NCBI GenBank assembly: GCA_902778275.1
Contig: CACYXE010000025.1
Span: 1 to 43,350, forward strand
DNA length: 43,350 bases
Direction: 5' to 3'
From: Oscillospiraceae bacterium
GTDB taxonomy: Bacteria; Bacillota; Clostridia; Oscillospirales; Oscillospiraceae
Shown here: one piece after another, positions 1 to 43,350 of the stretch
How positions within the stretch are numbered: the stretch's first letter is position 1
Layout of the letters: each line of letters begins with the position of its first letter
Notes under the pieces: generated by a model
What the model was told of the DNA's origin: nothing
Seen by the model: only the letters and a program-made list of their open reading frames with translations
The model's database searches: none
Position numbers and translations under genes: made by a program

Positions 1-195
1 GTCAGCGAGAGCATGGAGGGCATCGCAAAGCTGAGTTATGTAAACGCAAATGACCTGAGCTGCGAGGGCCTGGACTACCCGGACAAACGCTGCTTTACCG
101 TTCAGTTCCACCCGGAGGCCTGCGGCGGCCCCCACGACACGGAGTTTCTGTTTGACCGCTTTATTGCCATGATGGGAGGGGACGAGCGTGCCTAA
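1..195 (+). CDS. carA: Carbamoyl-phosphate synthase small subunit, C-terminal fragment
   Basis: This is the last 64 codons of a gene that begins before the window. The frame is open from base 1 and ends in TAA at 193-195. The tail contains VQFHPEACGGPHDTEFLFDRF, which is the C-terminal end of a class I glutamine amidotransferase with the catalytic His-x-Glu pair (HPE). CarA hydrolyses glutamine and passes ammonia to CarB for carbamoyl phosphate (pyrimidine and arginine synthesis). The identification is strengthened by the next gene, carB, whose GTG start at 188 overlaps this stop by 8 bases, which implies translational coupling. The catalytic Cys lies outside the window. Confidence 0.95.
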   Translation, partial: VSESMEGIAKLSYVNANDLSCEGLDYPDKRCFTVQFHPEACGGPHDTEFLFDRFIAMMGGDERA

Positions 196-3100
196 AGACA
201 AGAGTATCCACAAGGTCCTGGTCATCGGCTCCGGCCCCATCGTCATCGGCCAGGCGGCAGAATTCGACTACGCGGGTGCCCAGGCCTGCCGTGTGCTGCG
301 GCAGGAGGGGATCACCACCGTGCTGGTCAACTCCAACCCCGCCACCATCATGACCGACAAGAACCTGGCCGACGCCATTTATCTTGAGCCGCTGACGGCG
401 GAGACCGTGCGGCGCATCATCGACAAGGAGCGGCCCGACGGCCTGCTGGCGGGTCTGGGCGGCCAGACCGGGCTGACCATCGCCATGCAGCTGAGCCGGG
501 ACGGGACCCTGGAAAAGTACGGCGTGCGGCTGCTGGGCTCGGACATCGGCGCCATCGAGAAGGCGGAGGACCGGGAACTGTTCCGGGAGACCCTGCAGAA
601 GATGGGCCAGCCTGTGGTGCCCTCAGACACGGCAAGCGACCTGGACAGCGCCCTGCGGATCGCGGAAAAGATCGGCTATCCCGTCATCGTACGCCCGGCC
701 TTTACCCTGGGCGGTACCGGCGGCGGCATCGCCGAGACGGAGGAGGAGCTGCGGACCATCGCCAAAATGGGCCTGGACCTGTCGCCCATCACCCAGATCC
801 TGGTGGAAAAGTGCATCTCCGGCTGGAAGGAGATCGAGTTTGAGACCATGCGGGACGGCGCGGGCAACGTGATCGCCGTCTGCTCCATGGAGAATTTCGA
901 CCCGGTGGGCATCCACACAGGGGACTCCATCGTGGTGGCCCCGGCCCTGACCCTGGCGGACAAGGAGTATCAGATGCTCCGTTCGGCGGCTCTGGATATC
1001 ATCACCGAGATCGGCATCGAAGGCGGCTGCAACTGCCAGTTCGCCCTGAACCCGGACAGCTTTGAATACGCTGTCATCGAGGTCAATCCCCGGGTATCCC
1101 GTTCCTCGGCCCTGGCCTCCAAGGCCACCGGCTACCCCATCGCCAAGATCAGCACCCGGATCGCTTTGGGCTACACCCTGGACGAGATCAAGAACGACAT
1201 CACCGGCAAGACCTGCGCCTGCTTTGAGCCCACACTGGACTATGTGGTGGTGAAGGTCCCCAAGTGGCCCTTCGATAAATTCGCCGGCTCCAGCCGGAAG
1301 CTGGGCACCCAGATGAAGGCCACCGGCGAGGTCATGGCCATCGCGCCCGGCTTTGAGATGGCGCTGATGAAGGCGGTGCGGGGGGCGGAGATCTCCCTGG
1401 ACACGCTCAACGCCCCGCCCCTTTCCGCCGCCCCTGTGACGGAGCGGCTGCGGGAGCAGAACGACCGGCGGCTCTTTACCGTGTTTGAAGCTCTGAAAGC
1501 GGGCGTCAGCGTGGAGGAGATCCATGAGATCACCCGCATCGACCCCTGGTTCCTTCACAAGCTCAAGGACCTGGCGGCCTTTGAGATGAGCCTGGTCGCC
1601 GACGGGCTTACGGACGAGAGCTACCGCAAAGCCAAAAAGCTGGGCTACACCGATGAGGCGCTGTGCCGGCTCTGCGGTGTGGACAGTGTCCCGGGCATGG
1701 CCATGTGCTACAAGATGGTGGACACCTGCGGCGCGGAGTTCGACGCGGAGACGCCGTATTTCTATTCCGGCTTCGACGCCGAGTGCGAGGCCCGTTCCTT
1801 TGCCCGCAGCGGCAAGCCCGTGGTGATGGTTCTGGGCTCCGGCCCCATCCGCATCGGCCAGGGCATAGAATTCGATTACAGCAGTGTTCACTGCGTCTGG
1901 ACCCTGCGGGAAATGGGCTATGACGTAGTCATCGTCAACAACAACCCGGAGACGGTCTCCACCGACTATGACACCGCCGACCGGCTCTACTTTGAGCCCC
2001 TGTGCAAAGAGGACGTGTGGAACATCATCCAGGTGGAGAAGCCTGTGGGCGTGGTGGTGGCCTTTGGCGGCCAGACGGCCATCAAACTGACGCAGTTTCT
2101 GGACAGCAAAGGCATCCCCATCCTGGGGACCTCCGCCGACAGCATCGACATCGCCGAGGACCGGGCCCGCTTTGACGCGCTGCTGGAGACCTTCGGCATC
2201 CGCCGGCCCCGGGGCCGGGGCGTCAACACCCTGGACGAGGCCCTGCAGGCGGCGGAGGAACTGGGCTATCCGGTGCTGCTGCGCCCCTCCTATGTGATCG
2301 GCGGGCAGAACATGTGTATTTCCCGGGACGCGGAGACCACTGAGCGCTACATGCGCGGCATCCTGGCCGGGGGCATCGAAAACCCGGTGCTGGTGGACAA
2401 GTACATGCCCGGCACCGAGCTGGAGGTGGACGTGATCTCCGACGGGGAGGACGTGCTGATCCCCGGCATCATGGAGCATATTGAGCGGGCCGGCGTCCAC
2501 AGCGGCGACTCCATCGCCGTCTACCCGCCCTACAACCTCAGCGACAAGTTCCTGCAGCGGATCTGCCAGGTCTCGGAGCAGCTGGCCCTGGCCCTCGGCA
2601 CAAAGGGCCTGGTCAACATCCAGTATCTCATCTACGCGGACGAGCTGTACGTGATCGAGGTCAACCCCCGGGCCTCCCGGACGGTGCCCTACATCAGCAA
2701 GGTCACAAACGTCCCCATGGTGGACCTGGCCTCCCGGATCATGCTGGGCGCCAGGCTGCGGAATCTGGGCTACGGCACGGGCCTGTACCGCACGCCGCCC
2801 TACTATGCGGTGAAGGTGCCGGTGTTCTCCTTTGAAAAGCTCTCTGACGCCAACTCCATCCTGGGCCCGGAGATGAAATCCACCGGTGAGGTGCTTGGCA
2901 TCGGCAAGACCCTGGCGGAGGCCATGTTCAAGGGCCTGACCGCCGCGGGCTTCACCGTGCCCAGCCTCCATACCCACAGCGGCGTGGGCGTGCTCATCAG
3001 CGTGGAGACGGGGGACTACCAGGAGATCATCTCCCTGGCAAAGCGCCTGTACGATCTGGGCTTGCGGCTCTACGCCACCAGCGGCACGGCAGCCGCCATC

Positions 3101-4222
3101 GCGGCCCTGGGCATCCCCGTTACCGCCGTGGCCAACGCCACGGAGAGCGGTCAGATCCATGAACTGATGGAGAAAGGGGAGCTGTGCTATATCATCTATA
3201 CCGGCGCGGTGAAGGACGCCACCATGGGGGACTATATCGCCCTGCACCGGCGGGCCATGCAGCTGGGCATCCCCTGCCTGACCTCCCTGGACACCGCCAA
3301 CGCCCTGGCGGACATCATCGCAAGCCGCTTCAACCAGTCCAACACGGAGCTGGTGGACATCAACGCCATGCGGCTCTGGCGGCAGAGCATCCACTTCACC
3401 AAGATGCAGGACTGCGGCAACGACTATATCTTCATCGAGAACTTCGACGGCGGCATCACCTGCCCGGAGTCCCTCTGCGTCAGCCTCTGCGCGCCCCACT
3501 ACGGCATCGGCGGCGACGGCATCGTGCTCATCGAGAAGTCCGCCGCGGCGGATGTGCGCATGCGCAGCTTCAACCGGGACGGCAGTGAGGGGAAGATGGC
3601 GGGCAACAACATCCGCTGCGTGGCCAAGTACATGTACGACAAGGGCTATGTACGCAGCGACAACCTGAGCGTGGAGACCGGCAGCGGCGTGAAACACCTG
3701 AAGCTGTTCTGCCGGGACGGCAAGGTCAGCTCCGTTGCGGTGGATATGGGGAAGGCTGTGTTGGATGCCGTTCAGGTGCCGGTGCTGACAAGACAGGATC
3801 GCATGATCGACAGCCCCGTGGAGATCGGCGGCAAGCCCTACCGGGTCACCTGTGTGTCTGTGGGCAATCCCCACTGCGTGGTCTTCTGTGACGCCATCGA
3901 CAGCCTGGATCTGGAGCGGATCGGCCCGGATTTCGAGTACGCCGGGCTGTTCCCCGAGCGGGTGAATACAGAGTTCGTGCGGGTGGTCAACCGCAACAAC
4001 CTGCGCATGCGGGTGTGGGAGCGGGGCAGCGGCGAGACCCTGGCCTGCGGCACCGGCGCCTGCGCGGCGGTGATCGCCGCGGTGGAGAACGGTTACTGCG
4101 ACAAAGGCAGCGACGTGAAGGTCTCTCTCCTGGGCGGCGAGCTGACCGTCAACTATACCGATGAGCGGGTGCTGCTGACCGGCGGTGCCACCAAGGTCTA
4201 CGAAGGCAGCTTCGAATATTGA
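188..4222 (+). CDS. carB: Carbamoyl-phosphate synthase large subunit fused to a diaminopimelate epimerase-like domain
   Basis: The frame encodes 1344 residues, against about 1070 for a normal CarB. Residues 1 to about 1060 are a complete CarB: two ATP-grasp halves (starting near VLVIGSGPIVIGQ and near VVMVLGSGPIRIGQG, about residue 547) and the allosteric MGS-like domain from about residue 930. Without any stop the frame continues at about residue 1061 into a DapF-like domain of about 280 residues (FTKMQDCGNDYIFIEN, NRDGSEGKM, ETLACGTGACA). DapF interconverts LL- and meso-diaminopimelate for lysine and peptidoglycan. The second catalytic Cys is present (Cys1287), but the first is Ala1138. The GTG start overlaps carA. 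An internal ATG at 3368 could also start a separate DapF, but only a weak ribosome site precedes it. The CarB call is certain; epimerase activity of the tail is not. Confidence 0.93.
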   Translation: MPKDKSIHKVLVIGSGPIVIGQAAEFDYAGAQACRVLRQEGITTVLVNSNPATIMTDKNLADAIYLEPLTAETVRRIIDKERPDGLLAGLGGQTGLTIAMQLSRDGTLEKYGVRLLGSDIGAIEKAEDRELFRETLQKMGQPVVPSDTASDLDSALRIAEKIGYPVIVRPAFTLGGTGGGIAETEEELRTIAKMGLDLSPITQILVEKCISGWKEIEFETMRDGAGNVIAVCSMENFDPVGIHTGDSIVVAPALTLADKEYQMLRSAALDIITEIGIEGGCNCQFALNPDSFEYAVIEVNPRVSRSSALASKATGYPIAKISTRIALGYTLDEIKNDITGKTCACFEPTLDYVVVKVPKWPFDKFAGSSRKLGTQMKATGEVMAIAPGFEMALMKAVRGAEISLDTLNAPPLSAAPVTERLREQNDRRLFTVFEALKAGVSVEEIHEITRIDPWFLHKLKDLAAFEMSLVADGLTDESYRKAKKLGYTDEALCRLCGVDSVPGMAMCYKMVDTCGAEFDAETPYFYSGFDAECEARSFARSGKPVVMVLGSGPIRIGQGIEFDYSSVHCVWTLREMGYDVVIVNNNPETVSTDYDTADRLYFEPLCKEDVWNIIQVEKPVGVVVAFGGQTAIKLTQFLDSKGIPILGTSADSIDIAEDRARFDALLETFGIRRPRGRGVNTLDEALQAAEELGYPVLLRPSYVIGGQNMCISRDAETTERYMRGILAGGIENPVLVDKYMPGTELEVDVISDGEDVLIPGIMEHIERAGVHSGDSIAVYPPYNLSDKFLQRICQVSEQLALALGTKGLVNIQYLIYADELYVIEVNPRASRTVPYISKVTNVPMVDLASRIMLGARLRNLGYGTGLYRTPPYYAVKVPVFSFEKLSDANSILGPEMKSTGEVLGIGKTLAEAMFKGLTAAGFTVPSLHTHSGVGVLISVETGDYQEIISLAKRLYDLGLRLYATSGTAAAIAALGIPVTAVANATESGQIHELMEKGELCYIIYTGAVKDATMGDYIALHRRAMQLGIPCLTSLDTANALADIIASRFNQSNTELVDINAMRLWRQSIHFTKMQDCGNDYIFIENFDGGITCPESLCVSLCAPHYGIGGDGIVLIEKSAAADVRMRSFNRDGSEGKMAGNNIRCVAKYMYDKGYVRSDNLSVETGSGVKHLKLFCRDGKVSSVAVDMGKAVLDAVQVPVLTRQDRMIDSPVEIGGKPYRVTCVSVGNPHCVVFCDAIDSLDLERIGPDFEYAGLFPERVNTEFVRVVNRNNLRMRVWERGSGETLACGTGACAAVIAAVENGYCDKGSDVKVSLLGGELTVNYTDERVLLTGGATKVYEGSFEY

Positions 4223-4228
4223 TGCATC

Positions 4229-4262
4229 AAAAAATGCCCTGACGGGAAACCCGTCAGGGCAT
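4229..4262 (-). terminator. Rho-independent terminator of the TIM-barrel gene
   Basis: A perfect 13-bp stem (4234-4246 with 4250-4262, loop AAA) is followed on the minus strand by six T residues (A-run at 4229-4234 on the plus strand). On the plus strand no T-tract follows, so it mainly stops the minus-strand gene, although the stem also lies just after carB. Confidence 0.85.
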
Positions 4263-4276
4263 GATCGTTACAGGGC

Positions 4277-5053
4277 TTATTCGCAGGCCAGGCGCAGCAT
4301 GCGCAGGGACTCCGCCGCCTGCTCCGGGTCGAAGCTGTTGGGCTCGACGCTCAGCGTGCCGTCATAGCCCGCGGTCCGCAAGGCGGCCATGATCTCCCGG
4401 TAGTGATCCAGCTCGTCCATCATTGGGAAGCCCCGCTCCAGGTTCGGCCCGCAGCTGCTCACGTGGGTATGCAGCAGGCGGGGCGCGGCCAGGGCCACCC
4501 GGTCCAGACCCTCGCCCATGACCTGCATGTGGTAGAAGTCCAGCACCAGACCCACGTCGTCCAGACGCGCGGCCTGCAGGTAGATAAAGGCCTCCTCCAC
4601 GGTGTTGAGATAGTTGCAGCTCTTGTCGTGGAGCGCCTCCAGCAACAGCCGGATGCCCCGATGCTCCGCGATCAGCGCGGCCAGCACCAGAAATTCCCGC
4701 ATCTGGGTATTGGCCACCGCGCGGGGATAGTCCTCGGGCAGGATCCGTGCTTTGGGCGCGCCGATGCCCAGAGTCTTCACCCCCAGGCGGCCGGCCCGGG
4801 CGCACAGGGGCAGCAGGTAATCACCCAGTTCCTCCAGAGAGAAGGCCGGCCCGATCAGCGCGGGCGTGCCAGAGCTGAAGCTGTTGAGCCCCAGGCAGGG
4901 CAGCTGCGCCTGGCCGGCAGCAAGGAGCAGCGCTTCGAATTCGTTCTCGCTCATGGCGGCCAGCGCCGCGGCGGAAAATTCAAAATAATCAAAGCCGGCG
5001 TCGCGCACCCTGGCGACGTCTTCCGTATTTTTGATGCAGCAGCCGAATTGCAT
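4277..5053 (-). CDS. Sugar phosphate isomerase/epimerase family TIM-barrel protein
   Basis: This 258-residue protein has the AP-endonuclease-2/xylose-isomerase-like TIM-barrel pattern (COG1082). It starts with MQFGCCIKN and shows acidic and His residues at strand ends in the order expected for the metal site: LLLEALHD, LVLDFYHMQ, LLHTHVSS and LSVEPN. A strong ribosome site (GGGAGGGG) precedes the ATG at 5053. The gene diverges from a four-carbon acid sugar kinase with about 150 bases between them. In known four-carbon acid (threonate/erythronate) pathways such a kinase works with an isomerase of this fold (OtnI/Hyi family), so it could act on the same route. That is inference; other members of the fold are epimerases or dehydratases. 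Confidence 0.8.
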   Translation of the reverse strand: MQFGCCIKNTEDVARVRDAGFDYFEFSAAALAAMSENEFEALLLAAGQAQLPCLGLNSFSSGTPALIGPAFSLEELGDYLLPLCARAGRLGVKTLGIGAPKARILPEDYPRAVANTQMREFLVLAALIAEHRGIRLLLEALHDKSCNYLNTVEEAFIYLQAARLDDVGLVLDFYHMQVMGEGLDRVALAAPRLLHTHVSSCGPNLERGFPMMDELDHYREIMAALRTAGYDGTLSVEPNSFDPEQAAESLRMLRLACE

Positions 5054-5085
5054 ATTGCCCCTCCCGTTTGTTCGTTTCCGGTTCC

Positions 5086-5114
5086 AGAGTAAAGCCTGCG
5101 GGAAAAAATGTCAA
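5086..5114 (-). promoter_or_regulatory. Candidate sigma-A promoter of the TIM-barrel gene
   Basis: On the minus strand a perfect -35 TTGACA (5114-5109) is followed after 17 bases by TACTCT (5091-5086). The -10 is poor, so only the -35 and the position upstream of the gene support it. Confidence 0.4.
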
Positions 5115-5134
5115 CGAAAAATCTTATGTGGGCC

Positions 5135-5163
5135 TTGGTTGAGAGGGACACAGATGGTATAAT
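5135..5163 (+). promoter_or_regulatory. Sigma-A promoter of the four-carbon acid kinase gene
   Basis: TTGGTT (5135-5140), 17-base spacer, perfect TATAAT (5158-5163) with an extended -10 TGG just before it. It lies 41 bases upstream of the ATG at 5204. Confidence 0.65.
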
Positions 5164-5203
5164 GACAGAAAGAAACGGGAAAGCCGGACGGCGGGGAGGG
5201 CCT

Positions 5204-6457
5204 ATGTTGTATATCGGTTGTATCGCAGATGATTTTACCGGCGCGGGAGACGCGGCCTCCTTTCTGCGAAAAGGTGGGCTGAAGACTGTTTATATCAGCG
5301 GCGAGCGTCTCCGGGACTACAGCCCGGCGGAGGACGCGGAGGCCGTCGTGATCGCTCTCAAATGCCGTTCCATCCCGGCGGGGGAGGCTGTGGAGCAGAC
5401 CACGGAAGCCTGCCGGTGGCTGCTGGCGCGGGGGGCGCGGCATATCTATTACAAGTACTGCTCCACCTTCGACTCCACCCCGGCGGGGAATATCGGCCCG
5501 GTGACCGACGCCCTGATGGAGCTCTGCGGCACAGCGTACACGGTGCTGTGTCCGGCCCTGCCCGTGAACGGGCGGACGGTACGGGACGGGGTCCTGTACG
5601 TGGGCGGCGTGCCCCTGGCGGAGAGCCCCATGCGTTTTCATCCGCTCAATCCCATGACCGAGTCGGAGATCCCGAAGCTGATGGAAGCCCAGAGCCGCTG
5701 GCCCAGCTATATCCTGCGCCTTGCAGAGCTGTACGGCCCGGAGGATGCCCTGGAAGAAAAACTTGCCGCCTGGCGCAGAGAGAGCAGGTGTTTCACGCTG
5801 GCGGCGGATTACTGCGAAGACCGGGATGGAGAGCGGATCGCGGCGCTGTTCGGAGGCCTGCCCCTGCTCACCGGCGGCTCCGGCCTGCTGGAGCACCTGG
5901 GCCGCGTATATAAGCCGCAGACCGAAGCGGGGGAGCGGGAGGACGCGCCGCTGGTCAGAGACGGCGCCCGGCTGCTGCTGGCGGGCAGCTGCTCGGAGAT
6001 GACGCGAAAGCAGATCCAACGCTATGTGGAGGCGGGCGGGACCGCCGTCAAGGTGGAGCCTCTGCAGCTGCTGGACGGACGGCAGACCGTGGAGGGGCTG
6101 TGCGCACGGATCGACCGGGCGGGGGAGGACCTGCTGTTCTATTCTTCCGACACCGCCGAACAGGTGGCCGCGAATCAAAAACGGGGCGCGGAGCGGATCT
6201 CCGCCCTGCTGGAAAACACCATGGGGCAGCTGGCCGCATATGCCGCCCGGCAGGGCTATACCCGCATCGTGGTGGCGGGCGGGGAGACCTCCGGCCGGGT
6301 GATGCAGGCCCTGGGCTACGATGTCTTTGAGATCCTGGAGGACGTGGCGCCCGGGGTGCCCCGAATGGTGCCGGTGGAAAAGAGGGCGCTGAGCCTGGTG
6401 CTGAAGTCCGGCAACTTCGGGGACGAGCGCTTTTTCCTGACGGCTCTGAACGGATAA
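5204..6457 (+). CDS. Four-carbon acid sugar kinase family protein (DUF1537 type)
   Basis: The start is placed at the ATG at 5204 because GGGGAGGG lies just upstream and the family motif IADDFTGAGDAA follows at once (residues 7-18). Earlier in-frame starts would put the 5135-5163 promoter inside the gene. The 417-residue product has the two-domain layout of this family: an N-terminal substrate-binding half and a C-terminal nucleotide-binding half with VVAGGETSGRV near residue 357. Characterised members (OtnK, DtnK) phosphorylate 3-oxotetronate or threonate. The exact substrate cannot be read from sequence. The divergent TIM-barrel gene may be its partner; no class II aldolase or PdxA2-like dehydrogenase lies next to it, so the pathway would be completed elsewhere. 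Confidence 0.87.
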   Translation: MLYIGCIADDFTGAGDAASFLRKGGLKTVYISGERLRDYSPAEDAEAVVIALKCRSIPAGEAVEQTTEACRWLLARGARHIYYKYCSTFDSTPAGNIGPVTDALMELCGTAYTVLCPALPVNGRTVRDGVLYVGGVPLAESPMRFHPLNPMTESEIPKLMEAQSRWPSYILRLAELYGPEDALEEKLAAWRRESRCFTLAADYCEDRDGERIAALFGGLPLLTGGSGLLEHLGRVYKPQTEAGEREDAPLVRDGARLLLAGSCSEMTRKQIQRYVEAGGTAVKVEPLQLLDGRQTVEGLCARIDRAGEDLLFYSSDTAEQVAANQKRGAERISALLENTMGQLAAYAARQGYTRIVVAGGETSGRVMQALGYDVFEILEDVAPGVPRMVPVEKRALSLVLKSGNFGDERFFLTALNG

Positions 6458-6462
6458 GCAAA

Positions 6463-6487
6463 AAGCAAGCCGCCGGCTTGCTTTTTT
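6463..6487 (+). terminator. Rho-independent terminator after the kinase gene
   Basis: Stem AAGCAAGC (6463-6470) with GCTTGCTT (6476-6483), 5-base loop, then a T-run to 6487. It begins 5 bases after the kinase stop. Confidence 0.88.
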
Positions 6488-6506
6488 GCCGCATATCATG
6501 TACAAT
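6478..6506 (+). promoter_or_regulatory. Candidate promoter of the MATE gene, overlapping the terminator
   Basis: TTGCTT (6478-6483), 17 bases, TACAAT (6501-6506). The -35 coincides with the 3' arm of the preceding terminator stem. The spacing is ideal but the -35 is only half matched. Confidence 0.45.
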
Positions 6507-6533
6507 ACCCAGGCTTAAACGACGAGGTGCATG

Positions 6534-7919
6534 ATGGTTCTGCGAAAATTTATCGGGGACCGGGCTTTCTATCGAAAGCTGTTTGCGGTCATGATCCCGA
6601 TCCTGATCCAAAATGTCATAACGAATTTTGTGAGCCTGCTGGACAACGTGATGGTGGGCCAGGTGGGCACGGAGTCCATGTCCGGCGTGGCCATCGTCAA
6701 CCAGCTGCTGTTCGTTTTCAACGTGTGTATTTTCGGCGGCCTGTCCGGCGCGGGCATCCTGACCGCTCAATTTCACGGCAAGAACGACGCGGACGGCGTC
6801 CGGTACACGGTGCGGATGAAGCTGTGGATCGGCCTGGTGACGGTGCTGGTCTTCGGCACGATCCTTCTGCTGCGCGGCGCAGAGCTGATCCAGCTGTTTC
6901 TCCATCCCGGGGAAGAGGATCTGGACCTGACAGCCACGCTGCAATTTGGCCGGAACTACCTGGCGGTGATGCTGCTGCAGCTGCCTCCCTTTGCGATCAG
7001 CCAGATCTACGCCAGCACCCTGCGTGAGACGGGGGAGACCGTTCTGCCCATGAAGGCCGGGATCATCGCGGTGTTTGTGAATCTGACCTTCAACTACATC
7101 CTGATCTTCGGCAAGCTGGGGGCCCCGGCCCTGGGCGTGGTGGGCGCGGCGGCGGCCACGGTGCTGTCCCGCTTCGTGGAGTGCGCCATCGTGATGATCT
7201 GGACCCACCGGCACGCCGCCCGCTGCCGCTGGATCTCAGGGGCTCTGCGCTCCCTGCTGATCCCTCGGGACTTGGCCGGGAAGATCGTGGGCCTGGGCAC
7301 GCCGCTGCTGATCAACGAGCTGCTCTGGTCCGGCGGTATGACCACCCTGGAGCAGTGCTATTCCATGCGCGGCCTGGAAGTGGTCTCCGCCATGAACATC
7401 AACAACACCGTCTCCAATCTGTTCTTCTGCGCTTTCCTGGCCATGGGCAACGCCACGGCCATTATCGTGGGTCAACTGATGGGCGCGGGCGAGCTGGAGC
7501 GGGCCGTGGACGAGGACCGGAAGCTGATCGCCTTTTCCGTGACGCTGTGTACCGCAGTGGGCCTTGTGATGGCGCTGCTGGCGCCGCTGGTACCGAGGCT
7601 TTACAACACCACGCCGCTGGTCAAGCATCTGGCGGTACAGCTGATCCTGGTCAGCGCGGCCATGATGCCGGTCAATGCCTTCACCAACAGCTGCTATTTC
7701 ACCCTGCGTTCCGGCGGCAAGACCCTGATCACCTTCGTATTCGACAGCCTGTACGTGTGGACGCTGAGCATCCCGGCGGCTTTCATCCTGTCCCGTTATA
7801 CCGCTGTACCCATCGTGCCCATGTATCTGCTGGTCTACCTGCTGGATCTGGTCAAATGTGGGATCGGCTATATCATGGTAAAAAAGCGGACCTGGGTGGT
7901 CAACCTGGTGGAATCATAA
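6534..7919 (+). CDS. MATE family multidrug/cation exporter
   Basis: The protein is about 461 residues with about 12 hydrophobic segments arranged as two similar halves, as in MATE (MatE/NorM-like) sodium- or proton-driven exporters. The N-terminal portion shows IPILIQNVITNFVSLLDNVMVGQVGTE, and the start of the second half carries LINELLWSGGMTTLEQCYSMRG. An ATG also exists at 6531; I prefer 6534 because GAGG (6524-6527) is then six bases away. The substrate cannot be predicted. The gene converges on sigE with a shared terminator in between and seems to be transcribed alone. Confidence 0.9.
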   Translation: MVLRKFIGDRAFYRKLFAVMIPILIQNVITNFVSLLDNVMVGQVGTESMSGVAIVNQLLFVFNVCIFGGLSGAGILTAQFHGKNDADGVRYTVRMKLWIGLVTVLVFGTILLLRGAELIQLFLHPGEEDLDLTATLQFGRNYLAVMLLQLPPFAISQIYASTLRETGETVLPMKAGIIAVFVNLTFNYILIFGKLGAPALGVVGAAAATVLSRFVECAIVMIWTHRHAARCRWISGALRSLLIPRDLAGKIVGLGTPLLINELLWSGGMTTLEQCYSMRGLEVVSAMNINNTVSNLFFCAFLAMGNATAIIVGQLMGAGELERAVDEDRKLIAFSVTLCTAVGLVMALLAPLVPRLYNTTPLVKHLAVQLILVSAAMMPVNAFTNSCYFTLRSGGKTLITFVFDSLYVWTLSIPAAFILSRYTAVPIVPMYLLVYLLDLVKCGIGYIMVKKRTWVVNLVES

Positions 7920-7946
7920 AAAGACGCGCCCGGCGCGTCTTTTTTT
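7918..7946. terminator. Bidirectional terminator between the MATE gene and sigE
   Basis: A stem of GACGCGC (7923-7929) and GCGCGTC (7933-7939) is flanked by A5 on one side and T7 on the other, so it has a T-tract in both directions. It ends the plus-strand MATE gene and the minus-strand sigE gene. Confidence 0.88.
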
Positions 7947-7953
7947 CTGCCCG

Positions 7954-8676
7954 CTACACCTGCAGCCGCCGCAGCATTTCCCGGCGCAGGCGCTCGATGA
8001 TGCGCTTTTCCAGGCGGCTGATATAACTCTGGGAGATGCCCATCCGCTCCGCCACCTCTTTTTGCGTGTACTCCCGCCCGCCGGGCAGACCGAAGCGCAG
8101 GAGGATGATGTTCTGCTCCCGCTGGCTCAGGGTGCCGATGGCCTCCATGAGCAGCTGCTTGTCTGCGTCGTCCTCCAGGGGCCGGGACACCTCGTCCTCG
8201 TCGGTGCCGAGGATGTCCGACAGCAGCAGCTCATTGCCGTCCCAGTCGGTGTTCAGCGGCTCGTCAAAGCTGACCTCCGCCCGTTGGGAACCGATCTTGC
8301 GCAGATACATAAGGATCTCGTTTTCAATGCAGCGGGAAGCGTAGGTGGCCAGCTTGATGTTTTTGCCTGCCTGGAAAGTGTTCACCGCCTTGATGAGGCC
8401 GATGGTGCCGATGGAGATGAGATCCTCAATGTTGACTCCGGTGTTCTCAAAGCGCTTGGCGATGTAGACCACAAGGCGCAGATTGTGTTCGATCAGCAGG
8501 CTGCGTGCGGTCTCATCTCCGCATGCCAGGTCGGCGATGGCCCGATCCTCCACGGCCTTTTCCAGAGGCGGCGGCAGGGTGTCGCTGCCGCCTATGTAAA
8601 AAACCGAGGGCGGCTCCATGCCCAGGATGTGGAGCAGCTGGGTGCGCAGGAACAGGATTTGCGGTTTACATAACAT
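7954..8676 (-). CDS. sigE: RNA polymerase sporulation sigma factor SigE (pro-sigma-E)
   Basis: The 240-residue product matches the usual length of pro-sigma-E. The start is the ATG at 8676 behind GGAGGT; longer frames run out of the spoIIGA reading. The first 26 residues are the inhibitory pro-sequence, and processing would be expected just before YIGG (F26/Y27), followed by [10 protein letters not shown]. Region 2 ([26 protein letters not shown]) and region 4 ([26 protein letters not shown]) are intact. It directs mother-cell transcription early in endospore formation after SpoIIGA cleavage. It lies 11 bases downstream of spoIIGA. The sigG gene that follows sigE in Bacillus is not present here; a MATE gene faces it instead. 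Confidence 0.97.
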
Positions 8677-8687
8677 AAATACCTCCT

Positions 8688-9503
8688 TCAGAAAAGGCCC
8701 TCGAAATCCTCCCCGGCGGCCTGGGGTGAGATGCCGATCAGCGTATCGCTTTGCGCTGCGCCGTCGATCAGCAGGCGGTCCGGGCGGAACACCGGCAGGA
8801 GACCGCCGCCGCCCAGGGCGCTGTAGGGCAGCAGACGCAGGCGGCCCGACAGCTCCGGGATCCGGGCGGAAAACTCCAGCAGCTCCACCGGCGGAAGAGC
8901 ACCGAACAGCTCCGTATTCTCCCGCAGCAAAGGCCGCAGGGCGTGGGGACAGGCCACCAATACCTGAGCCCCGCTGAGGGGGTCCAGCAGGGAATTGCCG
9001 GTGTCCGCAAGGGCGGTGAAGCGGGTCTCGCGGTCCAGAAAGCCCACTGTGACGCTTACGAGCCGCCTTCCTGCCTTCCGGGCGCGGAAATGAAACAGCA
9101 GGCGCAGGACCCCGTAGCACAGGGCAAAGGCCAGCAGCAGGATCCGACCGGACAGGGGCACATAGCCGCCGCTGCCTCCGGATGCCAGGGAGACGGCCCA
9201 CAGCGCCCCGCCGAAGGCGGCGGCCACAGCCAGCAGCACAGCCGCGCAGCGCAGGGGCTGCCGCTCCGCGCCGAAGGCGATCAGCCCCATCCCAAGCCCT
9301 GCGGCCAGCCGCAGAGGCGGCAGCGACAGGAAGCGCAGGCCGGGCAAATAGACCGCCGCGGCGTATAGCGCGCCCAGCAGCGCCGCTGCCAGGTAGCGCC
9401 GTCGGCGCAGGCAGAGTCCGCAGATGCGGCCGGTGCTCAGGCACAGCAGATAGTCCGCCAGCAGGTTCAAAACGAACAGCGCGTCCAGGTAGATGACTTC
9501 CAT
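8688..9503 (-). CDS. spoIIGA: Sigma-E processing peptidase SpoIIGA
   Basis: This 271-residue protein has about five N-terminal membrane segments (roughly the first 140 residues) and a C-terminal aspartic-protease-like domain with the motif [12 protein letters not shown]. That Asp is the catalytic residue in the family, which is thought to act as a membrane dimer cleaving the pro-sequence of sigma-E when signalled from the forespore. The start [18 protein letters not shown] fits the family N-terminus. It forms the spoIIG operon with sigE. Its promoter (see 9510-9588) would begin transcription close to the ATG, so the mRNA may be leaderless or nearly so. Confidence 0.93.
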
Positions 9504-9509
9504 GCTCTT

Positions 9510-9588
9510 ATTTTACGCCGGAAGCGGCCGCACAATTTGTCAATTGGGAATTGTCAAAAAGGCAAGGCTGTGGTAAAATCATTCGACA
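9510..9588 (-). promoter_or_regulatory. spoIIG promoter with candidate Spo0A boxes and a 22-bp spacer
   Basis: On the minus strand TTGACA (9543-9538) is followed by TAAAAT (9515-9510) with 22 bases between. The Bacillus subtilis spoIIG promoter has the same unusual 22-bp spacing and needs Spo0A~P. Three sites resemble the 0A box (TGTCGAA or its complement): an exact match on the minus strand at 9588-9582 and near matches, in the TTCGACA orientation, at 9558-9552 and 9544-9538. If transcription starts near 9503, these sit around -83, -53 and -39, close to the layout in B. subtilis. Confidence 0.7.
9551..9579 (+). promoter_or_regulatory. Candidate sigma-A promoter of the EamA transporter gene
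   Basis: TTGTCA (9551-9556), 17-base spacer, TAAAAT (9574-9579) preceded by TGG (extended -10). It overlaps the divergent spoIIG control region, so Spo0A binding could affect both directions. Confidence 0.55.
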
Positions 9589-9634
9589 GAATAAAGGAAA
9601 GGTTCCTATAGGCGGGAAGTCAGGTAGTAGGCAG

Positions 9635-10546
9635 ATGTGGTTTTGGTTCGCGGTGATCGCTCTCTTGTGCTGGAGCGGTTCCGACCTGTTCTCAAAGATC
9701 GGTTGTCAGGATGCGGGCGATAAGTACAGTCACCTGAAGATGGTGATGGCGGTGGGCCTGGTGATGGGCCTGCATGCGTGCTATGAAGTTTTCGCCAACG
9801 GCGTAGAGATCAGCTGGGGCATTCTCCTGACGTATCTGCCGGTCTCCATGCTGTATATCCTGTCCATGGCCATCGGCTACCTGGGACTGCGGTATATCGA
9901 GCTTTCCATTTCATCCCCCATCTGCAACAGCTCCGGCGCTATCGTGGCGATCCTGACCCTGGCTACGGCGGGCATCAGCGAGGATCTGCCCCCGGTGGCC
10001 CTGGTGGCAGTGGCGCTGGTGTGTATCGGCGTGGTGGCCCTGGGCATCGTGGATTCCCGGGAGGATGAGGAGCTGCGCCGTGCGCGGCAGGACGCCTCCA
10101 ACCATCACTATGCCAAGAGCTGGATCGCCATTCTGATCCCGGTGATCTACTGCCTGCTGGACGCGCTGGGCACCTTTGCCGACAGCCGCGTGCTGGAGAC
10201 CCTGGACGAGGATTCCGCCAACGTGGCCTATGAATTGACCTTCCTGATCATGGGCGTGCTGTGCGCAATCTACGTGCTGGGCGTCAAGAAGCAGAAGCTG
10301 CTGCCCCGGCAGGAGGTGCCCAAGTATACCGGCGCCATCTTCGAGACCGCCGGTCAGTTCTTCTACATCTACGCGCTGGCGGATACGGAGCATGTGGCCT
10401 TTGCCGCACCCATCATCTCCTCCTACTGTGTGGCTTCGGTGCTCTGGAGCCGGCTGTTCCTGAAGGAAAAACTGTCCGCAAAGCACTACGCCTGCGTCGC
10501 GCTGGTGATCGTGGGCATCGTGATCATGGGTATTTTGGATATATAA
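9635..10546 (+). CDS. EamA/DMT-family transporter
   Basis: The ATG at 9635 gives a 303-residue membrane protein starting MWFWFAVIALLCWSGSDLFSKIG. About ten hydrophobic segments in two halves fit the drug/metabolite transporter superfamily; a hydrophilic stretch (EDEELRRARQDASNHHYAK) separates the halves. The TTG at 9551 is rejected as a start because it lies inside the -35 element of the promoter. The ribosome site before 9635 is weak. Substrate is unknown. The gene ends 33 bases before pyrH, so read-through into the pyrH operon is likely. Confidence 0.82.
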   Translation: MWFWFAVIALLCWSGSDLFSKIGCQDAGDKYSHLKMVMAVGLVMGLHACYEVFANGVEISWGILLTYLPVSMLYILSMAIGYLGLRYIELSISSPICNSSGAIVAILTLATAGISEDLPPVALVAVALVCIGVVALGIVDSREDEELRRARQDASNHHYAKSWIAILIPVIYCLLDALGTFADSRVLETLDEDSANVAYELTFLIMGVLCAIYVLGVKKQKLLPRQEVPKYTGAIFETAGQFFYIYALADTEHVAFAAPIISSYCVASVLWSRLFLKEKLSAKHYACVALVIVGIVIMGILDI

Positions 10547-10568
10547 GTTTTCAGCTTTTAGTTTTTAG
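10547..10568 (+). repeat. Degenerate heptanucleotide tandem repeat, copy 1
   Basis: Directly after the EamA stop codon lie three tandem 7-base units: GTTTTCA, GCTTTTA and GTTTTTA, followed by G. A four-unit relative occurs at 17126-17154, also directly after a stop codon. Confidence 0.6.
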
Positions 10569-10579
10569 GAGAGACGTCA

Positions 10580-11290
10580 ATGGAACCTGTCTACAAGCGC
10601 GTACTCATCAAAATCAGCGGTGAGGCTCTGGCCGGGGACAAGAAGACCGGCTTTGACTTCGATTTCGTCTCCCGTGTCTGCGAGACGGTGAAGGCCTGCA
10701 CCGCCGCGGGGGCCCAGGTGGGCATCGTCATCGGCGGCGGCAATTTCTGGCGCGGCGTCAAGGACGGCGCCGGGAAGGTGGAGCGGGTCAGCGCGGACCG
10801 GATGGGCATGCTGGCAACAGCCATGAACTGTCTGGCCGTGTGCGACGTGTTCCGTCAGCTGGGCTGTGACGCCCGGGTCATGACCGCCGTGGACATCCAG
10901 GGCGTGGGCGAACGCTACGACACCCGCAGGAGCATCGAGTATCTGGAAAAGGGGAGCGTGGTGCTCTTCGCCTGCGGCACCGGCCAGCCCTTCTTCTCCA
11001 CAGACACGGCGGCGGTGCTCCGCGCGGCGGAGATCCATGCCGACGCGATCCTGCTTGCCAAGAATATCGACGGCGTATACAGCGCCGATCCCCGCACCGA
11101 TCCGACGGCGGTGAAGTTCGACGAGATCAGCTATGACGAGGTGCTGGCCCGGCGTCTGGCGGTCATGGACAGCACGGCCACCAGTCTCGCCATGGACAAC
11201 GACATCCCCGTCATCGTCTTCGCCCTGGCGGAGCCGGAGAATATCACCCGCGTCCTCTGCGGCGAGAAAATCGGAACCACCGTAAAATAA
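10580..11290 (+). CDS. pyrH: Uridylate kinase (UMP kinase)
   Basis: The 236-residue product matches bacterial UMP kinase in length and sequence, with the N-terminal KRVLIKISGEALAG, GIVIGGGNFWRG, and the late motif MDSTATSLAMDNDIPVIVF. It makes UDP from UMP in the cytoplasm and belongs to the amino-acid-kinase fold rather than to the eukaryotic UMP/CMP kinases. A good ribosome site (AGGAGAG) precedes the ATG at 10580. It heads the conserved pyrH-frr-uppS order. Confidence 0.97.
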   Translation: MEPVYKRVLIKISGEALAGDKKTGFDFDFVSRVCETVKACTAAGAQVGIVIGGGNFWRGVKDGAGKVERVSADRMGMLATAMNCLAVCDVFRQLGCDARVMTAVDIQGVGERYDTRRSIEYLEKGSVVLFACGTGQPFFSTDTAAVLRAAEIHADAILLAKNIDGVYSADPRTDPTAVKFDEISYDEVLARRLAVMDSTATSLAMDNDIPVIVFALAEPENITRVLCGEKIGTTVK

Positions 11291-11329
11291 GTACCTGAAT
11301 CATTGAAATACAATACAGGAGGGAATACC

Positions 11330-11881
11330 ATGTCTGATTATCCGGAATTTGAGAACAAAATGAAGAAGACCTGCGAGGCCCTGAGCACCCAGCTGGCCAC
11401 CATCCGCGCAGGCCGCGCCAACGCCGCCGTCCTGGATCAGATCCAGGTGGACTATTACGGCGTGCCCACTCCCATCCAGCAGGTCGCCTCTGTGGCGACG
11501 CCGGATCCCCGCTCTCTGCTGATCCAGCCCTGGGACGGCTCCCTGCTCAAGACCATCGAGAAGGCAATTTTGGCCTCCGAGCTGGGCATCAATCCTCAGA
11601 ACGACGGCCGCGCGATCCGCCTGGTGTTCCCGCCGCTGACGGAGGAGCGCCGTAAGGATCTGGTCAAGCAGACCAAGAAGTACGGCGAGGAGAGCAAGGT
11701 CGCCATCCGCAACATCCGCCGGGACGCCATCGAGAAATTCAAAAAGCAGCAAAAGGCCTCCGACATCACCGAGGACGACTACAAGATCGCCGAGAAGGAC
11801 ATCCAGAAGCTGACCGACGACTATATCAAGGAGATCGACAAGATCACCGACAAGAAGGAAAAAGAACTGACGGAGATATAA
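11330..11881 (+). CDS. frr: Ribosome-recycling factor
   Basis: The 183-residue product has the typical RRF pattern: an N-terminal helix (MSDYPEFENKMKKTCEALSTQLATIRAGRAN), the domain II region with YGVPTPIQQVASV, and a long charged C-terminal helical stretch. It splits post-termination ribosomes together with EF-G. The ATG at 11330 is chosen because GGAGGG lies just upstream; the TTG-type start at 11303 has no site. Its TAA overlaps the ATG of uppS by one base. Confidence 0.97.
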   Translation: MSDYPEFENKMKKTCEALSTQLATIRAGRANAAVLDQIQVDYYGVPTPIQQVASVATPDPRSLLIQPWDGSLLKTIEKAILASELGINPQNDGRAIRLVFPPLTEERRKDLVKQTKKYGEESKVAIRNIRRDAIEKFKKQQKASDITEDDYKIAEKDIQKLTDDYIKEIDKITDKKEKELTEI

Positions 11882-12630
11882 TGGATCAGACAAAGACAAA
11901 CAATACGGCGGGGGAGCGGGAGACGCCCGGACTCCCCCGCCATATTGCCATCATCCTGGATGGCAACGGCCGCTGGGCCAAGCGCCGCGGCCTGCCCCGG
12001 ACGGCGGGCCACGCCGTGGGGGCGGAGAATTTCCGCAAGATCGCCACATACTGTAAGAACATCGGGGTAGACTATCTGACAGTCTACGCCTTTTCCACCG
12101 AGAACTGGAAGCGGCCCGAGGACGAGGTCAAGACCATCATGCGTCTGCTGCGCCGCTATCTGGACGAGGCTATCGACACCATGGAAAAGGACCACATCCG
12201 CATGAAGATCTTCGGCGACGTGGCGGGTCTGTCGCCCGAGCTGCGGGCGCTGGTGGCAAAGACCGATGAGATCTCCAGGCGCTACGAGGGCTTCCAGGCC
12301 AATATCTGCCTCAACTACGGTGGACGGGATGAGATCGTCCAGGCCGCAAAGCGCTACGCGGCCGACCTGGCCGCGGGCAGGGCGGAGGCGGAGCTGACGG
12401 AGGAGGGCTTTGGCTCTTACCTCTATTCCGCCGGGATCCCGGATCCGGATCTGCTGATCCGCCCGGGCGGGGAGCAGCGGATCTCCAACTTCCTGCTGTG
12501 GCAGTGCGCTTACGCGGAGTTTTATTTTACCGACGTGCTCTGGCCGGATTTCGACACTGCGGAGCTGGACAAGGCCATCGCGGTCTATCAGAGCCGGGAC
12601 CGGCGCTACGGCGGGGTGAAGAATCCGTGA
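11881..12630 (+). CDS. uppS: Isoprenyl transferase (undecaprenyl diphosphate synthase)
   Basis: The product of 249 residues carries the cis-prenyltransferase signature HIAIILDGNGRWAKRRGLPR with the essential Asp27, FSTENWKRP, and the C-terminal DLLIRPGGEQRISNFLLWQ block. It makes the C55 lipid carrier for peptidoglycan and other wall polymers by adding isopentenyl units. The pathway upstream (dxr, ispG) is encoded nearby. The start overlaps the frr stop, and its own stop overlaps the next gene by four bases (GTGA). Confidence 0.96.
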   Translation: MDQTKTNNTAGERETPGLPRHIAIILDGNGRWAKRRGLPRTAGHAVGAENFRKIATYCKNIGVDYLTVYAFSTENWKRPEDEVKTIMRLLRRYLDEAIDTMEKDHIRMKIFGDVAGLSPELRALVAKTDEISRRYEGFQANICLNYGGRDEIVQAAKRYAADLAAGRAEAELTEEGFGSYLYSAGIPDPDLLIRPGGEQRISNFLLWQCAYAEFYFTDVLWPDFDTAELDKAIAVYQSRDRRYGGVKNP

Positions 12631-13319
12631 CAGAGATCCAGGAAAAGCTCTTTGCCCTGCAGGACGCGGGCTATCGGGACTTCAACGCAAAGCTCCTGCC
12701 CACGGTGGACAAGGAACGGATCATCGGCGTGCGGACCCCTGCCCTGCGAAAGCTGGCCAGGGAGCTGCTGAAATCCACCGATATCACGGTGTTCATGGCG
12801 GAGCTGCCCCACGCATATTTTGAAGAGGACGGTCTGCATGCGGCCTTTATTGAGGCCATCAAAGATTTTGAGCCCTGCCTTATCCAAGTGGAACGTTTTC
12901 TGCCGTACATCGACAACTGGGCCACCTGTGACTGCCTGAACCCGCCGGTGTTTCGCAAACACCGGGCGGCGCTGCTGCCCCACATCCGCCGCTGGCTGGA
13001 TTCCGGGGAGACCTACACGGTCCGCTTCGGCGTGAGCATGCTCATGAGCCACTTCCTGGACGAGGACTTTGACACGGCGTATCTGGAATGGGTGGCAAAG
13101 CTGCGCTCGGAGGAATACTATGTGAACATGATGATCGCCTGGTATTTCGCCACGGCCCTGGCCAAACAGTATGAGGCGGCCCTGCCCTATATCGAGCAGC
13201 GGCGGCTGGACCGCTGGACCCATAACAAGACCATCCAGAAGGCGGTGGAGAGTTATCGGATCGGCGGCGAGCGGAAAGAATACTTAAAGACCCTGAGAAG
13301 AAAAAACAAAGAAGGATAA
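12627..13319 (+). CDS. DNA alkylation repair protein (AlkD-like HEAT-repeat family)
   Basis: Starting at GTG 12627, which overlaps the uppS stop, the protein has 230 residues made of helical repeats. Family-like segments are GVRTPALRKLARELL, FIEAIKDFEPCLIQVERFLPYIDNWATCD, and RLDRWTHNKTIQKAVESYRI. AlkD-type proteins excise bulky or cationic alkylated bases, though many family members lack a proven activity. Its position between uppS and dxr is where cdsA (CDP-diglyceride synthase) normally sits in Firmicutes. The tight overlap shows it is translated with the operon. The family call is good; the enzymatic role is inferred. Confidence 0.88.
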   Translation: MTEIQEKLFALQDAGYRDFNAKLLPTVDKERIIGVRTPALRKLARELLKSTDITVFMAELPHAYFEEDGLHAAFIEAIKDFEPCLIQVERFLPYIDNWATCDCLNPPVFRKHRAALLPHIRRWLDSGETYTVRFGVSMLMSHFLDEDFDTAYLEWVAKLRSEEYYVNMMIAWYFATALAKQYEAALPYIEQRRLDRWTHNKTIQKAVESYRIGGERKEYLKTLRRKNKEG

Positions 13320-13323
13320 ACAT

Positions 13324-14472
13324 ATGGTGAGATCCATTTCCATTCTGGGCTGCACCGGCTCCATCGGGCGGCAGACCGCCGCGGTGGCGGAGCATACCGG
13401 CATCCGCGTGGCGGCGCTGACCGCCAACCGGCAGATCGACCGGCTGGAGGAGCAGACCCGGAAATTCAGGCCCGAATTCGTGGCCGTCTATGACGAGGCG
13501 GCGGCAAGGCAGTTCAAGCTCGCCGTGGCGGATCTGGACGTGCGCGTGGGCAGCGGCATGGAGGGCCTCATGGAGGCCGCCACGCTGGACAGCGCCGACT
13601 GTGTGGTCACGGCGGTGTCCGGCTCCGTGGGCCTCAAGCCCACCCTGGCCGCCATCGACGCGAGAAAGCGCATCGCCCTGGCCAACAAGGAGACCCTGGT
13701 CTGCGCCGGCGACCTGGTCATGGCCCGGGCCAAGGAGAAGCAGGCGGAGATCGTTCCCGTGGATTCGGAGCATTCGGCCATCTTCCAGTGCCTGACGGGC
13801 AGGGGAGAAGGCGAGCTGTACAAGATCCTCCTGACCGGTTCCGGCGGCCCCTTCCGGGGCAGACGCCGGGAGGAGCTGGAGGACGTGACGCCGGAGCAGG
13901 CGGTGAAGCACCCCAACTGGAGCATGGGCGCCAAGATCTCGGTGGACAGCTCCACGCTGATGAACAAGGGCCTGGAGTTCGTGGAGGCCATGCATCTCTT
14001 CGGCGTGACGCCGGATGACATCACTGTGGTCATCCATCCCCAGAGCGTGATCCACTCCATGGTGGAGCTCATTGACGGCACGGTGATCGCCCAGCTGGGC
14101 GTGCCGGACATGGGCCTGCCCATCCAGCTGGCTCTGACTTATCCGGAGCGCTGCCCCAGCATGTTCGAGCATCTGGATTTCTGGAAGCTGCGGGATCTGA
14201 GCTTTGAAGAGCCGGATCTGGAAAACTTCCCCTGCTTGGCGCTCGCCATGGACTGCGCCCGCCGCGGCGGCACGGCGCCCTGTGTGATGAGCGCGGCCAA
14301 CGAGGTGGCGGTGCATCTGTTTTTGCAGCATAAGCTGGGCTATAACCGGATCTATGACGCGGCGGCCGGCGCTGTGGAAGCCGTGGGTGTGACGGCAGCC
14401 GACGATCTGGACACGATCCTGACGGCGGACGCCGCGGCCAGAGCCTGGGTGCGGGAGAACTTCGGCAATTAA
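13324..14472 (+). CDS. dxr: 1-deoxy-D-xylulose-5-phosphate reductoisomerase
   Basis: The protein has 382 residues and the family pattern from start to end. The NADPH-binding ILGCTGSIGRQT lies at residues 5-16, followed by LANKETLVCAG, the metal-site region VPVDSEHSAIFQ, TGSGGPFRG, the loop WSMGAKISVDSSTLMNKGLE, and C-terminal NEVAVHLFLQ. It catalyses the first committed step of the MEP isoprenoid pathway. GAAGGA upstream of the ATG supports the start, five bases after the AlkD-like gene. Confidence 0.97.
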   Translation: MVRSISILGCTGSIGRQTAAVAEHTGIRVAALTANRQIDRLEEQTRKFRPEFVAVYDEAAARQFKLAVADLDVRVGSGMEGLMEAATLDSADCVVTAVSGSVGLKPTLAAIDARKRIALANKETLVCAGDLVMARAKEKQAEIVPVDSEHSAIFQCLTGRGEGELYKILLTGSGGPFRGRRREELEDVTPEQAVKHPNWSMGAKISVDSSTLMNKGLEFVEAMHLFGVTPDDITVVIHPQSVIHSMVELIDGTVIAQLGVPDMGLPIQLALTYPERCPSMFEHLDFWKLRDLSFEEPDLENFPCLALAMDCARRGGTAPCVMSAANEVAVHLFLQHKLGYNRIYDAAAGAVEAVGVTAADDLDTILTADAAARAWVRENFGN

Positions 14473-14504
14473 AGCCTGACCCCTCGGATGGAGATTTTTC
14501 AGCT

Positions 14505-15563
14505 ATGACCATTTTGTACGTACTTTTTGCCATATTGATTTTCGGCGTGCTCATCGCGGTGCATGAGTTCGGCCACTTCGCCACGGCCAAGGCCTGCGGC
14601 GTGCAGGTGGACGAATTCGCGGTGGGCATGGGCCCGGCCCTGTGGAAGAAGCAAAAGGGGGAGACCCTCTACGCCCTGCGGGTCATCCCCATCGGCGGCT
14701 ACTGCGCCATGGCCGGGGAGGATGAGGCCTCCGAAAACCCCCGGGCCTTCACCAATCAGCCCCCCTGGAAGCGGATCATCATCCTGGTGGCGGGCGCGGC
14801 CATGAACTTTCTGCTGGGCCTGTTGGTGATCCTCTGTCTGTACGCAGGCGCGACGGCCTTCCGGGCCCCGATCCTGTCGGACTTTATGGAGGGCTGCCCC
14901 TATGAGCGCGCGGACGGCCTGCAGCAGGGGGACCGTTTCCATAAGATCGACGGTCACCGGATCTATCAGTATTACGATGTATCCGACTTCCTCAGCCAGG
15001 GCGGCAGCAGCCATGATCTGGTGATGGTCCGCAATGGCCAGAAGGTGAAGCTGGACGATTTCTACATGGTCCCTGTTGAGTATGAGGGCCAGGAGAACAA
15101 GATGTACGGCTTCTACTTCGGCTATGAGGAAGCCACGCTGGGCGTGAAGCTCCGCTATACCTGGGACACGGCCATGGAATTTGGCCGCATGGTATGGATG
15201 GGGCTGCGGCAGCTGGTCACCGGCCAGGTGGGCGTCAAGGACATGTCCGGCCCGGTGGGCATCGTGGATCTGATGGCGGAGACCGGGCAGAACGCCGCCT
15301 CCACAGCGGACGCGGTCTATAACATCCTGTATCTGGGGGCTTTTATCGCCGTGAACCTGGCGATCATGAACCTGCTGCCCATCCCCGCCCTGGACGGCGG
15401 ACGGGTCTTCCTGCTGCTGGTCACCTGGCTGATCGAGAGCATGACCCGCAAAAAGCTCGACCCCAAGTACGAGGGCTACATTCACGGCGCGGGCATGATC
15501 TTGCTGCTTGGCTTGATGGCTGTTGTGATGTTTAACGATGTCATTCGCATTGTGACGGGCTGA
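14505..15563 (+). CDS. rseP: RIP metalloprotease (site-2 protease RseP/RasP family)
   Basis: This 352-residue membrane protease has the zinc motif HEFGH at residues 20-24 inside the first membrane helix and the second conserved motif NLLPIPALDGGR near residue 287. A PDZ-like middle region (about residues 125-190) is short and only loosely conserved. In Bacillus, RasP cuts anti-sigma factors and remnant signal peptides within the membrane. It follows dxr, the usual firmicute order. Here the link to ispG and polC is broken by the inserted T-box transporter operon. Confidence 0.94.
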   Translation: MTILYVLFAILIFGVLIAVHEFGHFATAKACGVQVDEFAVGMGPALWKKQKGETLYALRVIPIGGYCAMAGEDEASENPRAFTNQPPWKRIIILVAGAAMNFLLGLLVILCLYAGATAFRAPILSDFMEGCPYERADGLQQGDRFHKIDGHRIYQYYDVSDFLSQGGSSHDLVMVRNGQKVKLDDFYMVPVEYEGQENKMYGFYFGYEEATLGVKLRYTWDTAMEFGRMVWMGLRQLVTGQVGVKDMSGPVGIVDLMAETGQNAASTADAVYNILYLGAFIAVNLAIMNLLPIPALDGGRVFLLLVTWLIESMTRKKLDPKYEGYIHGAGMILLLGLMAVVMFNDVIRIVTG

Positions 15564-15597
15564 TTTACACAGCATGCATAAAGTGCTTTTTTGCCTC

Positions 15598-15626
15598 TTG
15601 ACAAAATTCGATATTTGTGTTTTACT
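15598..15626 (+). promoter_or_regulatory. Promoter of the T-box operon
   Basis: A perfect TTGACA (15598-15603) is followed after 17 bases by TTTACT (15621-15626). It lies about 15 bases before Stem I of the T-box. Confidence 0.6.
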
Positions 15627-15639
15627 CTGATAAACCGTT

Positions 15640-15916
15640 GAAGAAGAGTGAGTAGCGTTTCTCCCTTCTCATACAGCGAGCCGTGGGCGGTGGGAGCACG
15701 GCGGAGAACAGAAAGGTGAATGGACTTCTGAGGGCGAACGGAAAAGAAAGGGCAGCCTTTCCGAGTATGTGAGACGGAGCGAGGATCTCCGTAATCAAAA
15801 TCCGGCATATGATGGTATGCGTAAAAGTGGGCGCTGGTCACAGCGTCAAGCCGGGTGGCACCGCAGGAATGTTTGTACGTCCTGTCCCAGCATGATTGTT
15901 GGGACAGGATTTTTTC
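15640..15916 (+). ncRNA. T-box leader RNA with a tryptophan (UGG) specifier
   Basis: The region has the full set of T-box marks. Stem I closes with AGAAG (15642-15646) and CTTCT (15725-15729). The AGTGA of the S-turn follows at 15647-15651. The specifier loop reads GGTGAA then TGG (15721-15723), giving codon UGG for tRNA-Trp. The T-box sequence GGGTGGCACCGCAG lies at 15853-15866. A terminator stem with six T residues ends at 15915. Uncharged tRNA-Trp would pair with the specifier and the antiterminator bulge and so allow transcription of the downstream ABC transporter. This leader and the small ORF below occupy most of the gap between rseP and the transporter. Confidence 0.93.
15880..15915 (+). 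terminator. T-box intrinsic terminator
   Basis: A perfect 10-bp stem (15880-15889 with 15900-15909) is followed by T6. It competes with the antiterminator that uses the GGGTGGCACCGC segment. Confidence 0.92.
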
Positions 15917-15931
15917 TTTGGAGGTACCGAT

Positions 15932-16006
15932 ATGAAGCTCTATACCAGACGATGGCGCCGATGGCGGCCGTTATGCAGAGACTGTAAAACCAATCAACAT
16001 CCATAA
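15932..16006 (+). CDS. Candidate Trp-codon leader peptide (24 residues)
   Basis: An ATG at 15932 stands behind a strong ribosome site (GGAGG at 15919-15923) and opens a 24-codon frame ending in TAA at 16004-16006. The peptide begins MKLYT and has two Trp codons three apart in the motif RRWRRW (residues 6-11). It sits between the T-box terminator and the transporter ATG at 16036. A Trp-rich leader peptide behind a Trp T-box is known upstream of the B. subtilis anti-TRAP gene, so a second Trp-sensing step by ribosome stalling is plausible. No classical attenuator stem follows it, so control would have to be translational. It could also be a chance ORF. Confidence 0.5.
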   Translation: MKLYTRRWRRWRPLCRDCKTNQHP

Positions 16007-16035
16007 CATAGATAAAAAAAGAAAGGATATTTACC

Positions 16036-17121
16036 ATGAAAAAGATCATTTCTGTTCTTCTTGCTCTGACCCTGGTTTTCGCGCTGGCCGCCTGCGGCAG
16101 CAGCGCCTCCGCCCCCGCAAGCACCGCCGCGCCCGCCGCCGAGGAAGCGAGCGCACCCGCCGCCGAAGAGGCTGTCAGCTTCAAGGTCGGCATCTGCAAC
16201 TATGTGGACGACGCCTCCCTGAACCAGATCGTGGAAAACATCGAGAACCAGCTGGCCGCTCTGGGCACGGAAAAGGGCGTGCACTTTGAGGTCCTGGAGG
16301 ACAACTGCAACGCCGACGCCAACGTCATGGCCCAGATCATCGCCAACTTCATCGCCGAAGATGTGGACCTGATGGTGGGAGTGGCCACCCCCGTGGCCAT
16401 GGCCATGCAGTCCGCCACCGAGGAGAACCAGATCCCCGTGGTCTTCGCCGCCGTCTCCGATCCTCTGGGCGTGGGCCTGGTAGAGAGCCTGGAGGCCCCC
16501 GGCAGCAACGTCACCGGCACCTCTGACTATCTGGACACCAACGCCGTCATGAACCTGATCTTTGCCGCCGATCCCGACGCGGCCACCATCGGCCTGCTCT
16601 ATGATGTGGGCCAGGACGCCTCCGCCGCTCCCATCGCCGACGCCAAGGCCTTCCTGGAAGCCAGGGGTGTCACCGTCATCGAGCGCACCGGCACCACTGT
16701 GGACGAAGTGACCCTGGCCGCCCAGGCCCTGGTCGCCGACAAGGTGGACGCCATCTTCACTCCCACCGACAACACCATCATGACCGCGGAGCTTTCCATC
16801 TATGAGATCCTGGCCCAGGCGGGCATCCCCCACTATACCGGGGCCGATTCCTTCGCCCTCAACGGTGCTTTCCTGGGCTACGGCGTGGACTATGCCAACC
16901 TGGGCGTGGAGACCGCCAACATGATCGCGGAGATCCTGGTGGATGGCGCGGACCCGGCTTCCACCGGCGTTATGACCTTCGATAACGGCACCGCCACCGT
17001 CAACACCGAGACCTGCGAGGCCCTGGGCCTGGACTACGACACCGTGGCTGCCGCCTTCGCCCCCTACTGCACCCAGGTGCAGAGCATCACCACCGCGGAG
17101 AGCTTTTCCGACCTGGGGTGA
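16036..17121 (+). CDS. trpX: ABC transporter substrate-binding lipoprotein, TrpX type
   Basis: The 361-residue protein opens with a lipoprotein signal peptide and lipobox LAAC (lipidated Cys20), followed by an Ala/Ser/Glu-rich linker. The body fits the ABC_sub_bind family (FKVGICNYVDDASLNQIVENI, VGVATPVAMAMQSATEENQIPVVFAAVSDP, TPTDNTIMTAELSIYEILAQAGIPHYTG). These binding proteins pair with a RbsC/LivH-like permease and one ATPase, which follow here. The Trp T-box upstream points to tryptophan or a precursor as the ligand, as proposed for trpXYZ operons; that specificity is inferred from regulation. Confidence 0.88.
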   Translation: MKKIISVLLALTLVFALAACGSSASAPASTAAPAAEEASAPAAEEAVSFKVGICNYVDDASLNQIVENIENQLAALGTEKGVHFEVLEDNCNADANVMAQIIANFIAEDVDLMVGVATPVAMAMQSATEENQIPVVFAAVSDPLGVGLVESLEAPGSNVTGTSDYLDTNAVMNLIFAADPDAATIGLLYDVGQDASAAPIADAKAFLEARGVTVIERTGTTVDEVTLAAQALVADKVDAIFTPTDNTIMTAELSIYEILAQAGIPHYTGADSFALNGAFLGYGVDYANLGVETANMIAEILVDGADPASTGVMTFDNGTATVNTETCEALGLDYDTVAAAFAPYCTQVQSITTAESFSDLG

Positions 17122-17125
17122 TATA

Positions 17126-17154
17126 GTTTTCAATTCTCAGATTTTAGTTTTTAG
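17126..17154 (+). repeat. Degenerate heptanucleotide tandem repeat, copy 2
   Basis: Four tandem 7-base units follow the trpX stop: GTTTTCA, ATTCTCA, GATTTTA and GTTTTTA, then G. The first and last units are identical to those of copy 1 at 10547-10568. Confidence 0.6.
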
Positions 17155-17158
17155 AGCA

Positions 17159-17187
17159 GCGGGGAAGGGGGTCGACCCTTTCCCCGC
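17159..17187 (+). promoter_or_regulatory. Intercistronic stem-loop between trpX and trpY
   Basis: A 12-bp GC-rich stem (17159-17170 with 17176-17187, one G-T pair, loop of five) has no T-tract. Such stems often shield the mRNA of the binding protein from 3' decay so that it is made in excess over the permease; that role is inferred. Confidence 0.6.
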
Positions 17188-17213
17188 CGCCATGGCGTAA
17201 GGAGTTGATGCGC

Positions 17214-18152
17214 ATGAGCCTGAGCGCGGTCCTGACTTTGGGACAAACGGCTTTGGAGCTGGGGCTGATCAGTTCGCTGACGGTGCTGGCCCTGTTTCTG
17301 AGCTATTCCATGCTGAATGTTTGCGATCTTTCCACCGACGGCTGCTTCACCCTGGGGGCGACCGTCGGCGCTGTCGTCGCCATCGCCGGCCACCCCTGGC
17401 TGTCCATTCCGGCGGCGATGCTGGCCGGTATGCTCTCCGGTATGATCACCGCCCTGCTGCAGACCAGGATGGGCATTGACAGTCTGCTCTCCGGCATCAT
17501 CGTCAACACGGGGCTGTACTCCATCAACATCGCCGTCATGGGCAACGCCTCCATCCTGAACATGAACAAGACCGAGACGGTCTTCACCAGGACCAAGGAC
17601 TTCCTGGCGGGCACGGCCCTGTCGGGACAGTACAAGACCCTGGTGGCCCTGATCGCCGTGGCGCTGGTGATCCTGTTCCTGTCCCTGTTCCTGCGGACCC
17701 GGCTGGGCCTTGCCATCCGGGCCACCGGCAACAACCCGGACATGGTGCGCTCTTCTTCCATCAACCCCGCCTTCACCACCATCGTAGGCCTTTGCATTTC
17801 CAACGCCTTTACGGGGCTGTCCGGCTGCCTGCTGGCCCAGAGCCAGAAGTCGGTGAACATCGATATCGGCACCGGCATGGTAACCATCGCTCTGGCCTCG
17901 CTGCTGATCGGCAACGCCTTCCTGGGCAAAGGGAAGATCCCCGTCCGCGCTGTCGGCGCGGTGCTGGGCGCCTTCCTGTTCCGCTTGGTGTACACCATCG
18001 CCCTGCGCTTCAATATGCCGGCTTTCATGCTGAAGCTGGTGTCTTCGGTGATCGTCATCATCGCCATAGCCGGCCCCTATCTCAAGGGTCAAATGCCGCT
18101 GCTGAAGCGCCGGATGGCCCACCGGCGGGGAGAGGAGGAGTCGGAATGCTGA
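17214..18152 (+). CDS. trpY: ABC transporter permease, TrpY type
   Basis: The protein has about 312 residues and about eight to ten membrane segments of the branched-chain-amino-acid/ribose permease type (BPD_transp_2). Typical stretches are LSTDGCFTLGATVGAVVAI, LSGIIVNTGLYSINIAVMG and LGLAIRATGNNPDMVRSS, the last being the cytoplasmic loop that contacts the ATPase. The ATG at 17214 is preferred because AAGGAG lies nine bases upstream; ATG 17208 would be only three bases from it. The stop overlaps the next start by seven bases. Confidence 0.88.
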   Translation: MSLSAVLTLGQTALELGLISSLTVLALFLSYSMLNVCDLSTDGCFTLGATVGAVVAIAGHPWLSIPAAMLAGMLSGMITALLQTRMGIDSLLSGIIVNTGLYSINIAVMGNASILNMNKTETVFTRTKDFLAGTALSGQYKTLVALIAVALVILFLSLFLRTRLGLAIRATGNNPDMVRSSSINPAFTTIVGLCISNAFTGLSGCLLAQSQKSVNIDIGTGMVTIALASLLIGNAFLGKGKIPVRAVGAVLGAFLFRLVYTIALRFNMPAFMLKLVSSVIVIIAIAGPYLKGQMPLLKRRMAHRRGEEESEC

Positions 18153-18937
18153 GGATCTCCCACATCTCCAAGACCTTCAACCCCGGTACGGTCAATGCCA
18201 AGAAGGCGCTGGACGATCTGTCCCTCACCGTGCAGGACGGGGAGTTCGTCACCATCATCGGCGCGAACGGCGCCGGGAAATCCACCCTGTTCAACGCCAT
18301 CTCCGGCAGCTTCATCACCGACAGCGGGCGGATCCTGCTGGACGAGCTTGACATGACTCTGCTGCCTGAATATAAACGGGCCAAGCAGATCGGCCGCCTG
18401 TTCCAGGACCCCATGCGGGGCAGTGCGCCGGGCATGAGCATCGAGGAAAATCTGGCTCTGGCCGCCGGGCGCGGCGGCTGGCTGGGCCGTCTCTCCAAGG
18501 CGGACCGGGAGCAGTTCCGGGCACAGCTGGGCCTGCTGGGCATGGGGCTGGAGGATCGGATGCAGCAGCCGGTGGGCCTGCTCTCCGGCGGTCAGCGACA
18601 GGCGCTGACCCTGATGATGGCCACCATTAACCCGCCCAAGCTCCTGCTGCTGGATGAGCATACGGCGGCTTTGGACCCGGCCTCCGCGGAGAAGGTACTG
18701 GCCATCACCCGGCAGATCGTGGAGGAAAACAGGCTGACCTGCCTGATGGTCACCCACAACATGCAGTCTGCCCTGGACCTGGGCAGCCGCACCATCATGA
18801 TGGACCGGGGACGGATCATCTTCGACGTGGCCGGAAAGGAGCGGGAGGGCCTGACCATCCAGGATCTGCTGGGGCAGTTCAAACTGGCCGCGGGCAAGGT
18901 CCTGGACAACGACCGGATGCTGCTGGGCGTAGAGTAA
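18146..18937 (+). CDS. trpZ: ABC transporter ATP-binding protein, TrpZ type
   Basis: This 263-residue ATPase has Walker A GANGAGKST (residues 39-47), the signature LSGGQRQAL near residue 143, Walker B LLLLDEHTAALDP, and a switch His in VTHNMQ. The start at 18146 sits behind GGAGGAG and overlaps trpY, so the two are translationally coupled. With trpX and trpY it forms an importer placed under the Trp T-box. A strong terminator follows. Confidence 0.93.
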   Translation: MLRISHISKTFNPGTVNAKKALDDLSLTVQDGEFVTIIGANGAGKSTLFNAISGSFITDSGRILLDELDMTLLPEYKRAKQIGRLFQDPMRGSAPGMSIEENLALAAGRGGWLGRLSKADREQFRAQLGLLGMGLEDRMQQPVGLLSGGQRQALTLMMATINPPKLLLLDEHTAALDPASAEKVLAITRQIVEENRLTCLMVTHNMQSALDLGSRTIMMDRGRIIFDVAGKEREGLTIQDLLGQFKLAAGKVLDNDRMLLGVE

Positions 18938-18952
18938 AAACTGGATACGGAA

Positions 18953-19000
18953 GACGGCAGGGACGCTCTCAGGCAAAGCGTCCCTGCCGTCCTGTTTTTT
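18953..19000 (+). terminator. Rho-independent terminator of the trpXYZ-type operon
   Basis: A perfect 15-bp stem (18953-18967 with 18977-18991) with a 9-base loop is followed by CTG and six T residues. Confidence 0.92.
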
Positions 19001-19004
19001 GCGC

Positions 19005-19033
19005 TGTACTTCTGCCATAGATTATGCTATAAT
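19005..19033 (+). promoter_or_regulatory. Extended -10 promoter of ispG-polC
   Basis: A perfect TATAAT (19028-19033) is preceded by TGC (extended -10). The -35 at 19005-19010 (TGTACT) is weak. It sits just after the terminator and 38 bases before the ispG ATG, so ispG-polC has its own start here. Confidence 0.6.
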
Positions 19034-19071
19034 AATAAATTGTTGAATTATGCGAACAGGCAGGGATTGCT

Positions 19072-20133
19072 ATGAATACACGTGAAAATACCAGAAAGAT
19101 CCGGGTGGGCGGCCTTTATATCGGCGGCGACGCGCCGGTGACGGTCCAGTCCATGTGCAACACCAAAACCTGGGACGTGGAGGCCACCGTGCAGCAGATC
19201 AAGGAGCTGCGGGCGGCGGGCTGCGAGATCGTGCGGCTGGCCATCCCCGATCTGCGGGCGGCGGAGGCCATCGACAAGATCAAGGCCCGGGTGGATCTGC
19301 CCCTGGTGGCGGACATCCATTTCGACTACAAGCTGGCCCTGGCTGTGGCCGAGCGGGGGATCGACAAGATCCGCATCAACCCCGGCAACATCGGCGCCGA
19401 GGAAAACGTGAAGGCCGTGGCGGAGGCCTGCAGGGCCCGGGGCATCCCCATCCGCATCGGCGTCAACGCGGGCAGCCTGGAAAAGCGCCTGCTGGAAAAA
19501 TACGGCCACCCCTGCCCGGAGGCCATGGTGGAAAGCGCCGAGGGTCACGTGCGCCTGCTGGAGAAGTACGGCTTTGAGGATATCTGCCTGAGCCTCAAGT
19601 CCTCCACCGTGCCGCTGACCATCGCGGCCTACCGGCTGGCGGCGGAGCGCTTTGACTACCCCCTGCACCTGGGCGTCACGGAAACCGGTACCGAGTGGAA
19701 CGGCACCATCCAATCCGCCGTGGGCATCGGCACCCTGCTCAGCGAGGGCATCGGCGGCACCATCCGCGTGTCCCTGACCGCGGATCCGGTAAAGGAGGTC
19801 ATCGCCGGCGTCGCCATTTTGAAGGCGGCAGGCCTGCGCCGCGGCGGCGTGAAATTCGTCTCCTGCCCCACCTGCGGGCGCACGGAGATCGACCTGATCG
19901 GCCTGGCCAACCGGGTGGAGGGCCTGGTCCGGGATCTGGACCGGGACATCACCGTGGCTGTCATGGGCTGTGTGGTCAACGGCCCCGGGGAGGCCCGGGA
20001 GGCCGATTACGGCATCGCCGGCGGCAAAGACAAGGGCATCCTTTTTAAAAAGGGTCAGGTGCTGGGCACCTATCCCTATGAACGCCTGTGTGAGGCCTTG
20101 ATGGATCTGATCGAAAAGGACAAGGACCAATGA
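19072..20133 (+). CDS. ispG: 4-hydroxy-3-methylbut-2-en-1-yl diphosphate synthase (flavodoxin/ferredoxin)
   Basis: The 353-residue product has the short bacterial IspG (GcpE) form. The iron-sulfur ligands are visible as SCPTCGRTE (Cys265, Cys268) and CVVNGPGEA (Cys300), and the N-terminal TIM barrel shows [18 protein letters not shown] and [11 protein letters not shown]. It carries out the reductive step that forms HMBPP in the MEP pathway, downstream of Dxr encoded nearby. The stop overlaps the polC ATG (ATGA). Confidence 0.97.
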
Positions 20134-23100
20134 GCGAACATACCCCATTTTTGACCATATTTCCCGGCTGCGCGCCCCTGACCCACGCGGCGGGCGGCCT
20201 GGACAAGGCCTACGTGACCCAGGTACGGATCTACGCCGGCGAGGGCCGCATGGCGGTGGACGCCTGGTTTGCGGCCATGCCCTCCCCGGTGGAGATCTCC
20301 GGCCTGGAGACGCGCCTGCGGGAGGACTACGAGCTGCAGAAGGTGGAACTGGAGGCGGACTATCCCCGGCCCAAGACGGCGGCGGCGGCCTCCTCCGGCG
20401 GCGCCGAGGGCAAGAGCGTGAACGCGGGCTCCGTACTCTTCGGCAAGGCCATCAAGCAGCATCCGGTCCCCATGGAGACCCTGACCCTGGAATCGGGCAA
20501 GGTGACTGTGGAGGGGGATGTGGTGGCCGTCACCAGCCGCAAGCTGCAGAAGCGGGGCGGTGCGGTGCTGTGCTTTGACATCACCGACCGCACAAATACC
20601 ATCCGCGTGACCCGATATCTGCGTTCCGACGACGATCAGAGCGTCATCAACAAAATCGCGGAAAAGGACCATCTCATCGTCCAGGGGGAGATCACCTACA
20701 GCAAGTATGACGACGACATGGTGATGGAGCCCCGAAACATCATGAAGGGCAAGCGTACCGTGCGCCCGGACAAGGCTCCGGAAAAGCGCGTGGAGCTGCA
20801 CGTGCATACCCGTTTTTCCGCTCTGGACGCGCTGACCGACCCGAACGCTATCGTCAAGCGGGCGGCGGACTGGGGCATGCCCGCCATCGCTGTCACGGAC
20901 CACGGCGTGGTACAGGCCTTCCCGGATATGTGGAAGGCCGGCAAAAAGTACGGCGTGAAGATCATCTACGGCTGTGAGATCTACTTCGTCAATGACATGG
21001 ACGGCAACAGCGCCGTGATCGGCAAGTCCAGGCTGCCCCTGGATACGGAGTTTGTCGCCTTCGATATCGAGACCACGGGCCTCAACGCCCAGAGCGACCG
21101 CATGACGGAGATCGGCGCGGTGATCTTCTCCGGCGGGGAGATCAAGGAGACCTTCAATACCTTCGTGGACCCCCAGATGCACATCCCGCCGGATATCACG
21201 GAGCTTACGGGTATCCGGGACCAGGACGTGGCGGGCGCCCCGCTGGAGAAGGAGGCTATGGAGAAGTTCATGGCCTTTGCCGGGGACCGGCCCTTGATCG
21301 CCCACAACGCCCATTTCGACGTGGGCTTTATGACCGCGGCGGCCCTGCGCCAGGGGCTGAAATTCAACCCCGTATTCCTGGACACCCTGGCTTTGAGCCA
21401 GGCCCTGCTGCCGGAGCTGAAGCGCTTCAAGCTGGACATCGTCTCCAACCATCTGGGCCTGCCCCAGTTCAATCACCACCGGGCTTCGGACGACGCCATG
21501 GTGGTGGCCCGGATGATGGATAAGTTCCTGCCCATGCTGGCCCAGCAGGGGGCCAGGACCGTGGACGATATCGAGACGGTGTACCACACCCTGCGCCGCA
21601 CCGACGTGGCCAAGAGCCACCACATGATCCTGCTGGTGAAGAACCGCAAAGGACTGAAAAACCTCTACGAGATGGTGAGCCAGTCCTATCTGAAATATTT
21701 TCACCGCAGCCCCACGGTGCCCAAGAGCCTGCTGAATCAGCACCGGGAGGGCATCCTGGTGGGCTCCGCCTGCGGCATGGGCGAGCTTTACGGCGCGGTG
21801 ATGCGCGGCGAGAGCGACAAGACCCTGGAAAAGATCGCCTCCTATTACGACTACCTGGAGATCCAGCCCATTTGCAACAACGGCTTTCTGGTGGAAAACG
21901 GACGTGTCAAGGACGAGACCGTGCTCCAGGACTACAACCGGCGGATCTATGAGCTGGGCAGGCGCATGGGCAAGCCGGTCGTCGCCGCCAGCGACGTGCA
22001 TTTCCTGGACGCGGAGGATGAGCAGTACCGCAAGATCCTCCAGGCGGCCAAGAAGTTTTCCGACCCGGACCGTGACTGCCCCATTTTCTTCCGCACCACG
22101 GAGGAGATGCTGGCGGAATTTGCCTATCTGGGGGAGGAGACCGCCAGAGAGGTGGTCATCACCAACACTCGGGCAATCGCCGAGCAGGTGGAGCCTATCG
22201 AGCTGCTGCCCAAGGAGCTGTTCCCGCCCAAAATCGCCAACTCCGCCCGGGACCTGAAGCGGCTGGTCTATGACAAGATGCACCGGATCTACGGCGAAAA
22301 CCCGCCGGAGCTGGTGCAGCGCCGGGTGGACACGGAGCTGAACACCATCCTGGATCACAACTACGACGTGATCTACATGTCCGCCCAGAAGCTGGTGCAG
22401 AACTCTCTGGAGCACGGCTACCTGGTGGGCAGCCGGGGCAGCGTGGGCTCCTCCATCGTGGCCTACATGTCCGGCATCACGGAGGTCAACTCCCTGCCGC
22501 CCCATTACGTCTGCCCCAAGTGCTGCCATACGGAATTCGTTACCGACGGCAGCTACGGCTGCGGCGCGGACATGCCGGAGAAGGAGTGCCCGGACTGCGG
22601 TACGCTCATGCGGCGGGACGGCTTCGACATCCCCTTCGAGACCTTCCTGGGCTACCCCGGCAACGAGAAGACCCCCGATATCGACCTGAACTTCTCCGGC
22701 GAGTACCAGGCCAAGGCCCACAAGTACACCGAGGTGCTCTTCGGCTCGGACCATGTGTTCCGCGCCGGGACCATCGGCACCCTGGCGGAAAAGACGGCCT
22801 ACGGCTATGTGAAGAAATATCTGGAGGAGCGGGGGATCCGGGCCACCAAGGCCGAGGAGAACCGCCTGGCCCTGGGCCTGGTGGGCATCAAGCGCACCAC
22901 CGGCCAGCACCCCGGCGGCCTGGTGGTCATCCCCCAGGACATGGACGTGACGGATTTCTGCCCGGTCCAGCACCCGGCAGACGATCCCAACAGCGACATT
23001 ATCACCACCCATTTTGAATATCACTGCATGGAGGATAATCTGCTGAAGCTGGACGAGCTGGGTCACGATGATCCCACCATGATCCGCATGATGGAGGATA

Positions 23101-24134
23101 TGACCGACGTCAACGCCCAGGAGATCTCCCTGTCCGACCCGGAGACCATGTCCATCTTCACAAGCCCCTCGGCTCTGGGCCTGCCGGACGACGACCCCAT
23201 CATCGGCAAGACCGGATCCATCGGCGTGCCGGAATTCGGTACCCCCTTCACACGGCAGATGCTGGTGGACACCCAGCCCAAACAGTTCGACACCCTGGTG
23301 CGGCTGTCCGGCTTCAGCCACGGCACCGACGTGTGGGCGGGCAACATCCACGATCTGATCGTCAACGGCGTGGCCTCGGTCAACGAGACCATCGGCTGCC
23401 GCGACGATATCATGCTCTATCTGATCCAGAAGGGCATGGAGCCCTCCCTGGCCTTCAAGACCATGGAGGCGGTGCGCAAGGGCAAGGTGAAAAAGAGCGG
23501 CGAGTTCCCCGGCGACGGGGAAGCGCAGATGCGTGATATGGGCGTGCCAGACTGGTGGATCGAATCCGCCCGGAAGATCGCCTATCTGTTCCCCAAGGCC
23601 CACGCGGTGGCCTACGTGATGATGGCCTTCCGCATTGCCTGGTTCAAGGTCCACAGGCCCCTGGCCTTTTACAGCGCCTACTTCTATCGGCGCAGCCAGA
23701 AGGGCGGCTTTGACGCGGAGATGATGTGCGTGGGCACGGCGGGGGTGCGCCGGAAGATCAACGAGATGAAGCGCCGCACGGATCTGACCGCCAACGAGGA
23801 GGACCTGCTGGTGACGCTGGAGGCGGTGTACGAGTTCAACATGCGCGGCTTTGAATTCGCGCCCATCGACCTGTACCAGTCCCACGCCACCAGGTTCCTC
23901 ATCACGGACGACGGCAGGCTGCGCCCGCCCTTCGTGTCCATTTCCGGCCTGGGTGAGACCGCGGCCTGGGATCTGGACCGCTGCCGGGAGAGCGGCGAGA
24001 CCTTTATCTCCGTAGAGGATCTGGGCCGGGCCTGCCCCAAGGTGAGCCAGACCCACCTGGATACCCTGCGGCGGCTGGGAGCCCTGGGCGAACTGCCCGA
24101 GACCAGCCAGATCACACTTTTCGACGGATTCTGA
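20130..24134 (+). CDS. polC: DNA polymerase III alpha subunit, PolC type
   Basis: The 1334-residue protein is the Gram-positive replicative polymerase, about 100 residues shorter at the N-terminus than Bacillus PolC. In order it has an OB-type region (about 105-210), the PHP domain ([14 protein letters not shown] from about 220) interrupted by the proofreading exonuclease ([14 protein letters not shown] from about 307, with HNAHFDVGF and HHRASDDA), a Cys4 zinc site (CPKCC and CPDCG, about 794-827), and the palm motif [12 protein letters not shown] near 848. The late segment [20 protein letters not shown] is the typical tail of the fingers. It overlaps ispG by four bases. Confidence 0.97.
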
Positions 24135-24159
24135 TTTGTTATGACAGGAGGCGGGGCCG

Positions 24160-24687
24160 GTGAAAACTGCATATCAGACGCTGACGGCCCTGGTCCTGGT
24201 TTTGGTGCTGCTCCTGTCCGCCTGCGGGGGAGTCCAAACAGAGACTGTACCGGAGGAGACAGCTGCGCCGGCCGAGACTGTGTCGCCGGCTCCGCAGATC
24301 GGGGAAGCGCTCTCCGCTGCGGCGGTATCTGTCTCCGAGGTGATGGCCTCCAACAAGGCTACTCTTTGCGATGGCACGGGGGATTTTCCCGACTGGCTGG
24401 AGCTGTATAACGGCGGCGCGGAGAGCGTGTCCCTGTCCGGCTGGACTCTGGAGCGGGACGGCAAGTCCTGGCCGCTGCCCGACGTGACGCTGGCGGCAGG
24501 GGAGTACCGGGTCTTCTTTGGGACGGAGCTGGAAGACATGACCTTCCCGAAGGAGGGCTGCGTCCTTCGTCTGCTGGACGGACGGGGCGCTCTGGCGGAC
24601 AGTCTGGAGCTGCCCGCCCTGGCGGAGGATGAAAGCGCCTGCCGCCGGGAGGACGGCTCTGTGGAGCTGAGCATGTTCCCCAGTTGA
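24160..24687 (+). CDS. Lamin-tail-domain lipoprotein, N-terminal part of a frameshifted CotH protein
   Basis: A GTG at 24160, eight to nine bases after AGGAGG, opens a 175-residue frame. It begins with a lipoprotein signal (LVLLLSAC, lipidated Cys23) and a Pro/Thr/Glu-rich linker, then a lamin-tail-like domain (VSEVMASNKATLCDGTGDFPDWLELYNGG). The frame stops after ELSMFPS at 24687. The +1 frame continues without break with ENSDTGYRRFQETLLPANGEPVIGEVM, which is what normally follows in lamin-tail/CotH proteins. So this is most likely the first part of one gene split by a one-base frameshift near 24675-24687. It follows polC by 25 bases. Confidence 0.75.
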   Translation: MKTAYQTLTALVLVLVLLLSACGGVQTETVPEETAAPAETVSPAPQIGEALSAAAVSVSEVMASNKATLCDGTGDFPDWLELYNGGAESVSLSGWTLERDGKSWPLPDVTLAAGEYRVFFGTELEDMTFPKEGCVLRLLDGRGALADSLELPALAEDESACRREDGSVELSMFPS

Positions 24688-24748
24688 AAACAGCGATACG
24701 GGCTACCGCCGCTTCCAGGAAACGCTGCTGCCCGCAAACGGTGAGCCT

Positions 24749-26542
24749 GTGATCGGCGAGGTCATGGTCTACAACGCCCGGCATCTGGGGATCGACGGGG
24801 TCTACTATGACTGGGTGGAGATCAGCAATCCCTGGGACACGCCCATCAGTCTGCAGGGCTATTATCTGTCGGACAAGGACAGCGACCGGCTGCAGTACCC
24901 TCTGCCGGGCAAGCTCCTGAATCCACGGGAAAGCCTGGTGTTGTACTGCTCCGCGGATCTGATCCTCTCAGGCCGGCCCAACAGCGGCTTCGGCCTGGAC
25001 TCCGTCAAGGAGACGCTGTATCTGAGTCGGGCCGACGGCAGCCTGGCAGACTATGTGAGTTTACATAATATTCCCATCGACTGCAGCTTCGGCCGCAGAG
25101 GGACCGAGGGCGGCTTTTACTACTTCGATACGCCCAGCCCTGCAAAGCCCAACTCCGGCGGCGAGCGGCTGGTCGCCGCGCCGCCGGTGGCGCTGACGGC
25201 CGACGGCGTTTTTGACGAGGTGGATACCGTTGCGGTAGAGCTGCAGGGGGATGGGGAGATCCGCTACACCCTGGACGGCAGCACCCCGGATCGGAGCTCG
25301 GCGCTGTATGAAGGACCGCTGTCGGTGACGGAGACTGCGGTGCTGCGGGCTGTCTGCCTGCGGGACGGATATCTGCCCAGCGCCACGCTGGATCTGAGTT
25401 ATATCCTCAATGAGGGGCATACCCTTCCGGTGGTCAGCCTGATCGGCGACCCGGAGGACATCACGGGCCCGACGGGACTGTACCAGCTGTATTCCTATGA
25501 ATTGGAGCGCCCAGGCAGTTTCACGCTCTTTGCGGAAAACGGCGACAGGGTGCAGCTGCGCTGCGGCGTCAAGCTCCACGGCGCCACGTCCCGGACACGG
25601 GAGAAGAAGTCCTTCCGGCTGAAGTTCGAGGACCGCTACGAGGGGCCGCTGGACTACGATCTGTTTTCCAACGGCGTGACCCACTTCCGCAGCATCCTGC
25701 TGCGCATGCCCCAGGAGGGGCGGCCCACCAGCTACATCCGGGACACCCTGATGCATAAGCTGGCCATGGAAAATTTCCCGGAGCTGCCGGCCCAGGACCA
25801 CCGCTACGCGGTGCTGTATCTCAACGGCGCATACTGGGGCATCTACAACCTGCGGGAGGCCCATTCGGAGACCCACTATGCCCAGCATTACGGGGTGGAT
25901 GAGACCACCGTGACCGAGAGCAAGGGCAGCTGGGGCCACAACACCCCCGCCGAAGCGGTGGCCGATTTTATCCTCACCCACGACATGCGGGACGCGGAAA
26001 ACTACGCATACGCCCAGGAGCATCTGGATCTGGAGAGCATCATCGGCTGGTGCATCCTGGAGGCTTACAGCGGCAACTTTGACGCCAACAGCCCCAACAT
26101 GCGTTTTTATTGGACCGAAGCGGATCAGAAGCTCCACTACGCGCTGGTGGATCTGGATCTGGGGATGTTCTCCTACGGGGGCTTTGAGATCCCCTTCTCC
26201 AATGATTACGAGTATCAGCGCCTGGCCGCGGCCCTGATGGAGAACGAGGACTTTCGCGGCCGCCTTCTGGGCAGGCTGAAGGAATTGCTGCAGGGTCCCC
26301 TGTCAGAGCCAGAGATCCACAGGCAGATCGACGCCCTGGCCCAGGAGCTCCGGCCGGAGACCGCCCGCGATATGGAGCGTTGGCGCAACAGGCCGCACGA
26401 TTGGGAGAGCATGGTGGAGACGCTGCATGAATTCGTGGATTACGGCGGCGGCCGCACCAAAATGCTGCTGAAAAGTCTCAAGTACCTGCGCACGGTCAAC
26501 AGCAAGCTGCTGGAGGAGACCTTCGGCGATATGTTAAAGTAA
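24749..26542 (+). CDS. CotH kinase family protein with lamin-tail domain (downstream part)
   Basis: The frame is open upstream of the GTG at 24749 to about 24680, and no good ribosome site precedes 24749. The 597 residues contain a second lamin-tail domain (IGEVMVYNARHLGIDGVYYDWVEISNP), a chitobiase-like beta domain (IRYTLDGSTPDRSSALYEGPL, about 165-215), and a CotH kinase domain from about 255 (GVKLHGATSRTREKKSFRLKF, then LVDLDLGMFSYG with the DxD metal pattern). CotH proteins phosphorylate spore-coat or other extracellular proteins, and this one would be displayed outside if joined to the lipoprotein signal encoded in the other frame. Alone it lacks any export signal. Confidence 0.82.
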   Translation: MIGEVMVYNARHLGIDGVYYDWVEISNPWDTPISLQGYYLSDKDSDRLQYPLPGKLLNPRESLVLYCSADLILSGRPNSGFGLDSVKETLYLSRADGSLADYVSLHNIPIDCSFGRRGTEGGFYYFDTPSPAKPNSGGERLVAAPPVALTADGVFDEVDTVAVELQGDGEIRYTLDGSTPDRSSALYEGPLSVTETAVLRAVCLRDGYLPSATLDLSYILNEGHTLPVVSLIGDPEDITGPTGLYQLYSYELERPGSFTLFAENGDRVQLRCGVKLHGATSRTREKKSFRLKFEDRYEGPLDYDLFSNGVTHFRSILLRMPQEGRPTSYIRDTLMHKLAMENFPELPAQDHRYAVLYLNGAYWGIYNLREAHSETHYAQHYGVDETTVTESKGSWGHNTPAEAVADFILTHDMRDAENYAYAQEHLDLESIIGWCILEAYSGNFDANSPNMRFYWTEADQKLHYALVDLDLGMFSYGGFEIPFSNDYEYQRLAAALMENEDFRGRLLGRLKELLQGPLSEPEIHRQIDALAQELRPETARDMERWRNRPHDWESMVETLHEFVDYGGGRTKMLLKSLKYLRTVNSKLLEETFGDMLK

Positions 26543-26580
26543 GAGCTGCGGTGAACTGCTTTGCCGCAGCTCTTAACTTT
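26541..26580 (+). terminator. Terminator after the CotH gene
   Basis: An 11-bp stem AAGAGCTGCGG (26541-26551) with CCGCAGCTCTT (26564-26574), overlapping the CotH stop codon, is followed by a weak T-rich tail. Confidence 0.72.
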
Positions 26581-26592
26581 TATGAAGAATTG

Positions 26593-26621
26593 TTGCGTAC
26601 TTGCGCCGCTTGGTGTAAAAT
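26593..26621 (+). promoter_or_regulatory. Promoter of the beta-CASP nuclease gene
   Basis: TTGCGT (26593-26598), 17-base spacer, TAAAAT (26616-26621). It lies 48 bases before the chosen TTG start at 26670. Confidence 0.5.
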
Positions 26622-26669
26622 AAACGCAGTAACATAGGGTGATTCTGCACAGAATAAGAGGTGTGGTCA

Positions 26670-28280
26670 TTGAAAATAACGTTTTTGGGCGCGACCCATG
26701 AGGTCACGGGCAGCTGTACCTATCTGGAAGTGGGAGACAAGCGCGGCCTTGTGGACTATGGCATGGAGCAGGGTAAGAACATCTACGTCAACGAGCCGCT
26801 GCCGGTGCCGCCGGAGGCATTGGATTTTGTGCTGCTGACCCACGCCCATGTGGACCACTCGGGTCTGCTGCCGCTGCTGTATAAGCAGGGGTTCCGCGGC
26901 CCGGTCTATGCCAGCGCGGCCACCTGCTCTCTATGCGATATCATGCTGCGTGACTGCGCCAACATCCAGATGTCCGAAGCGGAGTGGAAAAACCGGAAGA
27001 ACCAGCGCAGCGGCGCTCCCGCGGTGGAGCCGCTGTATGACCTGGACGATGCGGCGGGACTGGTGTCGCTGCTGCGCCCCTGCGGCTATGGCAAGGAGAT
27101 CCAGGTCAATGACTGCGTCACCATCCGCCTGACCGACGTGGGGCATCTGCTGGGTTCTGCGGCCATCGAGGTGTGGCTCACCGAGGACGGTGAGACCCGG
27201 AAGATCACCTTTTCCGGCGACCTGGGCAACGGCGGACAGGCCATTTTGCGCGACCCGCAGTTTGTGAAGGATACGGAGTATCTGGTGATCGAGTCCACCT
27301 ACGGCGACAGGCTCCACAGCGAGGGGCGGGTGGACTATGTCAAGGAGTTGGCCAGCCGGATCCAGGCCACCATGGATCGGGGCGGCAACGTGATCATTCC
27401 GTCCTTTGCGGTGGGCCGCACGCAGGAGATGCTGTATTTCATCCGGGAGATCAAGGAGAAAAACCTGGTCACCGGCCATGGGGATTTCCCCGTCTATGTG
27501 GACAGCCCTCTGGCCATCGAGGCCACCTCCATCTTCCTGCAGTGTGATGCGGAGTATGTGGACGATGAGATGCAGCAGCTGATCCGTTCCGGCGTCAACC
27601 CCATCGTCTTTCCCGGCCTGGAGCTGACGGTCAGCCAGGAGGAGTCCCGGGCCATCAACGAGGACCGTACGCCCAAGGTCATCATTTCCGCCAGCGGCAT
27701 GTGCGACGCGGGCCGCATCCGCCACCATCTGAAGCACAACCTGTGGCGGGAGGAGTGCATGATCCTGTTCGTGGGCTATCAGTCCGTGGGGACCCTGGGG
27801 CGCTTGCTGGTGGACGGCATCGACCACGTCAAGCTGTTTGATGAGGATATCGAGGTCAAGGCCCGGATCGACACGCTGCCCGGCATCAGCGGGCATGCGG
27901 ACAAGGCGGGACTGCTGCACTGGCTGGGCGGCTTCGAGGAAAAGCCGAAACAGATTTTCGTAAACCACGGCGACCCGGACACGGCCGACAGTTTTACCGC
28001 CTGCCTCAATGCGGAGCTGGGTTACCGGGCCTACGCGCCCTACAGCGGCTGCCGCTTCGATCTGCTGGCCGGACAGTTTGAAAAGATGCCGGATGGCATA
28101 CCCATCGCGAAGCCCGGCAGCGGCGGGAAGCAGCGCAAGGTCAGCGCCGCTTATACCCGAATGGTGGCCGCGGCGGAGCGCCTGCTGAAGATCGCAAAGA
28201 GCATCGAGGGGCGGGCCAATAAGGAACTGGCCGGCTATGCCGACGCCATCACCAGGCTGGCGGATAAAATGGAGAAATAG
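26670..28280 (+). CDS. Beta-CASP metallo-beta-lactamase fold ribonuclease-like protein
   Basis: The start is placed at TTG 26670 because AGAGGTG lies six bases upstream and the protein then begins MKITFLGATHEVTGSC, the normal N-terminus of this family; the GTG at 26661 falls inside that ribosome site. The 536 residues include the metal motif LTHAHVDHSG (residues 56-65), GHLLGSAAIEVW, FSGDLGN, STYGDRLH and, late, SGHADKAGLLHWL, VNHGDPD. This is the COG1236/RMMBL layout of YSH1-type RNA processing exonucleases. A C-terminal extension of about 70 residues is rich in Lys and Ala. RNA cleavage or 5' exonuclease activity is inferred from family. Confidence 0.9.
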   Translation: MKITFLGATHEVTGSCTYLEVGDKRGLVDYGMEQGKNIYVNEPLPVPPEALDFVLLTHAHVDHSGLLPLLYKQGFRGPVYASAATCSLCDIMLRDCANIQMSEAEWKNRKNQRSGAPAVEPLYDLDDAAGLVSLLRPCGYGKEIQVNDCVTIRLTDVGHLLGSAAIEVWLTEDGETRKITFSGDLGNGGQAILRDPQFVKDTEYLVIESTYGDRLHSEGRVDYVKELASRIQATMDRGGNVIIPSFAVGRTQEMLYFIREIKEKNLVTGHGDFPVYVDSPLAIEATSIFLQCDAEYVDDEMQQLIRSGVNPIVFPGLELTVSQEESRAINEDRTPKVIISASGMCDAGRIRHHLKHNLWREECMILFVGYQSVGTLGRLLVDGIDHVKLFDEDIEVKARIDTLPGISGHADKAGLLHWLGGFEEKPKQIFVNHGDPDTADSFTACLNAELGYRAYAPYSGCRFDLLAGQFEKMPDGIPIAKPGSGGKQRKVSAAYTRMVAAAERLLKIAKSIEGRANKELAGYADAITRLADKMEK

Positions 28281-28302
28281 CCTTTGGTTTTCCGTTTAAG
28301 AC

Positions 28303-28331
28303 TTTACGAAAACGCAGGCCTGTGGTAACAT
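28303..28331 (+). promoter_or_regulatory. Candidate promoter of the pseudokinase-lectin gene
   Basis: TTTACG (28303-28308), 17-base spacer, TAACAT (28326-28331) with TGG before it (extended -10). It lies 45 bases before the ATG. Confidence 0.45.
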
Positions 28332-28375
28332 ATATTAGTTAGTCAGATACAGAAACCACCTTGCAGGGGGATTTT

Positions 28376-30103
28376 ATGAAAGACAGAGGATTCGATCCGG
28401 ATAAAAAGCTTGGCGAAAAAATCGGAAAGATGAGCCGGCAGGAGCTGTGCGCTCTTGTGTCGGAGCTGTGCGACCGAATCCGCAGTGATGTGGGCACGGG
28501 CAACTACCGCGGCGGCATCTATCCCGACAATATCAGCCTGAACGAGGACGGCAGCGTCGCTATCGGTCCCGGCAAGATCCAGGACTGGGAAGACGAGGAA
28601 CTGCAGTTTATCGCACCTGAGCTCTATTGGGGCGGCAAGCTGAGCCCGGCGTCCGACGTGTATTCCCTGGGCATGCTGCTGTATTACGGCGCTACCGGCG
28701 GGAAGCTGCCCTTTGACGGGGATACCCAGGCCCGTATGGACGGCAAGGCCTTTGAAGTGCCGGCGGAAGTGGGCCGCCAGCTGTATCAGATCATTTCCAC
28801 CGCCACGGCTTTCAAGGCGTCGGACCGCTATCGCTCCGTGGGCGAGCTGCAGGCACGGGTGGATTCCTGCCTGCTGGGCCGCTATATCGGCAGCGAGGGC
28901 AGGGCACAGACCCTGTTCAACAAGGACAAGGGTGAGCTGAGCGATATCGAACGGATCATGGTCTCCATCATCGCCGAGGAAGACGCGGGGATGGACAGCG
29001 CCAGCCCCGACGAAGGCGGCTTCAAGGCGGCGGAAGAAGCGGAGCCCGAGGCGGGAGCACCCGAAGCGGAGCCTGCTGCAGAGGCGGCGCCCAGCGAGGA
29101 GGACGAAGAGATGGAGCGCATCCGCGCCTTGTTCAACGCCCCCTATGAGGAACCGCCCTTTGAAAACGAAAACGTGGCGCAGCTGCCGGAGGAGGGGCAG
29201 GCGGAAGAGATCCTGCAGCCCGTGCCCCTGGCCATGAGCGGCGAGGGAGAGGACGTGCGGGTCTACCAGCCCACACCTCACAGCCGCCGGGAGAAGGACA
29301 GCGCCGTCTCTCAGAAACAGCCCATCCCCATTTTGACTGTGGATGAAAACCCGGAGCTTGCGCCGGTGGTCCCCATGACCGCCGTCAGCAGCAAGCCCAT
29401 GAGCCGGCAGGAGCAGATCCAGCAGGAGATCAGGCGCCGCCGGAGACGGCCCGTAGCCGCGGTTTTGATCCTCTGCGCCCTGCTGATCCTCTCCGCTATC
29501 GTGCTGAACTTCATGCTCCAGGGCGGCGTGGCTCTCCGGGGCGGCCGGCCCTCTGACGCCAACGGGGATGACGACGCCTCCGGTGTGGTGTCGATCCCCA
29601 CGGCACGGCCTGTGGATCCCAACGACCCCGAGGCCGGGGACGCGCCCTTTGATTACGGCACCCTCCTTGAGGAAGGGGATCCTTCCGAGGCCAAGCCCAT
29701 CGCCATGCCCCACAGCTACGAGGTCATCGCCTCCGATATGAGCTGGACCGAGGCGCGGCAGGCCTGTCTGGACGCGGGCGGCTACCTGGCGGTGGTCAGC
29801 GATGAGGAGGAATTCAACCGCATCGTGGAGCTGGTGATCGAAAGCGGACTGAGCCGGGTCTGGGTGGGCTGCCACCGGGAGGAGGACACCCTGGTCTGGG
29901 AGAAGCCCGATGAGGTGGTCTATTATCCCTGGGACTACAGCGAGCCCTCCTACTATGACGGCTATGACGGCAGCATTGAGGACTATCTGCTGCTGTGGCA
30001 CAACAACCGCTGGGTCTATAACGACAGCCGTGATGATCCCGTTGCCGACTATCCCGAGCTTTACAGCGGGAGTTTGGGCTATGTGATCGAATACGATTCC
30101 TGA
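28376..30103 (+). CDS. Single-pass membrane protein: truncated pseudokinase inside, C-type-lectin-like domain outside
   Basis: The ATG at 28376 follows AGGGGG by five bases and gives 575 residues. Residues about 40-165 resemble only the C-lobe of a Ser/Thr kinase: GGIYPDNISLNEDG at the catalytic loop, IAPELYWGG (APE at 80-82) and SDVYSLGMLLYYGATGGKLPF. The N-lobe, HRD Asp, catalytic-loop Lys and DFG (here GPG) are missing, so it cannot be an active kinase. An acidic, Glu/Ala/Pro-rich linker (about 200-340) leads to a run of six Arg (353-358) and one membrane helix (359-380). Residues about 447-575 form a C-type-lectin-like domain (SWTEARQACLDAGGYLAVV, WVGCHREEDTLVW, NRWVYNDS), without the usual final Cys. 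Topology with the kinase part inside is inferred from the Arg run. Its partner and ligand are unknown. Confidence 0.82.
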   Translation: MKDRGFDPDKKLGEKIGKMSRQELCALVSELCDRIRSDVGTGNYRGGIYPDNISLNEDGSVAIGPGKIQDWEDEELQFIAPELYWGGKLSPASDVYSLGMLLYYGATGGKLPFDGDTQARMDGKAFEVPAEVGRQLYQIISTATAFKASDRYRSVGELQARVDSCLLGRYIGSEGRAQTLFNKDKGELSDIERIMVSIIAEEDAGMDSASPDEGGFKAAEEAEPEAGAPEAEPAAEAAPSEEDEEMERIRALFNAPYEEPPFENENVAQLPEEGQAEEILQPVPLAMSGEGEDVRVYQPTPHSRREKDSAVSQKQPIPILTVDENPELAPVVPMTAVSSKPMSRQEQIQQEIRRRRRRPVAAVLILCALLILSAIVLNFMLQGGVALRGGRPSDANGDDDASGVVSIPTARPVDPNDPEAGDAPFDYGTLLEEGDPSEAKPIAMPHSYEVIASDMSWTEARQACLDAGGYLAVVSDEEEFNRIVELVIESGLSRVWVGCHREEDTLVWEKPDEVVYYPWDYSEPSYYDGYDGSIEDYLLLWHNNRWVYNDSRDDPVADYPELYSGSLGYVIEYDS

Positions 30104-30111
30104 GAAAAAAC

Positions 30112-30139
30112 GCAGGCGTTCGCGGAAGCGGGCGCCTGC
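30112..30139 (+). promoter_or_regulatory. Intercistronic stem-loop
   Basis: Stem GCAGGCG (30112-30118) with CGCCTGC (30133-30139), 14-base loop, and no T-tract on the plus strand. It lies between the pseudokinase and hydrolase genes; function unknown. Confidence 0.4.
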
Positions 30140-30151
30140 ACGGGTGAAAGC

Positions 30152-31348
30152 ATGAAAAAAAGCGCGATTTGGAAAAAGACACTGGCCTTCCTGTTTATTC
30201 TGCTTCTGCTTCCGGTGTGGGGCGGCGCGGCCAATGCGGAGGAAGCCGGTCTGATCGATACGGAAAGGCTTGACCAATGGATGGCGGCTTATGTGGAAGA
30301 GCACGGATTGAACGCAAATTATGAGCGCTTCTCCGTGGGCTTCTGCTATACGGCAACGGGGGAAAGCTGGTACTACGACGCGGATCAGTGGATGTATTCC
30401 GCCAGCCTCTACAAGGTCCCGGTGGCCATGCTGATGGCGGAGAAAGAAGCGGCCGGGGAATTGAGCCAGGACAGCAACGTGCTGGGCATGCCTCTGCAGT
30501 ACTGGGAATCCACGGCGCTGACCTACTCCAACAACGACAGCGGCCACGCCATGGTGGATTATCTGGGCGGTACATATATGGGCAAGTGCAGCGACATGAC
30601 CATTCGCTTCACCGATCTGCCGGAAGACTACTTCGACGAGGACTTCTTTGTAAACAGCTACTACTCGGCCCGCTATATGACCCAGATCATGCGGACACTC
30701 TGCGAGGGCGGTGAGGAGCAGTTTCCCCACGTGATCGAATACCTGCTCCCGGCCCAGCCGGACAATTATCTGAATATCCGCCTGAAGGGCCGCTTCGAGG
30801 TGGCCCAGAAGTACGGCTCCTATGAGGAGCCCAACGGCAACAAGAACGACCATATCGCCGCTATCGTCTATACGCCGACGCCGATCATCGTTACGGTCAT
30901 GACCCGCAACGTGGGCGAGTATCAGCTGCGGATGGCGGAGATCGGCGAATACCTGGCGGACTACGCCCTGGAGCTGGATGCCAAAGCGGCGCAGCTGGAA
31001 GCGGACAAGGTGGCTGCCGCCCAGGCGGAGCCTGCCCCCCTGGAAGAACCGGCGGCAGAGCCCGCTGAGCCTGCCGGGGAGCTGGCCGGCGCCGAAACCC
31101 CTGCGCCTGCGGAGCAGACCGTACCGGAGCCCATTCAGGCTTCAAAAACAGACGGTCCCCGCTGGCTGATCCCCGCGCTGATCGCGGCATTGGCCGTGCT
31201 GGTGCTGATCCTGCTCCTGATCGCCGTGCAGAGCCGTAAACGGAAAGCGGCCCGCCGCCGGGCCGCGGCCAGGGCCGCCGCTCGAAAAGCTGCCGCCCGG
31301 GAGACTGCCGACCGATCAAGGGACCGGGACTACAGTCCGCGACATTGA
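30152..31348 (+). CDS. Membrane-anchored beta-lactamase-fold serine hydrolase-like protein
   Basis: This 398-residue protein has an N-terminal signal sequence (LAFLFILLLLPVWGGAANA) and a class A beta-lactamase/PBP-like fold. The SxxK motif is SLYK (Ser85, Lys88), the second motif is SNN (126-128), and the third (KTG position) is not clear; QKYGSYEEPNG is the nearest. A Pro/Ala/Glu-rich linker precedes a membrane helix near residues 338-361. The tail is an unusual Arg/Ala-rich segment (AARRRAAARAAARKAAAR) that would lie in the cytoplasm. It may bind or cleave peptidoglycan peptides, but activity is uncertain. It sits 48 bases after the pseudokinase-lectin gene and 19 before the next lipoprotein, likely as one operon. 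Confidence 0.8.
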   Translation: MKKSAIWKKTLAFLFILLLLPVWGGAANAEEAGLIDTERLDQWMAAYVEEHGLNANYERFSVGFCYTATGESWYYDADQWMYSASLYKVPVAMLMAEKEAAGELSQDSNVLGMPLQYWESTALTYSNNDSGHAMVDYLGGTYMGKCSDMTIRFTDLPEDYFDEDFFVNSYYSARYMTQIMRTLCEGGEEQFPHVIEYLLPAQPDNYLNIRLKGRFEVAQKYGSYEEPNGNKNDHIAAIVYTPTPIIVTVMTRNVGEYQLRMAEIGEYLADYALELDAKAAQLEADKVAAAQAEPAPLEEPAAEPAEPAGELAGAETPAPAEQTVPEPIQASKTDGPRWLIPALIAALAVLVLILLLIAVQSRKRKAARRRAAARAAARKAAARETADRSRDRDYSPRH

Positions 31349-31367
31349 GAGAACCTGTGGTGATGGG

Positions 31368-32195
31368 ATGAAGAAAATCATTGCAATATTGCTGGCCGTG
31401 TGCCTGTGCCTCAGCTGCGCGGCCTGCGGCGGAGGCAGCTCCTACCGGGTAAAAACCGTTCTGACCCTGGTGGAGCAGTCCTACTCCCTGGCCTTTCGTA
31501 CCGGGGACCCCACGGCGGATTACGTGATCGCCGCCATCAAGACCCTGAACGCAGAGGGGCGGGTAGACGAGCTGTCTGTCAAATGGTTCGGCGACAGGAT
31601 CATCCAGTTCGAGAGCGACAGCGCCGCGCTGGACAAGGTGCGGGACAACGGCTACGGCGAGCTGCAGGAGATCCCCAGCCGGGACCTGATCGTGGGGATC
31701 GATATCAACTCCTTCCCCATGGCCTATATCTCCGGCTCCGAATATTGGGGCTACGATGTGGAGATGGCCATCGCCGTGTGCGAGCGCCTGGGCTGGAATC
31801 TGAAGATGCAGCCCATTGAAAAGGAAAACGTGTACATCGAGCTGTCCTCGGGAAACATCGACGTGGCCTGGGGCGGCGTGGCGCTGAACCAGTCGGAGGT
31901 GGATCAGGGGCTGTACGCCCAGTATGGACCCTACGTGGAGAACGATATCGTCATCGCGGTCCGGGAGGGTACGCTGATCAACAACCGCCTGGGGCTGAAC
32001 AACAAGAAGATGGCCATGTGTTCCACCACCGAAGCCATGGAGGCGCTCAATTCCGACGCGCGATTGGCCAAGCGGCTGGGGCAGGTGACCCGTGTGGCGG
32101 GCGGCACCACCGAGTGCTTCGACTTCCTCTATGCGGGTAAGTGCGACGCGGTCCTCACCGACACCACGGCCATGTACTATTTCAACAGTCATTAA
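31368..32195 (+). CDS. Amino-acid-binding-protein-like lipoprotein with permuted domain order
   Basis: The product of 275 residues starts with a lipoprotein signal (SCAAC, lipidated Cys20). Residues 105-275 follow the SBP_bac_3 family from its N-terminal strand (DLIVGIDINSFPMAY, GYDVEMAIAVCERLGW, SGNIDVAWGGVALN) to the segment CDAVLTDTTAMYYF, where the usual protein would go on with its last 50-60 residues. Those appear instead at the front: residues 36-75 (EQSYSLAFRTGD, IAAIKTLNAEGRVDEL, VKWFGD) look like the canonical C-terminus. This is best read as a circular permutation. No ABC permease or ATPase is near, so it could be a sensor or an orphan binding protein. The ligand is probably an amino acid or small polar molecule, by family only. 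Confidence 0.78.
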   Translation: MKKIIAILLAVCLCLSCAACGGGSSYRVKTVLTLVEQSYSLAFRTGDPTADYVIAAIKTLNAEGRVDELSVKWFGDRIIQFESDSAALDKVRDNGYGELQEIPSRDLIVGIDINSFPMAYISGSEYWGYDVEMAIAVCERLGWNLKMQPIEKENVYIELSSGNIDVAWGGVALNQSEVDQGLYAQYGPYVENDIVIAVREGTLINNRLGLNNKKMAMCSTTEAMEALNSDARLAKRLGQVTRVAGGTTECFDFLYAGKCDAVLTDTTAMYYFNSH

Positions 32196-32208
32196 AACAG
32201 AAAAAGCA

Positions 32209-32241
32209 AAAGCGATTGGGCTGCGGCTCAATCGCTTTTTT
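32209..32241 (+). terminator. Rho-independent terminator after the permuted binding protein
   Basis: Stem AAAGCGATTG (32209-32218) with CAATCGCTTT (32229-32238), 10-base loop, T-run to 32241. It closes the 28376-32195 gene cluster. Confidence 0.88.
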
Positions 32242-32299
32242 GTATGTGTGGGAGCAAAAAAACGCAAGCCACCCTGTCATAGACGATCGGACTTACGCG

Positions 32300-32328
32300 T
32301 TCGCAGCAGATTGTGGGCAAATTATAAT
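32300..32328 (+). promoter_or_regulatory. Possible upstream promoter of the glycosyltransferase gene
   Basis: TTCGCA (32300-32305), 17-base spacer, perfect TATAAT (32323-32328). A stronger promoter follows at 32387-32415. Confidence 0.4.
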
Positions 32329-32350
32329 ACGCTGCTTCATACGCTGCTTC
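32327..32350 (+). repeat. Perfect 12-bp tandem direct repeat
   Basis: ATACGCTGCTTC occurs twice in tandem (32327-32338 and 32339-32350), at or just after the -10 of the upstream promoter and 37 bases before the -35 of the main one. It could be a regulator site or a chance duplication. Confidence 0.55.
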
Positions 32351-32386
32351 TGAAAACCGCAAGGCTTTTTCCCGGTGGAGCGGAAG

Positions 32387-32415
32387 TTGACACCCGGCAG
32401 ATCAGGACCTATAAT
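32387..32415 (+). promoter_or_regulatory. Full-consensus sigma-A promoter
   Basis: TTGACA (32387-32392), exactly 17 bases, TATAAT (32410-32415). Both hexamers are perfect. It lies 28 bases before the ATG at 32443. Confidence 0.85.
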
Positions 32416-32442
32416 GGGAGCGATTTGATTTGGAGGCGGACT

Positions 32443-34062
32443 ATGGCTGGACAGCGGACAAAGCGCATAAGCACCCATGGGGACCGCTGGGCTTTCTGGC
32501 TGATCCTGCTGCTGGGTCTGGCAGTGCGGCTGTGGCGCTTTGGCGCGCTGCCGGCGGGCTTCAATCAGGATGAGGCCTTCGCAGGTTATGAGGCCTGGTC
32601 CCTGCTGCGCAGCGGCACGGACAGCGCAGGTTATGCCTGGCCCGTGTATCTGACGGCCTGGGGCAGCGGCATGAACGCCCTGGAGACCTATCTGACGCTC
32701 CCGTTCCTGGCGCTCTTCGGGCGGCAGGTCTGGGCGGTACGGCTGCCCCAGCTGATCGTGGGCTGCCTGAGTCTGCCCGCTCTGTACGGCACGGTGCGCC
32801 GCTGTGCCGACCGGGGAACGGCCCACTGGGCCATGCTGCTGCTGGCCATCTGCCCCTGGCACATCCTGCTCAGCCGCTGGGCGCTGGAATCCAATCTGGT
32901 GCCGGGCCTGCTGCTGTTCGGGACGTATTTCTTCCTGCGGGGCCTGGAGGACAGCCGATACCTGATCCCCTCCGCCCTGCTTTACGGCCTGGCGCTCTAC
33001 GCTTATGCCACCATCTGGCCGATCCTGCCTTTTGTGCTGCTTGCCCAAGGACTGTACTGTTACCGCCGCGGGCGGCTGAAGCCGGATCGCCGTCTGCCGG
33101 GCGCGCTGCTTCTTCTGTTTCTGCCGGCGCTGCCGCTGCTGCTGTTCCTGGCGGTGAACCTGGGCTGGATGGAGGAGATCCGCACGCCGTTTCTGTCCAT
33201 CCCGAAGCTGCTGGTGCTGCGCAGCGGAGAGATCTCGCTTCGGCACATCCCCGAAAATCTGGAGAATCTGTTTGCCATCCTGTGGACGCAGTCGGATGGT
33301 CTGCCCTGGAACAGCGCCGGATCCGTCCAGGGGGCTGAGCGTATCCGGGAGGGCTTGGGCGACATCCTGCGCTTCGGCGGCCTTTACGGATTGTTTTATA
33401 TCCTGACGCCGCCTTTCGTCCTCCTGGGCCTGCTTCGCTGCCTGCTCCGGCTGTGGGACGGGGAACGGGATTTCAAGCCCGCTGTACTGCTGCTGATCTG
33501 GCTGCTGGCGGGCTTGGTTCTGGGGGCGCTGGTGCATGTGAACATCAACCGGGTCAACATTCTGTTTCTGCCTCTGCTCATCCTGGCGGCGGTGGGGCTG
33601 CGCTGGTTTGGCAGCCTGTTTCACGGCAGGCTGACGCCGCTGCTGCTGGCGGCCTATCTGTTTCTGTTCGGCTCCTTCTGCGGCCTCTATTATTTCCGCG
33701 CAGATTCCGGCTATCAAACCCAGATGCGTTATGCCTTCGGCGACGGACTGGACCGGGCCCTGGAAGCGGCTATGGAGCAGGAGGGGACCGTGGTCCTGGA
33801 CGGACATATCTATTATTCCACGGTGCTGTTTTACAGCGGCACGCCGGTGGAAGACTTCCGCGCAACTGTGGCCTACGAGCGTTACCCGGCGGCCTACTTA
33901 AGCCCCACAAGCTTTACCCGTTTCCGCTTCGGCTATGGAGGCGGCGTACCGGAGGAAGGGAGCTGCTGTTATATCCTCTCCCCCTGGACGGACGGCTCCG
34001 CCTTGAAAGCCGCGGGTTTCCGTGCGGAGGAATTTGGCATATATACACTTTGGACGAGGTAA
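32443..34062 (+). CDS. GT-C fold membrane glycosyltransferase (PMT/GT39-like)
   Basis: The ATG at 32443 lies six bases after GGAGG; the longer open frame upstream crosses the promoter and terminator and is not coding. The 539 residues contain about ten to twelve membrane segments. Between the first two lies GFNQDEAFAGYEAW with the Asp-Glu pair (43-44) typical of dolichyl-phosphate-mannose-type GT-C enzymes, which take sugars from polyprenyl-phosphate donors outside the membrane. A C-terminal soluble part (LVVLDGHIYYSTVLFYSGTP region) is external. Acceptor and sugar are unknown. It is followed 7 bases later by a thioesterase gene. Confidence 0.82.
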   Translation: MAGQRTKRISTHGDRWAFWLILLLGLAVRLWRFGALPAGFNQDEAFAGYEAWSLLRSGTDSAGYAWPVYLTAWGSGMNALETYLTLPFLALFGRQVWAVRLPQLIVGCLSLPALYGTVRRCADRGTAHWAMLLLAICPWHILLSRWALESNLVPGLLLFGTYFFLRGLEDSRYLIPSALLYGLALYAYATIWPILPFVLLAQGLYCYRRGRLKPDRRLPGALLLLFLPALPLLLFLAVNLGWMEEIRTPFLSIPKLLVLRSGEISLRHIPENLENLFAILWTQSDGLPWNSAGSVQGAERIREGLGDILRFGGLYGLFYILTPPFVLLGLLRCLLRLWDGERDFKPAVLLLIWLLAGLVLGALVHVNINRVNILFLPLLILAAVGLRWFGSLFHGRLTPLLLAAYLFLFGSFCGLYYFRADSGYQTQMRYAFGDGLDRALEAAMEQEGTVVLDGHIYYSTVLFYSGTPVEDFRATVAYERYPAAYLSPTSFTRFRFGYGGGVPEEGSCCYILSPWTDGSALKAAGFRAEEFGIYTLWTR

Positions 34063-34069
34063 GATCACA

Positions 34070-34765
34070 ATGTACGTTTATCAGGAAAAGAGGATCGTCC
34101 CTCAGGAGGGGCTCAGCGCGCAGCATCTGTTCTGGCTGCTGCAGGAGGCCTCCGCCGCTCAAAGCACGGAACTGGGCTACGGCGAGGCGGACATGCGTGC
34201 CCTGGGCGTCATGTGGGTGGTGATCCGCTACCTGGTGCGCTCGGAGCGCTGGCCCGCGGCGGGGGAGGAACTGACGGTGGAGACCTGGCCCGGCCAGACC
34301 CGGCACGGCATGTGCCCGCGTTTTTACCGGGTGCTGGACGCGGACGGATCCGTGATCCTGACGGGCAGCTCCCTGTGGGCCGTGGTGGACAGGGAGACCC
34401 GGCAGATGGCGGCGCCCCATGAGCGGGGTGTGGACATCGAGCCGCTGACCAACGGGAACGAAGCGCCGCTGCCCGGCGTGATCCGCCGCCCGATCACCGA
34501 TCGGGAGACTCTGTTTACCGTGCCGGAGGAATACCTGGACGGAAACGGCCACATGAACAACACCCGCTATTTTGATTTGGCGGAGCAGTGCACCGGCTTC
34601 TGTGCCGCCCGGCGCGGACTGCGGGAGGTCACGGCGGAGTATCTGAACGAGGCCCTATGCGGCGAGCAGATCCGGGTACACTGGGGTGTGGAGGACAGCA
34701 CCTGCACCGTGGTAGGGGAGTCGGACGCAGGACATGTGTTCCGCATGAAGCTCGCTTACAGATAA
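34070..34765 (+). CDS. Acyl-ACP thioesterase family protein
   Basis: The start at ATG 34070 follows GAGGT by about ten bases and gives 231 residues. The fold is a double hotdog of the FatA/FatB family: N-terminal YVYQEKRIVPQEGL, first hotdog LFWLLQEASAAQSTELG, then LWAVVDRETRQ. The active-site segment is LDGNGHMNNTRYFDLAEQ (about 156-173), which holds the expected Asn, His and acidic residues of the second hotdog. Such enzymes release free fatty acids from acyl-ACP. It is probably co-transcribed with the glycosyltransferase upstream. Confidence 0.9.
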   Translation: MYVYQEKRIVPQEGLSAQHLFWLLQEASAAQSTELGYGEADMRALGVMWVVIRYLVRSERWPAAGEELTVETWPGQTRHGMCPRFYRVLDADGSVILTGSSLWAVVDRETRQMAAPHERGVDIEPLTNGNEAPLPGVIRRPITDRETLFTVPEEYLDGNGHMNNTRYFDLAEQCTGFCAARRGLREVTAEYLNEALCGEQIRVHWGVEDSTCTVVGESDAGHVFRMKLAYR

Positions 34766-34801
34766 AAATACCGTGTGCGAATTCGCACACGGTATTTTTA
34801 T
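34762..34801. terminator. Perfect 40-bp palindrome, bidirectional terminator
   Basis: Every base from 34762 to 34781 pairs with 34801 to 34782. The GC-rich core is flanked by A5 and T5 runs, so it can end both the thioesterase gene (plus) and the symporter gene (minus). The thioesterase stop codon lies inside it. Confidence 0.9.
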
Positions 34802-34815
34802 GTTTACACGAAGGC

Positions 34816-36339
34816 TCAGATGTTTTCGAACTCGGCTACGATCTCGGCCTCCGGCTCCTTGGTCGCGAGGCTGACCACCACGATGGCGATGCAGGCCACG
34901 ATGAAGGCCGGGAGCAGCTCGTAGATGTTCCAGGCGCCGCCCAGAGGACGGACCAGGTACTTCCACACGAAGATCATCACGCCGCCGCTGACCATGCCGG
35001 CGATGGCGCCGTACTTGTTGCAGCGTTTCCAGAACAGGGAGAAGAGCATCAGCGGGCCGAAGCAGGCGCCGAAGCCGCCCCAGGCAAAGGACACGATGCG
35101 GAAGACATTGCTGTTGGGATCGCGTGCGAGGAGGATGCCCAGAATGGCCACGCCCAGAACCGAGATGCGGGCAATGGTCATTTCCTGCTTGTTGGAGAGC
35201 TCCTTATGGAATACACCGCGCAGGATGTTGTGGGAGATACCGGAGGCGGCAGCCAGCAGCTGCGCGTCGGCGGTGGACATGGTGGAAGCCAGAATGCCGG
35301 CCAGTACCACGCCGGCCAGCAGCGCCGGCAGGATACCGTTCTGACTCATGAGGGCTGCGATCTTGACCAGGATCGCCTCTGCGGCGGAGTTGCTTTCAAA
35401 GGTGGTGATGGCGCCGGCCCGGCTCATGGCAAAGCCTACCAGACCGATGACGATGGCGACGGTCATGGAAATCACGACCCAGATGCTGCCGATACGACGG
35501 GAGATCGTCAGCTTTTCCCCGTCCTCAATGGCCATGAAGTGATTGAGAATGTGGGGCATGCCGAAATAGCCAAAGCCCCAGGCCAGGGTGGAACAGATGG
35601 TAATGAAGCCGTACTTGCCGGGCGCGGTGGAAAAGATATCCGTGCTGGAGGTCAGGCTCAGGTAACCGGGGACGGTCTTGGCGTTGGCCACTACGGCATC
35701 CCAGCCGCCGGCCACATGAATGCCGAAGACCAAAATCACGATCAGCGCGATGGTCATCACGATGCTCTGGATCAGACTGGTGACGGAAGCTGCGGTAAAG
35801 CCGCCCATGGCACAGTAGGCTACGATGACGGCGGCGCTGATGATCATGGCCGTCATATAGTTGATATCAAAGAGGTTCGTGAACAGCTTGCCGCAGGCGG
35901 CAAAGCCGGAGGCGGTGTAGGGGACAAAGAAGATGATGATGATCAAACCGGCAATGCCCTCGATCAGACCGCTCTTGTCACGATAACGGTGGGAGAAGAA
36001 ATCGGGGATCGTGATGGCGTCCAGCTTGGCGGAATAGCTGCGCAGCCGTTTGGCCACGATCAGCCAGTTCAGGTATGTACCGACGGCCAGACCGATGACG
36101 GTCCATGTTGCTTCGGCAAGACCGCAGAAATAGGCCAGGCCGGGGACACCCATCAGCAGCCAACTGCTCATGTCCGAGGCCTCGGTGCTCATGGCAACGA
36201 CCACGGGTCCCAGCCTCCGGCCGCCCAGATAGAAGTCGCTGGAGGTCTTGTTGCGCTTGGAGTACACAGCGCCGATGGCCAGCATGCCGACCAGATAGAT
36301 CACGATGGCGATGATGATGAATACGTTAGCACTTGTCAT
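34816..36339 (-). CDS. putP: Sodium:solute symporter, proline permease (PutP) type
   Basis: The ATG at 36339 is eight bases after GAGAGG and gives 507 residues with about 13 membrane helices. Clear SSS-family segments are SDFYLGGRRLGPVVVAMSTEASDMSSWLLMGVPG (first helices, with the PutP-like DMSSWLLMG), VPYTASGFAACGKLF, and ASTMSTADAQLLAAASGISHNI, whose Ser/Thr residues form the sodium site. It imports a small solute with sodium; proline is the best guess from similarity. It diverges from a LysR regulator gene, with about 180 bases between the starts, and is probably its target. Confidence 0.88.
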   Translation of the reverse strand: MTSANVFIIIAIVIYLVGMLAIGAVYSKRNKTSSDFYLGGRRLGPVVVAMSTEASDMSSWLLMGVPGLAYFCGLAEATWTVIGLAVGTYLNWLIVAKRLRSYSAKLDAITIPDFFSHRYRDKSGLIEGIAGLIIIIFFVPYTASGFAACGKLFTNLFDINYMTAMIISAAVIVAYCAMGGFTAASVTSLIQSIVMTIALIVILVFGIHVAGGWDAVVANAKTVPGYLSLTSSTDIFSTAPGKYGFITICSTLAWGFGYFGMPHILNHFMAIEDGEKLTISRRIGSIWVVISMTVAIVIGLVGFAMSRAGAITTFESNSAAEAILVKIAALMSQNGILPALLAGVVLAGILASTMSTADAQLLAAASGISHNILRGVFHKELSNKQEMTIARISVLGVAILGILLARDPNSNVFRIVSFAWGGFGACFGPLMLFSLFWKRCNKYGAIAGMVSGGVMIFVWKYLVRPLGGAWNIYELLPAFIVACIAIVVVSLATKEPEAEIVAEFENI

Positions 36340-36374
36340 GGGGATTACCTCTCTTTTCGGGATTGACAATTCGC

Positions 36375-36402
36375 ATTATAAAGGAAAATATTTACGGTAC
36401 AA
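36375..36402 (-). promoter_or_regulatory. Candidate promoter of the symporter gene
   Basis: On the minus strand a perfect TATAAT (36380-36375) has a weak TTGTAC (36402-36397) 16 bases upstream. A poor -35 fits a promoter that needs an activator such as the divergent LysR. Confidence 0.4.
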
Positions 36403-36410
36403 GGGGAAAC

Positions 36411-36430
36411 TTTCGGCAAAATGCTTGAAA
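36411..36430. promoter_or_regulatory. Possible LysR operator (imperfect dyad)
   Basis: TTTCGGCA and TGCTTGAAA form an imperfect inverted repeat (TTTC and GAAA outside, GCA and TGC inside). It lies between the two divergent promoters and overlaps the -35 of the LysR gene, where autoregulatory LysR sites are often found. Confidence 0.3.
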
Positions 36431-36452
36431 TCCATGAAAAAATTTGTATAAT
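36425..36452 (+). promoter_or_regulatory. Promoter of the LysR gene
   Basis: TTGAAA (36425-36430), 16-base spacer, perfect TATAAT (36447-36452). Confidence 0.6.
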
Positions 36453-36516
36453 AGAAACAAATATAATTTTGCTCATGTTTAGATGAAAACAATTCATATA
36501 TAAAGGATGCGAAGAG

Positions 36517-37392
36517 ATGAATCTGGCAAAATACGAGGCGCTGGTCACCGTAGTGGAGCTGGGGAGCCTGACCCGGGCGGCGCAGAGCCTGGGCTGCACG
36601 CAATCCGCCGTGAGCCACAGCATCGACAGTCTGGAAAAGGAGCTGGGTTTTCCGATCCTGAAAAGGGGGCGTGCGGGCGTACAGCTGACTGCGGAGGGGG
36701 AGCGGCTGCTGCCCGCGGTGAACGCGCTGTTGGGCAGTGCCGAGCAGCTGAACCAGACGGCGGCGGCGATCCGCGGCCTGGACGCGGGCACGGTGCGCAT
36801 CGGCGCCTTTACTTCCGTCGCGGTGCATTGGCTGCCGGCGGTGCTGAAGGAGTTCCAGACCGATTATCCCAAGGTGGAATTCAAGCTGCTCAACGGCGAC
36901 TATCACGATGTGGAGCAGTGGCTCTCCGACGGCAGCATTGATATCGGCTTCGTGACCGTGCCCTGCGCTTTGGACTGCGAGTGCATCCCGCTGGTGGAGG
37001 ACCGGCTGCTGGCGATCCTGCCGGAGGACAGCCGTTTTGCCAGCTATCCCCGCTTCCCGCTGGTGGAGTGCGAGACCGAGCCCTTCATCAGTCTGCTGGA
37101 GAGCTCTGACCACGATGCCCGCCGGGCGCTGGAGGCGGCGGGCGTCCATCCCAACGTCCGCTTTTATACCAAGGACGACTATGCCATCATCGCCATGGTG
37201 GAGCAGGGCCTGGGCATGAGCATCATGCCCGAGCTGCTGCTGAAGGGGCGCCGGGACCGGCTGCTGGTGCTGCCCCTGGTGCCGGAGGCCAAACGCACCA
37301 TCGGCATCGCCATCGCGGCAGGCAGTAAGGCGGGGCCTGCCACCCGGCGCTTCGCCGATTATGTGGTCCGCTATGTGACGAACATGAAATGA
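36517..37392 (+). CDS. LysR family transcriptional regulator
   Basis: The 291-residue protein has the N-terminal winged helix-turn-helix (LGSLTRAAQSLGCTQSAVSHSIDSLEKELGFPIL) and a C-terminal two-lobed effector domain (VRIGAFTSVAVHWLPAVLKEFQTDYPKVEFKLLNGDY, DIGFVTVP, then the late IAMVEQGLGMSIMPELLL). LysR proteins usually control the divergent gene in response to a small ligand, here the PutP-type symporter. AAGGAT provides the ribosome site before the ATG at 36517. No terminator is obvious downstream, but the next gene has its own promoter. Confidence 0.93.
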   Translation: MNLAKYEALVTVVELGSLTRAAQSLGCTQSAVSHSIDSLEKELGFPILKRGRAGVQLTAEGERLLPAVNALLGSAEQLNQTAAAIRGLDAGTVRIGAFTSVAVHWLPAVLKEFQTDYPKVEFKLLNGDYHDVEQWLSDGSIDIGFVTVPCALDCECIPLVEDRLLAILPEDSRFASYPRFPLVECETEPFISLLESSDHDARRALEAAGVHPNVRFYTKDDYAIIAMVEQGLGMSIMPELLLKGRRDRLLVLPLVPEAKRTIGIAIAAGSKAGPATRRFADYVVRYVTNMK

Positions 37393-37486
37393 CTGCCAGC
37401 GCCGATCCCACAGTGGATCACACCGCGAAACTGTCGAGTTTGATATATTTTCGTCAGAATGACGGGAAAGAAAAGGGACATATCGT

Positions 37487-37515
37487 TTGACTAAAATCCT
37501 CCTATCGGTTACAAT
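37487..37515 (+). promoter_or_regulatory. Sigma-A promoter of nfnAB
   Basis: TTGACT (37487-37492), 17-base spacer, TACAAT (37510-37515). It lies 41 bases before the nfnA ATG. Confidence 0.75.
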
Positions 37516-37555
37516 ATAAAAAGCCCGAAATAACAATTTTTATAGAGGTGTAGAG

Positions 37556-38422
37556 ATGTACAAAGTAGTGACCAAGCGTTTTTTGAACGACGCCAGGACG
37601 ATCTGTCTTTTTGAGATCGAGGCGCCGCTGGTGGCCCGGCACGCCCAGGCCGGCCAGTTTGTCATTTTCCGCCTGGATGAACAGGGTGAGCGTGTTCCCG
37701 TTTCCGTGGCCGGTTACGACCGGGAGAAGGGCACCGTCACCGTTATGGTGCAGGCCGCGGGCCGTACCACCAAGATGCTCCACACGGTGGCGGAAGGGGA
37801 CTATATCTCCGACTTGGCCGGTCCTCTCGGCAAGGCTACCGAGATGGAGGGCCTGAAAAAAGTCTGCGTGGTCGGCGGCGGCGTAGGCTGCGCCATCGCC
37901 TATCCCATTGCCAAGGAGATGCATGAGAGAGGCATCGACGTGACCTTCATCGCGGGTTTCCGCAGCGCGGATATCGTGATCCTGAAGGAGGAGCTGGCGG
38001 CCGCCTCCAACAAGCTCATCATGTGCACCGACGACGGCTCCTACGGCGAAAAGGGCTTCACCACCGTGTTCCTGAAGAATGAGATCGAGGCCAACATCGC
38101 CGAGAATAAGCCGCAGTTTGACCGGGTCATCGCCATCGGCCCGGACATCATGATGAAGTTCCTGGCGGACGTGACCCGGCCCTACGGCATCAGCACCATC
38201 ATCTCCCTGGACCCCATCATGGTGGACGGTACCGGCATGTGCGGCTGCTGCCGCGTGATCGTGGACGGCGAGACCAAGTTCGCCTGTGTGGACGGGCCGG
38301 ACTTCGACGCCCACAAGGTGGACTTCGATTCTCTGCTCAAGCGCGCCGCGTTCTATAAGGACGAGCAGGACGAGGCCGCCCAGCATATCTGCAACATCAC
38401 GGGAGGGAAGCGCAATGGCTAA
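37556..38422 (+). CDS. nfnA: NADH-dependent ferredoxin:NADP+ oxidoreductase subunit A (sulfide dehydrogenase/FNR-like)
   Basis: The protein has 288 residues: an FAD-binding beta-barrel (RVPVSVAGYDREKGTVTVMVQAAGRTTKML), a nucleotide-binding domain (VCVVGGGVGCAIAYPIAKEM, about 103-122), and a C-terminal [2Fe-2S] site. The cluster ligands look like the Asp plus three Cys of NfnA: Asp224, Cys229, Cys232 and Cys244. With NfnB it forms the cytoplasmic bifurcating transhydrogenase that couples NADPH oxidation to reduction of NAD+ and ferredoxin, or the reverse. Its TAA overlaps the nfnB start by 8 bases. Lone homologues act in dihydroorotate or glutamate synthases, but the pairing here favours Nfn. 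Confidence 0.88.
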   Translation: MYKVVTKRFLNDARTICLFEIEAPLVARHAQAGQFVIFRLDEQGERVPVSVAGYDREKGTVTVMVQAAGRTTKMLHTVAEGDYISDLAGPLGKATEMEGLKKVCVVGGGVGCAIAYPIAKEMHERGIDVTFIAGFRSADIVILKEELAAASNKLIMCTDDGSYGEKGFTTVFLKNEIEANIAENKPQFDRVIAIGPDIMMKFLADVTRPYGISTIISLDPIMVDGTGMCGCCRVIVDGETKFACVDGPDFDAHKVDFDSLLKRAAFYKDEQDEAAQHICNITGGKRNG

Positions 38423-39818
38423 CATGAAAGTCAACATGAGCATGGAGAAAAACGAAATGCCCGAGCAGGACCCTGTGGTCCGCGCCGGCAATTTCGAGGA
38501 AGTGGCCCTGGGCTACACCGTGGAAGCCGCTGTCAACGAGGCCCAGCGCTGCCTGGACTGCAAGAATGCTCCCTGCCGCACCGGCTGCCCGGTCAGCGTG
38601 AAGATCCCCCGCTTCATTGAGAAGGTCCGGGAGAACGACTTTGAGGCCGCCTACGATATCATCACCTCCACCAACTCTCTGCCCGCGGTCTGCGGCCGTG
38701 TATGTCCCCAGGAAAAGCAGTGCGAATCCAAGTGCGTCCGGGGCATCAAGGGCCAGCCGGTGGCCATCGGCCGGCTGGAGCGCTTCGTGGCCGACACCCA
38801 CATGGCGAAAGAGGACAAGCCCGAGCCCGCGGCTCCCGAATCCAACGGCCACAGGATCGCCGTCATCGGCTCCGGCCCTGCGGGCCTGACCTGCGCGGGC
38901 GACCTGCGCAAGCTGGGTTACGACGTGACCATCTTCGAGGCCTTCCACAAGTCCGGCGGCGTACTGGTCTACGGCATCCCCCAGTTCCGTCTGCCCAAGG
39001 AGATCGTGGCGGCGGAGATCGAGAACCTGAAGAAGATGGGCGTCAAGATCGTCAATAACGCCATCATCGGCAAGTCCGTGACTGTGGACGAGCTGTTCCA
39101 GGACGGCTTTGAGGCTGTGTTCATCGGCTCCGGCGCGGGCCTGCCCCAGTTCCTGCATGTACCCGGTGAGAACCTGCTGGGCGTATACAGCGCCAATGAG
39201 TTCCTGACCCGTGTGAACCTGATGAAGGCCTACCGGGACGACTACGACACGCCCATCAAGCACCCCAAGGTGGTGGCGGTCGTCGGCGGCGGCAATGTGG
39301 CCATGGACGCTGCCCGTGTGGCCAAGCGCCTGGGGGCCGAGCATGTGTATATCACCTACCGCCGCGGCATGGACGAGCTTCCCGCCCGTAAGGAAGAGGT
39401 GGAGCACGCCGAGGCCGAGGGCATCGAGTTCATGCTGCTGAATAACCCCGCCGCCATCCACGGCGACGAAGAGGGACGCGTGACCGGTATCGAGCTGATC
39501 AAGCAGGAGCTGGGCGAGCCGGACGCCAAGGGCCGCCGCAGCCCCGTGGCGGTGAAGGACTCCAACTGGATCCTCCCCTGCGACGCGGTGATCATCGCCA
39601 TCGGCACCAGCCCCAACCCGCTGATCCGCTCCACCACGCCCAATCTGGAGACCACCAAGAAGGGCGGCATCCAGGCGGACGACAACGGCGTGACTTCCCG
39701 TGAGGGCGTCTTCGCCGGCGGCGACGCGGTCACCGGCGCGGCCACGGTCATCCTGGCCATGGGCGCGGGCAAGACCGGCGCCAAGAGCATCGACGCGTAT
39801 ATCAAGAGCAAAAAGTAA
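38415..39818 (+). CDS. nfnB: NADPH-binding subunit of Nfn transhydrogenase (GltD-like)
   Basis: Starting at ATG 38415 behind GGGAGGG, the 467-residue product matches NfnB in length. Two N-terminal cysteine groups hold [4Fe-4S] clusters: Cys46, 49, 54, 58 and Cys93, 97, 103, 107. The FAD motif IGSGPAGL lies at 151-158, and a second Rossmann fold (VVGGGNVAMDAARVAKRLG) binds NADPH. The C-terminal GVFAGGDAVTGAATVILAMG closes the FAD site. The family is often annotated as glutamate synthase small subunit, but no large GltB subunit is nearby and the preceding nfnA partner decides the call. Confidence 0.9.
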   Translation: MANMKVNMSMEKNEMPEQDPVVRAGNFEEVALGYTVEAAVNEAQRCLDCKNAPCRTGCPVSVKIPRFIEKVRENDFEAAYDIITSTNSLPAVCGRVCPQEKQCESKCVRGIKGQPVAIGRLERFVADTHMAKEDKPEPAAPESNGHRIAVIGSGPAGLTCAGDLRKLGYDVTIFEAFHKSGGVLVYGIPQFRLPKEIVAAEIENLKKMGVKIVNNAIIGKSVTVDELFQDGFEAVFIGSGAGLPQFLHVPGENLLGVYSANEFLTRVNLMKAYRDDYDTPIKHPKVVAVVGGGNVAMDAARVAKRLGAEHVYITYRRGMDELPARKEEVEHAEAEGIEFMLLNNPAAIHGDEEGRVTGIELIKQELGEPDAKGRRSPVAVKDSNWILPCDAVIIAIGTSPNPLIRSTTPNLETTKKGGIQADDNGVTSREGVFAGGDAVTGAATVILAMGAGKTGAKSIDAYIKSKK

Positions 39819-39831
39819 ACCATGCATAGAC

Positions 39832-39861
39832 AAAGGCGCCCGGGAGGTCCCGGGCGTCTTT
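39832..39861. terminator. Terminator between nfnB and the SleB-like gene
   Basis: A 14-bp stem (39832-39845 with 39848-39861, one G-T pair) with short AAA and TTT flanks lies between two convergent genes and may serve both. Confidence 0.7.
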
Positions 39862-39866
39862 GCGCT

Positions 39867-40484
39867 TTAAGAGGAAAGGGGAGTGGTGAGATACAGGTCT
39901 AAATTGGGGCTTGCGCAGAAATATGTATACACGTAGAGAAAGCCGTGCCGGTTGCAGAAGCTGACGTAGACGTCATCTCCCGGTTTTTGATGGGTCTGGA
40001 TGACCACCTGGGGCTCCAGCACCCGCTCGCCCAGAAGAAGCCGCATGGCGGCCTGGGCGCTGACCCGGTTGGGCAGGGTCTCGGTCTGAAAAGCGGCGGT
40101 GGCGGTCTCAGGGTATTGCCCCTCCTGATAGACCACGGCCTCCAGATTGTCCGGGTATTCCGGGGAGGCCACCCGGTTGAGCACCACCTCGCCTACGCAC
40201 ATCCGCTGTGCGTCGCTGCAGCGCAGGTCTCCGGCTTCCGCATAGATGAGCCGCGCCAGAAGGAACAGCTCGTCAAAGGAGATCTTCACCTCCCCGGACT
40301 GCGTCTCGTCGATCTGATGGTTTCGGGCGTACTCCGCCAGATGTCCGGCCTCCGTGTCCCCGGACATGGCGGCGTCCTCCATCAGGGACAGATAGTTGGG
40401 CGTCGGCGGCTCCTCCCGGCTGGCACAGGCACTCAGCAGCAAAGCCAGCGCCAACAGACCCAGTGCCGTCAGCAAGCGTTTCAT
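39867..40484 (-). CDS. Cell wall hydrolase lipoprotein (SleB/Hydrolase_2 family)
   Basis: The ATG at 40484 follows GGGAGG by eight bases and gives 205 residues. It starts with a lipoprotein signal (LALALLLSAC, lipidated Cys20). The catalytic domain has LLARLIYAEAGDLRCSDAQRMCVGEVVLNRVASPEYPDNLEAVVYQEGQY, the hallmark of SleB/CwlJ-type hydrolases, with catalytic Glu83 in YAEA. The family cuts spore cortex or vegetative peptidoglycan, often as a lytic transglycosylase. Usual SleB has a signal peptide and a peptidoglycan-binding domain; here a lipid anchor replaces both. It may function in germination or in general wall turnover. Confidence 0.87.
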   Translation of the reverse strand: MKRLLTALGLLALALLLSACASREEPPTPNYLSLMEDAAMSGDTEAGHLAEYARNHQIDETQSGEVKISFDELFLLARLIYAEAGDLRCSDAQRMCVGEVVLNRVASPEYPDNLEAVVYQEGQYPETATAAFQTETLPNRVSAQAAMRLLLGERVLEPQVVIQTHQKPGDDVYVSFCNRHGFLYVYTYFCASPNLDLYLTTPLSS

Positions 40485-40643
40485 AGAATTCGCCTCCCTT
40501 TGCGTACCAGTATACGCGCGGGGAGGCGAAAAATTTGTCACAATGCGCGGGGAAATAGCAGAGGAATGGGGGAAATTTACAGGGTATTTCCCGTGACTGC
40601 GATGCAGCTGCCGGACAGGGAGACGGATCGGGCGTGAAGTCCC

Positions 40644-41372
40644 TCAGCCCAGCCGGGCCAGGACCTCATCATGGGCGGCCCGCTCCGCCGTGTCGTCCAG
40701 GGGCGCCAGCTCAGCGGTGCCGTATTTTCGCTCCAGAGCGGTCAACAGGATGTGGTCGCAAAACGCCGGATTTTTGGGCAGCAGGGGACCGTGACTGTAA
40801 GTACCGAATACGTTTTTATACCGGGCGCCCTCGCTGCCGTCCTCGCCGTTGTTGCCATAGCCGCTGAGCACCTTGCCCAGGGGCTGTACGCCGCTGCCCA
40901 GCCAGGTCTTGCCGCTGTGGTTTTCAAAGCCCACGACCACACTGCCGCCGGATTCCTCGCCGCACCGGAAGCTGTAGTTGCCGATCATGCGGACTTTGGA
41001 GCCCACCGTATACAGATCCAGCGCGCCGATGAAATCACAGCGCTGGCCGTCATAGGTCTCATAGTAGCTGCCCAGCATCTGATAGCCGCCGCAGATGGTC
41101 AGAAAGGGCAGGCCGTCCTCCACCGCCGCTCGGATCTCCCGGTCTTTGCCCCGGTGCAGATCCTCCAGCAGCACCTGCTGCTCAAAGTCCTGCCCGCCGC
41201 CGATGAAAACCAGGTCGTAACCGCTGAGGCTCGCCGGGGAGCCGATGGGCATGCGGGTGACCTCCGCGCCGATGCCGCGCCATTGGAGGCGCCGGGTGAG
41301 GCAGCGGATGTTGCCGCCGTCGCCGTAGAGATTCAGCACATCCGGGTACATATGACAGATCTTCAGTTCCAT
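40644..41372 (-). CDS. gatD: Lipid II isoglutaminyl synthase, glutamine amidotransferase subunit
   Basis: The 242-residue protein belongs to the CobB/CobQ-like glutamine amidotransferases. It shows MYPDVLNLYGDGGN at the start, FIGGGQDFEQQ, the nucleophile in LTICGGYQMLG (Cys94) and His194 in GTYSHGPLL. GatD frees ammonia from glutamine for MurT, which amidates the D-Glu of lipid II. Its partner murT is encoded just upstream on the same strand, but 156 bases separate the genes, whereas they usually touch or overlap. AAGGA precedes the ATG. Confidence 0.93.
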   Translation of the reverse strand: MELKICHMYPDVLNLYGDGGNIRCLTRRLQWRGIGAEVTRMPIGSPASLSGYDLVFIGGGQDFEQQVLLEDLHRGKDREIRAAVEDGLPFLTICGGYQMLGSYYETYDGQRCDFIGALDLYTVGSKVRMIGNYSFRCGEESGGSVVVGFENHSGKTWLGSGVQPLGKVLSGYGNNGEDGSEGARYKNVFGTYSHGPLLPKNPAFCDHILLTALERKYGTAELAPLDDTAERAAHDEVLARLG

Positions 41373-41408
41373 GGTTATTGTCCTTTCAAATCACAATTCC
41401 TCTTATTT

Positions 41409-41502
41409 CGCCATCAAAGCCCAAGGAAATGGGTTTGATGGCGGAAGGAAGAAGGAAGGAGCGGATATGGAGTTTTCGCGGTCATTTCGAAAACCGCGGA
41501 AA
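41409..41502 (-). promoter_or_regulatory. Two stem-loops in the murT-gatD gap
   Basis: One stem pairs 41409-41423 with 41430-41443 (14 bp with one bulge). The other pairs 41477-41482 with 41493-41498, extendable past a bulged G to about 41502. A purine-rich stretch of GGAAGGAAG type lies between them. Neither stem has a T-tract on the minus strand, so they look like RNA-stability or translation-control elements, or remains of a small repeat, not like terminators. Confidence 0.45.
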
Positions 41503-41528
41503 CGGAATGGAGCGAGTTTCTTCTGACG

Positions 41529-42899
41529 TCATTCCCAAAACTCTGCGCCGCCGCAGTGGCGGATCACCACCTGCCGCAGGTCCAGCATGGCCGTATAGGT
41601 GGGCATGATAAAGATGGGCTTGTCCGTTTTTTCCAGCTTATCCACCAGTGCCTCATAGTCCCGTTCCTCCTGGATGAAAGCATCGGAGATCCCGGCGTAT
41701 TTGATGCGCACGCGCATATCGCCGGCCCGGTCGCCGGAGACGATCACCTGCTCCAGCCGTCCGGTCATCCCCGCCAGCGCCTCAAAATCTGCGTCCCAGA
41801 TCCAGGATACGTCGGTTCCGTCGGCGGGCCGGTCGTTGAGGCAGACCACCAGGATAAACTTTTCCTTGATGTTCTGCAAAAACTCCAGGACCTGATTACA
41901 GCCTGCGGGGTTTTTCACCAGCATGATCCGGGCGCCGCCGCCCAGGTCGAACTTCTCCATGCGGCCGAAGCCGCACTGGAAACGCCCAAGGGCCGAGATG
42001 GCCACCGGCAGGTCCACTCCCATTTCCACTGCGGCGGCCAGAGCGCCGGCGGCATTGTAGACATTGTACAGAGCCGGCAGATTGACCTCCACCAGCTGTT
42101 TCGTGCCGCGGATATCCATGACCAGCGAGCTGCCGTCGGCCCGCTGCTCCACCACGTCGGTGACGGCGTAGTCCGCTTCATGCCGTGCGTAGCCGCAATG
42201 GGGGCAGCGGAAGCCGCCCAGATGGCCGTAGCTGATATAGTCGTATTCATATTCGGTCTTGCAGCGGATGCAGTGGGTGGCGTCGGACAGCTCCGGCTTC
42301 TCCCGGGAGGGGACGGCGCCCTTGTCGATGCCGAAGAACACGCAGCGGTTGGGCAGGTCTTCCGCCAGAGAGGAGGTCAGAGAGCAGTCCGCGTTCAGAC
42401 ACAGCAGCGCCCCCGGCGCGCCCTGAACGGCCACACGGATGTTTTCCAGCGTATGGGTGACCTCCCCGTAGCGGTCCAGCTGATCCCGGAACAGATTGGT
42501 CACCACGATGACCCGGGGCTTGAGCTGCCCGAACACCGTGCGGGCCGCGGCCTCGTCGCATTCGATGACCGCGTATTCCTTCTTCATCCTTCCGCCCGGC
42601 GTGCAGTTCATTACGAATTCCGTGGTGATGCCGCTGATCAGATTGGCGCCGGAGCGGTTGGCAAAATAGCTGAGTCCCTGCTCGGCAAAAGCCTCCTCGA
42701 TCATGCGGGAGCTGGTGGTCTTGCCGTTGGTGCCGGTGATGGCCACGGACCTCACGTCCCGGGCCAGGATCGCCAGCAGATCCGGGCAGACACGCAGGGC
42801 ATAGCGGCCGGGCATGGCCGTGCCGCCCCGATGGACCAGACGGGAAAACAGGCGCAGGGCCTTGCACAGCAGGATGGCCAGAACAGCGCGAAACGTCAT
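41529..42899 (-). CDS. murT: Lipid II isoglutaminyl synthase, Mur ligase-like subunit
   Basis: The 456-residue product is a Mur-ligase-like ATPase with P-loop GTNGKTT (56-62), FVMNCTPGGRMKKEYAVIECDEA, and NLFRDQLDRYGE. It differs from true Mur ligases by a Cys4 zinc ribbon in the middle domain (CIRC and CPHC, about residues 206-232) and by the MurT-type C-terminal domain starting near MLVKNPAGCNQVLEFL. With GatD it converts the D-iGlu of lipid II to D-iGln in the cytoplasm. AAGGAG lies before the ATG at 42899. Confidence 0.94.
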   Translation of the reverse strand: MTFRAVLAILLCKALRLFSRLVHRGGTAMPGRYALRVCPDLLAILARDVRSVAITGTNGKTTSSRMIEEAFAEQGLSYFANRSGANLISGITTEFVMNCTPGGRMKKEYAVIECDEAAARTVFGQLKPRVIVVTNLFRDQLDRYGEVTHTLENIRVAVQGAPGALLCLNADCSLTSSLAEDLPNRCVFFGIDKGAVPSREKPELSDATHCIRCKTEYEYDYISYGHLGGFRCPHCGYARHEADYAVTDVVEQRADGSSLVMDIRGTKQLVEVNLPALYNVYNAAGALAAAVEMGVDLPVAISALGRFQCGFGRMEKFDLGGGARIMLVKNPAGCNQVLEFLQNIKEKFILVVCLNDRPADGTDVSWIWDADFEALAGMTGRLEQVIVSGDRAGDMRVRIKYAGISDAFIQEERDYEALVDKLEKTDKPIFIMPTYTAMLDLRQVVIRHCGGAEFWE

Positions 42900-42968
42900 G
42901 GGAATACTCCTTTGCTCAGCTTCCCTATTCCTATGCGGAGCCGGAAGCGGATATGTACATCATGTGGT

Positions 42969-42997
42969 ATTATAGCAGAAGCGGACCGCGCAGGCAA
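42969..42997 (-). promoter_or_regulatory. Sigma-A promoter of murT-gatD
   Basis: On the minus strand TTGCCT (42997-42992), 17-base spacer, perfect TATAAT (42974-42969) with TGC before it (extended -10). It lies about 70 bases before the murT ATG. Confidence 0.7.
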
Positions 42998-43097
42998 GGA
43001 GAAGAACGCATAAAAAACACCCCGCCGAATGGGCTGTGAAAACACCGGCCGGGGCTGTTTTCCGGAGAAAATCTTTAAATTTATTTCACAAAAATTC

Positions 43098-43126
43098 TTG
43101 ACTTAAATTGTGTATTATGCTACAAT
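43098..43126 (+). promoter_or_regulatory. Strong promoter of the rpsL operon
   Basis: TTGACT (43098-43103), 17-base spacer, TACAAT (43121-43126) with TGC before it (extended -10). Transcription would start near 43133, leaving a leader of about 113 bases before rpsL. Confidence 0.78.
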
Positions 43127-43130
43127 TCAC

Positions 43131-43211
43131 ATTTGCGTGGGTCTGGTGCGCCCTTTTTGTGCCCACACCCCGCAAATATGGCAAAAAGCCCGGAATTCCG
43201 CGGTTTTTTTG
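43131..43211 (+). promoter_or_regulatory. Structured 5' leader of rpsL
   Basis: The expected 5' end of the RNA pairs ATTTGCG (43131-43137) with CGCAAAT (43171-43177), extended inside by TGGG with CCCA. It is followed by a short GC-rich element (CGGAATTCCG) and a run of seven T at 43204-43210. This looks like a 5' stem-loop plus a weak attenuator; no known ribosomal-protein binding motif was recognised. Confidence 0.4.
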
Positions 43212-43245
43212 ACTACCATTTATCATTGAAGAAAGGAGGAAAACA

Positions 43246-43350
43246 ATGCCCACTTTTAACCAGCTGGTGAGAAAAGGCAGAGAGAAGGTCACCTACAAGT
43301 CCACTTCCCCCGCCATGCAGAAGGGTCTGAACACCCTGAAGAACAAGGAG
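43246..43350 (+). CDS. rpsL: 30S ribosomal protein S12, N-terminal fragment
   Basis: The ATG at 43246 lies six bases after AAGGAGGA. The 35 codons in the window start [15 protein letters not shown] and include [10 protein letters not shown], the S12 N-terminus that threads into the 30S subunit. The rest runs beyond the window, where rpsG, fusA and tuf would be expected. S12 usually has Ile rather than Phe at position 4, which is a minor change. Confidence 0.93.

Follow-up and report, generated by a model that had tools for sequence, protein, structure and literature searches.

Organization of the locus

The window, i.e. the whole stretch of 43,350 nucleotides of Oscillospiraceae DNA analysed here (contig CACYXE010000025.1), encodes a 575-residue protein that begins with one half of a protein kinase and ends in a C-type lectin domain. 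The gene and the features around it are:

26540-26575: terminator-like hairpin of 16 pairs, ahead of the RNase gene
26661..28280, + strand: beta-CASP metallo-beta-lactamase-fold RNase, upstream neighbour
28376..30103, + strand: whole receptor gene (half-kinase, linker, membrane helix and C-type lectin), 575 aa
28376..28888, + strand: lone C-lobe of a kinase (about residues 1-171), N-lobe absent, catalytically dead, with RGG in place of HRD and P65 where the DFG Asp would be
28916..28975, + strand: linker motif F181-x-K183-x4-L188-S-D-x-E192 (to about residue 200), from conservation
29318..29374, + strand: linker motif QPIPILTVDENPELAPVVP, residues 315-333, from conservation
29450..29518, + strand: single membrane helix, about residues 359-381, with an Arg run just before it
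29714..30100, + strand: extracellular C-type lectin domain, residues 447-575
30152..31348, + strand: beta-lactamase-like serine hydrolase with SxxK (SLYK), downstream neighbour, 48 bp from the receptor gene
31368..32195, + strand: family-3 solute-binding protein with a lipoprotein-like N-terminus, downstream neighbour
32208..32239, + strand: terminator-like hairpin of 14 pairs, closing the presumed transcript

The architecture is that of a single-pass receptor with a cytoplasmic half-kinase and a C-type lectin outside, as the original prediction had it. The receptor, serine hydrolase and solute-binding genes are separated in the window by gaps of 48 and 19 bp. Terminator-like sites number 6 against a shuffle mean of 4.2 (sd 2.2), a count that is not significant, so that the argument for the transcript ends rests on the two longest stems.

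A same-strand homologue of the RNase lies directly upstream in 18 of 43 loci, and 13 of 43 have a homologue of the serine hydrolase, and likewise 13 one of the solute-binding protein, at most four genes away and on the same strand, the SxxK motif being present in 13/13 hydrolases; these neighbour lists are rough because genes were called with our own homology-guided ORF picker. Neighbours vary among loci, the serine hydrolase being near in only those 13. By eye, the hydrolase is hydrophobic at its N-terminus and has a further hydrophobic stretch in its C-terminal part. Against the type VII Cas14 model the RNase in the window reaches 382 bits, below the 800-bit cut-off, and it is probably an ordinary RNase. 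Just upstream (24160-26542) are two adjacent lamin-tail-domain genes, the second of which also carries a CotH kinase-fold domain.

Distribution of the family

Each of the 101 genomes searched in the protein's own genus has at least one match at E <= 0.001, a count that takes in ordinary kinases. A hand count resting on the matches listed, with the weakest excluded, gives 79 genomes with both parts, 16 with the lectin part only and 6 with neither; in one of the 79 (G091) the half-kinase and the lectin (L069) lie in two ORFs. Of 300 genomes searched in the wider family, 120 have a match at 1e-15, in many cases to one part only. Scans of the order (28 of 394 genomes matching at 1e-20) and of the class (32 of 391 genomes) yielded, among the matches listed, none outside the protein's own family that covers both parts; because no more than three candidates per genome were scored, rare cases may have escaped these scans. 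The two named relatives, an Oscillospiraceae and a Ruminococcaceae bacterium, are known from metagenome-assembled genomes, one of which is from roe-deer rumen.

ORFs were read in 80 fetched regions, which are part of the matches, and in loci returned by the searches. They comprise 69 proteins with half-kinase and lectin (two-part proteins, that of the window included), 3 half-kinases without lectin, 34 lectins without kinase and 6 full kinases with lectin; the row names in the tree assign 21 of the 69 to other genera. Two of the half-kinases without lectin (L096, L098) run off the contig end and the third is the broken gene of G091, and three of the 34 lectin-only proteins (L069, L097, L099) look like the other halves of these. 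L053 (residues about 15-222) and L054 (about 61-268), counted as half-kinases in the 69, have a profile match split in two, the first piece spanning query residues 4-72 and the second 40-172. Residues 40-72 are thus matched twice, as if the catalytic-loop region were duplicated.

A kinase C-lobe that has lost catalysis

The cytoplasmic part had been proposed to be a kinase C-lobe alone, a claim that would fail if residues 40-165 were not kinase-like. The structure predicted for residues 1-170 is a kinase-like C-lobe of the PknA/PknB type, these two being its nearest structural neighbours among the chains compared. StkP is among the sequence matches to solved structures (1e-7), the Pfam family PK_Tyr_Ser-Thr matches residues 75-152 slightly below its own cut-off, and the NCBI PASTA-kinase model NF033483 matches residues 77-184 with E 1e-11 and 44.6 bits, where 450 are required. 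PASTA repeats gave no match in the protein at E <= 1. An anti-phage kinase was considered and rejected, since matches to PADLOC PD-T4-6 (best E 1.2e-11) span only residues 76-235 at most and reflect a generic kinase C-lobe.

The ORF begins at the C-lobe, and the N-lobe with its Gly loop and VAIK Lys is absent. The start codon of the receptor gene lies 95 bp after the end of the upstream gene, and the N-lobe is therefore truly missing and not overlooked; this gap, together with the same build in 68 relatives, rules out a truncated or misannotated full kinase. No separate N-lobe matching PF00069 at E <= 0.001 was found in the protein's own genome, which is 84% complete.

That the kinase is dead as well as halved holds for the window protein and for its family. 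The position of the HRD Asp is occupied by Gly in 67 of 72 half-kinases, by Ala in 3 and by Asn in 2 (Asp 0/72), and the Asp at the DFG position is kept in 10/72. The catalytic-loop Asn is retained in 70/72. The APE and DVYSLG motifs, which the original prediction had noted as kept, are constant: the APE Glu, the DVYSLG Asp and the helix-I Arg, residues that hold the kinase C-lobe together, are each present in 72/72, and the Gly of DxxxxG in 60, with Ala in the other 12. The same searches also brought up 31 full kinases, of which 23 retain the HRD Asp and 8 have Asn instead (e.g. L089, L122), so that other pseudokinases exist in these bacteria.

The half-kinases have constant positions of their own. 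G46, G47, L76, W85, V95, M121 and G133 are at least 85% conserved among them and below 25% in full kinases, e.g. W85 in 72/72 vs 0/29, G46 in 71/72 vs 3/31 and G133 in 63/72 vs 4/31. The half-kinase evolves under purifying selection, with dN/dS of 0.05-0.21 over seven pairs, compared to 0.13-0.32 for the linker; domain borders are approximate for pairs that do not involve the window protein, and some synonymous distances are high. We read the specific constants and the dN/dS as new constraint and not as decay, and together they rule out a decayed pseudogene. The window protein is not matched by the KIND profile at E <= 1, and KIND was not among the best 25 of 26 families listed for 26 members, in both cases with HMMER filters that drop weak matches.

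Linker motifs and lectin domain

Two linker motifs, F181-x-K-x4-L188-S-D-x-E192 and QPIPILTEEKNPELAPVV, are conserved among 26 aligned family proteins. By strict patterns the first is found in 49/69 and the second in 32/69 two-part proteins, so they are not universal. Of the 34 lectin-only proteins, 12 also carry the first, as F-x-K..(L/M)S(D/E)-x-E-(R/K)-MM, close to the N-terminus; the pattern picked out 7 of them, and 5 with Met for Leu were identified by eye. The same linker was not found elsewhere in the protein's own genome.

The fold predicted for residues 447-575 is that of a C-type carbohydrate-recognition domain (CRD), which bears out the lectin-like nature suggested earlier for the outside part. 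The competing assignment, a formylglycine-generating (FGE-sulfatase) fold, was looked for in two structure comparisons: the best 50 matches listed in each are C-type-lectin-fold proteins, with no formylglycine-generating enzyme among them. Pfam Lectin_C (PF00059) matches residues 454-523 with 26.7 bits (cut-off 22.6) and is matched in 26/26 family members at E <= 1. Animal C-type lectins are among the sequence matches to solved structures, i.e. mannose receptors and the phospholipase A2 receptor, the latter with 4e-11 for the whole repeated protein and 0.007 for the best single domain.

E523, E535 and D550 are invariant in 45/45 lectin domains; read by eye from the alignment, position 525 is Ser in 42 and Thr in 3, and position 549 is Asn in 40 and Ile in 5. 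EPS (523-525), E535 and N549-D550 are what we take to be the calcium-site-2 positions (EPN/QPD, E, ND). A profile of the C-terminal half aligns EPS/E/ND with EPN/E/ND of the CEL-I variant 4wqq (an EPNH mutant), a match that is weak (E 0.0026) but in register. In the same alignment the Trp of WND is replaced by Tyr, and a Trp precedes that Tyr by two residues (W-x-Y-N-D). Compared to C-type CRDs such as mannose receptor CRD4, CL-K1 and CEL-I, the domain thus has EPS for the standard EPN and Tyr for the WND Trp, and its two cysteines are not conserved in every family member. EPS occurs together with WND in a mosquito lectin whose haemagglutination is reported to require calcium (PMC4223726). The dN/dS of the lectin is 0.03-0.20 over the seven pairs, below that of the half-kinase in six of them.

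Origin and related builds

In a kinase tree of 103 rows, the 72 half-kinases make up one side of a single branch with SH-aLRT 99; the tree is a quick one, with SH-aLRT as its only support measure, no bootstrap and long branches flagged. The half-kinase family is apparently of single origin. The lectin-only proteins that retain the first linker motif fall, in a lectin tree of 109 rows and few columns, into a group of 8 rows (SH-aLRT 100) and one of 7 rows (82), both nested among two-part proteins with a nesting support of 80-85. This nesting suggests that the half-kinase has probably been lost at least twice, with retention of lectin, helix and motif. Replacement by a half-kinase from another gene was considered for the 22 genus genomes with no two-part match (the 16 with lectin only and the 6 with neither), and, judged by match strength, none turned up: kinase matches occur in 18 of them (E 2.9e-25 to 1.3e-6, ORFs of 277-1065 aa), all weaker than verified half-kinases (1e-35 or better), and 4 have none. 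The nested lectin-only relatives and these 22 genomes argue that the half-kinase is not always needed.

Six proteins from relatives in the same taxonomic order combine a complete kinase with a C-type lectin:

L094:1143-4559
L119:616-2058
L120:596-1963
L165:6830-8416
L176:502-1938
L175:1483-2910, - strand

Both domains exceed the Pfam cut-off in 6/6. They have the same arrangement as the window protein, with the kinase on the N-side and the lectin at the C-end (456-529 aa in 5/6), but their kinase is full, with the VxK/ALK lysine, HRD and DFG (DFS in L175). The combination of lectin and kinase is thus wider than the half-kinase family. That they are direct ancestors is unsupported, since the quick tree with its flagged long branches does not place their kinases beside the half-kinase clade.

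Other arrangements exist. Among five half-kinase proteins that form a sister group, a bacterial SH3 domain (PF08239) is present outside in 3/3 tested; in L086, L087 and L112 (705-818 aa) it stands ahead of a degenerate lectin-like end that is below the Pfam cut-off or without a match. In six proteins from other families of the class (L187, L190-L192, L194, L195), N-terminal CxxC pairs, zinc-ribbon-like by eye, are followed by a hydrophobic stretch or membrane helix and then the same lectin domain. Judged by these pairings with full kinases, zinc-ribbon-like heads and half-kinases, the lectin is a module of the outer side that moves between proteins, and the half-kinase is one among several cytoplasmic heads.

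Discussion

By kind, the protein is a receptor-type Hanks pseudokinase, and what is new is the unusually clean half-domain. The earlier statement that no bacterial family of this build has been described agrees with the titles and abstract openings listed from the open-access literature, where bacterial kinases or pseudokinases with a C-type lectin, bacterial pseudokinases in general, KIND domains and kinases without N-lobe were sought and none with such a build was found. The terms "C-lobe" and "lectin" are likewise absent from the main text of a review of bacterial pseudokinases (PMC12599244). With the PASTA kinases (PknB/PrkC/StkP, NF033483) the protein shares a cytoplasmic Hanks-type fold on the N-side, a membrane helix and a sensor part outside; unlike them, it has no N-lobe, has lost the HRD Asp and carries a C-type lectin in place of PASTA repeats. 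To our knowledge, lone kinase C-lobes as modules are known only from animals, in the form of KIND, and KIND domains bind peptides. In SPIRE, PTPN13 and very-KIND, animal proteins unlike the bacterial half-kinase, a lone C-lobe works as a non-catalytic module, as excerpts from the literature describe it. EssB/YukC has no lectin and is not reduced to a C-lobe. As presented in the review, it is alike in being a transmembrane Firmicute protein with degraded kinase motifs and a scaffold role, and differs in belonging to type VII secretion (PMC12599244).

We propose with moderate confidence that the window protein is a single-pass surface receptor in which the lectin binds a glycan and the half-kinase docks proteins without catalysis. 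With no means to phosphorylate and a conserved family of which we found no description, it is probably a sensor that works by protein docking. Outside, the C-type lectin, probably of the calcium-dependent type, would bind a glycan, for which the cell wall or the cell surface is the likeliest source. Inside, the C-lobe without N-lobe would serve as a folded docking module, aided by the conserved linker motifs, such that C-lobe and linker together may hold a cytoplasmic partner. Binding or clustering of the ligand could then change which partner stays at the membrane.

The repeated absence of the half-kinase makes a different division of labour a serious rival, in which lectin, helix and linker motifs do the work and the half-kinase is tolerated or auxiliary, e.g. 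as spacer, stabiliser or dimer contact, with no signalling dock. The lectin-only proteins that retain the first linker motif (12/34), the nesting of lectin-only groups within the family and the lower dN/dS of the lectin (0.03-0.20; 6/7 pairs) fit such a scheme, but both parts are kept in 79/101 genus genomes (in G091 in two ORFs), the half-kinase has a dN/dS of 0.05-0.21, and it has constants of its own in W85 and GG; we regard the scheme as rather unlikely. Many domains of the C-type-lectin fold bind proteins, and the lectin could be a structural adhesin that anchors the cell or an envelope complex to a protein or wall polymer, the cytoplasmic half holding an envelope machine and no signal being passed. 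EssB/YukC, the transmembrane pseudokinase scaffold of type VII secretion in Firmicutes according to the review, is a precedent (PMC12599244). However, no secretion gene is among the neighbours annotated in the window and the calcium-site-like residues are kept, which makes an adhesin improbable.

Least probable is an unusual catalytic activity of the half-kinase itself. SelO and SidJ, unlike the half-kinase, retain a two-lobed fold. They are examples of pseudokinases repurposed for other functions in the same review (PMC12599244), and the persistence of the catalytic-loop Asn (70/72) and, in 10/72, of the DFG-position Asp would be in keeping with some activity. Against this, the HRD Asp is found in 0/72, and absence of the N-lobe means absence of the nucleotide-binding Lys and Gly loop.

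For the docking receptor, a partner can only be guessed at. The protein's own genome has just two PF00069 matches at E <= 0.001, the receptor gene and a separately encoded, intact PASTA kinase (L035:4757-6466) with VAVK, HRD and DFG, and our most economical guess is therefore that this kinase is the partner. The SxxK hydrolase 48 bp downstream and the SH3 domain in the sister group suggest, and would fit, a link of the receptor to the cell wall. One may extend this, quite tentatively, to a bacterial principle similar to that of KIND, in which a half-kinase arose once in this family as a dedicated docking module without catalysis on a lectin receptor. If true, the receptor would sense glycans as co-receptor of the PASTA kinase, the one active Ser/Thr kinase detectable in the cell. 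Half a kinase kept under selection, and apparently of single origin, is a clean natural experiment on the kinase fold without catalysis, and the lectin on it suggests that glycans could be an input of bacterial Ser/Thr signalling. With one intact PF00069 kinase and the half-kinase in the same genome, the pairing is directly testable.

In another genome, a single contig (G078:C126:4818-37841) holds eight kinase-like matches within 33 kb, in ORFs of 639-1065 aa.
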